Assembly (NCBI GenBank): GCA_020720815.1
Contig: DYNY01000006.1
Coordinates: 1 to 60,440, forward strand
Origin: Candidatus Elulimicrobium sp.
Lineage (GTDB): Bacteria > Patescibacteriota > Minisyncoccia > Phycocordibacterales > UBA918
Length of the DNA: 60,440 nucleotides
Direction of reading: 5' to 3'
A program made the translations under genes and the position numbers. This document shows, piece after piece, positions 1-60,440 of this stretch (position 1 is its first letter; each line of letters starts with the position of its first letter). The notes beneath the pieces are model-generated. The model made no database searches and was not told the DNA's origin. It saw only the letters and a list, made by a program, of their open reading frames with translations.

Positions 1-25
1 CTTTGGTAATCTATAATTGCTTTAG

Positions 26-508
26 TTAAGCTTTAAGTAGTTCCTCGAGTTGATCCAGTCCCTGGTTGAAGCCTTCTTTCATCCCCATTTCTATTACCGT
101 CTGCAAGTCTTTTTCACTGGCGTAGGTGGTGGTGACGATTATCTTGGTCACTTCTCCTTCTATATCAAACTGTAGGTCCCAGTGGCTTGTGGGTAGGTCA
201 GCATTGATAACCCCTTTTTCATCACAGAAGCAATCAATGGCAGTGAACGAGGCGAGGGGAACAATCATTAAGTATTTGTTAAGACAATATTGCTTTTCGC
301 CAACTGGCCCTTCCATGAAGTAATGCCAGGCGCCACCTTCGCTAAAGTTAAAAGACTTAGTGCGGGCGTGCCAAGGAGCCGGGGCCCACCATTTTTCTAG
401 TATTGTATTATCAGTCCAGGCGTCCTAAACCTTTTCTAAGGGAGCTGTGAAGGAACGTTCAGCCACGAGGGTCTTTTTGTCATCGCTAATAGTATAGATG
501 GTTTTCAT
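26..508 (-). pseudogene. SRPBCC/AHSA1-type protein interrupted by an in-frame TAG
   Basis: Frame runs from ATG at 508 (MKTIYTISDDKKTLVAERSFTAPLEKV*DAWTDNTILEKWWAP...) into the listed ORF 26-316; only one stop (425-427), placed where AHSA1 proteins usually have W/hydrophobic-x-A-W. Confidence 0.7.
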
Positions 509-517
509 AATTTAAAA

Positions 518-1330
518 TTAATTAGTGGCTTTTCTAAAATAGGATTCCTGCGAGAATACCCCATCACCGATTTTGGCCTGGTGAATACGGGCAAAGCTAC
601 TGCGCTGGGCCATCAGTTCAATAAATCTAGTACCTTTGATACCAGAACTACCATGTACCAGTGCATGTGCGCCATCTGGTACATTACGTAGTTGTTCAAA
701 ATATGGCAGTTCACCAAAGCGAGTCCTCGTAACACCAGCGGGATTTATATCATCAGTGGTTAAGGTAGTTTTGCAATTGCCAAAGTTGTCGATGTGCCAG
801 ATGGCATTTGGTAGTTCTGGTATTAGACTTAAGTCATGAGGGGTGCTCGGTAGGTTGTTACCCTTTAGCATAAAAGCGCCAGCTCGGGGCAGAAAATCAA
901 AGCTACGGAATTGGGTCGTCGGGATTTGCTTGGCGGCTTCTTCTGAAATAAACCCAGCCTCGAGCATTGCCTTCGCTCCCGTATGAGTATCAAGGAGATC
1001 TAGCCTAGGGAGAAGACCTAGTTGCTTAACGGCGGAGAGAGTGTATCCATCAACACTAACTAAAATCAAAGTTTGGCCGTAGTAGAAAAAACCAAATGGG
1101 GTGCCATTTTCCCATTTGGTCGTATGTCCGCCTCGGGGAGCTACATTTACTAAGACGAGGCCTTCGCGACCTTCAGTAGCATCTAGTACGTCAACCAGTT
1201 GCATACTAGCTTCAAGGTCGCTTTCTACGCCAATAAATGATAAACCAGTTTTCATGATAGAAGCTATTCGACTCTCTTGTCGCCCGCGCGCATTATCGTC
1301 TTTGCAATCATTGATGATGGTGGTGAACAT
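518..1330 (-). CDS. Possible SAM hydroxide adenosyltransferase/chlorinase-fluorinase-like (DUF62-like) protein
   Basis: 270 aa ORF; C-terminal IWHIDNFGNCKTTLT resembles the DUF62 C-terminal domain; overall divergent. Confidence 0.5.
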   Translation of the reverse strand: MFTTIINDCKDDNARGRQESRIASIMKTGLSFIGVESDLEASMQLVDVLDATEGREGLVLVNVAPRGGHTTKWENGTPFGFFYYGQTLILVSVDGYTLSAVKQLGLLPRLDLLDTHTGAKAMLEAGFISEEAAKQIPTTQFRSFDFLPRAGAFMLKGNNLPSTPHDLSLIPELPNAIWHIDNFGNCKTTLTTDDINPAGVTRTRFGELPYFEQLRNVPDGAHALVHGSSGIKGTRFIELMAQRSSFARIHQAKIGDGVFSQESYFRKATN

Positions 1331-1460
1331 GAAAAATATTTTAGTTAATAACAGTTAATAGATGGTAACAAACCGAGTGGTAAATTAAAAGAGTGATTTA
1401 GCTTTTGAAAAATAGAGTACGTCCCGCTAAACGGGACGTATGTAAGTTGATTTTTTGTAA

Positions 1461-1679
1461 TTACGACGAAGCTAGACGCTCCAGCTCAGGTTTGCAGACT
1501 AGGCGCCCGCTACCATCGCAGGTTTGTCCTGGTCGTTGACCTTTGATTGGAAGACCGTAGTGTGCGGGATAGGTGTAACCTTTACCACCTGGCCCGACGC
1601 CGATACAAAGCTTTTGTCGACAGACTGGGCAGAGCGACTGGTACGATCGGCCGACATTGAGGATTACATCTTGATTCAT
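1461..1679 (-). CDS. Small Cys-containing hypothetical protein (CPVCRQKLC)
   Basis: Internal start MNQDVILNVG...; putative zinc-knuckle-like cysteines; followed by hairpin 1418-1440. Confidence 0.5.
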   Translation of the reverse strand: MNQDVILNVGRSYQSLCPVCRQKLCIGVGPGGKGYTYPAHYGLPIKGQRPGQTCDGSGRLVCKPELERLASS

Positions 1680-1944
1680 GAGATTACTCCGGCTGGTGAA
1701 CAGGCTATAGTTTTTATAACATGTATATAGGTAAAAACTCAAGACAAGTAAAAGCCCCTTGGCTGAAGGGGCTTTTACTAAATTGTGATGGGAAATAGCG
1801 AGGAATACCCTTTGCATTTCCACATAGCGTATTACCTCCGCTACCTAAATATTATATCATTCCGATTATAAAGTTGCCAACAAAATCTGGTACAAAAATA
1901 TCCACCACAGTGGGCGGATATTTTTACGTTAAAAACAGTGGCGA

Positions 1945-2217
1945 CTATTTAACAGCATCTTTTAGAGCCTTGGCAGCGCGGAACTTTGGAACACGCATAG
2001 CTGGAACCGATACAGTCTCTCCAGTACGTGGGTTACGAGCCTCTCGCTTAGCGCGAAGCTTAGCTTCAAAAATACCAAAACCAGCAACCGATACAGCCGT
2101 ACCATCCTTCATAGCTGATTCGATACTACCAAACACTGTATCTACTGCTCGTTCAGCATCGGCCTTTGTAGAACCGAGTACTTCATGTACTGCGCTGATG
2201 ATATCTGCTTTATTCAT
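1945..2217 (-). CDS. hup: HU family DNA-binding protein
   Basis: MNKADIISAVHEVLGSTKADAERAVDTVF...VAGFGIFEAKLRAKREARNPRTGETVSVPAMRVPKFRAAKALKDAVK. Confidence 0.95.
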   Translation of the reverse strand: MNKADIISAVHEVLGSTKADAERAVDTVFGSIESAMKDGTAVSVAGFGIFEAKLRAKREARNPRTGETVSVPAMRVPKFRAAKALKDAVK

Positions 2218-2404
2218 AGAATTGAGAGAATTAACTTTTTAGTGCGATTAAAAATTTTGTGGTGAGTGTCTAACTCATGCACGACGCCGACTGTGTGGCA
2301 TAGGAGTATTATATAGCAAGCTAGAAAAGCTGCCACGTCTTCCTCTGTGTGCTTTTGTGTTGTGTAATTTAATTCACTACTTTTATCCCGGTCAGAATTT
2401 TCGC

Positions 2405-3934
2405 TTAGCGAGCGTAACTTACAACTCGAGTTTCGCGAATTACGTGTACTTTAATCTCTCCTGGATAACGCAAACGGGTTTCGATGGTTGTGGCAATTGT
2501 GCGCGCCAGCGTGTGCGCTTCAAAATCGCTGATAGCTTCAGGATTAATAAGGACGCGTATCTCGCGACCAGCGGCGATAGCAAAGGCTTTATCTACACCA
2601 TTTAAATCAGTCGCGATAGTTTCGAGGTCAGATAACCGTTTTATGTAGTTTTCAATTGAATCACGTCTAGCACCTGGACGACCGCCAGAGATAGCGTCAG
2701 CTACTTGAACGATAATTGATTCTGGAGTTTCGTAAGGATATTCCTCATGGTGAGCCCTCATCGCCAAAATAACTTGTTGATCTACGCCATATTTCTCCAA
2801 GATGCGAATACCAATTTCTACGTGGGTACCGGCAACTTCGTGACTAACGGTCTTACCGATATCATGCAAGAGGGCACCGGCTCGTGAGACTGCTACATCG
2901 GCGCCAATTTCTTCCGCAATAATCGCGGCCATGTGCGCCATTTCCACTGAGTGCCAAAGTACGTTCTGACCGTAGCTAGTGCGGAAGTGTAGTCGACCAA
3001 GAATCATGATGAGGTCAGGGTGAAGGTTTGGTACGTTGGCGTCATAAGCCGCTTTCTCGCCCATCTTTCTGACAATAGAAGCCACTTCCTTACGGGCGGT
3101 ATCAACCATCTCTTCAATCTTGGCTGGTTGAATACGGCCATCTTTTAGTAGGTTTTCCATGGCGACGCGAGCAATTTCTCGTCGGATAGGATCAAAGGAA
3201 GAGAGGACAATATAACCAGGTGTTTCATCTATCAAAACATCAACTCCTGTAGCACGTTCAAAGGCGCGCACATTGCGGCCTTCCTTACCAATAACTTTAC
3301 CTTTTAGATCGTCACTTGGGATTTCCACATGAGCGGTCATAACGTTAGTTGGTACGTTGTTACCAACGCGGTGAATTGCGGCTAAAATCAGATTCTGAGC
3401 CCTTTCTTCAAACGCTTCACTACCAGCGCGTTCGATTTTTTCGATTCGTGCACGTAGGTCTTCAGCTCGTTCCGCTTCCATCTTGGCTACGATTTGATCG
3501 TATGCTTCTTCCAGAGTTAGTTTGGCTACATCTTCTAGTTTCTTTTCAATATCGTTTTTTCGTTCATCTAGTCTTTCTTTGATTGACTTCACTTCGACAA
3601 TCTTGCTTTGGAGTGATTCACGTTGTGAATCAAGATCTATTTGTCTACTATCAATCAACTCTTCGCGCTTCTGCAGGTGTTTTTCTTTTTCCGATAACTT
3701 TTCTTCCTGAGTCTTTCGTTCCGTTTTGGCTTCATCTAGTGTAGCTGCTGCTTTTGCTTCCGCCTTTTCAATTATTTCGACAACCCGTTTTTCTGCTTCG
3801 AGTGTCTTCTCTTTGATGTCTAATTCCAGGGATTGCTTCTTGGATAAGGCATGAAGGTATCGAAAGTAATAGCCAGCTGCTACGCCGAGTCCGAGGGTTG
3901 CGATAATGGCGAGGCCCTGCAAGAATGGTGGCAT
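2405..3934 (-). CDS. rny: Ribonuclease Y
   Basis: N-terminal TM + coiled coil, KH domain (GKVIGKEGRNVRAFERATGVDVLIDETPG), HD domain (LLHDIGK). Confidence 0.97.
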   Translation of the reverse strand: MPPFLQGLAIIATLGLGVAAGYYFRYLHALSKKQSLELDIKEKTLEAEKRVVEIIEKAEAKAAATLDEAKTERKTQEEKLSEKEKHLQKREELIDSRQIDLDSQRESLQSKIVEVKSIKERLDERKNDIEKKLEDVAKLTLEEAYDQIVAKMEAERAEDLRARIEKIERAGSEAFEERAQNLILAAIHRVGNNVPTNVMTAHVEIPSDDLKGKVIGKEGRNVRAFERATGVDVLIDETPGYIVLSSFDPIRREIARVAMENLLKDGRIQPAKIEEMVDTARKEVASIVRKMGEKAAYDANVPNLHPDLIMILGRLHFRTSYGQNVLWHSVEMAHMAAIIAEEIGADVAVSRAGALLHDIGKTVSHEVAGTHVEIGIRILEKYGVDQQVILAMRAHHEEYPYETPESIIVQVADAISGGRPGARRDSIENYIKRLSDLETIATDLNGVDKAFAIAAGREIRVLINPEAISDFEAHTLARTIATTIETRLRYPGEIKVHVIRETRVVSYAR

Positions 3935-4015
3935 AGTTCCTTATTTTACGTTGTTAAATTCTCTCAACCGTGACTGTCAGTTCAATCGTACCATACCAGA
4001 AGTATGAGAGGTTGT

Positions 4016-4052
4016 AAAACACCCCGATGAGCCTAGCTCATCGGGGTGTTTT
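4016..4052. terminator. Intrinsic terminator hairpin downstream of clpP
   Basis: AAAACACCCCGATGAGC-CTA-GCTCATCGGGGTGTTTT, 17-bp perfect stem. Confidence 0.85.
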
Positions 4053-4068
4053 ACTGTTCTCTTTCTAA

Positions 4069-4680
4069 TTACTTGTATACCTGGTCCACTATTCCGTAAG
4101 CTTTGGCTTCATCTGCATCCATAAAAAAGTCGCGGTCAACATCATGCTCAATCTTCTGGAGTTTCTGACCGGTCGCTTTGGCGAGCATTTTGTTGAGTTT
4201 GTCGCGGGTCTTTATGATGTGACGGGCAGTAATATCAATATCAGAAGCCTGGCCGTAAGCGCCACCACTCGGTTGGTGAATCATTACTTCAGCGTTTGGT
4301 AGCATAAAGCGCTTGTCTTTTTGGCCTTGCGATAGGATGAGCGAGCCCATGGAGGCGGCCATACCCACACATACCGTAGCCACGTCTGGCTTGATGTGGT
4401 GCATGGTATCAATAATTGATAGGCCAGCGGTCACACTCCCGCCGGGGGAGTTTACATAAATATAAATATCTTTCTTAGGGTCTTCAGATTCTAGGAAAAG
4501 AAGTTGGGCGACGATTAGATTCGCCATTTGGTCTTCAATTTGACCAGTAATAAAGATAATTCGTTCTTTAAGTAGGCGGGAGAATATATCGTAGGCGCGC
4601 TCTCCACCCATGGTCTTTTCAATGACCATTGGCACCAGGTAGTTACTGACGGTTTGGTTTTGTTTTTCTTGGTTTGACAT
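4069..4680 (-). CDS. clpP: ATP-dependent Clp protease proteolytic subunit
   Basis: [49 protein letters not shown]. Confidence 0.97.
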
Positions 4681-4815
4681 ATGCGCTGTATGGTAGCAGA
4701 AAATAACTGGCTCTGCCAGTTAGGGGTTAATTTAATTGCCAGGCCAACTGTTTCTAGTGCTTAGTTATATAGGTGCTCGGCGTGGGCATTATGTTCTTCA
4801 TGAGGAGAAGTGAAC

Positions 4816-5034
4816 ATGAGCGAAGAAAATATTTCTAAGTTACAACCCTCTGAAACTATACCCGAGGTAAAAATGTTGGTGACTGGTTTCATGTTCTGTT
4901 TACATCCAGAAAAATTTGGTGTTTGTGGGGCGACACTCAACACTTTTAGTGCAGACAGTGAATTAGTGAAGTGCATGTACGGACATACTTTTCACGTTGC
5001 CATTGTACGCAAGAAGTTTTTCAAGGCGGAATGA
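4816..5034 (+). CDS. Small hypothetical protein
   Basis: MSEENISKLQPSETIPEV...; preceded by GAGGAG and followed by a strong hairpin. Confidence 0.6.
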   Translation: MSEENISKLQPSETIPEVKMLVTGFMFCLHPEKFGVCGATLNTFSADSELVKCMYGHTFHVAIVRKKFFKAE

Positions 5035-5059
5035 TTCTTAAGTGGTTGTTTGAAAAGAT

Positions 5060-5095
5060 AAACCCCCCACGAAGCCGAGGCTTCGTGGGGGGTTT
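5060..5095. terminator. Intrinsic terminator hairpin
   Basis: AAACCCCCCACGAAGCC-GA-GGCTTCGTGGGGGGTTT. Confidence 0.8.
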
Positions 5096-5113
5096 GAACA
5101 TTTCCTGCTTACT

Positions 5114-6286
5114 TTATTTAGTTGCTTCCAGCATTTTCATCACGGCGTTGTTGGTTAGTACGGTTGTGACATAGACAGTCACTCGGTACGGGTCAGCGTC
5201 TTTATATTGAGAAATTAATTCCTTTACTTGAGCTTCCACTTCTTCCTTTTCAGCTACGATTTTCTCGGCCTTAGAAATTTCATTAAGAATTAATTGGAGC
5301 TTAGCTCGCTTTTCCGCTGCTGGTGTCCATTCCGCTTTCAGATCTTCTATGGTTTTGTTTATGTGTTTGAGATAGTCTTCAATTTTTAGATTAGAGCGAC
5401 TGAGGTCTTCTTCCATCTGGGCAAACATCTGATTGAGTTCTGAGTCAATCAAAATCTGTGGTAGTTCGATAGTACTGTCGGCAATAATCGTATCAGTAAT
5501 CTTGGCGCGGTGTTTGCTTTCCACGTCTTGGGCTTTTTGGATAGTTAGATGTTCCTTAATTTTTTCTTTAAAATCTGCGACGTTAGCAAATTGTCCTGGT
5601 TGGCCAAGTCCGGCTACTAGTCCATCGGTTAATTCTGGTAGAGATAGTTTGGCTAGGTCAGTTTCAGTTTCGATAGCCGATTCACCTGCTTCTGGTGTAG
5701 CTGGGGTAGTTTCGGTTTCAGTAGTCTCTGCTTTGTCGGCTCTGGCCTTGGCTTGGATTCGGTCATAGGCCACCTTTTGCCGCAAAATCTCATTGATTTG
5801 TTTTTTAATTTCCTCTTCAGTTACTTCTTTAGATTCCTTACCTTTATTTATCTCGGCCGCGAGCTTTTTATAATCAGGTAGAGTAATGTCAGGAATAACC
5901 GCTACGGTGATAGAAAGCCCTAGTGGGTTATTGGGCGCAAGCTTAGTTAGTTCTACCTTTGGGTGACCGATAGCGTCAATCTTATGTTCCTCAAGAATGT
6001 GAGGGTACATATGAGCGATAGTACGCTCAGCCATTTCACTAAGGATAGACATTTCCCCGAGGTGCTTCACTAAGATATTTTCTGGTACGTGACCTTTGCG
6101 GAAGCCGTCTAATTCAACGTTAGCGCCCAGGTCTTTAATAGCGGCGCCACGTGCCAGCTCTACCTCTGCCCAAGGTATTTCGCCGACAATCTTTACTTGC
6201 GATTGTGGCTCTTTAGTAACGGTAAAAGCGCCCTTAAAATCAATATCATGGGCGTGGTGATCGTGCTCGTGTGAATGTTGTGACAT
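5114..6286 (-). CDS. tig: Trigger factor-like chaperone with His-rich N-terminus
   Basis: LDGFRKGHVPENILVKHLG motif and alpha-helical C-terminus; starts MSQHSHEHDHHAHDID. Confidence 0.85.
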   Translation of the reverse strand: MSQHSHEHDHHAHDIDFKGAFTVTKEPQSQVKIVGEIPWAEVELARGAAIKDLGANVELDGFRKGHVPENILVKHLGEMSILSEMAERTIAHMYPHILEEHKIDAIGHPKVELTKLAPNNPLGLSITVAVIPDITLPDYKKLAAEINKGKESKEVTEEEIKKQINEILRQKVAYDRIQAKARADKAETTETETTPATPEAGESAIETETDLAKLSLPELTDGLVAGLGQPGQFANVADFKEKIKEHLTIQKAQDVESKHRAKITDTIIADSTIELPQILIDSELNQMFAQMEEDLSRSNLKIEDYLKHINKTIEDLKAEWTPAAEKRAKLQLILNEISKAEKIVAEKEEVEAQVKELISQYKDADPYRVTVYVTTVLTNNAVMKMLEATK

Positions 6287-6437
6287 AGTACGCGCTAGTG
6301 TACGTAAATATAGGATATTTGCAACCAGAAACTAAAGAAAATTTGAAATCCTCAAGGTGCTTATCTGACGTTTTGGGTTATTTAGATATGGCAAACCCCG
6401 CAGGGTTTGCGGGGTGGGGTGGTGTAGGACTTCGACA

Positions 6438-6863
6438 TCACGTCTTCCTGATGACTGCCAACAACTTTGGCACTGTACCAGGGAAGGGTGCTTCCGGTGG
6501 CGTCGGGCAGTTTTTCGGAAGTGGTGTATTCAAAATTGACACCTCCTTGTACCCAAAGAGGTAGAGGTTGGTTCCGTCAGACAGGTCTTTGAAAAGACGA
6601 TGGAGTATTTCAGGTAGCGTGCCAATCACCTGGAACGTCCAGGGAAACTGTACGGTCACCTGGGGGCGCCAGGTTGTATAGGTGACTCCATACATCACGT
6701 ATGCCGTCGGGAAGGCCAACTTCAGTCCAAGAATTTCCCACCGCTTGCACTCAAGTGAGATTTCGCTCAGAGCGAGGAAAATCTCCGATATGGGTGAGTG
6801 ATCGATTCGTGCGAATCCCGCTAGCGTGACGTTATCGAAAGGAACAGTGTGAGAATGAAGCAT
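6438..6863 (-). CDS. Hypothetical ORFan
   Basis: 141 aa ORF between hairpin 6395-6415 and the TA module; GC-richer than neighbours. Confidence 0.5.
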   Translation of the reverse strand: MLHSHTVPFDNVTLAGFARIDHSPISEIFLALSEISLECKRWEILGLKLAFPTAYVMYGVTYTTWRPQVTVQFPWTFQVIGTLPEILHRLFKDLSDGTNLYLFGYKEVSILNTPLPKNCPTPPEAPFPGTVPKLLAVIRKT

Positions 6864-7022
6864 GATCGTCTCTCGAGAAGAACGACAGTGAAAGCACTGC
6901 CACTTTTCATATCTTAGGGGAGGGGAGGGAAAATGTAAAGATTGGATACCAATTTACCACGGTAGTTTTACCCTACGAATGTTGATTGACAGGTGATACA
7001 CTTTTGATACACTTGGGGTATT

Positions 7023-7250
7023 ATGGCAACAACAAAAACAAGAATCAACGTTAGTTTAAGCGCTGAGGTTGAGCAAGCTCTTAAGGCTTTAGCTAAACGT
7101 GACCAAGTACCTTCCGCTACAAAAGCGGCTGAGCTTTTACGACTAGCTCTTGAGATTGAAGAGGACTATGTATTTTCGGCAATAGCGGATGAGCGACTGG
7201 CAGAAAAGAATATAAAGTGGCTTAAGAGTGAGGAGGTGTGGGGTAAATAG
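7023..7250 (+). CDS. Ribbon-helix-helix-type antitoxin
   Basis: TKTRINVSLSAEVEQALKALAKRDQVPSATKAAELLRLAL; immediately upstream of a RelE-like toxin. Confidence 0.8.
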   Translation: MATTKTRINVSLSAEVEQALKALAKRDQVPSATKAAELLRLALEIEEDYVFSAIADERLAEKNIKWLKSEEVWGK

Positions 7251-7253
7251 AAT

Positions 7254-7526
7254 ATGTACCAGGTTATTTTTCATGTCAAAATTGTTGATGACTTAAAACA
7301 TATTTCACCACCACTCCAAAAGGCAATTAAAAAAGCTATCGAAGAAAAACTAACTACCTCACCAGAATCATTTGGTAAACCGCTTCAGTTTTCACTGAAA
7401 GGGGCTCGCAGTATGAGGGTGGGCAATTATCGAGTAATATTCCGTCTATCAAAATTGATTGTACAAATTATTATGATCGGGCACCGGTCAGTTGTATATG
7501 AGAATATACTAAGACGAAGGATTTAG
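7254..7526 (+). CDS. RelE/ParE-family toxin
   Basis: KPLQFSLKGARSMRVGNYRVIFRLSKLIVQIIMIGHRSVVYENILRRR. Confidence 0.85.
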   Translation: MYQVIFHVKIVDDLKHISPPLQKAIKKAIEEKLTTSPESFGKPLQFSLKGARSMRVGNYRVIFRLSKLIVQIIMIGHRSVVYENILRRRI

Positions 7527-7551
7527 ACATTAAGTAGGTAATTATTAAAAA

Positions 7552-7580
7552 TCACCCAAAGCTCGGGGAGCTTTGGGTGA
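7552..7580 (+). terminator. Terminator after the TA operon
   Basis: TCACCCAAAGCTC-GGG-GAGCTTTGGGTGA. Confidence 0.7.
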
Positions 7581-7657
7581 AGTTGCGTTTGTTGGGAGAT
7601 GTCTGGCAGTGAATGAGGAGGGTTATTTTTTATGTTCCAATCCCCTCGATTAGTTGA

Positions 7658-8389
7658 TTAAGCCTGGATCCACTGCTCAGTCCCCTTGGGTCGCCATTCT
7701 CTGACCCACGATGGTCCGATTTCGTCACTTCTCTTGTTGCGACGGAACCAGACACGTACTTGGTCACCAGCGTTGATTGTCTTCCACGCGCTGTATTCGA
7801 TTCCCGGTCTGTCATCTTGGCCGTCAATGTGTACCTTGACTAGGTACCTCGTCCTGGGGATACGTCCAGTATTGAGGGGCACAGAATATTTTCCTTCAAC
7901 TTCGACAACCGCATACTCATCGTCTCCATACGGGGACAGACGACGGAAGAGGCGAAAGCGAGACGTTTGGGGTCCAAGAACTTCGAAAGTGGCTGTGGTA
8001 ACGAGCACAATGAGCAAAATATACACAATGAGGAGTAGATGACCAGAAAGAGTGCTCCATCTCGTCTCTTTTGATTGCCCTCCGGGGTGTATTGTGACTT
8101 CACTTCCCATGTCACGTACCTCGTTGGTCCACGTGCAGATGCGAGTAATCTTCCAGGACCCGTTCTTATCGTTGACGCATTTTTCTTGTAGGCGAACAAC
8201 CTCTCCTTCTCGGAGTCGTACGAACAGCCGGGTCTCTAATCGCGGTTGCGATGGGATGTACGTAATCCCATTCACCTTCAGGTTGCCTGTGGGTTGTTGT
8301 TCTACTAGCTCTATATTCTGCGCCTGGGCACACATGCATACCGACAAAAGAAACATCAGAGAGAAAGCAATCCACGTGACGGTTTTCAT
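7658..8389 (-). CDS. Membrane-anchored hypothetical ORFan with signal peptide
   Basis: MKTVTWIAFSLMFLLSVCMCAQAQ signal sequence, central TM segment; purine-rich GAAGGGG upstream of ATG. Confidence 0.65.
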   Translation of the reverse strand: MKTVTWIAFSLMFLLSVCMCAQAQNIELVEQQPTGNLKVNGITYIPSQPRLETRLFVRLREGEVVRLQEKCVNDKNGSWKITRICTWTNEVRDMGSEVTIHPGGQSKETRWSTLSGHLLLIVYILLIVLVTTATFEVLGPQTSRFRLFRRLSPYGDDEYAVVEVEGKYSVPLNTGRIPRTRYLVKVHIDGQDDRPGIEYSAWKTINAGDQVRVWFRRNKRSDEIGPSWVREWRPKGTEQWIQA

Positions 8390-8457
8390 TTTCCAACCCC
8401 TTCAGTGTTGAAATGAACGAAAGGGGCTGCGTGTGACGCGTCCCCTTTGTGTAGGAA

Positions 8458-8772
8458 CTACTTGAGTACACCGTTTTTCTTGAGCGCTTCGAGTACCTCC
8501 TTGTCTTGCTTGGTGAATAGGGAGGCTATCCATTGGCACGTTCGCACTGCAACTTCGAGCAGAAACACGAAGAGCTGTAGGCTATGTACCGCCGCAAGGA
8601 GCGCGAGGGTGTACTTGGGCGGAAGGCCTTGATCGCCACCAGTGAAGCGCCAGCCGTAGTAGAAGTAGGCGATAACACAATCAAAGATGAGGATAGAGAC
8701 GAGCCCTGCACGCGAGAAGCTGATGTGCCACACGGACATGTCAGGTTGGGTACTTTTGAGTGATGTGGTCAT
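8458..8772 (-). CDS. Small membrane protein, ORFan
   Basis: Strong SD AAGGAGGT upstream of ATG; two hydrophobic segments. Confidence 0.65.
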   Translation of the reverse strand: MTTSLKSTQPDMSVWHISFSRAGLVSILIFDCVIAYFYYGWRFTGGDQGLPPKYTLALLAAVHSLQLFVFLLEVAVRTCQWIASLFTKQDKEVLEALKKNGVLK

Positions 8773-8904
8773 GACGACCTCCTTTTAAATGAACGGGGAA
8801 CAAAGTGACTTTGCTTCGTTGGCTAATTTAGCAAAATTGTTGACAATAAATCAAAATAGTTGTACTTTATTAATATATTTTAAACTGTTAGTTTAAAAAC
8901 ATAT

Positions 8905-9732
8905 ATGGAGAAAACTTTAAGTACAGTCATCAAAGAGAAGCTGGCAACTGGCACTAAGCCGGTTGTCGCTTTGGTAGAGGTGATTGCTAAAGAAGAGCAA
9001 GTAACTATTCAGGGAGTATACAAGGCACTACGTTACCTCAAGGTTTCAGGAGTGGTCACTATTCACAACAAGCAAGCCTCACTATCTTTGGTCTGGCTCG
9101 ATAAAGAACAGCAACGATTACAAAGAACAGCCCAGCTGTACCTAGATGAGCAGTCCTTGGTCGAAAGTTTGGTGAAGAAGCGCTCCAAGGCGAAGTTTAC
9201 TTTTCATAGTATGCGCGACATTGATCATTTTTGGGTGCAATCTTTTGCGATTCTTACCAATGAGCTTGATGTGAAGGAGTATTCATATTCTATTCAACCT
9301 CATGATTGGTATTATTATAGTGATCTTGATAGTGATGCGTTTTGGATTGGAAAGCACAAGGGGCAACAAAGGACATCAAGAATTGTCTTGACTCATGCTT
9401 CTGGTCTTGATTATGTAGTAGTGAGACAGCGCAAGAGTGAATTGGGTCGATTGTTTGAATTTACCCTCAATGAAAATCCACTCAAGCAGAAAAGCTATGA
9501 GTATTACAACGTGATTGGCCCATATGTTTTCAAGGCACTGTTTGATCAGGCTAAAGTCAAAGGGCTAGATGCATTTATTTCTTCCCATTCGCGATTACCT
9601 TTGGAAAAGCCGGATAAGGAGATTCTAAAAAATATTATAGAAAGTGAGGGAAACTATACCTTGCAAATTGAGTATTCGCCCAAGAAAGCTGACGCAATGC
9701 GCGCGAGTGTGAGTAAGTATTTTGAGTTTTAA
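8905..9732 (+). CDS. Winged-helix-like hypothetical regulator
   Basis: N-terminal HTH-like segment (VTIQGVYKALRYLKVSGVVTIHNKQASL); 275 aa; followed by hairpin 9743-9770. Confidence 0.6.
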   Translation: MEKTLSTVIKEKLATGTKPVVALVEVIAKEEQVTIQGVYKALRYLKVSGVVTIHNKQASLSLVWLDKEQQRLQRTAQLYLDEQSLVESLVKKRSKAKFTFHSMRDIDHFWVQSFAILTNELDVKEYSYSIQPHDWYYYSDLDSDAFWIGKHKGQQRTSRIVLTHASGLDYVVVRQRKSELGRLFEFTLNENPLKQKSYEYYNVIGPYVFKALFDQAKVKGLDAFISSHSRLPLEKPDKEILKNIIESEGNYTLQIEYSPKKADAMRASVSKYFEF

Positions 9733-9742
9733 TAATAAAGAA

Positions 9743-9770
9743 ATCGCGTGAAGCAGGAGCTTCACGCGAT
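9743..9770 (+). terminator. Terminator hairpin
   Basis: ATCGCGTGAAGC-AGGA-GCTTCACGCGAT. Confidence 0.7.
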
Positions 9771-10068
9771 GAGAAGTGTCTTGATTGCCTCTCTACGAAA
9801 GGTAATAGCAAATGAGCGTATTACCAAGGAGGAGGCTAACGATAACCACCATACACATGACCAATAGTGTGGTTGGTTTTAGTTGACTCAAACACGCGAT
9901 GAGCCTGTCTCAAAGCGGTTTTGGGCAGAGCGCCCCCGTCAGTGTTGTTGCTACTGTCATAAGAACGAGAAATGCGAACAAATACATTGGGAGTTGCAGG
10001 ATACTGCCGAATGCACAGAGAGAGGCTTTCCAATCACAGAATTGATTGGTAGGCCTGCTTAAGGCAGC

Positions 10069-10224
10069 TTATGCTTCAGGTGCAAAGAACAACGTGCCCA
10101 AAAACCACAAGGCCAGAAGGATGAGCGAGGAAGCTACTCTTTGCTTAGCTTTTCTCGGGTTGTGCGCATATGACCAAAGGTCAAATAGTGGCAAGAGAGC
10201 AAAGATCAAATAGTAAGTACTCAC
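10069..10224 (-). CDS. Small membrane protein, ORFan
   Basis: AGAGGAG SD followed by GTG start: (M)STYYLIFALLPLFDLWSYAHNPRKAKQRVASSLILLALWFLGTLFFAPEA. Confidence 0.6.
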   Translation of the reverse strand: MSTYYLIFALLPLFDLWSYAHNPRKAKQRVASSLILLALWFLGTLFFAPEA

Positions 10225-10319
10225 AGGTTTCTCCTCTGAAGGGTTGGGGATCGGTCCGAAAAACATGATTACACAAATCCCTTGGGATAGTCGCTTTTTA
10301 CGACTAATTTGCTACTATA

Positions 10320-11075
10320 ATGTGCATGAATAGTCACCAGCTAAAACTACTCGGGCTGACAGTTAACGAAACCAAAATCGTTAAGGCACTTGGTCATGTA
10401 CCGATGTCTCTAGCTGAAGTAGAAAAGAAAACCACACTAGCTCACGCTAGTGTGGTAGATACACTCCGGCGACTCACCAGTAGAGGAGTGGTAAAAGTAG
10501 TTCACTCACAAAAGCGAAAAACTTATACGTGCGAAATAAGCAAGCTATTTAATGGGGACGCAGCTATCAACAAAAAGTCGTTTGGAAATATAGAAGTGTA
10601 CGAAGGAAAGGAGGCTCTGCTGTCATTAATAAGTACTGAGCTCATAAGGAACCGACACGGTCGACTACTTTCTTTTCATGGGGAAGAGATTGGTAAGGGT
10701 TGGCTCGGGATTCTTGATCCGCGGGAAATACAAAAAAGAAATGAATTGATTGTTGAACATGACATCATCGTGGAAAGGTTTGTCCCCCAGAGCGGATACC
10801 GAAGGCTCTTTAAGTCGCTACCCACTACTTGGCAGAAGACCATGATTGGTCGGACTCATGTCACCTATTTCTTGCCCGATGAATACTTTCAGACTAAGAC
10901 CGAACTCATGATGTTTTCGGACGTGGTTATGGTGTATGAAACCCACAATCAGCGGATTACTTTATTTAGAGACAAAGAAACGGTGAAGTTGTATGCCAGC
11001 CTGTTTGAAATAATACGTACAGTTGGTGTTAAAATAAATTCAGAGGAAGAGTTTGTAAGTTATCTGTATAGCTAA
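10320..11075 (+). CDS. TrmB-like transcriptional regulator
   Basis: LKLLGLTVNETKIVKALGHVPMSLAEVEKKTTLAHASVVDTLRRLTSRGVVKVV HTH. Confidence 0.7.
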   Translation: MCMNSHQLKLLGLTVNETKIVKALGHVPMSLAEVEKKTTLAHASVVDTLRRLTSRGVVKVVHSQKRKTYTCEISKLFNGDAAINKKSFGNIEVYEGKEALLSLISTELIRNRHGRLLSFHGEEIGKGWLGILDPREIQKRNELIVEHDIIVERFVPQSGYRRLFKSLPTTWQKTMIGRTHVTYFLPDEYFQTKTELMMFSDVVMVYETHNQRITLFRDKETVKLYASLFEIIRTVGVKINSEEEFVSYLYS

Positions 11076-11147
11076 CATCTGACGTACACCTAGAATCTAA
11101 TTGCTGGTTATTCGTAAAACCCTTAATTGTTCTGCTATAATTTAATC

Positions 11148-11543
11148 ATGAAGCCAGAAATATTAGATACAGAGGAAGAATTTTCGCTGGTTAAGCGCGC
11201 CAAGAGTTTTTCTTATGCTGGAAGAGGAGTTTGGGTATTTATCAAGACAACTCACAATGCTTGGATTCATCTGGCTTTGTTTGCTCTCGGTATTATGCTG
11301 GGATTATATTTTGGCATAACTAAGGTCGAGTGGATGATGTTAGTATTTGTCAGTGGATTTGTCCTGGTGGCTGAGGCTTTCAATACCGCCATTGAGATAG
11401 ATATTGACCTTACTTCACCGGATTATCATCCCTACGCCAAGGATACCAAAGACGTCGTGGCTGGAGCTGTGTTGCTGGCTGCTTCCACAGTCTTAATTAT
11501 TGGGGTGATGATTTTTGTTCCGTACATAGTAAATCTAATTTAA
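11148..11543 (+). CDS. dgkA: Diacylglycerol kinase family protein
   Basis: RAKSFSYAGRGVW...VLVAEAFNTAIEIDIDLTSPDYHPYAKDTKDVVAGAVLL. Confidence 0.9.
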   Translation: MKPEILDTEEEFSLVKRAKSFSYAGRGVWVFIKTTHNAWIHLALFALGIMLGLYFGITKVEWMMLVFVSGFVLVAEAFNTAIEIDIDLTSPDYHPYAKDTKDVVAGAVLLAASTVLIIGVMIFVPYIVNLI

Positions 11544-11544
11544 T

Positions 11545-11892
11545 TTGAAAGCTAGGATTATACTTATGTCTAGTTTTGAATCTCAACCCTATAAACAAAC
11601 AAGTAAAGTTAATCAGCCACCTTTACCTATTTCCGGAAGAGAAAGTATGGAAGTACGGAGAAAGTTTGCTCAGCAAGAGGTGGCTGAGTTGTTAGCCTTG
11701 TTAAGTGAAAAATTAGGTAAAGCAGTTCAGCTTGAATATTTGTCAGAAGAGTTTGGTGAAGCTGGAGCGAATGTAGAGCAGTATTTCCAAGAAATTATGG
11801 CCGGTCAAGTTGAATATAATTTAATAGCTAGTCAAGCTCGCTTATTCAAAGCCAAAAATATTCTGATAAATCAAATCGAAGAGAAACACTAA
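11545..11892 (+). CDS. Hypothetical protein
   Basis: 115 aa ORF immediately after dgkA. Confidence 0.5.
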   Translation: MKARIILMSSFESQPYKQTSKVNQPPLPISGRESMEVRRKFAQQEVAELLALLSEKLGKAVQLEYLSEEFGEAGANVEQYFQEIMAGQVEYNLIASQARLFKAKNILINQIEEKH

Positions 11893-12042
11893 TTTGGGTT
11901 TGAAATGTAGGATACGAGCGAATTTTGGTTTTAATCTTGCAGGCATAGGCTCTGATGAGGGACAATAAACAAAAGTGGTTTGTTTTTGATAATAGTCAAA
12001 AAACTCAGCAGAATAATACCAAAAGTATTTACAGGAGTAGTC

Positions 12043-12102
12043 ATGACCGGATGCTTTGGCTGGACGGGATTGGGTTTAGGCAGTACTCTTTTGTCAGTCT
12101 AG
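12043..12102 (+). CDS. Putative 19-aa micro-ORF
   Basis: ACAGGAG SD then MTGCFGWTGLGLGSTLLSV*. Confidence 0.35.
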   Translation: MTGCFGWTGLGLGSTLLSV

Positions 12103-12118
12103 TTACAGAGGAGAACCC

Positions 12119-12298
12119 TTGGACACAAATCCTAATCAAGTTTGGCCGATGTCTCGTGCCTTTACCGACCGGCTGACCCGACTCGTTGAATGTTGTTCCA
12201 TTGATTCGCCCGAGTGGAAAGTTGGTTGGATAGAAGTTGAAGCTCTGGCGAACGAGGAAGTGAGGCTGTTGCCAAAGCCACCCGAGCCCACAGAATAG
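12119..12298 (+). CDS. Small ORFan with TTG start
   Basis: AGAGGAG SD then TTG: (M)DTNPNQVWPMSRAFTDRLTRLVECCSIDSPEWKVGWIEVEALANEEVRLLPKPPEPTE; hairpin follows directly. Confidence 0.55.
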   Translation: MDTNPNQVWPMSRAFTDRLTRLVECCSIDSPEWKVGWIEVEALANEEVRLLPKPPEPTE

Positions 12299-12324
12299 CC
12301 CCCAGAACCTTTGGTTCCGGGGGC
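12298..12324 (+). terminator. Terminator hairpin
   Basis: GCCCCCaGAACC-TTT-GGTTCcGGGGGC. Confidence 0.65.
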
Positions 12325-12348
12325 ATTCATATTTAAATAATCTTTCTG

Positions 12349-12726
12349 TTATTGAGAGGTCTCGAGTTCGGCTTCGATTTGGTTGATCTCAGTTTCTAAG
12401 GTATCGAGGTCAGTACTTAGTAGGTCCGCTTCAATTGCACTTAGTTCATCTGAAGTGCTCATTACGGTAAGGCTTTCTATTTGAGCGGTAGCAGTTGGTG
12501 TTTCTGGTTCTTTATTGGTTTCTAAGGTAGGGCGAGTTTGGTTGAGGTCTATTACTACTGGTTGAATGCTGATACTGTACCAATAATAAAGACCTCCCAG
12601 AATTAGACCGAGAATAATAAAGAGGATGATAATTATTGGTGCTATAAACTTTTTTACTGACGCACTACTTTCTAAAAGAGTTAACGATGTCTTATTTTCA
12701 TTAGTTTTTACTTGGTTATTGTCCAT
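12349..12726 (-). CDS. Hypothetical single-TM protein
   Basis: IAPIIIILFIILGLILGGLYYWY TM segment, acidic tail. Confidence 0.65.
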   Translation of the reverse strand: MDNNQVKTNENKTSLTLLESSASVKKFIAPIIIILFIILGLILGGLYYWYSISIQPVVIDLNQTRPTLETNKEPETPTATAQIESLTVMSTSDELSAIEADLLSTDLDTLETEINQIEAELETSQ

Positions 12727-12732
12727 AATTAT

Positions 12733-13401
12733 TTAGTTAGAAATTAGTTCCTCAGCGATGGGGTTTGTTTCATCAGCACGGATACCTGTTTCTTTGTTAT
12801 TCAAAACGGGATTTTTTAAAAACATAATAGATTCACGCAAAGCAAAGTGAGCTTGGCGGATAAGTGAGCTGGCTTCTCGGTATCGTTCACGTACGGCCTG
12901 CCAATCATTTCGGGGTTTTGTAGAGAAGGTAGCTTCATTTACTAAAGTATCGATATCTCTTAATTTAAGTCTAGCAAAAGCCAAGAGCTCGTTAGCTGAC
13001 AATAATTTTTCTCGGGCTAGTCCAGCTTCTAAACCTCCCTCCTCCACTTTTATAATGCGCTGTTCTAACCTCAGACTGATGTTAGATAGTCGCATTACAG
13101 CCGTGTCCATACGATTACTGATGTTGGCAGAAAGGTTCAGGATTCTGGTTTGGCGGACTTTGGTCAAAGCTATCCTCTGTTCTCTAGTCGTATTAACGCG
13201 TTCATTGGGTGTTACCGGGGAAATAATGTTTGGGTTTGAGGAACTTTCGACCATGATCAGTTCATCTGTCACCAGAGGGGCTGAAGTAGAAGATAAGTTT
13301 TCTGTCGCTGGCATGATCTGTGCTCCGGTTGTGCGAGCTACCAGCAAAACGGTTAAGACAAGTGGTAGAGTAATATATATTTTTTGTTTTGCGAGATTCA
13401 T
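12733..13401 (-). CDS. Secreted hypothetical protein, helical
   Basis: MNLAKQKIYITLPLVLTVLLVARTTGAQ signal sequence; start revised from the track. Confidence 0.65.
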   Translation of the reverse strand: MNLAKQKIYITLPLVLTVLLVARTTGAQIMPATENLSSTSAPLVTDELIMVESSSNPNIISPVTPNERVNTTREQRIALTKVRQTRILNLSANISNRMDTAVMRLSNISLRLEQRIIKVEEGGLEAGLAREKLLSANELLAFARLKLRDIDTLVNEATFSTKPRNDWQAVRERYREASSLIRQAHFALRESIMFLKNPVLNNKETGIRADETNPIAEELISN

Positions 13402-13487
13402 AACTTTTAAATTAACTGCTAGGTAAAAATAGTATACCCCCTCGCGCCTTATCGGCGGGAGAGGGTATACACAATGTTGCATTCTGA

Positions 13488-14408
13488 CTAGAGCTTAAGG
13501 GCGGGCAGGATTTGTTTCTTGCGCGAGAGGATACCTGGAAGTATTTCAGTGTCAGCTTCGACCGCCACTCCAAAAGAAGCACTGATTACTTGCTTGGTCA
13601 GGTCGTTGTAGGTAAGGACGGTGGCGTTTTCATTTAGAATATCGATTATAAAGAATAAGACATCATCAATATCTCCTTCTTCCTCTATACAGGTTTTAAT
13701 TGCTTCAATAATACCTTCTTTGCGGTCTAGTACAGTGACAACGTTTGTAGTTTCTATGACAGATACGCGGAAGTTTTTATCGCCGACATTGTACTTTTTA
13801 CTATCAAGCTTTATTAAGCCGGTGTCAGTGAAGCTGGAAATATCTGATTTAGCAGTGAACATTTCATCGGCATAGGCAGTTACGTCAATCCCGAGGGTAC
13901 TAGCTAGTTTTTCGGCTACATCTTTATCGTGCGGAGTCGTGGTCGGAGAACGGAAGCCGAGAGTATCAGACAAGATAGCTGATAGCATTAAGCCTGATAT
14001 GTTAGTCGGAATAATAATACCTTCTGCGGACATGAGGTCATACATTATAGTGGCAGTGCAGGCTACTGGCTTGATCGTAATATCGGTTGGGGTTTGTGTC
14101 GTAAGCCCGCCGACAAGTTTATGATGGTCAATCAAAGCTAGAAGATTCATCTCGTTAATATTTTCCGGTAATTCTTGTGGGTTATTGGTATCAACCACCA
14201 CGACTGATTCGCCTAAAGTCAAAGGCGGTAGAAGTTCCGGGACAGCAAAACCAAAGCGTTGTAAAACAAAACTGGTTTCACTGTTTAGTTCACCAAGCAC
14301 ATAGGCGGTTGCCTCGCCCACTGTATGCTCATTTAAATACCATGACCAGACAATGGCGGCCGTTGTAGCGTCAGTATCGGGTGATAGATGTCCAAAAACT
14401 TTTATCAT
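13488..14408 (-). CDS. ppaC: Manganese-dependent inorganic pyrophosphatase (DHH family)
   Basis: MIKVFGHLSPDTDATTAAIVWSWYL, VVDTNNPQELPENI, LIDHHKLVGGL. Confidence 0.95.
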   Translation of the reverse strand: MIKVFGHLSPDTDATTAAIVWSWYLNEHTVGEATAYVLGELNSETSFVLQRFGFAVPELLPPLTLGESVVVVDTNNPQELPENINEMNLLALIDHHKLVGGLTTQTPTDITIKPVACTATIMYDLMSAEGIIIPTNISGLMLSAILSDTLGFRSPTTTPHDKDVAEKLASTLGIDVTAYADEMFTAKSDISSFTDTGLIKLDSKKYNVGDKNFRVSVIETTNVVTVLDRKEGIIEAIKTCIEEEGDIDDVLFFIIDILNENATVLTYNDLTKQVISASFGVAVEADTEILPGILSRKKQILPALKL

Positions 14409-14542
14409 AAAAATAGTTAGATTAGTAAGAAGTCTAGTGTAGAACAGGAGAGGACAGGGTGCAAGTAGAAATAATAAAAACAGCCAAGAACGTACTCTTA
14501 AAGTACGTTCTTGGCTGTTTTTTTGGGGTCTACAAGATTAAC

Positions 14543-15994
14543 TTATTTCACTTCCTCTTCAATTTCGGCCACCTTTTCTCCTTCCTCAATTTCCTCAGCC
14601 ACTAGAGCCTCGGCTTCTTCTGGTGTATCAATTTCATTAAATTCGTCATTATCAGGATTGGTGTCACGGTCACCCATAATCTCGTCTTCTTCAGGTAGAG
14701 GTGGATTGACTGTGGTCGCATCTTCATTTTCTAAAACGTCCTCCTCACTTCCAGCTGGCGTTTCTTCACTAGCTTCTAGGGTGACATTACCGGTGGCTTC
14801 CGCCTCGGCTAGAGCTTCACCATTTTGGGCAGAGACAATATCAATTTTCCAACCAGTAAGTTTGGCGGCTAGGCGAACATTTTGACCGCCTCGTCCGATA
14901 GCTAAAGATTGTTGATCAGGGCTTACTTCAGCTACAGCATGACCGCGCTCGCCCGTTTCACTATTTGGTTCACTGACGATTTTAACATTCATTACTTGGG
15001 CTGGAGAAAGAGCATCTTCAATAAATTCACTAGCTACTCCCGACCACTCAATGATGTCAATTTTTTCGCCACCAAGTTCACTCATGACGGTAGAGACACG
15101 CACGCCACGTTGTCCGACCATTGAACCGACTGGGTCTATGTGTTGGTCGTTGGCAAAGACGGCAATCTTAGATCTAGCACCGGCTTCGCGAGCTACAGCC
15201 TTAACAGTGACAGAGCCATTTTGGAGTTCTGGGGCTTCTATTGCAAAAAGGCCAGCTAGGAAATCGGGATGAGAACGTGAGAGTTTTAGGAAAATACCGC
15301 GTGAAGTTTCTTCCACTGCGACGAGTAGCGCCCGAACTCTTTCGCCTGGTTTGTACCGCTCGCCCGGAATTTGTTCATCGTAGGGCATGATAGCCGTGAC
15401 GCGACCAAGGTCAACGTAAAGATTCCCACGTTCAAAGCGTTGAACGTGTCCCATGACAATATCACCAGCTTTTTGACCGAACTCAGCCAGGGCTGACTCC
15501 TTTTCTGCCTCACGAATTTTTTGGACAATGACTTGTTTGGCAGTTTGAGCTGCGATGCGACCGAAGTCATCTTTGGCCTCAAGAGGGAAAATTAATTCCT
15601 CACCAGTCTGAGCGTCTTTTTTAATCATTTTGGCCGTGGAAAGCATGATGTGCTTCTCTTCATCAAAACGAACCCGAGTATCGCCACTTACACTATTTGC
15701 CTCTGTCTCTGATTCTGCTTCTTCACCTTCTTCTAGTTCTGGCTTCAGCATACTTTCATCCACCACAATTTTTATTTGATGAAAGTTAGTTGCGCCAGTA
15801 TTCAGATCAAATTTACAATTAATAATCTGGCCACGCTTACCAAATTCTTTTTTATAAGCAGTGGCAAGTGATTGTTCAATCGCATCAATCATTTTTTCCT
15901 TGGTAATACCGCGTTCCTCCTCCATTTCCTGTAGTACGGCATTAATTACTTTTAAGTCGAACATACCAATTTTATTATTGCGTAGCAAATCCAT
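14543..15994 (-). CDS. nusA: Transcription termination/antitermination protein NusA
   Basis: S1 domain, KH domains (GSMVGQRGVRVSTVMSELGGEKIDIIEWS; LAIGRGGQNVRLAAKLTGWKIDI); acidic C-terminal extension. Confidence 0.95.
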   Translation of the reverse strand: MDLLRNNKIGMFDLKVINAVLQEMEEERGITKEKMIDAIEQSLATAYKKEFGKRGQIINCKFDLNTGATNFHQIKIVVDESMLKPELEEGEEAESETEANSVSGDTRVRFDEEKHIMLSTAKMIKKDAQTGEELIFPLEAKDDFGRIAAQTAKQVIVQKIREAEKESALAEFGQKAGDIVMGHVQRFERGNLYVDLGRVTAIMPYDEQIPGERYKPGERVRALLVAVEETSRGIFLKLSRSHPDFLAGLFAIEAPELQNGSVTVKAVAREAGARSKIAVFANDQHIDPVGSMVGQRGVRVSTVMSELGGEKIDIIEWSGVASEFIEDALSPAQVMNVKIVSEPNSETGERGHAVAEVSPDQQSLAIGRGGQNVRLAAKLTGWKIDIVSAQNGEALAEAEATGNVTLEASEETPAGSEEDVLENEDATTVNPPLPEEDEIMGDRDTNPDNDEFNEIDTPEEAEALVAEEIEEGEKVAEIEEEVK

Positions 15995-16241
15995 AAAATT
16001 GAGTCTCCCATAAGTATTTATTCCTAAAACCCTTATGGGAACATCACAACCTTGTTTCATTTACTACTTAGCTTTTAAGTTTGTATAAAGTTTATGATTA
16101 AGTTTTTTTCCTATTTCTCACGAAGAATGCCCGGCACAAGCCGAGCATTCATTCAGTCCTTATACTATATATGAGGTAGGGGGAGGTGTAAAGTGCCTGT
16201 AACTAACGCCCACCTTGGCGGGGGATGCCTTCCGTAGCTAC

Positions 16242-16511
16242 TTACTTATAAATAGATTGGTCACCAATCGCTATAAAAACCACTACGTCTGCGTCCTCGT
16301 AGGAAAACACAATGCGATGTGAGTAGGTGACAGAGAAGCTGTGGAAGTCTTTCAGTCTCCCTTTGAGTCTATGTACCTTTAGTTTCTCGTGGTTTACGGA
16401 ATCTTTGAATAACTCGATACGCTCTAGGGCGTCACTTTGCAGTTCGCTTGGGAGTTTTTTAAAATCCCGTACAAAGGAGGGTTTAAAGCTAATTAGCATC
16501 CTTGTCGTCAT
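16242..16511 (-). CDS. RelE/YafQ-type toxin, apparently without an intact antitoxin
   Basis: FKPSFVRDFKKLPSELQSDALERIELFK...LKVHRLKGRLKDFHSFSVTYSHRIVFSYEDADVVVFIAIGDQSIYK. Confidence 0.85.
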   Translation of the reverse strand: MTTRMLISFKPSFVRDFKKLPSELQSDALERIELFKDSVNHEKLKVHRLKGRLKDFHSFSVTYSHRIVFSYEDADVVVFIAIGDQSIYK

Positions 16512-16596
16512 TTGGTGGATTCGTTGGTAGCCCTAATCAAGGGTGTCCCGAAAGACCATCAGCCTTAAATCAAGCGAAATTGAACGGAGAAAATAC

Positions 16597-16883
16597 ATGA
16601 ACATGAATCGAGTTGTCGTCATTAGCCTGCTTGCCTTGTCCACAATGCCCGCGACGTGGCAATGGCTGTCGCTGCGCGCCAAGCCGCTGAAGAGTTTGCC
16701 AAGGCAAAGGAGGCGCAAACTGCCAAGGTTGACCTCGATATCAGGATGGTCTACGCGGAAGCAGCCCGGCTCCAGTCACAAGCGTCAGTCGAAGCGGCGA
16801 AAAAGTTCAACGGCCAACTGCCGGCCGGTAGTCAACTGCTTTTTGGCCTTGATCAGCAAGTGCCACAATCGCCGAAGAAGTGA
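16597..16883 (+). pseudogene. Small secreted ORFan with apparent frameshift
   Basis: Signal peptide MNMNRVVVISLLALSTMPA in one frame; DVAMAVAARQAAEEFAKAKEAQTAKVDLD... continues in another. Confidence 0.5.
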
Positions 16884-17005
16884 TTTGTGTCCGCGGCGGC
16901 TTTGCTGTGTGAAGCCCAAGGGTCCCGAACCAAAGTTTGTGCGCAAGCATGAATGGCGGTTCGGGTTTTTTTCTTTGGGTACAAATATAGTGATATAGTA
17001 GGTGG

Positions 17006-17752
17006 ATGCAAAAATACGACAGCGATACTACACCAATCTTACAGGTACAGAATCTGACCAAAGCTTATGGCCGTAAGACGATCTTGGAGAATTTTAATCT
17101 TGATATTGCTAAGGGGGGCTTTTTTGGTTTACTCGGTCCTAATGGGGCAGGCAAGTCTACTCTAATTCACTGTGTCACTGGTATTGCGCGTATCACCGCT
17201 GGGAAGGTTTTGGTCGGTGGGAGTGATGTTGAGACTGAGTATCAAGCGGCCAGGCGGCAAATTGGTCTCTCGCCACAGGAGTTTAACGTCGATATCTTTG
17301 CCACTCCACTCCAGCTTTTAGATTTTGTCGGTGGCTACTATGGACTTTCCGCTTCGGTGCGCAAAGAGCGAGCGGAAGAATTGATTACGCAATTTGAATT
17401 GACCGACCATGCGTATAAACAATTTAAAGAATTATCCGGTGGTCTTAAGCGTCGAGTGACTTTGGCTCGGGCACTGATGCATAAGCCACCACTCTTGATC
17501 CTTGATGAACCGACCGCTGGGGTGGATGTAGAGCAACGGCATAGCTTATGGCGCTATTTCAGGGAGCTTAATCAGTCTGGCACAACGATTATTTTGACTT
17601 CACATTATTTGGAAGAGATTGAACAGCTGTGCACTGAAGTGGCGATTATTAATAAAGGCAAATTACTAATCCGAGAATCAATCGAAGACTTTACTAAAGA
17701 AGGGTCGGTCGAAGAAAAGTATTTGCGGTTAACTTCAGGTAACACTTTCTAA
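17006..17752 (+). CDS. ABC transporter ATP-binding protein
   Basis: Walker A GPNGAGKST, signature LSGGLKRRVTLARALMHKP, Walker B LLILDEPTAGVD. Confidence 0.97.
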   Translation: MQKYDSDTTPILQVQNLTKAYGRKTILENFNLDIAKGGFFGLLGPNGAGKSTLIHCVTGIARITAGKVLVGGSDVETEYQAARRQIGLSPQEFNVDIFATPLQLLDFVGGYYGLSASVRKERAEELITQFELTDHAYKQFKELSGGLKRRVTLARALMHKPPLLILDEPTAGVDVEQRHSLWRYFRELNQSGTTIILTSHYLEEIEQLCTEVAIINKGKLLIRESIEDFTKEGSVEEKYLRLTSGNTF

Positions 17753-17753
17753 T

Positions 17754-18524
17754 ATGGAAAACATTAATTGGGTGGCTATCTACACCATGGTTCGTAGGGA
17801 AGTGACGCGGACTTTTCGGGTGGTGGTACAGACGCTAGTAGCGCCGGTTATTTCGGCTTCACTTTATATCTTTATTTTTGGAGTAGTGGTGGGTAGGAGT
17901 ATCGATACAATAGTCGGAGTGCCGTATATTACCTTTGTTTTTCCTGGTATTTTGATGCTGTCAGTTATCAATGCTTCTTTTAGCAGTAGCTCAAGCTCGC
18001 TTTATTTTGCACGTTTTACTAAGAGTATTGAGGAACTCTTAGTAGCGCCAGTTTCTTATTTGGAAATTATTTTTGGCTATATGCTGGGTTCGATGATGCG
18101 AGCTTTGATTGTGGCTAGTTTGATTTTGTTAGTAGGAGTTCTTTTTGGGGCAGTGTCTTTAGTAAGTCCGCTTTTGTTTGTTATTTATATTCTAGGCGTA
18201 TCGGCCATCTTCTCGCTCTTGGGAATGTTGGTAGGGTTATGGGCGCAAAGCTTTGAACAGCTTTCCGTTCTAAATACTTTTATTATTACGCCATTCACTT
18301 ATCTTGGGGGAATATTTTATTCCATTACCATGTTGCCGGAGACGGCACAGATAATTACTATGCTTAATCCTTTCTTCTACTTTGTTGATGGGATTCGTAA
18401 TGCGATGATTGGTATCAGTGAAGCAAATATTTTTGTGGGTGCGGTAGTGATTGGTGGGTTAGTAGTCGGACTCGGAAGTACAGTATTTTATTTATTTAAA
18501 ACTGGTTGGCGGGTCAGAGTTTAG
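17754..18524 (+). CDS. ABC-2 type transporter permease
   Basis: Six-TM ABC-2 permease pattern; directly follows the ATPase gene. Confidence 0.93.
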   Translation: MENINWVAIYTMVRREVTRTFRVVVQTLVAPVISASLYIFIFGVVVGRSIDTIVGVPYITFVFPGILMLSVINASFSSSSSSLYFARFTKSIEELLVAPVSYLEIIFGYMLGSMMRALIVASLILLVGVLFGAVSLVSPLLFVIYILGVSAIFSLLGMLVGLWAQSFEQLSVLNTFIITPFTYLGGIFYSITMLPETAQIITMLNPFFYFVDGIRNAMIGISEANIFVGAVVIGGLVVGLGSTVFYLFKTGWRVRV

Positions 18525-18628
18525 AGAATATTCACTCCTAAGGTGGGGAATTAATTGACCGCAAATTTTTCTCGAGGTGATACAATAGAAGTAAGAGTGA
18601 GTGGTTCTTAATAGCTCATTTATTTGGT

Positions 18629-20380
18629 GTGCGTATACAAGATGAACAACTAAAGCGTTTTGTGCTTGATGCTGGGCTCATCAAGAAGGCGGATATTACT
18701 GCGGTCGAAAAAGTTGCCAAAGACGAACGTCGGACACTGGCGGAAGCATTGATTGCTCATGGGCATATGACTGAGGATGATATGCGTCGCATTGAGTCTT
18801 ACGTGCTGGGCATACCCTTTGTTTCGCTGAAGAATATAAAGATTGATTTTGAGGTTTTATCTTTGATCCCTGAGCCAGTAGCACGTAATCACAATATTAT
18901 CGCTTTCAAAAAAGGTGACGGTGAACTTGAAGTAGCGATGCTCGATACAGCTGACTTGCCAGCGATTGACTTTGTAAAAAAGAAAGTAGGTTTGAAAATC
19001 CTTTCACGTTTGACTGATACTGATTCAATGCGTTCGGCCTTACGCCAATATCAAAAAACCCTTAAGGATGAGTTTGGTGACATCATTATGAAAGACGCTT
19101 CAGCTCTTAAGGTGATAGCGGATGAAAATGGAGAAGAAATGTCGGAAAGTGATCTAAAGAAAATGGCGGAAGATCTGCCGGTGGTACGTATTATAGATAC
19201 TCTTTTACGCCACGCCATTATTCAAGGGGCGTCTGATATTCATATTGAGCCAATGGAAGATGATGTGGTGGTACGCTATCGTATAGACGGTATGTTGAGT
19301 GATGCAATGAAGTTACCTAAGCATGCTTCTGGTACGTTAGTGGCGCGTATTAAGGTTTTATCTAATCTTAAGCTAGACCAAAAACGTTTGCCACAAGATG
19401 GTCGTTTCAAAATGGAGATGGATGGGCAAAAAGTCGCTTTTCGTGTCTCTGTTCTTCCGGTTTTTTATGGTGAAAAGATTGTGATGCGACTTTTACGCGA
19501 GAACCGCAGTGGTTTTTCACTCGAAGGGATTGGTTTTCATGGTTCTACGCTTGAGCGTATCCATAAAGCGACGCGAGCCACTACCGGTATTATCCTGGTG
19601 ACTGGTCCGACTGGTTCTGGTAAATCAACCACTCTATATACTATTTTGGACTTATTAAATACACCGGAGGTGAATATTTGTACCATCGAAGATCCGATTG
19701 AGTACCAGATGCCACGCATAAACCAAAGTCAGGTAAAGCCAGAGATTGGTTTTACTTTTGCAGCTGGTCTCCGCTCTTTAATGCGCCAAGACCCCGACAT
19801 TATTATGGTTGGCGAAATCCGTGATGAAGAAACAGCTAGTCTGGCAATTAATGCAGCTCTAACTGGGCACTTGGTGCTTGCTACGGTACACACTAATTCA
19901 GCCGCTGGGACGGTTGCGCGCTTGATTGATATGGGTTCCGAACCTTTTCTTTTGGTTTCAACTTTACGCGTAGCAATTGGACAACGTCTCGTCCGAAAAT
20001 TAGCTGATGATAAGTTGCCTTATATTCTCACTAAAGCTGAACGAGATGATTTAGCTAAGCATCTCGATTTGGACTTAATCCTTAAGACATTGAAAGAAGA
20101 AAATATGATAGCCGATAATGCCACATGGAACGATATACCTTTTTATCATCCAAAAGAAAAAGGCGAAACTGAAGATGGTTATCATGGACGTATGGGTATT
20201 CACGAAGTCTTAGAGATGACTCCTACTATTAAAAGTATGGTAATGGCACAAAAGACGGGTGATGAGATTGAACTACAGTCACGCAAGGAGGGCATGCTAA
20301 CAATGATAGAAGATGGTATTTATAAAGCAGCTAGAGGCTTTACTAGCATTGAAGAAGTGTTACGAGTTATTAATGAATAA
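18629..20380 (+). CDS. pilB: Type IV pilus assembly ATPase PilB/GspE
   Basis: GPTGSGKSTTLYTILDLLN, IMVGEIRDEETASLAINAALTGHLVLATVHTN. Confidence 0.95.
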   Translation: MRIQDEQLKRFVLDAGLIKKADITAVEKVAKDERRTLAEALIAHGHMTEDDMRRIESYVLGIPFVSLKNIKIDFEVLSLIPEPVARNHNIIAFKKGDGELEVAMLDTADLPAIDFVKKKVGLKILSRLTDTDSMRSALRQYQKTLKDEFGDIIMKDASALKVIADENGEEMSESDLKKMAEDLPVVRIIDTLLRHAIIQGASDIHIEPMEDDVVVRYRIDGMLSDAMKLPKHASGTLVARIKVLSNLKLDQKRLPQDGRFKMEMDGQKVAFRVSVLPVFYGEKIVMRLLRENRSGFSLEGIGFHGSTLERIHKATRATTGIILVTGPTGSGKSTTLYTILDLLNTPEVNICTIEDPIEYQMPRINQSQVKPEIGFTFAAGLRSLMRQDPDIIMVGEIRDEETASLAINAALTGHLVLATVHTNSAAGTVARLIDMGSEPFLLVSTLRVAIGQRLVRKLADDKLPYILTKAERDDLAKHLDLDLILKTLKEENMIADNATWNDIPFYHPKEKGETEDGYHGRMGIHEVLEMTPTIKSMVMAQKTGDEIELQSRKEGMLTMIEDGIYKAARGFTSIEEVLRVINE

Positions 20381-20382
20381 TC

Positions 20383-21609
20383 ATGCCTACTTTTACTTAT
20401 AGTGGGGAAGATCATTCGGGAGAGAAAGTAACCAAGACAGTGACTGCCGATGACCGCTATGCTGTATATGATATAGCTAGGCAAGAAGGACACCGAATTA
20501 CTAGTATCAAAACTACTAGCAGTGGATTTAAGAAATTTCTAAATATTGAAAAGTTAAATTATCTGCTTAGTCGAGTCTCGAGTGATGAGTTGGTAATGAT
20601 AACTAGAAATTTGGGTTCCATGCTTAAGGCAGGTCTTACTGTGACACGGGCACTGACTGTTATAGAAAGACAGTCATCTAATCCAAGAATGAAAGGGGTA
20701 ACTAAGCAAATCGTTGAGCAAATAAATAAAGGTGAACAATTTCACGTGGCATTAAAAAAGTTTCCAGAAGTATTTAGTGATCTTTATATTGCGATGATTA
20801 AGGCCGGTGAAGAGAGTGGCAGTTTATCGGAGTCTCTAAAGACTCTTTCAGTTCAAATGGAACGCTCCAGTAACTTGGCTAAGAAGGTTAAAGGGGCAAT
20901 GATCTACCCAGCGATTGTTATTACTGTCATGGTAATAATTTCTATTTTAATGATGATTTATGTGATGCCACAAATCACCGATGTATTTAAAGGAATGGAT
21001 AAGGATCTTCCTGCGACTACCGAATTTTTAATTGGTGCCAGTGATTTTTTTGTGGACAATACCCTGGTTGCGCTTGTTTCAATAATTGGTTTTGTAGTGG
21101 GTACACTATCATTTCTTAAAACAAAAGCCGGTCGCACTATTTCTTCCTGGGTCGTAGTCAGGTTACCGGTTATTGGTACTATGGCTAAAGAGACGAATAC
21201 TGCTCGTACGGCCCGTACCCTTTCGTCGTTACTTAATTCTGGTGTAGATGTCATTCAGTCAATTCAAATTACCGAGGAAGTAATTCAGAATGTTTTTTAC
21301 AAAAAAATTCTCCGTGATGCGGCAGAGAGAGTAGAGAAAGGCACGGCCCTCTCTGAGACTTTTATTGAACGTTCAGACCTCTACCCAATTTTGGTTGGTG
21401 AGATGATTTTGGTTGGTGAAGAAACGGGTCAGATATCTGGCATGTTGCAGGAGCTAGCTGTATTTTATGAAACGGAAGTAGAGCGAAAAACTAAAGATCT
21501 CTCAACGATTATTGAACCTATTCTAATGGTGATTATTGGGGCTGGTGTTGGCTTTTTTGCTTTGGCGATGATTGCCCCAATTTATTCAATTTCAGATGGC
21601 TTGAAATAA
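20383..21609 (+). CDS. pilC: Type IV pilus inner membrane protein PilC/GspF
   Basis: Two GspF domains; FIERSDLYPILVGEMILVGEETGQISGML. Confidence 0.95.
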   Translation: MPTFTYSGEDHSGEKVTKTVTADDRYAVYDIARQEGHRITSIKTTSSGFKKFLNIEKLNYLLSRVSSDELVMITRNLGSMLKAGLTVTRALTVIERQSSNPRMKGVTKQIVEQINKGEQFHVALKKFPEVFSDLYIAMIKAGEESGSLSESLKTLSVQMERSSNLAKKVKGAMIYPAIVITVMVIISILMMIYVMPQITDVFKGMDKDLPATTEFLIGASDFFVDNTLVALVSIIGFVVGTLSFLKTKAGRTISSWVVVRLPVIGTMAKETNTARTARTLSSLLNSGVDVIQSIQITEEVIQNVFYKKILRDAAERVEKGTALSETFIERSDLYPILVGEMILVGEETGQISGMLQELAVFYETEVERKTKDLSTIIEPILMVIIGAGVGFFALAMIAPIYSISDGLK

Positions 21610-21621
21610 GCCAGACCCGAT

Positions 21622-23379
21622 ATGAAAAAAATACCAATTACAAATAATGGTTTCTCCTTGATTGAAGTGATTGTTGTGAGTGCTATTTTGGTTTTGGTAT
21701 TTGGTGGTTTGTTTGTAGCTTTTGATTATTCACTAAAAGTTATTAATAACTCACGGGCTAAGCTTACAGCTATTTCTGTTGCTAATGATCGAATGGAGTA
21801 TTTTCGGTCTCTGCCTTACGCTGATGTTGGTGTGGTAAATGGTTTCCCGGTAGGGACTATTCTTCAAACTAGCACCACTACGATGAATGGAATTGAATTT
21901 GCTGAGCGAGTGCGGGTTGATTATGTCGATGACCCAGATGATGGCCAGGTCACTGCTACCACCACTGATAGTAATAATATATCCACTGATTATAAAAGAA
22001 TAAGACTAGAATATACTTGGGAGATTGCTGGAGCTACTAGTACCATTTTTATGGTTAGTAATATTATCCCTCGTTCCATTGAGACCAATGTTGGTGGTGG
22101 TACGGTGCGTATTATTGTAATAGATGATAATTCAGAATTGCTACCCGGGGCTAGTGTCAGAGTTAAAAATATAAGTAACGGTTATGATGTGACTTCAGTT
22201 ACTGATGTTAGTGGGATGGCTCTTTTTTCAGTTCCAGCCGATAGTGATTATGAAGCTGAGGTAACCGGGCCGATAGCTGGTAAAAATTACTCGATTGATG
22301 GAACCTATGTTGCCACTACCAGTAATCCTAATCCTGTGGTGTCAGCCTTTTCTGTACTTGAGGCCGATATTTCAACTCTCACTTTTCAGATCGGTGAATT
22401 GAGTGATTTAATGATAAAGACCCTAAGTTCGGTAGTAGAGGGTAATTTACGGGAAGAATTTATTGATCTTAGTGGTGTCGCTTCTAGTTCCGATATTGAT
22501 ATTATGGCTGGCCAATTAGTCCTTGCTGGGTCGCCGAATTATGAAATTAGGGGTGTAGCATATCTTATGCCAATTGAACCAACTACCCTATTGCGTTGGG
22601 AGACGATAGCTATTGGAGCTGATTTGCCAGTTGACACTTCATACAAGGTACGGGTTTCAACCGGTACTAGTTCTGGGCCATTTACACTAATACCAGAGAT
22701 AGATTTGCCTGGTAACAGTGCTGGTTTTAGTGATAGTCTGATTGATATTTCGGAATTAGATCCAGTCGTTTATCCATCATTAGTAGTGGAGCTAGTTTTA
22801 GAAACCACTGATACTAATTTTTCTCCGTTTCTTGACGAGGTCGGTGTTTATTACCGTGAAAGTGAAGTTATTAGTCCAGATGTAGACTTTACTATGGTTG
22901 GCAGTAAAGTAATTGGTAGTGATGCGATTTTCGCGCCTATCTATAAATTTAATTTAGCCACATCAACTAACTCTTTTGGGGAACTTCTGTTACCTGAGAT
23001 TGAGTTTGATATATATAGCCTTAATTTTTCTCCTAGCTACGATGTAGAATCTGGCTGTCCGGCGCTTCCGTTTACCCACCAGGCTGGTATTAATGGAGAG
23101 CTTGAGTTGTTACTAGCAGGTAATCAACTATATACATTACGCGTGGTAGTGACCGACTCACTTGCTCGAGCTATTCCTGGAGCCAAAGTAATCTTAAGTC
23201 GTAGTGGATTTTCTAGCACAGAGTACGCCAATACTTGTGGTCAGGTTTTCTTTAATAGTGGTGTGGCCGATGAAGTAGATTATGTTGTTGACATTAGTGC
23301 ACCAGGCTATACGACTATCAATATAAACCCTTATGAAATAGGGGCTGATAATTTATTGAGTGTTACACTCAACCCATAA
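21622..23379 (+). CDS. Large pseudopilin-like protein with prepilin N-terminus and carboxypeptidase-regulatory-like repeats
   Basis: NGFSLIEVIVVSAILVLVFGGLF prepilin motif; two PGASVRV/PGAKVIL segments. Confidence 0.8.
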   Translation: MKKIPITNNGFSLIEVIVVSAILVLVFGGLFVAFDYSLKVINNSRAKLTAISVANDRMEYFRSLPYADVGVVNGFPVGTILQTSTTTMNGIEFAERVRVDYVDDPDDGQVTATTTDSNNISTDYKRIRLEYTWEIAGATSTIFMVSNIIPRSIETNVGGGTVRIIVIDDNSELLPGASVRVKNISNGYDVTSVTDVSGMALFSVPADSDYEAEVTGPIAGKNYSIDGTYVATTSNPNPVVSAFSVLEADISTLTFQIGELSDLMIKTLSSVVEGNLREEFIDLSGVASSSDIDIMAGQLVLAGSPNYEIRGVAYLMPIEPTTLLRWETIAIGADLPVDTSYKVRVSTGTSSGPFTLIPEIDLPGNSAGFSDSLIDISELDPVVYPSLVVELVLETTDTNFSPFLDEVGVYYRESEVISPDVDFTMVGSKVIGSDAIFAPIYKFNLATSTNSFGELLLPEIEFDIYSLNFSPSYDVESGCPALPFTHQAGINGELELLLAGNQLYTLRVVVTDSLARAIPGAKVILSRSGFSSTEYANTCGQVFFNSGVADEVDYVVDISAPGYTTININPYEIGADNLLSVTLNP

Positions 23380-23385
23380 AACTTT

Positions 23386-24000
23386 ATGTCACTTAAAAGT
23401 TTTAATAAAAATAGTGGTATGACGCTCATTGAAGCGGTAGTAGCGGTGGGTCTATATACCATACTATCGGTAGTGATTATGGCAACCATTACTGATTTTT
23501 ATAAATTTAATGCGTACACTCTAGAACAAGTTGATGAAATCGAAAATGCTCGCAGGGGTATGACTCAATGGAATCGGGATGCTAAGGAAATGACTACTGG
23601 GGAAGATGGTTCATTTCCAATTGCGGTGATTGATGAGCATCGGTTTGGTTACTATAGTGACACTGACCAAGATGACATGGTTGAATATGTAGAATACATA
23701 TTAGCTACCACGACATTGAGAAAATTTAGTTATAACCCTACTGGTACACCAGCTTCTTATGACTTAACTACTCCTGATATGGAGCAGGTACTTTCACTGT
23801 ATGTACAAAATATTAATCAAGGGACTTCTACGTTTATGTATTTTGATAATAATGGAAATAAATTGAGTTCAACTTCTCCAATTATTAATGTGCGCTACAT
23901 TCAAGCTCAAATGATTGTAAACATTGATCAGAATCGTTCGCCCGGAGAGTTTATGCTCAGGTCTAGTCTTGCACCTCGCAATCTAAAGGATAATCTATAA
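23386..24000 (+). CDS. Minor pilin-like protein
   Basis: SGMTLIEAVVAVGLYTILSVVIM prepilin-like N-terminus. Confidence 0.8.
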   Translation: MSLKSFNKNSGMTLIEAVVAVGLYTILSVVIMATITDFYKFNAYTLEQVDEIENARRGMTQWNRDAKEMTTGEDGSFPIAVIDEHRFGYYSDTDQDDMVEYVEYILATTTLRKFSYNPTGTPASYDLTTPDMEQVLSLYVQNINQGTSTFMYFDNNGNKLSSTSPIINVRYIQAQMIVNIDQNRSPGEFMLRSSLAPRNLKDNL

Positions 24001-24006
24001 TAAGCT

Positions 24007-25440
24007 ATGAATCGTAATTTGACATTAAGAACAAAGAACAACAAATCAGCTGGATACTTAATGATCCTAGTCTTGGTTTTTAGTGGCATATTTTTTACTA
24101 TCATTAGTGGTTTTGTTGGCTATGTAATTACCCAAAACAAACTTGTAAATTTTCGCTACGAACAACAACGAGCCACTGAAATTGCTGAGGCCGGATTAAA
24201 TTATTACAAATGGTATTTAGCTCATTATCCTGGGGATTTGACCAACGGTACTGGTGTGCCAGGGCCATATGTACACCAATATAAAGATCCAGTGAGTGGA
24301 ACATTTTTCGGAGAATTTTCTCTGACAGTTGCTAGTACCACCTATTGTGGTAGTATCGCCTCGATTGAAGTTGAGTCGACGGCCTTTACTTATCAGGATC
24401 TTTCGGCAATTAGTACGGTGCGAGCTCGTTATACCAGACCAACAGTAGCTGAGTATTCATTTATAACAAATAGTTCAGTTTGGTACGGCGATGATAGAGT
24501 GATTACTGGTCCGGTTCATTCCAATCAAGGAATAAGAATGGACGGATTCCATAACTCTGCTATTGGTAGTGGTCAACTAACTTGGACATGTGATAGTACT
24601 TTTGGTTGTAATCCAAACCGTGTCGTAGCAGGTGTTTACACTACTAGTGGTAATGCTACACCTGGCCTTTTTCAGTTCCCTACCTCGCCGGTTGATTTTA
24701 ATGGAATAAGTTTAGACTTAGGTGAAATAAAAAACAAAGCACAAAATGCTGGTGGAATTTACTATGGACCATCAGGTGCTAGTGGCTATAGAGTAATTTT
24801 TAATGGTGATAATACGATTACAGTCCGTCGAGTGAATTCGACTACTGCTTATACAGCTTATTCAACCACTGAAGGGTATCATACAGAAAGTAATGTTATT
24901 ACCAATGACAGTTTATTAGGAAATAGGGTGGTTAATTCTGCTTGTCCGATTTTATATTTCGAAGATAAAGTTTGGTTGGAAGGTCAGGTTTCGCAAAAAG
25001 TTACTTTAGCAGCAGCCAATTTATCAAGTGGAGCACAAACAAACATAGTAATAAATAACAATATTGAATATGTTCCTGACAGCGTGTCTGGCTTGTTAGC
25101 TATCGCTGAGGATGATATCGATGTTGGTTTAGTAGTGCCAAATAATATGAGAGCTGATGGAATTTATATAGCACAAAATGGCAGATTTGGCAGAAATCAC
25201 TACAGGGCTTCTGATTTATCAAACGCATTAGATCCCTATATTCTTCGGGGAACTCTTACACAATATGGAAGTACTATTTCAAATGGAAGAGTTGGCACAA
25301 AGTGGACAAATAATGGTGTAACAATCTCAGGTTTTGCTAATCGAATTAATTCATTTGATTTAAACCAGGTAGTGAGTCCACCGCCAATTACTCCCGAGAC
25401 TTCAGATGTCTATACTTTTAAGGATTGGCGTCAAGATTAA
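24007..25440 (+). CDS. PilX-like pilus-associated protein
   Basis: N-terminal TM followed by EQQRATEIAEAGLNYYKWYL; last gene of the pilus operon. Confidence 0.65.
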   Translation: MNRNLTLRTKNNKSAGYLMILVLVFSGIFFTIISGFVGYVITQNKLVNFRYEQQRATEIAEAGLNYYKWYLAHYPGDLTNGTGVPGPYVHQYKDPVSGTFFGEFSLTVASTTYCGSIASIEVESTAFTYQDLSAISTVRARYTRPTVAEYSFITNSSVWYGDDRVITGPVHSNQGIRMDGFHNSAIGSGQLTWTCDSTFGCNPNRVVAGVYTTSGNATPGLFQFPTSPVDFNGISLDLGEIKNKAQNAGGIYYGPSGASGYRVIFNGDNTITVRRVNSTTAYTAYSTTEGYHTESNVITNDSLLGNRVVNSACPILYFEDKVWLEGQVSQKVTLAAANLSSGAQTNIVINNNIEYVPDSVSGLLAIAEDDIDVGLVVPNNMRADGIYIAQNGRFGRNHYRASDLSNALDPYILRGTLTQYGSTISNGRVGTKWTNNGVTISGFANRINSFDLNQVVSPPPITPETSDVYTFKDWRQD

Positions 25441-25441
25441 A

Positions 25442-25478
25442 CAAAAAGGTCGCCAGGCATAGCCTGGCGACCTTTTTG
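25442..25478 (+). terminator. Terminator of the pilus operon
   Basis: CAAAAAGGTCGCCAGGC-ATA-GCCTGGCGACCTTTTTG. Confidence 0.85.
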
Positions 25479-25498
25479 CTATGGTACAATTTATCAGT

Positions 25499-26275
25499 AT
25501 GAAATACACCAAAGCCCTTGTGGTTGGTAATTGGAAACTTAATCCAGGCACCAGTATTGAAGCGAAGTCATTAGCCTTGGCGATTAAAAAACATGTGGCA
25601 AAATATAAAGAAACGCAAGTGGTGGTTGCGCCACCATTTTTATTTATACCGGATGTAGCACGCAATCTAACCAAGACCGAAGTCAAGTTGGGAGCTCAAG
25701 ATGCTCATTTTGAGGAACGTGGTGCTTGTACCGGTGAAGTCAGTCCCGTAATGTTAGCTACTTTTGGTGTGACTTATGTAATTGTTGGGCACTCAGAGAG
25801 GAGAGCGCTTGGTGAGACTAATAAACAGGTTAATCTAAAAATTCAAACTATACTTAAACGTAAACAAACCCCAATTGTTTGTATCGGAGAAAAAGTGCGT
25901 GATAGTCAGGGTCTGTTCTTCAATGAAATTGAAGAACAGGTAAGAAGTTTAGCTGAAAAACTGACCCCTGTTATGTTATCTCGAATTGTTATTGCTTACG
26001 AACCGATTTGGGCGATTGGTACCGGAGCCACAGCGACAGCTGAAGATGTGAAAGAGATGCAGCTCTTTATTGTTAGTGTATTGACCAAGATTTACGAGAG
26101 AAAAGTAGCCGCCAAAGTACATCTCATTTATGGTGGATCAGTTAAATCTAGTAACGCTTTGGAGCTATACCAAGAGGGAGGGATGAATGGTTTCTTGGTT
26201 GGGGGAGCAAGTTTACAAGCTAAGGAATTTGCTGCGATTGTTGCAATGACATTGCCCAAGGAAGCTAAAAAATAA
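25499..26275 (+). CDS. tpiA: Triosephosphate isomerase
   Basis: VVGNWKLNP, VIVGHSERR, IAYEPIWAIGTG, LIYGGSVKSSN. Confidence 0.97.
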   Translation: MKYTKALVVGNWKLNPGTSIEAKSLALAIKKHVAKYKETQVVVAPPFLFIPDVARNLTKTEVKLGAQDAHFEERGACTGEVSPVMLATFGVTYVIVGHSERRALGETNKQVNLKIQTILKRKQTPIVCIGEKVRDSQGLFFNEIEEQVRSLAEKLTPVMLSRIVIAYEPIWAIGTGATATAEDVKEMQLFIVSVLTKIYERKVAAKVHLIYGGSVKSSNALELYQEGGMNGFLVGGASLQAKEFAAIVAMTLPKEAKK

Positions 26276-26279
26276 TATT

Positions 26280-27404
26280 ATGGATTTGCGTTTAATTACA
26301 GAAGCAGAAAATTTGCAGGGTAAATATGTATTGGTAAGAGCATCTTGTAATGTGCCTTTGGATAAAGGAGTGGTTTGTAATTCATTTCGTCTACGCCGAG
26401 CACTGCCTACCTTGGAATATTTACGTCTCGAGGGAGCACGGGTAATCGTGATATCACATATTGGTAGAAAGACGACTGATTCCTTGCTACCAGTTTATGA
26501 AGCGCTAAATAAATTAATTCCAATTAGTTGGGGTGGCCGTATCACCGATCCAGCTTTTGCTACCACTAGAGAGGCGATGAATGACGGAGATATTGTCCTA
26601 TGTGAGAATCTTAGGCAAGATACACGAGAGGAAAGTAATGAACAATCGCTAGTCGAAGAAATAGCTAAGTACGCCTCTATCTACGTAAATGATGCTTTTG
26701 CCGAAGCTCATCGTGATCATGCTTCTACCCTTGGCTTGGCACAAGTTTTGCCAGCTTATGCTGGCATTACTTTGGCGGAGGAAGTGATAGAACTAATGAA
26801 GGTAATGCAGCCACAAAGCCCCTCGCTCTTCTTACTTGGTGGCGCTAAGTTTGAAACTAAGATGCCCCTGGTGGAGAAATATCTTAATCTCTATGATCAT
26901 GTCTTTGTCGGAGGAGCACTTGCTAATGATGTGTTAAAGGCTAGGGGGTATGAAGTCGGCACTTCTCTGGTGTCAGATGTTTCTCTAGCAAAAGCACCAT
27001 TTCTATGGAGTGAGAAGCTACTTTTACCACTTGATGTAATTGTTGACGGTCCATATGGAGTAGCGACCAAGCTGTTAGATCAAGTTGCTAAAGAAGAGAA
27101 GATTTTGGACGTCGGTCCAGAAACAGTGTTGATGCTAGAGAGTTATATTTTGAAGTCTAAAACAATTTTGTGGAATGGACCATTCGGGAATTATGAGCAG
27201 GGATTTGTTGAGGGAACGGAAGCAGTGGCTGAGATGATAGCTAAAGCAACCGGTTTTTCCGTGTTGGGTGGAGGAGATACAGTAGCATCGGTGGAGAAGC
27301 TTGGGCTTAACAAAAAGTTTGGCTTTATTTCGATTGGCGGTGGTTCGATGTTGACTTTGCTTGAGTATGGTACGACACCAGTGCTACAAGCACTGTGCAA
27401 ATAA
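26280..27404 (+). CDS. pgk: Phosphoglycerate kinase
   Basis: GGAKFETKMPLVEKYL, WNGPFGNYE, VLGGGDTVASVEKLG, ISIGGGSMLTLLE. Confidence 0.95.
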   Translation: MDLRLITEAENLQGKYVLVRASCNVPLDKGVVCNSFRLRRALPTLEYLRLEGARVIVISHIGRKTTDSLLPVYEALNKLIPISWGGRITDPAFATTREAMNDGDIVLCENLRQDTREESNEQSLVEEIAKYASIYVNDAFAEAHRDHASTLGLAQVLPAYAGITLAEEVIELMKVMQPQSPSLFLLGGAKFETKMPLVEKYLNLYDHVFVGGALANDVLKARGYEVGTSLVSDVSLAKAPFLWSEKLLLPLDVIVDGPYGVATKLLDQVAKEEKILDVGPETVLMLESYILKSKTILWNGPFGNYEQGFVEGTEAVAEMIAKATGFSVLGGGDTVASVEKLGLNKKFGFISIGGGSMLTLLEYGTTPVLQALCK

Positions 27405-27414
27405 ATCTGTTAAA

Positions 27415-27455
27415 ATACAAAAGCTGTGGAGGCTTAGCCTCCACAGCTTTTGTAT
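27415..27455. terminator. Bidirectional terminator between pgk and the HIT gene
   Basis: ATACAAAAGCTGTGGAGGC-TTA-GCCTCCACAGCTTTTGTAT. Confidence 0.85.
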
Positions 27456-27457
27456 TA

Positions 27458-27856
27458 TTATTTAATTAATAATAACTTCTCACGAACAGCACTAGCTGTT
27501 ATTTTAAGTTCTTCGTCTTTTGCTTCTATTCTTGGATTTAAAACTAAGTCAGTGTTTCGGCAAGGGTAGAGCCGGACGTGGACATGTGGTACTTCAAAGC
27601 CTTCTATAACCACACAGGTCCGCAGGGTGCTGTAGACCAGATCAAGTGCCTGCGCAATTTTCTTAGTGGTGTCCATTAATGCGTCGTATTCTTTGGTGGT
27701 TAAATCAAAAACGTAAGCCACTGGTCGTTTATTTATCACTAACAATTGTCCCAACATAGATGGGAATTTGTCAGGGATAACAATTGTTTGTTCATCCTCA
27801 TAAATAATCTCAGCCGGAATTTCGCGGTCAATAATTTTAGAAAAAATAGTTTTCAT
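27458..27856 (-). CDS. HIT family protein
   Basis: FSKIIDREIPAEIIYEDE...VPHVHVRLYP. Confidence 0.9.
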   Translation of the reverse strand: MKTIFSKIIDREIPAEIIYEDEQTIVIPDKFPSMLGQLLVINKRPVAYVFDLTTKEYDALMDTTKKIAQALDLVYSTLRTCVVIEGFEVPHVHVRLYPCRNTDLVLNPRIEAKDEELKITASAVREKLLLIK

Positions 27857-27906
27857 ATAATTCTAGTATACTCCCAGATTAGCTGTTTGTGGTAGGATAG
27901 GAAAAT

Positions 27907-29610
27907 ATGCCTCACTTTGAGCACCGACCACTTATGCCAGAAGAAGTTGCGTTTAATTTGGCTGAATATGACACTTGGTTAAGAAGGTTATTGTTTAATC
28001 GGGGGGTGACTAACAAAGTTGAAGCCGAAGTTTTCCTGGCACCTTCTTATGATCAGCACCTGCACGACCCTTTTTTATTGCATGATATGGAAAAAGCGGT
28101 GGAACGAGTTTTGCGGGCAATAGCTAGCGACAAAAAAATTGTTATCTATAGTGATTATGATTGTGATGGTATACCGGGAGCGGTGGTGCTACACGATTTT
28201 TTTGTCGCAATTGGCTTTAATAATTTTTATAACTACATACCACACCGACATTACGATGGTTTTGGTCTTAGTTCTAAAGCGGTTAAAAGATTAAAGGACG
28301 AGAAAAATCCAGATTTAATTATTACCATTGATTGTGGTACTACAGATTTTGAAGCCGTTGCTTTAGCGAGTGAACTCGGTATAGATGTCATCATTACTGA
28401 TCATCACGAACCCAAGGCCACGCTACCGCAAGCGGTCGCTATAGTGAATCCTAAAGTAGGTCATACTTATCCTTTTACTGGTCTTTGCGGGGCAGCGGTC
28501 ATTTTTAAGCTAACCCAAGCTTTGATTGTTCGGGGTAATTTTAACCTATCATCCGGCTTAGAAAAGTGGTGGCTCGATATGGTTGGAATCGCGACGATTG
28601 CCGATATGGTGCCGTTGTGTGATGAAAATCGTGTTTTTGCGCACTATGGGCTTAAGGTGTTGCGTAAGTCACGTCGTCCAGGTCTTAAGCTTCTACTGCT
28701 TAAACAGAAGGCCAGTCAACAACATCTAACGGAAGATGATATTGGTTTTATGATTGGTCCACGAATTAACGCTGCTTCGCGTATGGATACTCCGGAAGAC
28801 GCTTTTTTAATGCTGGCGACCAAAGATGATACGGAGGCTGTTAAGCGAGTAGATTATCTTGAAGATCTAAACCTAGAAAGAAAATCGGCTGTGGCTCAAA
28901 TTACCAAAGAGTTACATAAACGACTTGAATTAGTTGATGAGTTACCACCAATCTTTGTCATGGGTAATCCAAATTGGCGACCATCGCTCGTTGGTTTGGC
29001 CGCTAATAAATTAGCTGAAGAACACAACCGCCCGGCTTTTCTTTGGGGTCGCGATGGTAATGGCCTTATTAAAGGCTCGTGTCGCTCAGGTAGTGAAATC
29101 AGTGTGATCAAAATCATGGAAGTAGCTCCGGAACTCTTTATTGAATTTGGTGGTCATCATATGTCGGGTGGTTTCTCAATTAGGGAAGAAAAGATTCATA
29201 CTTTCACGGAAGGTTTGACCAAAGCTTTTGTGTCTTTGGGTGCTACAGCACAGGTAGTTGAACCACTTTTGGTGGATATAGAATTAGGGCTAGATGATTT
29301 TTCGTCGTCACTACTACGAGCCCAAAGATTGTGTGGACCCTTTGGGGCCGGTAATCACAAGCCACTTTATTTAATTAAAAATGTCACTCCAAAGGAAGTC
29401 TTGGTCTTTGGTAAAGGGAAAGAGCATACTAAGTTAACTTTTAATACTAGTGGGATTGTAAAGGAAGCCATTGCTTTTTTCCGGACCCCAGAACAGTTCA
29501 AAGTCACACCAACAATTGATGGTATTTTTTCATTGTTAGTCCACTTGGAAGAAAGTTTTTTTATGAATCGTTCGCAGACTCGTCTGCGTATAATTGAAAT
29601 ATTTCGCTAG
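27907..29610 (+). CDS. recJ: Single-stranded-DNA-specific exonuclease RecJ
   Basis: IYSDYDCDGIPGAVVL, ITDHHEP, GGHHMSGGFSI. Confidence 0.95.
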   Translation: MPHFEHRPLMPEEVAFNLAEYDTWLRRLLFNRGVTNKVEAEVFLAPSYDQHLHDPFLLHDMEKAVERVLRAIASDKKIVIYSDYDCDGIPGAVVLHDFFVAIGFNNFYNYIPHRHYDGFGLSSKAVKRLKDEKNPDLIITIDCGTTDFEAVALASELGIDVIITDHHEPKATLPQAVAIVNPKVGHTYPFTGLCGAAVIFKLTQALIVRGNFNLSSGLEKWWLDMVGIATIADMVPLCDENRVFAHYGLKVLRKSRRPGLKLLLLKQKASQQHLTEDDIGFMIGPRINAASRMDTPEDAFLMLATKDDTEAVKRVDYLEDLNLERKSAVAQITKELHKRLELVDELPPIFVMGNPNWRPSLVGLAANKLAEEHNRPAFLWGRDGNGLIKGSCRSGSEISVIKIMEVAPELFIEFGGHHMSGGFSIREEKIHTFTEGLTKAFVSLGATAQVVEPLLVDIELGLDDFSSSLLRAQRLCGPFGAGNHKPLYLIKNVTPKEVLVFGKGKEHTKLTFNTSGIVKEAIAFFRTPEQFKVTPTIDGIFSLLVHLEESFFMNRSQTRLRIIEIFR

Positions 29611-29668
29611 CAATAACCGATTGGTAATACTTATGAAATGAAGAAGACTGATGTTACAATGGCTTAAT

Positions 29669-30088
29669 ATGGAAAAAATCATTGCTTATACTGATGGTGG
29701 TGCACGTGGTAACCCGGGCCCGGCAGGGGTTGGTGTCTATATTGTAACTCCGTCAGGTGAAGTAGTCCGGGAAGTAAAAAAGGCGATTGGTGATAATACC
29801 AACAATTTCGCTGAGTACCATGGTGTTTTACTGGCGCTTCAGACTTTAAAACAAATCTATAGTACCAAAACTAAGGCGATGCAGTTTGAGATTCGTCTTG
29901 ATAGTGAATTGGTAAAAAAACAGCTTAATGCAGAGTACCAAATAAAGGAAGTTACCCTCGTTCCAATATTTATTGAGATTCACAATCTGCGTGTCTCGGC
30001 TTTTCCTAATCTTACTCTGACTCATGTTCGTCGTGAACTAAATAAAGAAGCGGATAGGCTTGTAAACGAAGCCATCGACGGTAAATAA
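29669..30088 (+). CDS. rnhA: RNase H-like ribonuclease
   Basis: AYTDGGARGNPGPAGVGVY, NFAEYHGVLLAL, VRRELNKEADRLVNEA. Confidence 0.92.
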   Translation: MEKIIAYTDGGARGNPGPAGVGVYIVTPSGEVVREVKKAIGDNTNNFAEYHGVLLALQTLKQIYSTKTKAMQFEIRLDSELVKKQLNAEYQIKEVTLVPIFIEIHNLRVSAFPNLTLTHVRRELNKEADRLVNEAIDGK

Positions 30089-30119
30089 AATACAATAAAA
30101 GTGGAGGAGTTAAAAATCC

Positions 30120-31766
30120 ATGACTAGCACTCATTATTACTTGGTGGTAATCTCTTTCATTTTTGGTATTTTTGGAGCCACTATTTTTTCAATTCCTCAA
30201 GCCACCTTAGTGTGGCTCATGGGTGGAGCCTTAATCTTTGCCATTTTATGGCGAAGATTTAATCATGTAAATAACAAAATCTATTATCTAGAGGCGGGGC
30301 TCATCCTCGCCTTTTTTGTGCTTGGTGCAGTTCGACTTAATATTACTTTAGACTCTTTCGGACAGTCAGAGTTGGCCAAGTTTATTGGTCAGGAAATAGT
30401 TGTAAGTGGAGTAGTAGTATGCGAGCCAGAAGTGCGTGAAAAAGTGAAATATCTATACGTTCAAGCAGAAGACGATTTACTTTTGGTTTCAACCGACCGC
30501 TACACTAAGGTAGCTTATGGCGACGTTGTTACCGTCTTTGGTCAATTAACCAAGCCTGAGGAATTCATTACTGACTTTAGCCGCACTTTTGATTATCCAG
30601 GGTACCTACTCGCTAAGGGTGTGGAGTACCGGATGACTCTGGCCAGTATAGTGGTCGAAGGTAAAGACGCTGGCAATTTTTTTATTGCTCAGTTATTAAA
30701 TTTTAAATCGGTTTTTCTAGAAAATATTAGTACCGTGATACCGGAGCCGGCTTCGGGACTCGGTTCTGGTTTGTTGCTTGGAGTCAAACAAGCTCTAGGT
30801 GAAAAGTTAGAGCTGGCTTTTCGGGAGACCGGCATTATCCATATCGTGGTCCTATCTGGCTACAACGTCATGTTGGTAGTTATTTTTATAATGTACATAC
30901 TCGGTTACTTTCTTCCTCTCTGGCCACGCATCATAGTGGGAATTTTAGCCATTATAGTTTTTGCGTTGTTAGTTGGTTTATCGGCTACGGTTGTGCGGGC
31001 TTGTCTCATGGCTTCTCTAGTCTTGGTGGTGCAGGTTTTTGGTCGGACCTATATAGTTTTGCGCGGGCTAATGCTCGCCGGGGTGATAATGTTGCTTTTG
31101 AATCCTTTATTATTAATTTACGATGTTGGTTTTCAACTTTCATTTCTGGCTACGTTGGGATTAATTTTGCTTTCTCCACGGGTTGAACAATGGTTCAAAA
31201 TTGTCCCTGGTAAGCTCGGTGTGCGTAGTTTTTTGGTGGCTACTATCTCAACCCAGATAGCTGTATTACCATTACTGCTGTATCAGATTGGACAGTTTTC
31301 GGTCGTAGCGGTCGTGGTCAATGTGCTAGTTTTGCCGATGGTGCCAGTGGCGATGATACTTACTTTTATAACGGGTCTAGCGGTCTTTATGTCGCCGTTT
31401 TTAGCTAGCTTAATTGCCGTCCCTACTTTCTTCTCGCTTAGTTATATCAATCAACTCGCGCTCTGGTTTGCTGAGTTACCCTTTGCTTCATTTGTGGTTC
31501 CGGCTTTCCCTTTTTATTTTGTTCCAATCGCTTACGCTATTATGGGCTATTTGCTCTATCGCTCCTATCAACCAAACTGCGCCGGCGGATATAGTGAAAT
31601 GGCTGAATCAATCATTAAATCTACTTTGGCTAAAGAGAAAAAATTCGACTTAGAATTAAAGGACTGGATAATTGAAGAAGAACCAGAGAAACTGACAAGA
31701 GTAAAAGACTCTGATAAATCATGTAGTGATCTACCAGAGTCCGATACGCCAATTTTCTTCCGGTAG
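30120..31766 (+). CDS. comEC: ComEC/Rec2 family competence protein (lacks C-terminal MBL domain)
   Basis: Multi-TM; HIVVLSGYNVMLV; VRACLMASLVL. Confidence 0.93.
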   Translation: MTSTHYYLVVISFIFGIFGATIFSIPQATLVWLMGGALIFAILWRRFNHVNNKIYYLEAGLILAFFVLGAVRLNITLDSFGQSELAKFIGQEIVVSGVVVCEPEVREKVKYLYVQAEDDLLLVSTDRYTKVAYGDVVTVFGQLTKPEEFITDFSRTFDYPGYLLAKGVEYRMTLASIVVEGKDAGNFFIAQLLNFKSVFLENISTVIPEPASGLGSGLLLGVKQALGEKLELAFRETGIIHIVVLSGYNVMLVVIFIMYILGYFLPLWPRIIVGILAIIVFALLVGLSATVVRACLMASLVLVVQVFGRTYIVLRGLMLAGVIMLLLNPLLLIYDVGFQLSFLATLGLILLSPRVEQWFKIVPGKLGVRSFLVATISTQIAVLPLLLYQIGQFSVVAVVVNVLVLPMVPVAMILTFITGLAVFMSPFLASLIAVPTFFSLSYINQLALWFAELPFASFVVPAFPFYFVPIAYAIMGYLLYRSYQPNCAGGYSEMAESIIKSTLAKEKKFDLELKDWIIEEEPEKLTRVKDSDKSCSDLPESDTPIFFR

Positions 31767-31915
31767 CTTTAAATTTGTATAAAACAAGGCTGGCACACGC
31801 ATTTTTTGATTGTGTAGGAGAATGATTTTAACTACCTAACTTGAGTTACTGCCACGACAATACCAAAGGTGAAGACCACGGGTTAGTAGCTAGGTGATTT
31901 AAAGATCTCGTAGTT

Positions 31916-32494
31916 TTAATTGATTCGCTTTGCAATTACCTCCCAATTTAAGTTAGTTAAGAAAGCATCGATATATTTTCCTTTATCGGCTGGCAAATAG
32001 TCACGCATATAGGAATGTTCCCACATATCAAGGGCTAGTACGAGATCAAGCCCGGGCAGTTGCCCCAAGTGTTGTTCATCGACCCAGGTGGCGACCAGGC
32101 GCTTAGCATCGGTGTCGATATAGAGCATGGCCCAGCCTACCCCGCGCGTCATGGCGATAGTCCGGAAGTGAGTAGTAAAGGCTTCAAGCGAACCGAAGTC
32201 TTTATTTATAGCTTCGTGCAAAGCACCCGAGGGCAAGGGCTTGCTTCCACCCTCAAACTGCTCAAAGTAGGCTTCGTGGTTTTTCATCCCACCAAACTCA
32301 AACCCTAGTCGGCGTTGCATCTCAGCAATCGCATAGCCATTGGCTTCCGCCTCATACTTGTAAGCCGCAATCCGCTCATGAATCAAGTTCACGTGCTTCA
32401 CGTAGCCAGCGTATAAGCCAAGGTGTAAATCAATACTTTCCTTGGATATCCCAGCTAATTCTGGGATATTAAATGTTTTTGGGGTGTAGAGCAT
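31916..32494 (-). CDS. sodA: Superoxide dismutase (Fe/Mn family)
   Basis: NHEAYFEQF, GVGWAMLYID, LALDMWEHSYMRDY. Confidence 0.93.
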   Translation of the reverse strand: MLYTPKTFNIPELAGISKESIDLHLGLYAGYVKHVNLIHERIAAYKYEAEANGYAIAEMQRRLGFEFGGMKNHEAYFEQFEGGSKPLPSGALHEAINKDFGSLEAFTTHFRTIAMTRGVGWAMLYIDTDAKRLVATWVDEQHLGQLPGLDLVLALDMWEHSYMRDYLPADKGKYIDAFLTNLNWEVIAKRIN

Positions 32495-32592
32495 AATAAT
32501 TAAATTAAACTAAGATAATGCTTAGTATAACAAATAAAATGCTTTCCCTATGTAAATTTATATAAATATTTTTGTGCTAATATACAAATATT

Positions 32593-32712
32593 ATGTTTGA
32601 ACAATCTCTACAAGAAATTGGTTTATCAGAGAAAGAGGCGCGCATTTATTTGGCTCTACTGCAAGTAGATAGAAATACTGTACAAGAATTGGCCAATTGG
32701 ACACTACGTTGA
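32593..32712 (+). pseudogene. N-terminal remnant of a TrmB-like transcriptional regulator
   Basis: MFEQSLQEIGLSEKEARIYLALLQVDRNTVQELANWTLR*; HTH start, then abrupt change to unrelated GC-rich sequence. Confidence 0.65.
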
Positions 32713-32954
32713 TCGACCTCAGCTTTGAGGTAACGGACGCTGGTGTGGAGATAACTATTGAGAAATCCAAGACGTACTTTGGCTTTGCTCTGGCGGACAG
32801 CATGTTCGCCGGCAACATCACCATAAAACGGGTGAGCCTTTCGGTGGAGGAGGTGGCTTCGGCTACCTTTCTCTTCGCCGAGTACCGCGTGAGTGATCGG
32901 GTGCTCGTGCCGAGGGGGTTTGAAACTGACCTCCGGCACATCAACCAGGGTTGA
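32697..32954 (+). CDS. GC-rich ORFan (possibly TTG start or 5'-truncated)
   Basis: (M)DTTLIDLSFEVTDAGVEITIEKSKTYFGFALADSMFAGNITIKRVSLSVEEVASATFLF...; overlaps the TrmB remnant in another frame. Confidence 0.5.
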   Translation: MDTTLIDLSFEVTDAGVEITIEKSKTYFGFALADSMFAGNITIKRVSLSVEEVASATFLFAEYRVSDRVLVPRGFETDLRHINQG

Positions 32955-33088
32955 GCCAGAGAAAGGAGACTCCTTGCGCTGGCTCCACGCAAAGGTTTGC
33001 ACCTCTTGGTGGGTATAGGAGCATTTTCGTGAGAATTCCTATGGCGGGAGTTTGCACAAATTTGCCGTTTGACTCACGAAACGAGTCA

Positions 33089-33137
33089 CTTTCGTAAAGT
33101 GTGTACTTTACCTGATGAGTCGGAAACGACGAAAAAG
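33089..33137 (+). ncRNA. Hammerhead ribozyme-like element (type III topology)
   Basis: CTTTC | GTAAAGT-GTGT-ACTTTAC | CTGATGA | GTCG-GAAA-CGAC | GAA | AAAG: complete core CUGAUGA/GAA, A15.1-U16.1, C17, G10.1-C11.1, stem I 7 bp, stem II 4 bp, stem III 4 bp. Confidence 0.75.
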
Positions 33138-33195
33138 CTTTAAAATCAATCAATCCGTTTTTCTCCCAGGGGTTTATTTATAGTATAATTACAGG

Positions 33196-33819
33196 ATGAT
33201 AAATAATTCTTGGTTCCCAAAGATTTTGCTGGTGGCCTATATGGTGGTGTTTAGTATTTTAGCTATTAGTCCTTTTAGTCGTGATGTTTGGTTGGCCGAA
33301 AATTTACCGATTGTTTTGATTGTCCTTTATTTAATATTTTTGTATTGGCGCGGAGTACAGTTTTCTAACACCAGCTACGCCCTGATGTCAGTCTTAATTT
33401 TTATGCATACGGTAGGCGGGCATTTTACTTTTGAACGTGTGCCTTTCGATTGGTTTAATGACTTCTTTGGTTTTGAACGCAATATGTATGACCGAGTCGC
33501 TCACTTCTCAGTTGGGTTTTACGCTTACCCGATTGCTGAGTATTTGAGCGTTCGCAAATTAGCTAATACTAAGTGGCTCATATATCTCACACCGCTTTTC
33601 TTTATTATTTCCATTGCGGCTGTTTATGAAATGATTGAGTGGTGGTTTGCTGCTACCTATGGTGGCGAGGCTGGTGCTGCTTTCCTTGGTTCCCAGGGAG
33701 ATATTTGGGATGCGCAAAAAGATATGCTGATGGATACCTTGGGTGGGATTAGTGCTCTGTTATCGTTTTTCTTTTTATCGTTATGGCAAAGTATTAGTGG
33801 GGTGGTAAAAAGGGAATAA
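33196..33819 (+). CDS. DUF2238 (YjdF-like) membrane protein
   Basis: NMYDRVAHFSVGFYAYPIAEYL, YEMIEWWFAATYG, GDIWDAQKDMLMDTLGG. Confidence 0.9.
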   Translation: MINNSWFPKILLVAYMVVFSILAISPFSRDVWLAENLPIVLIVLYLIFLYWRGVQFSNTSYALMSVLIFMHTVGGHFTFERVPFDWFNDFFGFERNMYDRVAHFSVGFYAYPIAEYLSVRKLANTKWLIYLTPLFFIISIAAVYEMIEWWFAATYGGEAGAAFLGSQGDIWDAQKDMLMDTLGGISALLSFFFLSLWQSISGVVKRE

Positions 33820-33836
33820 GTTTCTAGTAGAATTAA

Positions 33837-34721
33837 ATGGATAAAGTTATCCGTCTACGATTGGCGCTACTAACTGTACTGTCTTTGGTGGTGCTATTAG
33901 CTTTTTTGCCAGCTATTTCTGGTAGCCAACTTGGGGCGGTCTTTGGTAGTAGAGCTGGCGATAGTCTACTCACGGTGGCGTTCTTGGACGTGGGGCAAGG
34001 GGATGCAATTTATATTGAAACTCCAGACGGAGTACAAATGCTCATTGACGGTGGACCAGATAGTTCTATTTTGCGCGAGCTAGGTCGAGAAATGCCTTTT
34101 TGGGACCGGACAATTGATGTGATACTAGCCACTCATCCAGATAAGGATCATATTGGTGGTTTGGTTGATGTACTAACACGGTATGAAGTAGCTAATATTA
34201 TCAGGACCGAAAACGATAGTGATACGGCCGTCTCTTCGGCTTTTATATTTTCCACTGAGGAAGAGCAGTCAACTTTACATATTGCTAAAGCGGGGGAGGT
34301 AATAAGGTTGGGTGCTTCCACCACCCTAACTATCTATTCACCAGCCAGTGATACCAGTAACTGGGAAAGTAATACATCTTCTATCGTAGGCCAGCTCAAA
34401 TATGGCGAGATTGAATTTATGTTAACCGGGGATGCGCCAATTGGGATCGAGGATTATTTAGCCAAGACTTATGGCCAGAGTCTTCAAAGCGAAGTACTGA
34501 AGCTCGGACATCATGGGTCTAAGACTTCGACTGGGGAAGCTTTCTTGGCAGCGGTGGCGCCGGAACTAGCGGTGGTCTCGGCTAGTATAGATAATCGCTA
34601 TGGCCACCCGCACGCAGAAGTGATAGATAGGGTAGAAAGTAGAGGGATAGAAGTTTTAAGTACCGCAAAGCTAGGGGCAATTATACTTAAAAGTGATGGA
34701 GAAAGGGTATGGACTGAGTAA
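33837..34721 (+). CDS. ComEC-type metallo-beta-lactamase fold hydrolase
   Basis: VAFLDVGQGDAIYIETPDGVQMLIDGGP, ATHPDKDHIGGL, LKLGHHGSKTST. Confidence 0.93.
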   Translation: MDKVIRLRLALLTVLSLVVLLAFLPAISGSQLGAVFGSRAGDSLLTVAFLDVGQGDAIYIETPDGVQMLIDGGPDSSILRELGREMPFWDRTIDVILATHPDKDHIGGLVDVLTRYEVANIIRTENDSDTAVSSAFIFSTEEEQSTLHIAKAGEVIRLGASTTLTIYSPASDTSNWESNTSSIVGQLKYGEIEFMLTGDAPIGIEDYLAKTYGQSLQSEVLKLGHHGSKTSTGEAFLAAVAPELAVVSASIDNRYGHPHAEVIDRVESRGIEVLSTAKLGAIILKSDGERVWTE

Positions 34722-34726
34722 ATACA

Positions 34727-34764
34727 GCTACAAAATAGTACGGTTAACCGTACTATTTTGTAGC
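34727..34764. terminator. Perfect loopless palindrome, 38 bp
   Basis: GCTACAAAATAGTACGGTT|AACCGTACTATTTTGTAGC. Confidence 0.75.
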
Positions 34765-34820
34765 TTAATAATTTTGGAGTTTATTTACTTTTAATTGGCT
34801 GTGTTCGAGGGTAGGGGACA

Positions 34821-34860
34821 AAGCAAAAGCCGGCGGTCCCTAGGGACCGCCGGCTTTTGC
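34821..34860. terminator. Perfect loopless palindrome, 40 bp
   Basis: AGCAAAAGCCGGCGGTCCCT|AGGGACCGCCGGCTTTTGCT. Confidence 0.8.
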
Positions 34861-34869
34861 TTTTTAGCT

Positions 34870-35112
34870 TTAGATTAAGGCTGCTTTCTTTAGAGTCTTG
34901 TAGGCTCCGTTCTTGGCGATTGTGCGGAGTCCTTTGGTTGAGACCTTGACTGAGACACTTTTACCTAGTTCTGGAACGTAGATACGTTTCTTTTGTAAGT
35001 TTGGTGAACGCTTAACGTTACCACAAGGGTTAAACTGTGTCGCACGAGTGCGGTTACTGTAGCGTCCACCTACTTGGACGCCCTTACCTGTAATTTCACA
35101 TTTATTTGCCAT
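34870..35112 (-). CDS. rpmB: 50S ribosomal protein L28
   Basis: MANKCEITGKGVQVGGRYSNRTRATQFNPCGNVKRSPNLQKKRIYVPE. Confidence 0.93.
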   Translation of the reverse strand: MANKCEITGKGVQVGGRYSNRTRATQFNPCGNVKRSPNLQKKRIYVPELGKSVSVKVSTKGLRTIAKNGAYKTLKKAALI

Positions 35113-35217
35113 ATTGATGTTTTAAGTCACGCTATACTAGCATGAGCGCTTGATATTGCAAGCTTTAGATAAAAGGCAAACCCCGCCACCAACGAAGTTG
35201 TCGTTGGTGGGGCGGGG

Positions 35218-35484
35218 TTATGAGGATAGTGGCGTAAATGAATCACCCAGGCTATTGATTTCTGCGAGGTAAGACTTTTCTTGCACACTGGCAACTTTTA
35301 TAGTCGCCTTTAATAGTGCTTGGTACCGGCTGTTTCGTGTTGGACGGTAAGCTATCTTCAGGTCGGTTGGGGCCAGCCAGTACTGCACAGCAGTGCAATA
35401 ACTTGGTCTGAGAGATGGGTCGGCCTTAAGTACTGACAACAGGGGCGCTTGTACGGCCAGGTACATTTCTTGATGGGTAGGCAT
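35218..35484 (-). CDS. Hypothetical ORFan
   Basis: GGAGA SD 6 nt before ATG; flanked by a long GC-rich hairpin at 35170-35219. Confidence 0.55.
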   Translation of the reverse strand: MPTHQEMYLAVQAPLLSVLKADPSLRPSYCTAVQYWLAPTDLKIAYRPTRNSRYQALLKATIKVASVQEKSYLAEINSLGDSFTPLSS

Positions 35485-35581
35485 CGCTTTGTCTCCGGTT
35501 GATTAATCCAAAACCTAAAGTAATACAAATATTATTATTTAGTAATTATCTCTCGCCAAAAAATACCAGGCAGGTTAATAT

Positions 35582-36226
35582 ATGAGCTATATGGATGATA
35601 TGAAGATAATAATGATTGTTGCTTTGGTTCTATCGGTAGTGATTCATGAAATGGCCCATGGCTACGCGGCTAATTGGTTGGGCGACCCTACCGCGCGCTT
35701 GCAGGGGCGTTTGTCAGCTAATCCGCTAGTGCATATCGACCCGTTCATGTCGGTTATTTTGCCAGGACTACTAATTATGACTGGCTCGCCCTTTCTCTTT
35801 GGGGCGGCTAAGCCAGTACCTTATAACCCATACAACTTCACAAACCAAAAGTGGGGGGAAGCGATTGTGGCGGTGGCTGGTCCGGCTATAAACTTAGTCG
35901 TTGCTCTTATTTTTGCAGTCTTAGTCCGGTTGTCTGATTTTCTTTCCTTACCAGAGACATTTATTGTGATAGCGGTTCAAATTGTTATCCTTAATATTTT
36001 CTTAGCCTTTTTCAACTTAGTACCGATACCACCTCTAGATGGTTCTAAAATATTACCTCGATTATTGCCTTATTCATTGGCTATGAAATACGAAAAATTC
36101 CGCATCATGCTAGAGCGTAATGTTGCCCTGTCATTTGTTCTAGTAATTCTTGCTTTCATGCTCATCTTAGGTACTCCCTTACAGGTGTTAACAGAAGCCA
36201 CCGCCTCTATTTTGCTTGGCTTTTAG
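35582..36226 (+). CDS. Site-2 protease family (M50) metalloprotease
   Basis: VVIHEMAHGYAANWLGDPTA, FNLVPIPPLDGSKI. Confidence 0.93.
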   Translation: MSYMDDMKIIMIVALVLSVVIHEMAHGYAANWLGDPTARLQGRLSANPLVHIDPFMSVILPGLLIMTGSPFLFGAAKPVPYNPYNFTNQKWGEAIVAVAGPAINLVVALIFAVLVRLSDFLSLPETFIVIAVQIVILNIFLAFFNLVPIPPLDGSKILPRLLPYSLAMKYEKFRIMLERNVALSFVLVILAFMLILGTPLQVLTEATASILLGF

Positions 36227-36252
36227 AGTTGTAAAATAGTTGAAAAAAGCTA

Positions 36253-36373
36253 TTTGTAATTAAGCAAAGTCACGAGCAGTGAAACTGCGACTAAGCTTTG
36301 CTTATACAGGCGCTTAGCATATTTCGACCTTCGGGGGAGAAATAGGCTAAAGCGAGCTGTAAGGTATTACAAA
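36253..36373 (+). ncRNA. Candidate structured RNA (three-way junction) upstream of rpsL
   Basis: P1 TTTGTAAT/ATTACAAA; P2 TAAGCAAAG/CTTTGCTTA with GCAGT-GAA-ACTGC; P3 CGCTTAGC/GCTAAAGCG, TATTTC/GAAATA, CC-TTCG-GG. Confidence 0.5.
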
Positions 36374-36429
36374 GATTGACCCTAAAGTTGCATTAATCTC
36401 TATTTATAGTACAGTAACCAAGCTAATTT

Positions 36430-36843
36430 ATGGCAACAATACAACAATTAACAAAAAGGAAGCGAACTAGCCCAGCTCGGAAGAGTAAGACGGGGGCTTT
36501 GCATTCTGGATTTAACAAAATCGAGAATCATCCCAACTATTACAGTTCTCCATTCAAGCGTGGCGTTTGTACTCGCGTAACCACTAAGACCCCTCGTAAG
36601 CCGAACTCAGCGATTCGAAAGATTGCTCGTGTACGCTTAAGCAACGGTCAAGAAATTACTGCGTATATCCCTGGTATCAAACATAATCTCCAGGAACACT
36701 CAGTGGTATTAGTTCGTGGTGGACGTGTAAAGGACATTGGTGTTCAGTACACTATCGTTCGAGGTAAGTACGATGCAACTGGAGTGGCCGAACGACGAAT
36801 GGGTCGGTCTCGCTACGGAGCGAAGAAACCAAAAGCTAAATAA
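36430..36843 (+). CDS. rpsL: 30S ribosomal protein S12
   Basis: [60 protein letters not shown]. Confidence 0.97.
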
Positions 36844-37000
36844 TTTTAGTTAAAACAAATTAATAGTCTATATTCGCTACAGATAATGGAAGCGATTCAA
36901 GCCCAAGGCTTCGGAATCAATTTATGCGAAGAATGAAGAATGTCATAACACTCCTCATTTCTAATGCTGTAGTTGAAGCAGTTAAGAACTAATTATAAAT

Positions 37001-37471
37001 ATGAGACGTCCAATTAAGAAACGACCAGTCGTTTCACCAGACGTAGTCTACAAATCAGTAGACGTCGAACGCCTTATCAACTACATTATGCTTCGTGGTC
37101 AAAAAGAGACTGCGCGCAAGATTGTTTATGCGGCGTTTGAAGAAATTAAAAATGCTAAGGAGGCCCAAGATCCACTTGAAGTGTTTAATACCGCCGTGCG
37201 AAATGCTGGCCCGATGATGGAAGTTCGCTCACGTCGTGTGGGAGGAGCTAATTACCAGGTACCGCGCGAAGTTCGACCAGAACGACGCATGGCTCTAGCT
37301 TTACGCTGGATTATTATTGGAGCACGCAAGCAAAAAGGTGTGCCAATGCACAAAGCATTAGCCGCTGAACTTAAGCTAGCTGCTAAGGAAGAAGGAGCTG
37401 CCGTGAAGAAGAAAGAAGATACACACAAGATGGCTGAGGCTAACCGAGCTTTCGCACACTTCGCCTGGTAA
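37001..37471 (+). CDS. rpsG: 30S ribosomal protein S7
   Basis: [72 protein letters not shown]. Confidence 0.97.
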
Positions 37472-37651
37472 AGTAAGTAAAGGAGCGTAGTTACTATTGC
37501 GAACTTTCTCAAAAACATGCTCCTTACCAGGGCATTTTTTGAAGCTCACCACTTAGTTACTAATATAATTATTTGTGTTCACTTAAAAAGTTTTCGACTT
37601 TTCGTCTTATTTCGTTTAGAAAATTTCAGCTACTTAGTAAGATTGAATCCT

Positions 37652-37701
37652 GGGGTTTATCTTTATAAAAAAGATAAACCCCGCGCTTGATGCGCGGGGT
37701 T
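37652..37701. terminator. Overlapping alternative hairpins sharing AACCCC between convergent genes
   Basis: GGGGTTTATCTTT...AAAGATAAACCCC and AACCCCGCGC-TTGAT-GCGCGGGGTT; minus-strand hairpin is followed by TATCTTTTTT. Confidence 0.65.
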
Positions 37702-37722
37702 GAGTTGATGGTCGGTCAGCGT

Positions 37723-38412
37723 CTAGCTGTGGGCGTCGGACACGTGGCAGGGTAACGGCCCCGGCTCGTTTGGCAACTGTCTCGGAATGATGTATAGGAC
37801 CTGACGCATTCCGTCCATTCTGTCGGTCAAGAACAAGATTTCGTTAATTGACATGACTTGTTTCGCCTGCTTGGCCTGTTGAAGCTTGGACTCAAGGTTT
37901 TGTTGTTCAAACATCAACATCTCTTGGCAACGATGCCAGACCAGGTCTTTCACCTGTTTTGTTTGACGTTGCAAGAAACTTCGACTGACGGTGTATTCAC
38001 TATCGGTCCCAATTTCAAAGATAACGCTATCTATAAGAAGTTCCACCAGTGCCGGTTTGATGTCACTCGGACTCAATTCAAAAGCCTTGGCCATCATTGG
38101 CTTAAGCAAGTCGAGCAGCTGTGTTTGTTGCTCGTGTACTCCAATCATTTCCGTTAGGTTGTCCTTGGTTTTTTTCATGTCGCTGAAGTTCAGTAACATG
38201 AGCAAAATGACAATGGCCAAAAAGGAAAGAATGAACCAGCCAAGGCTGATGAAAATGTCCAATACGGGTTTGCCATCTGACCGGAAAATCAGATAGGCGC
38301 TGACCCAAATAAGACCGCAAACAAACAATACGACGCCACCTCGGCGTAGAAGAAGATGCCAACCGAGGTCTTCGGCGTGCTTCTCCAATCGTTGATTGGT
38401 GTGGTTATTCAC
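37723..38412 (-). CDS. Membrane protein ORFan (GTG start)
   Basis: AGGAGACGTTAGTGAATAAC start context; two TM segments then coiled-coil-like domain. Confidence 0.65.
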   Translation of the reverse strand: MNNHTNQRLEKHAEDLGWHLLLRRGGVVLFVCGLIWVSAYLIFRSDGKPVLDIFISLGWFILSFLAIVILLMLLNFSDMKKTKDNLTEMIGVHEQQTQLLDLLKPMMAKAFELSPSDIKPALVELLIDSVIFEIGTDSEYTVSRSFLQRQTKQVKDLVWHRCQEMLMFEQQNLESKLQQAKQAKQVMSINEILFLTDRMDGMRQVLYIIPRQLPNEPGPLPCHVSDAHS

Positions 38413-38491
38413 TAACGTCTCCTAGAAGGTGAGGGGTTGTGGAAGATCTGATGATCTATTGAGTAAATTACAATAGTTTAGGATTTAGTCA

Positions 38492-39019
38492 ATGTTTTTA
38501 CAATTAACGGGAAATTTAAATTTAAAACTATCCCGAGGAGGAGATACATCTAGTTTAAGTGACTGGTATACTAAAGCTATGGAAAAACTACCCAAGAAAG
38601 AGAAAGTTGCTAAGCAAGAAAAAATGTCATTGGTGGAGCAACAGCGACAGGAAGCTTTTACGGCTGTCTTGGATAAATTAGCTGAACGTTTCCCAAGTGA
38701 ACTCAAGAAAAGTTTTGAATCACACGGCAAGAAGTATGCGCTCACTAGCCCTGAAGATTGTATGGTTGCGTTTGCTCAACAAAATCGCGAGGTGGTCGAG
38801 AGTCTTTATTCAGAAATAAAAGACCAATACGATTACCGCTCCGAACAAGCTATTGCTAAACTCTTTGCTTTGTTTATGGCTTATGAAAAAACCGTCGCTC
38901 TTTATGCTGAGCTGCGAAGTTATTATCCGACTGTGGCTGCTAGGGTTGAGGTGCAGTTGCCACCGCTTTCTCATATAGCCATTCATGGTATGAATACGTG
39001 GGATGAGATAAATAAATAA
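38492..39019 (+). CDS. Hypothetical protein (start may be 38580)
   Basis: MEKLPKKEKVAKQEKM...; upstream of the GH15-like gene. Confidence 0.6.
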   Translation: MFLQLTGNLNLKLSRGGDTSSLSDWYTKAMEKLPKKEKVAKQEKMSLVEQQRQEAFTAVLDKLAERFPSELKKSFESHGKKYALTSPEDCMVAFAQQNREVVESLYSEIKDQYDYRSEQAIAKLFALFMAYEKTVALYAELRSYYPTVAARVEVQLPPLSHIAIHGMNTWDEINK

Positions 39020-39044
39020 TATTAGTGGCCTAGTACTGTTAAGT

Positions 39045-40100
39045 ATGTCTTCTTTTGATTTTGATGCTGAAATTGTGGCGCATTTGGCGGTTGTGCGCTC
39101 GCTTCAGAAACCTTCCGGTGTTTTCACTGCTTCAGCTCATAATGTATTCACCGGTTATGATAAGGCTTGGCTACGTGACATTTACTTTATGACGCTTGGT
39201 TTTTTAGAGACAGGCGAATTGGAGACTGTACAAAAAGCAGCGAAAGCTTTACTGACTGTTTTTGTGAAACATAAAGATAAGATTAATTGGGCGATAGCTA
39301 ATAAACCACACGAAACTTGGCAATATATTCACGCCCGCTTTCATCCAGAAACCTTTGAGGAGTATTGGGAAGAATGGGGTAATAGTCAAAATGATGCTGT
39401 GGGAGAAGTATTAAATATTTTAGTCGAGTTAGAGCTTAGAGGTGCTAGTGTCATAGATACACCAGAAGAACGAGAAATGCTACAAAGTATTATTGATTAT
39501 TTGATAGCTTTGGAATATTGGCATGATCCCGATAACGGTATTTGGGAAGAGAACATGGAAGTTCATGCTTCTTCAGTCGGCTCATGTGTAGCATCGTTAA
39601 AGAAAGCACAACTTTTACCATGGCTTAAGGTAGCAACTGATGCGATAGTACTAGGTGAATCAGCGTTACATGAACTCTTGCCTCGCGAATCAAGAAATAA
39701 ATTTGCCGATCTCGCTTTACTATCCCTTATCTACCCGTTTGCAGTAACGACTGAAGAAGAGACGATGGAGATTTTGCATAATGTTGAGTATCACCTGACG
39801 CGCGATAAGGGCGTGATTCGTTATAAACTAGATCGGTACTATAATAATAATGAAGATGGCTATAGTGAAGAAGCCGAGTGGTGTTTTGGTCTATCTTGGC
39901 TGGCAATTATTTACGCTGAAAGAGGTGAAAAAGAGAAAGCTTACTACTATTTACGTCGAGCCAAAGCTACCGTGACACCAGCTGGTTTGGTGCCCGAACT
40001 ATATTATTCCCATACCGGTAGACCAAATGACAACACACCACTTGGGTGGGCCGAGAGTATGTATGTAGTAGCACTGAAGAAAGTACAAGATTTAGGGTAA
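39045..40100 (+). CDS. GH15-like glycoside hydrolase family protein
   Basis: GYDKAWLRDIYFMTLGFLE; YYNNNEDGYSEEAEWCFGLSWLAIIYAERGE; alpha/alpha-barrel style. Confidence 0.75.
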   Translation: MSSFDFDAEIVAHLAVVRSLQKPSGVFTASAHNVFTGYDKAWLRDIYFMTLGFLETGELETVQKAAKALLTVFVKHKDKINWAIANKPHETWQYIHARFHPETFEEYWEEWGNSQNDAVGEVLNILVELELRGASVIDTPEEREMLQSIIDYLIALEYWHDPDNGIWEENMEVHASSVGSCVASLKKAQLLPWLKVATDAIVLGESALHELLPRESRNKFADLALLSLIYPFAVTTEEETMEILHNVEYHLTRDKGVIRYKLDRYYNNNEDGYSEEAEWCFGLSWLAIIYAERGEKEKAYYYLRRAKATVTPAGLVPELYYSHTGRPNDNTPLGWAESMYVVALKKVQDLG

Positions 40101-40108
40101 GGTAGAGT

Positions 40109-40153
40109 AAAACCCTAGTCCGACAAAATTTGATTTTGTCGGACTAGGGTTTT
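40109..40153 (+). terminator. Terminator with 21-bp stem
   Basis: AAAACCCTAGTCCGACAAAAT-TTG-ATTTTGTCGGACTAGGGTTTT. Confidence 0.85.
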
Positions 40154-40182
40154 ATGGTATCAATACCATATTAAACAAATTT

Positions 40183-41040
40183 ATGTCACAACAACCAGTT
40201 ATTTGTTTTTATCACAAGCATTGTGTGGACGGTACGGCCTCAGCGGGGGTGGTATTGAAAAAGTACCCGCACGCACAAACTTTTCCGCTCGGCTTTGATA
40301 CCATTAATGAAGATTTAGCTAAAGCGCTACCATACATTACCCGGGATAGTCTTATTGTCTATGTCGATAATGCAATGAACTTAGAACAAATAGCAATCCT
40401 GGGTAATGAGGTACTGGTAATTGACCATCATATTTCTGAGCGAGCTCGGGTAGAAGAAATAGCTAGAAACAATAAGAGGGTTACTTTTATTTTTGATTTA
40501 GAACAATCAGGTGCGACTTTGACTTGGCAGTATTTTTTTTCATCCGAAAAAATGCCACTTCTTTTATCTTATATCCGCGATATTGATATTTGGCGAAATG
40601 AATTATTACCAGAATCCACCTACGTTCATTTATTTTTATCTAGCTACCGCGATAAGCCGAAAGAAATAGAAGCCTTACTGTCTAGTGATTTAGGTGATTG
40701 TCTAGCGACTGGGAAAGTCTTGGCTGAATATGTCGAAAGAGAAGTGGTAAAATATACCGAACTCAAGCCGATTACGATTAAAGTTTCAGATTGGAAGGTG
40801 CCAGCTTACAATGTCACTGGCCACCAGTCAAAGGTTGGACACCTACTTTCTTTGGAGTTAAATGAGGCTGTTATTATGTATACTATTTCTGGTGATAGTA
40901 TACGCTGCTCCATTCGTTCCATAGCTGGTCAATCACCGACTGCTTTAGAGGTGGCAAAAGTATTGGGTGGCGGCGGTCACGAACATTCATCTGGAGCTGG
41001 AGTTGATAGAAACTACTTCCTTTCATTAGTCATTGACTAG
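40183..41040 (+). CDS. DHH family phosphoesterase
   Basis: CFYHKHCVDGTASAGVVL, LVIDHHISE, GGGGHEHSSGA. Confidence 0.88.
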   Translation: MSQQPVICFYHKHCVDGTASAGVVLKKYPHAQTFPLGFDTINEDLAKALPYITRDSLIVYVDNAMNLEQIAILGNEVLVIDHHISERARVEEIARNNKRVTFIFDLEQSGATLTWQYFFSSEKMPLLLSYIRDIDIWRNELLPESTYVHLFLSSYRDKPKEIEALLSSDLGDCLATGKVLAEYVEREVVKYTELKPITIKVSDWKVPAYNVTGHQSKVGHLLSLELNEAVIMYTISGDSIRCSIRSIAGQSPTALEVAKVLGGGGHEHSSGAGVDRNYFLSLVID

Positions 41041-41058
41041 CTTTGCTATAATATAGCC

Positions 41059-41634
41059 ATGTTAAACAAAATATTGTATGTGTTTTTGGTTATTGCAGTT
41101 ATCACTGGGATAGCCCGTCTATTTATTAATAATTCAACTAGTGTTCCAGTAGAAGAAGTAGCTTGTACGATGGACGCTATGCGTTGTCTGGATGGTTCTT
41201 ATGTTGGTAGGACGGGAGAGAAGTGTGAGTTTGTTTGTCCAAAGTTACCTACCGTAGCGCCAGAAATACAAGTTAGTATTGATGATAGGGCGGATCTAAT
41301 AATGCTCAATAGTCCAGTGCCGGGTGGAATAGTTGAAAGTGGAGATATTATTTCTGGGCAAGCTCGCGGACAGTGGTTCTTTGAAGGTAGTTTTCCAGTA
41401 GTATTAACTAACTGGGACGGACTCATTATTGCTGAAGGGGTAATAGCTGCAAAGGGGGAGTGGATGACAACTGAATTTGTTCCATTTTCAGTTACTTTAA
41501 ATTTTGTTAATCCATACTCTGAAGGTAGTCCAGACTTTATGAAATCAGGTAGTATAATATTGCAGAAAGATAATCCGTCTGGACTACCAGAGCATGATGA
41601 CGCACTAGAAATCCCAATTCGTTTTGCCAAATAA
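41059..41634 (+). CDS. Gmad2 immunoglobulin-like domain protein
   Basis: LIMLNSPVPGGIVESGDIISGQARGQWFFEGSFPVVLTNWDGLIIAEG. Confidence 0.82.
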   Translation: MLNKILYVFLVIAVITGIARLFINNSTSVPVEEVACTMDAMRCLDGSYVGRTGEKCEFVCPKLPTVAPEIQVSIDDRADLIMLNSPVPGGIVESGDIISGQARGQWFFEGSFPVVLTNWDGLIIAEGVIAAKGEWMTTEFVPFSVTLNFVNPYSEGSPDFMKSGSIILQKDNPSGLPEHDDALEIPIRFAK

Positions 41635-41689
41635 CGTGGTTGTTTGTTACAATTAGGGCACGATATATTAGTCGATAAGTAATACATTT

Positions 41690-41758
41690 ATGGCCAAAGG
41701 AACCGATATGCGTAAAGAAAAAAAGAAGCCAAAGAAGGATAAGACAGAACTGAAGTAG
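41690..41758 (+). CDS. 22-aa Lys-rich small protein
   Basis: MAKGTDMRKEKKKPKKDKTELK* followed directly by a terminator. Confidence 0.6.
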   Translation: MAKGTDMRKEKKKPKKDKTELK

Positions 41759-41762
41759 TCAT

Positions 41763-41801
41763 AAAAACAGCCTATCCCTTTAAGGGATAGGCTGTTTTTA
41801 T
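41763..41801 (+). terminator. Terminator
   Basis: AAAAACAGCCTATCCCTT..AAGGGATAGGCTGTTTTT. Confidence 0.85.
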
Positions 41802-41839
41802 GCTTGCGAATAAGAAAATATTGGAACATAATTTTAGCT

Positions 41840-42139
41840 ATGGATTTTATAAAAGACCACATTGCATACTTAAAAGATAATCCAAAAGGTTATTGGTTTA
41901 AGCGGAAGTTATATGGTTGGGGTTGGACTCCGGTACGAGTCGAAGGTTGGATAACTATAATCTTATATATTGCTGGGGTTATATATTTTGCCGTTAAAGC
42001 AGATAATATAACACCAAACACTTTACCGAGTCGTGAATATATTGTGCCGATCATTGTTCTCACCATCATTCTTTTATTCATTTGCTACGTGAAAGGAGAG
42101 AAACCAAAATGGCAATGGGGGACTACCAAAAGAAAATAA
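41840..42139 (+). CDS. Small membrane protein
   Basis: MDFIKDHIAYLKDNPKGYWFKRKLYGWGWTPVRVEGWITIILYIAGVIYF. Confidence 0.75.
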   Translation: MDFIKDHIAYLKDNPKGYWFKRKLYGWGWTPVRVEGWITIILYIAGVIYFAVKADNITPNTLPSREYIVPIIVLTIILLFICYVKGEKPKWQWGTTKRK

Positions 42140-42266
42140 TAAAAGGTGATAAATAAGATTACAAACACACAAAGGGCTTTCCTTATATATACTAAGGAAA
42201 GCCCTTGTATTAATGAGTCAAATTACCTCTTACATCTCAGTTAAAAATAGTGTATGTTACTGTCCT

Positions 42267-43745
42267 ATGTCACGTAGTGATGGAATAATTGTTTTTAAAG
42301 ATGTCTCGTACGAGTACGATGCTACCAGACCAATTTTAAAAGAGGCTAGTTTTGTAGTGCGTCGTGGAGCCAAAATTACTTTAATGGGACAAAATGGCGC
42401 AGGTAAAAGTACTATCTTTTCACTCATTACTCGTGATCGTTACCCTGATGAAGGTGATATTAATATTGAACCAAAAACCACTATAGCTATTTCGAGGCAA
42501 ATTATTCCCCGAGCTGAACTGGAGCTTTCTATCAGGGCTTTTTTTGAGCAGTGCTTTCCAGAGAAAGTTTATGATATTGATCCAAAGATTGATGAAGTAT
42601 TAGAAGTGGTAAATCTTACACCAACGGAAAAGCAACGGGAGACATTCAAGGACAGAATTATTGGCAGTTTTTCTGGTGGACAGCAGGCTCGTTTACTTTT
42701 GGCCCAGGCGTTAATTCAGAATCCTGACGTTTTGCTTTTAGACGAGCCGACTAACAATCTTGACGTTGCTGGTATTGCTCACTTAACTACTTTTCTTAAG
42801 GAATACTCTAAGACGGTGTTGGTTATTTCTCATGATGCTGATTTTTTAAATTCTTTTACCCACGGTGTTTTGTATTTAAACACTCAGAAAAGACAAGTAG
42901 AACAATATAATGGAAACTATCATACGGTAGTAAAAGACATAACAGCGCAAGTAGAAAAAGAGCAACGTGAAAACGCTCGCTTATCTAAAGAGATTCAAGC
43001 TAATAAAGAAAAGATTAACTATTTTGCTAGTAAGGGTGGAAAGATGCGCCTTGTGGCTAAACGAATGCGTGATGAGGTGGAAGAAGCTGAAGAAAATAAA
43101 GTGGATGTTCGACGCGAGGACAAGACTATCCGTCCATTCACCATTACGCCTCATGATGATGTTCCACTAGAAGTAGTCCGCCTGTCTTCTGTCACAGTAA
43201 TAAAAAACCACGACCCTAAAGAAATCTCATGTGAGGTGGTGCTTAAGCGTGGCCAACATTTACAAATAATAGGCCCAAATGGCATTGGTAAAACTACTCT
43301 GCTAGAGAAACTAGCCTCCGGTCACGCTAAGGGTGAACACGTTACACTAGGAGTAGCAATCGGTTATTATCGTCAAGACTTTTCCAACTTACAATTTGAT
43401 AAAACCGTTTTTGAAACGTTGATGGATTCAATGGAACGTAAGGTGGAAGAAGAGATGCGCGGAATTGCCGCCGGCTTCTTACTTTTTGGTGACGTAATGA
43501 AAACAAAAGTTGGTAATCTATCAGAAGGTCAGAAGGGTTTGGTGGCTTTTGCTAAATTGACGATGGAAAAACCGGGACTGCTAATTCTTGATGAACCGAC
43601 AAACCATATAAATTTCCGTCACATCCCAATTATTGCTAGTGCCCTTCATGAGTACAAAGGAGCGATGATTTTGGTTTCGCATGTGCCAGAATTCGTTTCC
43701 CAAATCCGCGTCGATGAGATACTTGATTTAGCTAAGCTTAAATGA
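42267..43745 (+). CDS. ABC-F family ATP-binding cassette protein
   Basis: Two ATPase domains: GQNGAGKST/FSGGQQARLLLAQAL/LLLDEPTNNLD and GPNGIGKTT/LSEGQKGLVAFAKL/LILDEPTNHI. Confidence 0.93.
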   Translation: MSRSDGIIVFKDVSYEYDATRPILKEASFVVRRGAKITLMGQNGAGKSTIFSLITRDRYPDEGDINIEPKTTIAISRQIIPRAELELSIRAFFEQCFPEKVYDIDPKIDEVLEVVNLTPTEKQRETFKDRIIGSFSGGQQARLLLAQALIQNPDVLLLDEPTNNLDVAGIAHLTTFLKEYSKTVLVISHDADFLNSFTHGVLYLNTQKRQVEQYNGNYHTVVKDITAQVEKEQRENARLSKEIQANKEKINYFASKGGKMRLVAKRMRDEVEEAEENKVDVRREDKTIRPFTITPHDDVPLEVVRLSSVTVIKNHDPKEISCEVVLKRGQHLQIIGPNGIGKTTLLEKLASGHAKGEHVTLGVAIGYYRQDFSNLQFDKTVFETLMDSMERKVEEEMRGIAAGFLLFGDVMKTKVGNLSEGQKGLVAFAKLTMEKPGLLILDEPTNHINFRHIPIIASALHEYKGAMILVSHVPEFVSQIRVDEILDLAKLK

Positions 43746-43875
43746 AGTAAGCTAACGAACGGTAGCGAATATAATTTTAATTAGTCATGACTTGCTCTTT
43801 CCTTGGGCAAGTCGCTGAAGCTGGAGTCCTAAAACTTACAACAAAATCTCCAACCTGACGGTTGTTGTTTTGCTT

Positions 43876-44150
43876 TCAATCACTCGCTAAAAGATTAATC
43901 GCTTCTTCAATTTTTCCGGCACGGTCTTTCCTGGGGAGACTTTCACAACGGTTTATATGACCTATTATGTATTGCTCACTAGCGCGCTACGAGCGGCTTT
44001 TATTTGGGTGATGAACTCTTTGCAGTTCTCAGTGTCAGACTCTGCCAGTAGATGACGTAGGGCATGAATTTGTCCCTCGGCTCGATTCAGTCTATTTATT
44101 ATATTTTTTTGTAGTTCTTTATCCATACGTATATTATGCGTTTTGCTCAA
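43876..44150 (-). pseudogene. csoR: CsoR/FrmR-family metal-sensing repressor with internal frameshift
   Basis: MSKTHNIRMDKELQKNIINRLNRAEGQIHALRHLLAESDTENCKEFITQIKAARSAL then, in another frame, EQYIIGHINRCESLPRKDRAGKIEEAINLLASD*. Confidence 0.75.
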
Positions 44151-44170
44151 AATGGTGCAATACGGTGCAC

Positions 44171-44203
44171 TTTACAATATACCCCCATAGGGTATATTGT
44201 AAA
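44171..44203. promoter_or_regulatory. CsoR-type operator palindrome
   Basis: TTTACAATATACCC-CCATA-GGGTATATTGTAAA, 14-bp perfect arms with an ATACCC...GGGTAT core. Confidence 0.75.
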
Positions 44204-44353
44204 CTCACAAATATAATGTTAGTAAAGTATTACAATTGAGGTAATACCAGCCACAATTTAGCAAATTTGCAAAGTCCGAAGTAACCCTTTTAGGGTATGG
44301 GGTACTTGCGGTATATTATGGTCCGTTCTGTAGAAGTTAATTAAAATATATAT

Positions 44354-44593
44354 ATGTTTGAATTGAAAGTTAGAGGACAAGTTGAGAAAGTTTTATTAAA
44401 GGATATCTTGGTACTCAGGCAAGCTTTTGTGTTAGCTAGCGTATTAATTATTATTGGTACGATATTAGGAATAAATATCCACCCTTACTTTTTTGTGTTA
44501 CCTCTTATTGTGAGTGGCGGTTTGATGTTTTCCGGGTTGGTTGGCTGGTGCCCTATGTCAGTGATCTTGAGTAAGTTGCCTTGCAATAAATAG
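44354..44593 (+). CDS. DUF2892 (YgaP-like TM domain) protein
   Basis: LASVLIIIGTILGINIHPYFFVLPLIVSGGLMFSGLVGWCPMSVILSKLPCNK. Confidence 0.75.
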   Translation: MFELKVRGQVEKVLLKDILVLRQAFVLASVLIIIGTILGINIHPYFFVLPLIVSGGLMFSGLVGWCPMSVILSKLPCNK

Positions 44594-44705
44594 TATTAAA
44601 TAACAAAACTAGACAGCCAGGCCGAATTGGTCTTTGTTATTGCTTAATCATCATAAGTCCTGTAACGTTTTAGCTATTATGTACCATTTATAAGTGAGTG
44701 GCATC

Positions 44706-45863
44706 ATGGAGTTTAAACGCACATTAAAGACAATAATCGCTGATTTTAAGACTGGTAACACAGCCAGTTTTGAGGAGCTTTATCACCTCTTTTTGCCAGC
44801 TATATTTGCGTTTGTCTCTCATCGTACTGTTACTCGTGAGGTGGCTAAAGATGTTACCCAAGATTCGTTTATTGAGGAAGAGGGCACTGTTACTGACTAC
44901 GATAATGCTACTAATGCCTCAAGTACCGGAGCGATTATTACTTTTTCTGCTAAAGCAGATGTATTTACTGATATTACGGTAGTGTAAGTAAAAGCTAATG
45001 ATCAAAGGCGTATCTTTACTATCGCTACCACTACTAAGGCTGGGGTAATAGCTGAAATTGCTAGTAATTATGATTTAGAATTGAGTGCAATTGAGGTCGC
45101 CTTGGATTTTGAGATTAAAAACAGGGCCAGTCGCCCAAGTGAGCGAGGAGTGGTGTTTGTAGATTCTACTGGGGAAGAAAGAATTAGTAAGGCAGTGAAT
45201 GTTCTCTTAGATGTTTTGGTGGAAGTAGATAATGAAAATGCCCGCAACGGTCTGCTAACAGCCTTGCTAGCTCAGATTGATAATGTTTCGGTTAAAGGTC
45301 GGGGTAATAGTCAGGGTAATGACTCTAAAATAGACGTGAGTACAGAAGAAAATATGGTTCGTATTGATGATGACAGAGTAGAAATTAATGACGATAGTTA
45401 TCACATCAAGATTGATAAGGATGAGAAAATTAAGGCAAAGAAAGGTGGCGATTTCCGCGATAAAGTTGATAACGGATATTATTCAACGGGTACTTCTACA
45501 GCAACTACCTCAACCAAAATTAAATTAGAAGTAGAGGCTGACGTTTATACTGATATAACCGAGGTTAGGGTGGAGTTAAATGGTACTAAGTCAAACTTTG
45601 TTACAATTGCAAAGACAAAAGATACTGTGGTACAGGAGGTGGCCGTGCTTTATATGGCGGAAGAATCTTTAGTACTGGAAGTATTGGACTTTGAAATCAA
45701 AGAAGGTTCTAGTCTTGGAGATGACCCTCAAAATATTGATGACGAATACAGTGACGATGACGAAGAAGAAGTTGATAGTGACCGTAGAGAAGACAAAAAA
45801 GATGGTGAAGGAGGTAGGGGTAATGATAAAGGTGAGGATGAAGAAGATGAGAGTGATGATTAA
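44706..45863 (+). pseudogene. Chimeric ECF sigma region 2 fused to a repeat/acidic-tail protein, with an in-frame TAA at 44985-44987
   Basis: FKTGNTASFEELYHLFLPAIFAFVSHRTVTREVAKDVTQDSFI joined to duplicated (A/V)EADV(F/Y)TDIT...LDFEIK repeats; both listed ORFs are in the same frame. Confidence 0.6.
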
Positions 45864-45868
45864 TACTT

Positions 45869-45920
45869 AAGCTAAATAAGAAAAACCTAGTTGTAACACT
45901 AGGTTTTTCTTATTTAGCTT
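45869..45920. terminator. Terminator with 23-bp stem
   Basis: AAGCTAAATAAGAAAAACCTAGT-TGTAAC-ACTAGGTTTTTCTTATTTAGCTT. Confidence 0.88.
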
Positions 45921-45937
45921 TCTTAGTATTTAATAAT

Positions 45938-46672
45938 TTAAATTGTCTCAAGTAGAATACTTAGATCAGCCAACGATACTTTCCCGTCATCATTTAAATC
46001 GCTCCGCTTTGCGTTTGAAATTAAATCACCAAGCAAAACGCTTACATCGGCAATCGACTGTTTACCATCATCGGAAAGATCAAAGTTTTTACCTAGACTA
46101 CCGCCCACTATGGTTATATCTTTAGTTGTTTCTAGAGGTACAATCTCTCCCTCTGATGAAACGTTTACGATTGTATCTAATGATGTCGCCAGTACTTCAT
46201 TCGTACCAAGACCATCATGACGTAGCATGCGACTATCTTTTAGTGAGATGTAGCTAACACCAGGTTGTTCTAAAAAGAAGGTGATCGTAATAAGGGGTGA
46301 ACTTCCGGTAAATCCACCAGGTTTGGTAGTGCCTCCTATAAAATGTAGTGTACCCTCTCCATTTATGTACCAAGGTTTTTCTGCCCATAAGTCAGCGGCT
46401 GATTCATTGTATGAAATTTTAGCGACGGAGAGTTTGGTGGAATCAAAATTAATTACTCCGGCAAATACATTGACAGGAGTTTCAGATTCTACTCCTAGAG
46501 TTACAGTCACACTCTCTCCTTTTGTGTTAATAAGGGTTTGTGGTGTGATGGTAAATCTAGCATGTTCACCACTAGTGGTTGAAGCGACATAACCACCGAG
46601 TGAAAAAATGGCCGCAATGATACTGGCAACTAATAATTTACTAAAGTGGAATGAAAACATATTTAGTGGCAC
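45938..46672 (-). CDS. Secreted cohesin-domain protein with C-terminal dockerin type I-like repeats
   Basis: Cohesin-like VTVTLGVESETPVNVFAGVINFDSTKLSV; DLSDDGKQSIADVSVLLGDL and DLNDDGKVSLADLSILLETI. Confidence 0.8.
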   Translation of the reverse strand: MPLNMFSFHFSKLLVASIIAAIFSLGGYVASTTSGEHARFTITPQTLINTKGESVTVTLGVESETPVNVFAGVINFDSTKLSVAKISYNESAADLWAEKPWYINGEGTLHFIGGTTKPGGFTGSSPLITITFFLEQPGVSYISLKDSRMLRHDGLGTNEVLATSLDTIVNVSSEGEIVPLETTKDITIVGGSLGKNFDLSDDGKQSIADVSVLLGDLISNAKRSDLNDDGKVSLADLSILLETI

Positions 46673-46729
46673 AAAAGGTGTCTCGCTACAAGTAGTATAG
46701 CATTAAGGACTTGAGCGAATGATAGTTCA

Positions 46730-47065
46730 TTAAAATTTCTTTCCGTCGACTTTCTTTAGGATTAGGTCATCAGTATTCAAGCCCTCAAGACAATTTAGAT
46801 TTATAGCTATCGTTTCACCACTTTGACCAAATGGCTGTACACCACAGATTTGGCAAAAGCGGTGGTCAATTTGTTTTTTATTAAATTGATAAGTGGTGAG
46901 TTTAGCTTCGCCGGAAAGTAGAGTAAATTGGCTTTTTGGGACAAACGCCAGTAAAAAGCCTTTGCGTTTGCAATGGCTACAGTTACAACTAAGAGCTTCC
47001 GCAAAATCACCCTCTACTTCAAACGTGACGGACCCACAGTGACAGCTACCTTTATGTGTTTTCAT
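46730..47065 (-). CDS. GFA family (CENP-V/GFA domain) protein
   Basis: GSCHCGSVTFEVEG, SCNCSHCKRKG, FCQICGVQPFG. Confidence 0.9.
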   Translation of the reverse strand: MKTHKGSCHCGSVTFEVEGDFAEALSCNCSHCKRKGFLLAFVPKSQFTLLSGEAKLTTYQFNKKQIDHRFCQICGVQPFGQSGETIAINLNCLEGLNTDDLILKKVDGKKF

Positions 47066-47132
47066 ATGTTTATAACCATATCAAGTTTAGGGCTAGTTGC
47101 GTAATTTCGGCTTTGGTCCACATTAAGCTTTA

Positions 47133-47834
47133 ATGTTGTTTGTCCATAAAGAAATTATTTTATTACTTACGGCCGAAGCCGGTACTGGTAACCAAGCGCA
47201 GTCTAGTTCCAGCTACACCGGAAGCCAGCACTTTTTTTACGCGGTACCAGTGCTAAAACGAAGGGTTATTATTAAGGCGGTAATTAAAAACCACCAGGCC
47301 AAAGAGTTGTTGGTGTTAGCCGACTCACTATTTAAGGGTCGTTCCCATGAGGAGAAAACAATGGGTGCCATGATTCTGACTTACCGCGAGGACGTCCGTC
47401 AGCTTTGCGATTTTTCAACCCTTGATAGTTGGCTTTCGGAGCTAGTGGGATGGGCGGAAATAGATGCTTTCTGTGGCGGTACTTTCAAAGCGGATGAGCT
47501 ACTAGCAAAACTTAAACCCTGGAAGCAATTTATTTGTACGTTAGCTCATGATGCAAATATTAATAAGCGGAGAGCCGCTTTAGTATTTCTAGTACACCCT
47601 ACCTCCCATACTGATGATGAGCGACTTCATGCCTTAGCTTTCAAACTCATCTTACAATTAGCGCCGGAGAAAGATATTCTGATTACCAAAGCTATCTCTT
47701 GGCTTTTGCGTAGCCAGATTGATACCAGGAAAAGCGTCGTGGCTGACTTTATAAAAACTTATGAAGGTGAATTGCCCAAAATAGCGGTACGGGAAACCAA
47801 GCATAAGCTTTTGACAGGGAAGAAGAATAAATAA
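47133..47834 (+). CDS. DNA alkylation repair (AlkD-like) protein
   Basis: EEKTMGAMILTYREDVRQLCDFSTLDSWLSELVGWAEIDAFC; KAISWLLRSQIDTRKSVV. Confidence 0.82.
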   Translation: MLFVHKEIILLLTAEAGTGNQAQSSSSYTGSQHFFYAVPVLKRRVIIKAVIKNHQAKELLVLADSLFKGRSHEEKTMGAMILTYREDVRQLCDFSTLDSWLSELVGWAEIDAFCGGTFKADELLAKLKPWKQFICTLAHDANINKRRAALVFLVHPTSHTDDERLHALAFKLILQLAPEKDILITKAISWLLRSQIDTRKSVVADFIKTYEGELPKIAVRETKHKLLTGKKNK

Positions 47835-47836
47835 AT

Positions 47837-48154
47837 ATGAGCCAAGCCAAGAAACTTAAAACTTATACGATGACCGAAAAGGTCGGTCGCTACCCGAGTG
47901 AAACCGCTACCTGGTATTTAGTGGAAATACCAAAAAAGATTGGTCAGGAAATTTACACCAATTTTGGACAATTTCATAAAGGTTTTGGTTCGTTGCCGGT
48001 CCTGGCTACTATAGGTGCAACAGCTTGGCGAACGTCTATCTTTCGCTCCAAACGTACTAATACCTACATGTTCTTTCTCAAGGTGGCTATTCGCAAAAAG
48101 GAAAATATAGAAGCTGGTGATAAGATTACTTTTAGTATCAAAATTGATTGCTAA
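47837..48154 (+). CDS. DUF1905 domain protein
   Basis: ATWYLVEIPKKIGQEI...VLATIGATAWRTSIF. Confidence 0.75.
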   Translation: MSQAKKLKTYTMTEKVGRYPSETATWYLVEIPKKIGQEIYTNFGQFHKGFGSLPVLATIGATAWRTSIFRSKRTNTYMFFLKVAIRKKENIEAGDKITFSIKIDC

Positions 48155-48187
48155 ATGTATATATATATTGTATATACTTAAATACAT

Positions 48188-48430
48188 ATGGGAACTAAAA
48201 TTCAAAAATGGGGAAATAGCTTGGGGGTAAGGTTACCAAAAGTTGTTACTGATGCACAGTCACTTAAAGCGGGATCCATGGTTAAAGTTAGTTCAGATGC
48301 TCAAAAGATTGTCATTGAGATAATCAAAACACATAGTCCAAGGATTCAAGATTTGGTTGCCAATATTACAGATGATAATAAGCACGAAACAGTAGACTGG
48401 GGAATGCCCCAAGATAAAGAAATATGGTAA
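48188..48430 (+). CDS. mazE: MazE/AbrB-type antitoxin
   Basis: TKIQKWGNSLGVRLPKVVTDAQSLKAGSMVKVSSDAQKIVI. Confidence 0.9.
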   Translation: MGTKIQKWGNSLGVRLPKVVTDAQSLKAGSMVKVSSDAQKIVIEIIKTHSPRIQDLVANITDDNKHETVDWGMPQDKEIW

Positions 48431-48756
48431 ATAAATATATTCCAGCGGCTGGAGATATTGTTTGGATAGATTTTAACCCTACCAAAGGGCATGAACAGGC
48501 AAAACTCCGGCCAGCCCTGGTTCTTTCGCCAGACATTTACAATAAGAAGACAGGTATGGCTGTTATGTGTCCGATTACTTCACAAGTTAAATCATATCCC
48601 TTTGAGGTCTTACTCAAAAATAAGAAAATTACCGGCACTGTGCTAGTTGACCAGATCCGGTCTCTGGATTGGAAAGCAAGAGGAGTTAAGTACTGTAAAG
48701 CATCAGCTGTTGTATTGAGTGAAGTTCGTGAAAAATTATCGGCACTTATTCTTTAA
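48424..48756 (+). CDS. mazF: MazF/PemK-type endoribonuclease toxin
   Basis: GDIVWIDFNPTKGHEQAKLRPALVLSPDIYNKKTGMAVMCPITSQ; VDQIRSLDWKAR. Confidence 0.95.
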   Translation: MVNKYIPAAGDIVWIDFNPTKGHEQAKLRPALVLSPDIYNKKTGMAVMCPITSQVKSYPFEVLLKNKKITGTVLVDQIRSLDWKARGVKYCKASAVVLSEVREKLSALIL

Positions 48757-48765
48757 GTAATTTTT

Positions 48766-49416
48766 ATGAAACTATTATTAACATCAGCGGGCTTACGTAA
48801 TGATGCGATTAAAGATGCCCTTGTATCTCTTGTCGGTAAACCACTAAGCGAGACAAAAGTATTATTCGTTACCACGGCGGCTAATACCGGCTCTGATGAT
48901 AAGCGCTGGTTGGTAGAAGATATGAATCGTTTTATCGAGGCGGGAGTTGGAGTTATAGATATTTTAGATTTTGCTGGTCTACCCTTAGAGGTAATATTGC
49001 CTCATTTTGAAAGAGCCGATGTCATTTGTGTTGGTGGAGGAGATGAGCGGTATCTAGCTAGAATGTTTGAAGCTCATAACTTTGCCAAGTTGCTACCTGA
49101 GTGGTTAAAGTTCAAAGTTTATATGGGAATAAGTGCTGGAAGCATGGTACTTGGACAGTATCTAGTGCCAGCTTTAGGGGCTCAAATATTTCTTGAAGAA
49201 GACTTTGGCAATACAGAAGGTGAGGGTCTCGATCTTGTCCCGTTTGCCTACATTCCACATTTGAACTCCTCATTCTTCTCACTCAGAAAAGAAAGACTTG
49301 AGGGAATGAAAGATAAATTCACTATTCCAGTCTATGCGACCGATGACGAGACGGCACTGATGATTGTGGAAGGACAGATCACTAAAGTCGGTCATGGTGA
49401 ATTTATAAGATATTAA
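48766..49416 (+). CDS. Peptidase E (S51)-like protein
   Basis: VICVGGGDERYLARMF, YMGISAGSMVLGQYL. Confidence 0.87.
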   Translation: MKLLLTSAGLRNDAIKDALVSLVGKPLSETKVLFVTTAANTGSDDKRWLVEDMNRFIEAGVGVIDILDFAGLPLEVILPHFERADVICVGGGDERYLARMFEAHNFAKLLPEWLKFKVYMGISAGSMVLGQYLVPALGAQIFLEEDFGNTEGEGLDLVPFAYIPHLNSSFFSLRKERLEGMKDKFTIPVYATDDETALMIVEGQITKVGHGEFIRY

Positions 49417-49447
49417 CCCGGCTTTTGTGAAAGATCAGAGGCAGTAA

Positions 49448-51520
49448 TTAGATAGATCGTTGTTTGAAAATTTTCGCTATCGCTAACGAGACGATGAAAA
49501 TGACTACAGATAAAATAATAAACTTGCTATCAATCGCCTCGGTAGTGATACCGTCTTTTAAGAATTCTTCCACACTAAGTGAGGCACCAATAGCTACGAA
49601 AGTGGTGATGCCAAGTAGGGTTCCCAAAATGGTGGCTATCAAATACGGAGTAAAAGGGACGCGGAATAATCCAGCTCCATAATTGACCATATCAAACGGA
49701 AAAAAAGTCAGGCGCATGGTCAGGATAGTGAGGAAGGGGTGTTTCTGTAGCGGAGCTGTCCACTTTGCTAGTAAGGATTTTTTGTCAGTATTTGATTGAC
49801 TGAAGAAACGACCAACGCCATAGGCGAGCATGGCTGAGAGGTTGGCACCAATGATAGTGTAGATAATGCCAAAGAGGCCGAAGAAAACACCGGAGAGAAT
49901 AGTGAGGGCAGTACCAGGGAAGAAAGTCAGTGGTCTAATGGCGTAAGCAAGGATATATAAGAGGGGTCCCCAATAAGTGCTGGTAATAAAATCAAATAAG
50001 CGGACCGTTAATTCGGTCACGGTAAAGCCGTAGGTTTCTTTGTAGTTATAGAGGGCGTATAGAGCTGATAACCAGAGTAGCGCCACCACTATTTTGGGCA
50101 GAGCTTTTTTAAATACATTTAGTAAGTCAGCTTTAAGCGAAGAAAATTGCTCTGCTAGGAAATAATCCCCGGCGCGCTTTAGGATAAGTGAATAGGTCGG
50201 GTAGGCGAAAATAGTCGAACGTAGTTTATAGAGAGAAATATCATTAGCCATGGCTAGAGTGAGAGTACCAATCAGTTCCCCGGCGCGTGGCCCAATAATG
50301 TGTGCTCCAAGGATAGTGCCGGATAGTCGCTTGGCAATGATGATTAGAAGACCACTTGTTTTATCATCAGTTCGAGCTCTATCATTGGCGCTAAAGGGTA
50401 CCTCAACGCGCCTGATATTTTCCTCACCGTACTCTTGTTTTGCTTCAGTCCAGGAAAGACCGACTTGGCCAATTTCTGGGTTGGTGTAAGTGACTTTCGG
50501 GACTAGTTTTTCTTGTGGTGAAATCAATCCTTTACTTAATATATGAGTTATGACTTGGCGGGCGGTATCATCGGCCACGTGGGTAAATTTTAGTCGAGCC
50601 GATACATCCCCTAAAGCGTAGATACTTTTGTTAGTCGTGCGCCAACTACTATCAACTGTGATACCAAAGTTAGTACTTAAGATACCGGCCTCGGTTAGAC
50701 CTTGAGGTAGATTTGGTACACGACCAACTGCAACTAAAACTTTTGTAAAAGGTATTTGCTTGGTGGTGGTCACTGCACCAGACTCGTTCTTTATTTCCAC
50801 TTCAGCTGCCTCTCCCTTTACTTGTTTTACACTAGCGTTAGTTAAGATAGTGATACCAAGGTCGGTAAAAGCTTTGGTGATGATGGGGCCTATAGCTTCG
50901 TCTTCTAAGCGAGCGAAGCGTGGTCCGTTCTCAATGATAGTGACCTGGCTTCCGAGCATGGTCAATGCTTGTCCCATCTCCATCCCAATTGGTCCACCAC
51001 CAATAATCAGAGTCTTGGCCGGTGTTTCACTCAACGTAAAAATATTTTGGTTGGTGAGAATGTATTCTGGAGCTAAACCAGGGATAGAGAGTGGTCGAGG
51101 TGATGATCCGGTAGAGATGATAGCTTGCTTGAAAAGATAAATATTTTCATCTATCTGGAGTGTGTGATGGCTAGTAAAAATTCCCTCTCCCAAAACCACA
51201 TCAATACCCAGGTGTTTAAAATGTTCTGGCGTTTCATCGACTAATATCTCGGCAATTTTACCTCGAACATATTCCCAAGCATTCAATCGATAGGTTTCAC
51301 TGTCTTCAGTTTTGCCCGTCACTTTTATCGCCGAGGCATAGGTTTTGGCATGGTGTAGCAGAGCTTTGCTGGGGATGCAGCCAGAGTTGGTGCATTCACC
51401 ACCGAGATGTGTCTTCTCTACTAGTAAAACTTTTTTACCTAACTTAGCTAAAGCGACAGCGCTGGTTAATCCCCCTGACCCTGCTCCTACTACCACTACC
51501 TCATATTTTGTGACTGACAT
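49448..51520 (-). CDS. FAD-dependent disulfide oxidoreductase fused to C-terminal VTT/DedA-like membrane domain
   Basis: GAGSGGLTSAVALAKLG, GGECTNSGCIPSKAL, YALGDVSARLKFTHVADDTA; C-terminal multi-TM FFPGTALTILSGVFFGLFGIIYTIIGANLSAMLAYGVGRFF. Confidence 0.9.
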   Translation of the reverse strand: MSVTKYEVVVVGAGSGGLTSAVALAKLGKKVLLVEKTHLGGECTNSGCIPSKALLHHAKTYASAIKVTGKTEDSETYRLNAWEYVRGKIAEILVDETPEHFKHLGIDVVLGEGIFTSHHTLQIDENIYLFKQAIISTGSSPRPLSIPGLAPEYILTNQNIFTLSETPAKTLIIGGGPIGMEMGQALTMLGSQVTIIENGPRFARLEDEAIGPIITKAFTDLGITILTNASVKQVKGEAAEVEIKNESGAVTTTKQIPFTKVLVAVGRVPNLPQGLTEAGILSTNFGITVDSSWRTTNKSIYALGDVSARLKFTHVADDTARQVITHILSKGLISPQEKLVPKVTYTNPEIGQVGLSWTEAKQEYGEENIRRVEVPFSANDRARTDDKTSGLLIIIAKRLSGTILGAHIIGPRAGELIGTLTLAMANDISLYKLRSTIFAYPTYSLILKRAGDYFLAEQFSSLKADLLNVFKKALPKIVVALLWLSALYALYNYKETYGFTVTELTVRLFDFITSTYWGPLLYILAYAIRPLTFFPGTALTILSGVFFGLFGIIYTIIGANLSAMLAYGVGRFFSQSNTDKKSLLAKWTAPLQKHPFLTILTMRLTFFPFDMVNYGAGLFRVPFTPYLIATILGTLLGITTFVAIGASLSVEEFLKDGITTEAIDSKFIILSVVIFIVSLAIAKIFKQRSI

Positions 51521-51598
51521 GTAAATTATATAGTACTCTGCCAGACTAAAAAACTGTAGTCTTAAGTAAGGATAAAAAGTGTGGCATACTAAAGTAAT

Positions 51599-53026
51599 AT
51601 GACTGTATTTTTAGATGATTTGATGCTTAAAAAGGCTTCTTTGCCACCCACCAGTATCGTGATATTTGGTGGTACTGGTGATTTGGCTGAAACTAAACTA
51701 TATCCAGCTTTACTTGATCTTTATGTTCATGGCGCTCTACCCAATCAATTTAGAATTATTGGTATTTCACGCAAAGCCCTCTCGCCTGAAGAATATCATG
51801 AGTTTGTCAAAAAAAGTCTGGAGAAAAAAATTAGTAGCTATGAACAGTCAGTAGTGGCTCAATTTTGCCAGCATATTGAGTATCTTGCGGGAGACTTTGG
51901 TCTGGCTTCAACTTATAGCGAGCTATTATCTTTGTTAAAGGAATTTGATGGTGAAGTGATGCAGTGCACCAACAAGCTTTTTTACCTAGCGGTACCACCG
52001 CAGTTATATAGTGGAATATTTAAATATCTAGATGAGTCTGGCTTAATGCGAACCTGTGATGGAGTTCTATCTTGGGCGCGCATTTTGGTTGAAAAGCCGT
52101 TTGGTAGAGATCTTATGACAGCGGAAATACTTGAAGAAGAACTTTGTTCAAGGTTTGACGAAGAACAAATTTATCGTATTGATCATTATCTGGCCAAGGA
52201 TTCGATTGAAAATATTATCGCGCTTCGCTTTGCTAACACTATATTGTCCGACTCTTGGTACAATGGGCAAGTGGAGTCCATCGCCATTCGTTTGCTTGAA
52301 AAAAAAGACGTTGCCAATCGTGGTTCATTTTATGACGGGGTGGGTGCTTTACGAGATGTAGGACAAAATCACGTACTACAAATTTTGGCTTTATTGACCA
52401 TGACACCCAGTGATATTTCCACTGTTAGTGCGATACGGGCCGCTAGGGCAGAAGTATTGGAGAGCCTACTGCCACCTACTTATGTGATTAAGGGTCAATA
52501 CAAAGATTTCACTAAAACAATTGGAGTAGCGTCAGATTCTCTTACAGAGACATACTTTAAAATTAAGACCGAACTTTCTTCTTCTCGATGGTCTGGTGTA
52601 CCAATAACACTTGAAGCAGGGAAAGCACTAGATAAAAATATTAATGAAGTGGTAGTGACATTTCGTCCGCAGGTAAATTGGCAAAGAGAAACTGAACCAC
52701 ATGTAAAAGATCACCGTAATGTTTTGACTATGCAATTCTCGCCAGAACAACGCATCACTCTTTCGGTTTGGGTGAAGAAGCCGGGGTTTACCTTTGCACT
52801 AGAGGAAAGAGTGCTAGAGCTAATTCGAAGTGAGGCGGTGGATGCCTATTCCCCGGAGGCTTATGAGCGAGTACTATATGATTGTATTGCGGGAGATCAA
52901 ACCAGATTTGTCAGTGGTGCCGAGGTGATGGCTGCGTGGAAATTTATTACCCCACTTTTACAAACTGACAATATTCCTTTGTTTTCTTATGAAGTCGGAG
53001 CGCAGTGGTCTGATAGTCTAAATTAA
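51599..53026 (+). CDS. zwf: Glucose-6-phosphate dehydrogenase
   Basis: IFGGTGDLAETKLYPAL, ILVEKPFGRDL, YRIDHYLAKDSIENIIALRFAN. Confidence 0.95.
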   Translation: MTVFLDDLMLKKASLPPTSIVIFGGTGDLAETKLYPALLDLYVHGALPNQFRIIGISRKALSPEEYHEFVKKSLEKKISSYEQSVVAQFCQHIEYLAGDFGLASTYSELLSLLKEFDGEVMQCTNKLFYLAVPPQLYSGIFKYLDESGLMRTCDGVLSWARILVEKPFGRDLMTAEILEEELCSRFDEEQIYRIDHYLAKDSIENIIALRFANTILSDSWYNGQVESIAIRLLEKKDVANRGSFYDGVGALRDVGQNHVLQILALLTMTPSDISTVSAIRAARAEVLESLLPPTYVIKGQYKDFTKTIGVASDSLTETYFKIKTELSSSRWSGVPITLEAGKALDKNINEVVVTFRPQVNWQRETEPHVKDHRNVLTMQFSPEQRITLSVWVKKPGFTFALEERVLELIRSEAVDAYSPEAYERVLYDCIAGDQTRFVSGAEVMAAWKFITPLLQTDNIPLFSYEVGAQWSDSLN

Positions 53027-53032
53027 AATAAT

Positions 53033-53950
53033 ATGAATAATAATAATGGAAAGGTAATTGGTTTTATCGGACTCGGTCGCATGGGTCTAAACATGGCTAC
53101 TTTGCTTGTGGAAAAAGGTTATCGCGTGGTTGGTTATAATCGGAGTGAAGAAGCCAGGATAGCAGCTAAGGCGGTCGGAGTAGAAGTGGTTGACGACATT
53201 AGCTCGTTGATAACGGCTTTACCATTACCCAAGGTAGTTTGGGTAATGGTTTCAAGTAGTGCAGTTGACGCTGTGCTTAATGAACTAACGCCACAACTTT
53301 CACCGGGGGATACTATTATTGATGGTGGTAATAGTTTTTATAAAGATTCAATACGACGTCATAAGGCGCTAAAAGAAAAAGAATTAAAGTTTTTGGATTG
53401 TGGTACTTCCGGAGGTATGGATGGAGCTCGTCATGGCGCATCAATTATGGTCGGAGGGAGGCCTGAAGTATTTGCGGAGCATGAGCACATCTTTGCTTCA
53501 TTGGCGACAAAGGACGGTTACGCTCGAGTGGGTAATGAAGGGGCTGGGCATTTTGTAAAAATGATCCATAACGGTATTGAATACGGCATGATGGGTGCTA
53601 TTGCTGAAGGAATGACTATTCTACATGAACATGAGGAGGAATTTGGTATTAAGCTAGAGGAAGTCTTCAAACCCTACGAACACGAAAGTATTATCACGAG
53701 TAAGCTTGTTTCATGGCTTAAGAAAGCTTATGACGAAGGACAGATAGATTTAATTACCGGAGAAGTCCCTAGAGGAGAGACTGAAAGTGAGATGGAGCAC
53801 ATAGTTACTTTGGGCGATGTGAAAGTACTAGAGGGTGCTTTGGCTCAAAGAAAAGCGACTCGCGAAAAAGCTTCATACCTAGGTAAATTAATAGCCGCGA
53901 TGCGTAACCAATTTGGTGGCCATTCGGTAATTAAGCGTGAGGCAAAATAA
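53033..53950 (+). CDS. gnd: 6-phosphogluconate dehydrogenase (decarboxylating, short form)
   Basis: IGFIGLGRMGLNMATLLVEKGYRVVGYNRS, DGGNSFYKDSIRR, LDCGTSGGMDGA, KMIHNGIEYGMM. Confidence 0.95.
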   Translation: MNNNNGKVIGFIGLGRMGLNMATLLVEKGYRVVGYNRSEEARIAAKAVGVEVVDDISSLITALPLPKVVWVMVSSSAVDAVLNELTPQLSPGDTIIDGGNSFYKDSIRRHKALKEKELKFLDCGTSGGMDGARHGASIMVGGRPEVFAEHEHIFASLATKDGYARVGNEGAGHFVKMIHNGIEYGMMGAIAEGMTILHEHEEEFGIKLEEVFKPYEHESIITSKLVSWLKKAYDEGQIDLITGEVPRGETESEMEHIVTLGDVKVLEGALAQRKATREKASYLGKLIAAMRNQFGGHSVIKREAK

Positions 53951-53952
53951 GT

Positions 53953-54669
53953 ATGGAGATTATTCGTAGAGATATGCCGGCGATGGCGGCCGGTGAGGTC
54001 ATGACAAAATTGCTAGTCCAATATAAAGACACGCCTGTTTTATTATTACTTTCCGGTGGCTCGGCTTTTTCAATTTTGGAAAATATCCCTGCCTACGTAT
54101 TGGATTCCCGGATTACACTAGGAGTACTTGATGAGCGTTATGACACTGATGAGTCCATTAATAATTTTATTCAGCTAAGTAAGACAGCTTTTTTTAACCG
54201 GGCGGTTCAATCTGGCTGTTTCTATATTGATACGCACGTAGAGTCCGGTGAGACTCTACAAAACCTTGGTTTACGTTTTAATCACATCTTAAGTAAATGG
54301 CGAGAAGATAATCCGGGTGGAGTGGTGTTGATTACTCTTGGCTTGGGTCAGGATGGTCATACCGCCGGTCTTATGCCTGGGTATGTGGAAGAGGTGAGTT
54401 GGTCTGGAGTCTTGGCGATGGGTTATGAAGTTGATACTTTGGTTAATCCATATACCAAACGCGTTACAGTTACGCCACGTTTTCTTAAAACTGAGGTCAC
54501 CGGGGCAATTGCCTATGTAGCCGGAGCTTCGAAGTGTTCAGTTTTGAATCAGCTTCTTTCAGCTGAGGGTGAGATTGAGATTTGTCCGGCTTTACTCTGG
54601 CACTCTATACGCGGACTTACCATTGTTACCGACTGCCAAGAGGGTAATTATTCTACTCTTTCAACATAA
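53953..54669 (+). CDS. pgl: 6-phosphogluconolactonase
   Basis: LLLSGGSAF, LGVLDERYD, ITLGLGQDGHTAGLMPG. Confidence 0.9.
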   Translation: MEIIRRDMPAMAAGEVMTKLLVQYKDTPVLLLLSGGSAFSILENIPAYVLDSRITLGVLDERYDTDESINNFIQLSKTAFFNRAVQSGCFYIDTHVESGETLQNLGLRFNHILSKWREDNPGGVVLITLGLGQDGHTAGLMPGYVEEVSWSGVLAMGYEVDTLVNPYTKRVTVTPRFLKTEVTGAIAYVAGASKCSVLNQLLSAEGEIEICPALLWHSIRGLTIVTDCQEGNYSTLST

Positions 54670-54725
54670 ACCATTTGCGGAGGGCGGATATTGGGGCGGT
54701 GGGCGAAGCAAATGGTTTGATGTTG
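54662..54725 (+). terminator. Long hairpin with 29-nt G-rich loop at the 3' end of pgl
   Basis: CAACAT-AAACCATTTGC / GCAAATGGTTT-g-ATGTTG; loop GGAGGGCGGATATTGGGGCGGTGGGCGAA. Confidence 0.55.
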
Positions 54726-54744
54726 GAAGAGGGCGAGACTATCT

Positions 54745-54939
54745 GTAATCGGTTGCTGATTACCCATAAATACCGTATAGTTACGCGCAAACAAGGAACG
54801 GGTAGATAATAATAGTACTATTATTTACGATGTTTCGCGTACGTTGGTTTTTGTTTTACCCTTAGACAAAAGCCGAAGCGCTAATGAATACAGGGCGAAA
54901 TAATGTCCATTAGGGTATTTTTTCGTCCAGTATTCATTA
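54745..54939 (+). promoter_or_regulatory. Candidate structured fusA leader
   Basis: GTAATC/GATTAC; ACGCGcAAAC/GTTTCGCGT enclosing palindrome AATAATAGTACTATTATT; TAATGAATAC/GTATTCATTA enclosing GGGCGAAATA/TATTTtttCGTCC. Confidence 0.45.
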
Positions 54940-54995
54940 AAATGAATGGTAAGTGGTATTTAATATTTAATATATAGTAGATAGTAGATAAATTT

Positions 54996-57167
54996 ATGGC
55001 ACGAGAATTTCCAGTAAGTCGTATGCGAAACTTCGGTATCGTAGCGCACGTAGATGCAGGTAAAACCACGACTTCAGAGCGTGTACTCTTCTATACCGGT
55101 ATGAGTCACAAGATTGGTGAAGTGCACGATGGCGCCACAGTCACTGACTGGATGGAGCAAGAGCGTGAACGTGGTATCACTATTACCGCGGCCGCTATTT
55201 CTTGTAATTGGTCAAAGACCGATGTGGCTGATCGAAAAGATCGATCACAAATGTATAACTTTAACATTATAGATACTCCAGGACACATAGACTTTACGGC
55301 TGAAGTAAAGCGTTCAATGCGTGTGCTCGATGGTGCGGTAGTAGTATTTGACTCAGTAGCAGGTGTAGAGCCACAATCAGAAACCAACTGGGGTTATGCT
55401 GACGAGGCTGGAGTGCCACGTATTTGTTTCATCAATAAGATGGACCGCCTAGGAGCTAGTTTTGAAAAGTCTTACGCAAGTATTTTGGATCGTCTATCCA
55501 AAAAAGCTGTGCGTATTCAATTACCATGGGGAGCTGAAGATAATTTCCAAGGAGTAATTGACTTAATCAAGATGAAGGCTTTTGTATTTGAAGGTGAGAT
55601 GGGCACAACTGTCCGTGCTGTAGAGATACCTGAAGAACTCAAGGCAGATGCTGAAAAATATCGAGCTGAGCTTATTGAACGAGTAGTTGAACATGATGAT
55701 GTTTTGATGGAGGCTTACCTTTCTGGTACTTTGCCCACCAACGAACAATTGATGGTTACTCTTCGTAAGGCAGTATTAGCGAACGAGCTTTTCCCAGTAA
55801 TGACTGGTTCAGCCCTTAAGAATATTGGTGTACAACTAGTATTAGATGGTGTGGTTGATTATCTACCAGCGCCAACTGACTTACCACCAGTTAAAGGAAT
55901 TAATCCAAAGGATGATAGTGAAGTAACTCGGCTACCAGATGATTCTGAACCTTTTTGTGCTTTGGCTTTTAAATTGCAGACCGATCCATTTGTGGGACAA
56001 CTTACTTTCTTCCGGGTGTATTCCGGAGTAGTAAAGGCGGGAAGCTATATCTACAATGCCACCACCGGTGAAAAAGAACGTTTGGGTCGTATCGTACGAT
56101 TGATGGCCGACAAGCGAACTGAAATTGAAGAAGTGTACGCTGGAGAAATCGCTGCTGGAGTAGGTCTTAAGGAAGTGAAAACCTCGCACACACTTTGTGA
56201 TGAAGCCAATCCAATTATTCTTGAACAAATTAAATTCCCCGAACCGGTGGTAGCTCTCCGGGTCGAACCAAAAACTAAGGGTGACCAAGAGCGTATGGGT
56301 GTAGCTCTTAAGAAGTTGGCAGATGAAGATCCAACTTTTAAAGTGTCTACAGATGAAGAAACGATGGAGACTATTATTGCTGGTATGGGTGAACTTCACT
56401 TGGAAATTCTTGTTGACCGTATGAAGCGTGAGTTTAATGTGGAGGCAAATGTAGGTGCACCACAAGTAGCTTACCGAGAAACCATTCAGCGTGAAGCCGA
56501 GGCCGAATACAAATACGTTAAGCAGTCTGGTGGCCGTGGACAGTATGGTCACGTTAAGATACGGATTCGCCCAATGAAACCTCTAGAAGAAGGAGAGACT
56601 GTGAAAAAGAACATAACCCGCGAAGATCATTACGAATTCATCAACAATATTAAGGGAGGAGTTATTCCGGGTGAATTTATTCCAGCGGTTATGAAGGGAT
56701 GTAAAGAGGCGATGGCGCGTGGTTTCGTAGCTGGTTATAAGATGGAAGATATTTCAGTTGAGTTATTTGATGGTAGTTTCCATGATGTTGACTCATCAGA
56801 AATTGCCTTTAAATTGGCTGCTATACATGCTTTTAAGGAAGCAGCTGCTAAGGCCGGAGCAGTGCTATTGGAACCAGTAATGAAAGTCGAGGTGCGTACA
56901 CCAGAACAATTCATGGGTGATGTTAATGGAAACATTTCTAGTAAGCGTGGTCAGGTGGAGGGTATGGGTGATATCGGTGATAAGAAAGTTATTACTGCTA
57001 AGGTACCACTATCAGAGATGTTTGGTTACACCAACATGCTCCGCTCAATGACTCAAGGACGTGCATCAATGATGATGGAATTTCATCATTACGATGTCGT
57101 TCCACCAAACGTTGCTAACGAAATTAAAAAGAACCGTGGAGTGAAGGATGTAGAGACAGAAGAATAA
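54996..57167 (+). CDS. fusA: Elongation factor G
   Basis: NFGIVAHVDAGKTTTSERVLFYTG, DTPGHIDFTAEVKRSMRVLDGAVVVFD, NKMDRLGA. Confidence 0.98.
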   Translation: MAREFPVSRMRNFGIVAHVDAGKTTTSERVLFYTGMSHKIGEVHDGATVTDWMEQERERGITITAAAISCNWSKTDVADRKDRSQMYNFNIIDTPGHIDFTAEVKRSMRVLDGAVVVFDSVAGVEPQSETNWGYADEAGVPRICFINKMDRLGASFEKSYASILDRLSKKAVRIQLPWGAEDNFQGVIDLIKMKAFVFEGEMGTTVRAVEIPEELKADAEKYRAELIERVVEHDDVLMEAYLSGTLPTNEQLMVTLRKAVLANELFPVMTGSALKNIGVQLVLDGVVDYLPAPTDLPPVKGINPKDDSEVTRLPDDSEPFCALAFKLQTDPFVGQLTFFRVYSGVVKAGSYIYNATTGEKERLGRIVRLMADKRTEIEEVYAGEIAAGVGLKEVKTSHTLCDEANPIILEQIKFPEPVVALRVEPKTKGDQERMGVALKKLADEDPTFKVSTDEETMETIIAGMGELHLEILVDRMKREFNVEANVGAPQVAYRETIQREAEAEYKYVKQSGGRGQYGHVKIRIRPMKPLEEGETVKKNITREDHYEFINNIKGGVIPGEFIPAVMKGCKEAMARGFVAGYKMEDISVELFDGSFHDVDSSEIAFKLAAIHAFKEAAAKAGAVLLEPVMKVEVRTPEQFMGDVNGNISSKRGQVEGMGDIGDKKVITAKVPLSEMFGYTNMLRSMTQGRASMMMEFHHYDVVPPNVANEIKKNRGVKDVETEE

Positions 57168-57244
57168 TTATTGAAATACCTCGAGAAGCTACAAAAGCGC
57201 GACCCCGTAAGGGGTCGCGCTTTTGTAATAGAATAAAAAAGAAA

Positions 57245-57290
57245 GCCGTTTGGTGAAGAGTACTCAAAAGAGTACTCTTCACCAAACGGC
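57245..57290. terminator. 21-bp-stem terminator hairpin
   Basis: GCCGTTTGGTGAAGAGTACTC-AAAA-GAGTACTCTTCACCAAACGGC. Confidence 0.8.
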
Positions 57291-57314
57291 GATGCTCGTT
57301 CTGGGGTGATTGAT

Positions 57315-57740
57315 TTACAGCTCTGGGTAATGGCGACCGTTGGTGCGATGGCCGTTAGAATGAACAAGGTAAACCACATCCGGGTGCCCGTAGCAGACAG
57401 AAATGACCAGGTGGCCATTGTTCTCGTACGGTGCGAAATACCAGTGTGTCATCGACCCGACCCGGATTTCCGCCTGCTCGCGCAAAGCTCTACGCACCGG
57501 CGTACCCGGGTAGCCATCGGCGACAAGTCGGTTGATTACCTCGTCAATGCTCTTGAAGCCGGCTCGGGCTAACTGCTCTGGTGTAAACCCAAGCAGGGTC
57601 TCGCCGGGCAAGAGCCAAACCTCATAGGCCGGCTTACCCATCGCCTTTCCCAGGCCGACAACGGACGAGTTATGGGCACAAGAAACCTGTCGAAGGTCGA
57701 GTCTACCTAGAGTGGCGACGTAGTTGATAAAGTTGTTCAT
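57315..57740 (-). CDS. Hypothetical ORFan (second gene of pair)
   Basis: AGGAG SD; ATGA overlap with the upstream gene. Confidence 0.65.
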   Translation of the reverse strand: MNNFINYVATLGRLDLRQVSCAHNSSVVGLGKAMGKPAYEVWLLPGETLLGFTPEQLARAGFKSIDEVINRLVADGYPGTPVRRALREQAEIRVGSMTHWYFAPYENNGHLVISVCYGHPDVVYLVHSNGHRTNGRHYPEL

Positions 57741-58165
57741 AACTGAGTCTCCTTTAAAGTTTTCTCTAGTAGGGTTAGGGCCAATTCACTACCACAGATG
57801 ATAGAAATAGCCTTACCCTCCCTGTTCTTGCCGATCCAGGGGATTACTCGAACTCGCCATTGTAGGTTATCTGGATTCTTAAACCTTGGTATGAACTCAA
57901 TCAAGATTTTGTACTGCAACCGCTTCCAACGGACAGCATCTTGATAGTGTTGTAGACAAAGCTCCTCTGGCTTGTAAAAGTCACTGGATTGAAAAGCACC
58001 ACTATCACTCTCGAAGATGACAAAGTGAAAGAATGGCTGGTGTGCAAAATTACTCGACAACAGCACGACTGGATCGTGCGGTGGCTTATCGCCAATGATG
58101 ACTTCGGCGATAGTGAGACGACGCTCACAATCATTTAGAGGGGCACTGTTTCTGATGGGGTACAT
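57737..58165 (-). CDS. Hypothetical ORFan (first gene of pair)
   Basis: GGGAG SD before ATG at 58165: MYPIRNSAPLNDCERRLTIAEVIIGDKPPHD. Confidence 0.65.
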   Translation of the reverse strand: MYPIRNSAPLNDCERRLTIAEVIIGDKPPHDPVVLLSSNFAHQPFFHFVIFESDSGAFQSSDFYKPEELCLQHYQDAVRWKRLQYKILIEFIPRFKNPDNLQWRVRVIPWIGKNREGKAISIICGSELALTLLEKTLKETQL

Positions 58166-58389
58166 ATTGAAGTCTCCCGTTTTCAAAAGCCTCATTTGAG
58201 GCGGACTAAATTCTGTTGATTATATGAACATATTTTTTTAAGAAAGTAAACAACAAAAAAATAGGTGAATGTTTGTCTATATGTGATTTATATGGTATAA
58301 AATATTGCTTGGTATGGTACCGAGCACGGGTAATTTTGGCACCCGTAGTGTTCTTCTACTTTTGTATGGGTCTCAGGAGGGCTCAGAGC

Positions 58390-58875
58390 ATGACAACTTT
58401 CTATAAGTCAAAGTTCAATCCGGCAATTCCGTTGTTAAGAACGGACCCGAAGAAGAACTCACCTACCCTTGAAGAAATGTGGCGGGCAAGTCGGGGATCG
58501 TTCCATGTGGCCGTGTTGTTTGTATCTGCCAGTGGCCAGGTCCTCGTCAGTCGTCAGCCTGACGAAACCTGGAGCTTGCCAACTCGGCAGGGTTTTGGGC
58601 CTCGAATGGACTACGACTCCATCGTCGGTCGCATCGCGTCGCCACTTGGGCTGACTTGCTCAGCCCTACAGCTCGTTCCCTTGTGCGAATACAAGGGGAC
58701 AGAGCATCAGTACGCCCTGATCAGCGCTTTTGCCTGCGATCAGCGTTTCTGGCAACGAGAGCATGTTCTTTGGATTTCACCAGATGCGACCCGTCAGGGC
58801 ATCGTGCTGGATGACCTTGCCAGAGTTGGAATCGGTCGACATTTGGAGGCCATTTCCAATCTCCAGGCGGCCTAG
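58390..58875 (+). CDS. Nudix-fold-like protein with degenerate Nudix box
   Basis: AGGAGG SD; FHVAVLFVSASGQVLVSRQPDETWSLPTRQGFGPRMDYDSIVGRIASPLGL. Confidence 0.55.
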   Translation: MTTFYKSKFNPAIPLLRTDPKKNSPTLEEMWRASRGSFHVAVLFVSASGQVLVSRQPDETWSLPTRQGFGPRMDYDSIVGRIASPLGLTCSALQLVPLCEYKGTEHQYALISAFACDQRFWQREHVLWISPDATRQGIVLDDLARVGIGRHLEAISNLQAA

Positions 58876-59069
58876 GGTCGCTAAAAGTCACCGCATAAGT
58901 GACGAATCAGTGGTCGGAACCTTCGGGAACTGACCGCTTTTAATTAGATTATAAAGTAGGTCGACTTCCTTTTTGGCTCTAAACACCAGGACCTAGTTCA
59001 CTTTTCACCAGTTTTCGGCTTTTACCGCCTTGCCTTGCAAAACTTTCACACTCTGATACTATTGCCGAA

Positions 59070-59207
59070 CCGCACACAGATTTTGTCTGTGGGTGGAGCG
59101 AACATAGTATTGCTCTTTCACACTAGCCCGAGTGTTCATTCTAAGCGCGATTGTTCTCGCCTCTTAGAATGTACGCTTGGACATAGCTTTTTGGTAGCTG
59201 TGTGCGG
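59070..59207 (+). promoter_or_regulatory. Candidate multi-branched structured tuf leader
   Basis: CCGCACAC (59070-59077)/GTGTGCGG (59200-59207) enclosing CACAGA/TCTGTG, ACACT/AGTGT and CATTCTAAG/CTTAGAATG hairpins. Confidence 0.5.
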
Positions 59208-59237
59208 AATTATTACACTAATTAATCTATCATTAAT

Positions 59238-60431
59238 ATGGCAGAATTATTTGATCGTTCAAAGCCACACGTAAACGTAGGAACTATTGGTCACGTCGAC
59301 CATGGTAAGACTACTCTTACAGCAGCTATTCTAGCTGTACTAAACCAGAAAGGTGGTGGTTACAGTGCAGCAACTAAAGGAGTTGATGAAATTGATAAGG
59401 CTCCTGAAGAAAAAGCTCGTGGTATTACTATTTCTCTCTCACACTCTGAGTACCAAACTCCAAACCGACACTATGCACACATTGATGCGCCAGGTCATGC
59501 GGACTACATAAAGAACATGATTACTGGGGCTGCTCAGATGGATGGTGCAGTACTCGTAGTAGCAGCTACTGATGGAGCGATGCCACAAACTCGTGAGCAC
59601 GTTCTTCTTGCTAAGCAGGTAGGTGTACCAAACATCATTGTATTTCTTAACAAGTGCGATATGGTAGATGACGAAGAAATGATTATGCTCGTAGAAGAGG
59701 AACTTCGTGAACTTCTTACCAAGAACGGTTTTGATGGTGCTAACGCTCCAGTTATCAAAGGTTCTGGCCTTAAGGCACTTGAAGATCCAAAATCAACGTG
59801 GGGTGATAAGGTTATCGAACTTGTGGATGCAATGGATTCATACTTCCCACAACCAGTTCGTGAACTTGATAAGCCATTCCTTATGCCAATTGAGGACATC
59901 TTCTCAATTGAAGGACGCGGTACTGTTGTAACTGGTCGTGTTGAACGTGGTTCAGTTAAGGTGGGTGAGGAAGTTGAAATTGTTGGTATCAAAGATACAG
60001 CACTCACAACAGTGACTGGAGTGGAAATGTTTAATAAGCAACTAGATGCTGCTCAAGCAGGAGACAACGCTGGTATTCTACTCCGAGGTACAAAAAAGGA
60101 AGATGTACACCGAGGACAGGTGCTAGCTAAGAAAGGTTCAGTAACTCCACACACCGAATTTGAAGCTGAAGTATATGTACTCAGTAAGGATGAGGGCGGA
60201 CGACACACACCATTCTTCTCAGGCTACAAGCCACAGTTCTATATTCGTACCACTGACGTGACTGGGGATGTAACTTTGGCTGAAGGATCAGAAATGGTTA
60301 TGCCAGGAGATACTGCTAAGTTTAAGGTTAAGCTAGTAGCTCCAGTAGCTCTAGAAGATCAACAAAACTTTGCGATTCGTGAGGGAGGAAAGACTGTAGG
60401 AGCTGGAGTAGTAACCAAGATCATTGCCTAA
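59238..60431 (+). CDS. tuf: Elongation factor Tu
   Basis: [49 protein letters not shown]. Confidence 0.98.
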
Positions 60432-60440
60432 CGAGAACTT

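Follow-up and report, generated by a model that had tools for sequence, protein, structure and literature searches.

A type III hammerhead ribozyme in a Patescibacterium, and the hairpin and boxA-like motif that accompany many of its relatives

Hammerhead ribozymes (HHRs) have been described in bacteria and phages as clusters flanking prophage genes: for some of these copies cleavage was shown both in vitro and inside E. coli, and a part in transcript processing was proposed, although the 2011 report left their biological role open (Perreault et al. 2011, PMC3088659). In eukaryotes, ribozymes mark mobile elements such as retrozymes, which spread via circular or unit-length RNA (PMC7761336). 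A separate literature concerns boxA, which is reported to be both necessary and sufficient for formation of the rrn antitermination complex; the lambda version of this complex resists Rho-dependent and intrinsic terminators (PMC10250234). Our search of the open-access literature (subscription papers and preprints were outside its scope) found no paper in which hammerheads are linked to Patescibacteria or to the candidate phyla radiation. Here we describe an HHR from contig DYNY01000006.1 of Candidatus Elulimicrobium sp., a Patescibacterium; the whole stretch of 60,440 nt that was analyzed is referred to as the window.

The ribozyme spans 33089–33137 on the forward strand and has a complete core together with stems I, II and III. 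It begins and ends with stem III (CTTT/AAAG, 4 bp, 33089–33092 paired with 33134–33137), which is open. C17 (33093), within a UUC triplet, is the base after which cleavage is predicted, an inference from its position in the fold. Stem I (GTAAAGT-GTGT-ACTTTAC, 33094–33111) comprises 7 bp and a GUGU loop with a closing U-A, giving the family-typical UGUGUA; there follow the catalytic core CUGAUGA (DNA CTGATGA, 33112–33118), stem II (GTCG-GAAA-CGAC, 4 bp with a GAAA loop in a 12-nt geometry, 33119–33130) and the core GAA (33131–33133). The features that define a type III HHR are all present: the core CUGANGA...GAA, A15.1-U16.1 and H17, with stems I and II closed by loops and stem III open. The copy is intact in each core base, in all 15 pairs and in loops typical of its family. 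A sequence-only reading of the window had given these letters and coordinates, and both held exactly.

The core, the order of the stems and the predicted cleavage site after H17 are those of the Rfam type III model, RF00008 (Hammerhead_3). The family to which the window copy belongs differs in being compact and fixed, with an 18-nt stem-loop I, a 12-nt stem-loop II and a stem III of 4–6 bp. The Rfam models were the first check that the sequence-only reading had proposed. A scan at the gathering threshold gave no match in the window, and in permissive mode the copy scored 22.3 bits with RF00008, against a gathering score of 48.5. Nor is the ribozyme unusually stable when folded alone (z about −1). 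Since fold energy and Rfam score were both unremarkable, the case had to rest on relatives. A covariance model, R1, built from 19 relatives with the window left out, scored the copy at 67.6 bits (E = 1.2e-20) and found no other match in the 60 kb. The score with RF00008 is low because stem III is misaligned; we regard the shortfall as a limit of the Rfam model for a compact subfamily, rather than as the sign of a missing structural feature. Within the 856-kb genome of the host the pattern CTGATGA...CGAAA occurs at 10 places, and only at the site in the window are the three stems formed.

Relatives are found both near and far. A blastn search with the variable patch of DNA that holds the ribozyme (see below) against 49 genomes of the same family returned one other match, 41 nt at 85% identity, which is exactly the ribozyme (contig G008:C3). 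The stems of this copy are different in sequence yet paired, and it scores 43.6 bits with RF00008. Matches to R1 occur in 9 of the 49 genomes of the host's family and in at least 21 of 289 genomes of its class, a lower bound because only 20 candidates were scored per genome. In a sample of 290 genomes from across the phylum, 5 had the core pattern, and a pattern of loop I and core was detected in 54 IMG/VR contigs. From GTDB genomes a core-only pattern returned 118 stretches, and viral contigs yielded at least 120; among 80 GTDB titles, 50 were of Patescibacteria lineages (Kaiser-, Taylor-, Nomura-, Shapiro- and Saccharibacteria among others). One of the genomes with such HHRs is of Nanosynbacter (L107, L131).

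Another proposed check was a search of related genomes for covarying stems. Covariation in our alignment of relatives (A1) was judged to be biased when taken alone, because its members had been picked with a stem descriptor; the core-only test was added to remove this bias, since its pattern fixes neither stem I nor stem III. Both stems form at 118 of 121 testable genomic sites and at 115 of 121 viral ones. In a set of 89 different genomic copies that share this geometry, the pairs of stem I (the loop-closing pair excepted) are 99–100% paired with 4–6 pair types each, and every core base other than N7 is invariant; all 89 came from the descriptor scan, so that these pairing percentages lean upward. 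The stems thus covary and the core does not vary freely. Searched with the full descriptor, 2.6 Mb of retrieved DNA contained 233 copies of type III and 116 of type I. Type III geometry is strikingly fixed: of the 233 copies, 169 have a stem-loop I of 18 nt and 215 a stem-loop II of 12 nt, and the window copy shares both features. Its loop I (UGUGUA) is the most frequent one among type III relatives and its loop II (GAAA) ranks second; H17 is C in 186 of the 233, as it is here. Loop positions are conserved among relatives and the window loops match them, any contact between loops I and II being putative. The sequence-only reading had held a 4-bp, AU-rich stem III to be a weak point: it is ordinary here, being 4 bp in 75 of 233 type III HHRs, and one relative (L089, genome G015) has a stem III identical to that of the window.

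A chance resemblance would be consistent with the Rfam score below cutoff and with the unremarkable overall fold energy. Against it stand the absence of any descriptor match in 1.38 Mb of shuffled sequence, the E-value from an independent model and the fit of the loops to family preferences; chance can be discounted almost entirely. That 33089–33137 is a genuine type III HHR is, on this comparative evidence, close to certain, and to this extent the identification made by the sequence-only reading held; catalysis is inferred only. The window copy belongs to a large family with members in phages and, at an unusually high frequency, in genomes of Patescibacteria.

Like the HHRs of Perreault et al., those of this family lie between co-oriented genes, often several to a locus: the upstream gene is on the same strand as the HHR in 46 of 49 viral and in 55 of 68 genomic cases. 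They differ in host lineage, here Patescibacteria, and in that the flanking genes are mostly not phage-like. Genes flanking genomic copies are for the most part without a PHROG match, and their Pfam matches include genes of chromosomal type, among them glycosyltransferases and an arginyl-tRNA synthetase. A plain prophage explanation is unsupported: phage matches were few (Pfam and PHROGs, 92 flanking genes), though phages of Patescibacteria are poorly represented.

Several single loci deserve mention in their own right. One family copy immediately precedes an ABC-transporter operon. Copies that combine a strong hairpin, an HHR and the boxA-like motif described below occur in Patescibacteria, for example at L132, L112 and L338. 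Viral contig L023 carries eight type I HHRs and one of type III, while L085 (G042:C116) has two near-identical type III HHRs 390 nt apart, at 93–141 and 483–531, with a long near-perfect hairpin after the first. Type I HHRs, such as those of L023 at 8851(−), 7942(−) and 7092(−), often seem to hold the stop codon of the upstream gene inside stem I (...TAA|CTGATGA), the median distance from stop to HHR being −1. Upstream of a variant HHR, L081:1610-2092(−) (G031:C4) encodes a 161-aa protein with a weak, below-cutoff match to the RNA polymerase alpha C-terminal domain (19.9 bits). Two HHR-linked ORFs without a Pfam match, L082:952-2022 (G042:C116, 356 aa) and L079:1655-2791 (G030:C22, 378 aa), look alike by eye and have an RDHH stretch in common.

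Reading the flanks of family copies gave rise to the idea that a hairpin belongs on the 5′ side of stem III. With a hairpin defined as one of −5 kcal/mol or better that ends within 5 nt of stem III, 88% of viral type III copies have an abutting 5′ hairpin, compared with 37% in shuffled sequence, 29% at 100 nt farther upstream and 6% downstream. The corresponding values for genomic type III copies are 68%, 19%, 38% and 11%. In a held-out set of 23 copies from the class, which were found with the covariance model and had not been used in forming the idea, the hairpin is present in 83% against 17% in shuffled sequence (Mann-Whitney p = 9e-11) and 43% farther upstream. Most commonly, 5–8 nt separate the end of the hairpin from the cut, and its gap to stem III is mostly 0–2 nt. 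It accompanies 78% of copies with a stem III of 4–6 bp and about 54% of those with 7 bp or more. In the window it lies at 33070–33088 on the forward strand (TGACTC-ACGAAAC-GAGTCA, −6.2 kcal/mol) with a gap of 0; it is modest, its strength being reached by 21% of shuffles, and what speaks for it is the pattern across the family.

Type I HHRs show no such excess (viral copies 20% vs 16% shuffled), and no hairpin abuts them on either side. The difference can be read from the products of cleavage. The 5′ product of a type III HHR would end in a bare strand of stem III, so that a hairpin must be added if the 3′ end is to be closed; a type I HHR needs none, because stem III, as a closed hairpin followed by a single base, already forms the end of its 5′ product. 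From the presence of the hairpin in type III and not in type I we infer that the ribozyme makes a 3′ end and that the hairpin guards it. A version in which a hairpin protects the new 5′ end, and would thus be needed after the cut, was dropped since type I HHRs show no downstream hairpin. As in an intrinsic terminator, the hairpin would define the 3′ end of an mRNA; the difference is that it is followed by a strand of stem III (CUGUC or CUUUC) and no U-run, the end being made by RNA cleavage.

On the other side of the ribozyme, a de novo search of the region 3′ of 165 genomic type III copies, the window excluded, returned the motif GTTCTTTGAAA (variant GATCTTT) in about 60% of copies, mostly starting 1–6 nt after the HHR (log-likelihood 328 vs about 34 in shuffled sequence). 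At a fixed cutoff and within 11 nt, it is present in 38 of 85 Patescibacteria copies (about 45%), in 1 of 80 viral copies (1%) and at 0.3% of control positions. Some of the copies scored had also served to train the motif model; the exact string GTTCTTT gives the same contrast (25% vs 0%). From sequence alone, we take GTTCTTTGAAA to be a motif resembling boxA, the site of NusB/S10. NusB is encoded in the host genome (PF01029, 124 bits). The likeness to boxA/nut sites of rrn leaders and lambda lies in the motif itself, just 3′ of genomic HHRs; unlike those sites, it adjoins a ribozyme and protein genes, not rRNA. The 16S leaders of the host genus have no clear copy of the motif, so that the boxA reading remains a hypothesis, and no structured element downstream of the motif is in clear excess over positions farther downstream. 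The window copy lacks the motif, its best score within about 11 nt, the expected position, being −0.6 bits. In the sections of Perreault et al. that bear on the matter, neither a hairpin at the cut site nor a boxA is described (PMC3088659).

We propose that the HHR cuts read-through transcripts of the upstream gene. Once cleaved after C33093, such a transcript would have an upstream part that ends in the hairpin 33070–33088 and a 5-nt tail with a 2′,3′-cyclic phosphate. Such a tail is probably too short for a 3′ exonuclease to load, and the hairpin would act like that of a terminator, albeit on an end made by a ribozyme. The downstream RNA would start with a 5′-OH in the stem I hairpin and would still be attached to the polymerase; the boxA-like signal, which in many Patescibacteria copies follows the HHR at once, could bring in NusB/S10 and so sustain transcription. 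If a polymerase passes over terminators, 3′ ends would have to arise in some other way, and a ribozyme with a hairpin offers one. The fold, the covariation, the family, the enrichment of hairpin and boxA-like motif and the orientation of the genes are shown. Catalysis, protection from exonucleases and binding of NusB are inferred, and the balance of evidence tips only mildly in favor of the explanation as a whole. A role in mRNA processing, one of two suggested by the sequence-only reading, fits the comparative data: HHRs sit between co-oriented genes, with a hairpin where the new 3′ end would form.

The hairpin may, however, have nothing to do with the 3′ ends of mRNAs. It could be a folding aid, stacking on or shielding a short, open stem III so that the core forms. 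The gap to stem III, mostly 0–2 nt, is in keeping with this, and so is the scarcity of hairpins beside a long stem III (7–8 bp). But type I HHRs also have a short open helix (stem I), yet no abutting hairpin on either side, and the length of the tail does not track that of stem III. We hold a folding aid to be the less likely reading, though not one without support.

How far transcript cutting applies to the window copy itself depends on its surroundings. Alignable backbone ends at 32497 and resumes at 33175; between them, and between genes for a superoxide dismutase (SOD) and a DUF2238 membrane protein, is a variable patch of about 0.7 kb (32498–33174). The DUF2238 gene (33196–33819, forward strand; PF09997, 164 bits), downstream of the ribozyme, is part of the backbone and has an 83% identical ortholog in genome G042. 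The corresponding interval of G042 is filled by 5.3 kb of unrelated genes, which identifies SOD–DUF2238 as an insertion hotspot. The patch contains a truncated gene of the TrmB helix-turn-helix type (32593–32712, forward; PF01978, 27.8 bits, profile positions 1–30 of 68), the family match ending at 32697. At that position begins a GC-rich ORF of 85 aa (32697–32954, forward), upstream of the ribozyme. No relative was detected in Pfam, PHROGs, viral contigs or the host's family; the GC-rich ORFan of the sequence-only reading does exist as an open frame. The further claim that it replaced a TrmB-like gene is only partly shown, in that the helix-turn-helix domain breaks off at profile position 30 of 68. 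A search for a consensus promoter ahead of this ORF gave none, and BLAST of the patch against phages and plasmids gave pieces at chance level only.

TrmB-family genes recur in the data. Several family HHRs have one at a distance of no more than about 1.5 kb (L073 and L083 on G028:C6, L074 on G015:C15, 32593–32712 in the window and L326:3849-4649), and the hotspot holds a TrmB fragment or gene in both G000 and G042, the host's own genome having only about four TrmB matches. In G042 (L326:1200-6300, G042:C140) the hotspot carries an ORF of 878 aa that lacks a Pfam match and an ORFan of 232 aa, together with a TrmB gene on the opposite strand.

The surroundings admit two further explanations. The window ribozyme may be a relic, a passenger on a foreign fragment in an insertion hotspot that has no present role in the host. 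The patch of about 0.7 kb, with its truncated TrmB gene and ORFan, and the unrelated genes at the same site in G042 speak for this, as do the missing boxA motif, the modest hairpin and the lack of an HHR relative at this site in other genomes. Against it, the core, the 15 pairs and the family-typical loops are all intact, which is unexpected for an old relic; we give the relic less credence than its negation. Alternatively, the HHR could be part of a mobile element that spreads, like retrozymes, via circular or unit-length RNA, and the sequence-only reading had suggested that self-cleavage might mark a mobile unit. Support is weak. The foreign character of the patch and its location in an insertion hotspot would suit such an element, but neither the window nor the rest of the genome has a second HHR, no long repeats surround the ribozyme, the 3′ flank is a backbone gene and the ends of an element were not found. 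Retrozymes and circular RNA elements differ in just this respect, the window having neither tandem HHRs flanking a unit nor repeated units, and a mobile element of this kind is very improbable. To return to transcript cutting, the module in the window is incomplete, with no boxA motif and a modest hairpin, and what is present may be a reduced version or a remnant. The sequence does not tell whether this copy still cuts transcripts, with its accessories reduced, or came in as a passenger only recently.

The single ribozyme is thus of a known kind. What is new, as far as the searched literature shows, is the arrangement of hairpin, ribozyme and boxA-like motif and its spread in Patescibacteria. 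Self-cleaving RNAs seem to be common in this phylum of small-genome bacteria, and the Rfam type III model can miss members of the compact subfamily. That type III HHRs, unlike those of type I, have a hairpin at the cut site, and that in Patescibacteria a boxA-like signal often follows the ribozyme, makes for a specific and testable claim about how mRNA ends are formed. A bolder reading, which we hold to be somewhat less probable than its contrary, is that operons of Patescibacteria use a hairpin–HHR–boxA device, in which the ribozyme would cut the nascent transcript, the hairpin would finish the 3′ end of the upstream mRNA and boxA would reload the antitermination complex, allowing transcription to proceed. 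If this reading were true, ribozyme-made mRNA ends would be a routine mechanism of gene expression across a bacterial phylum.
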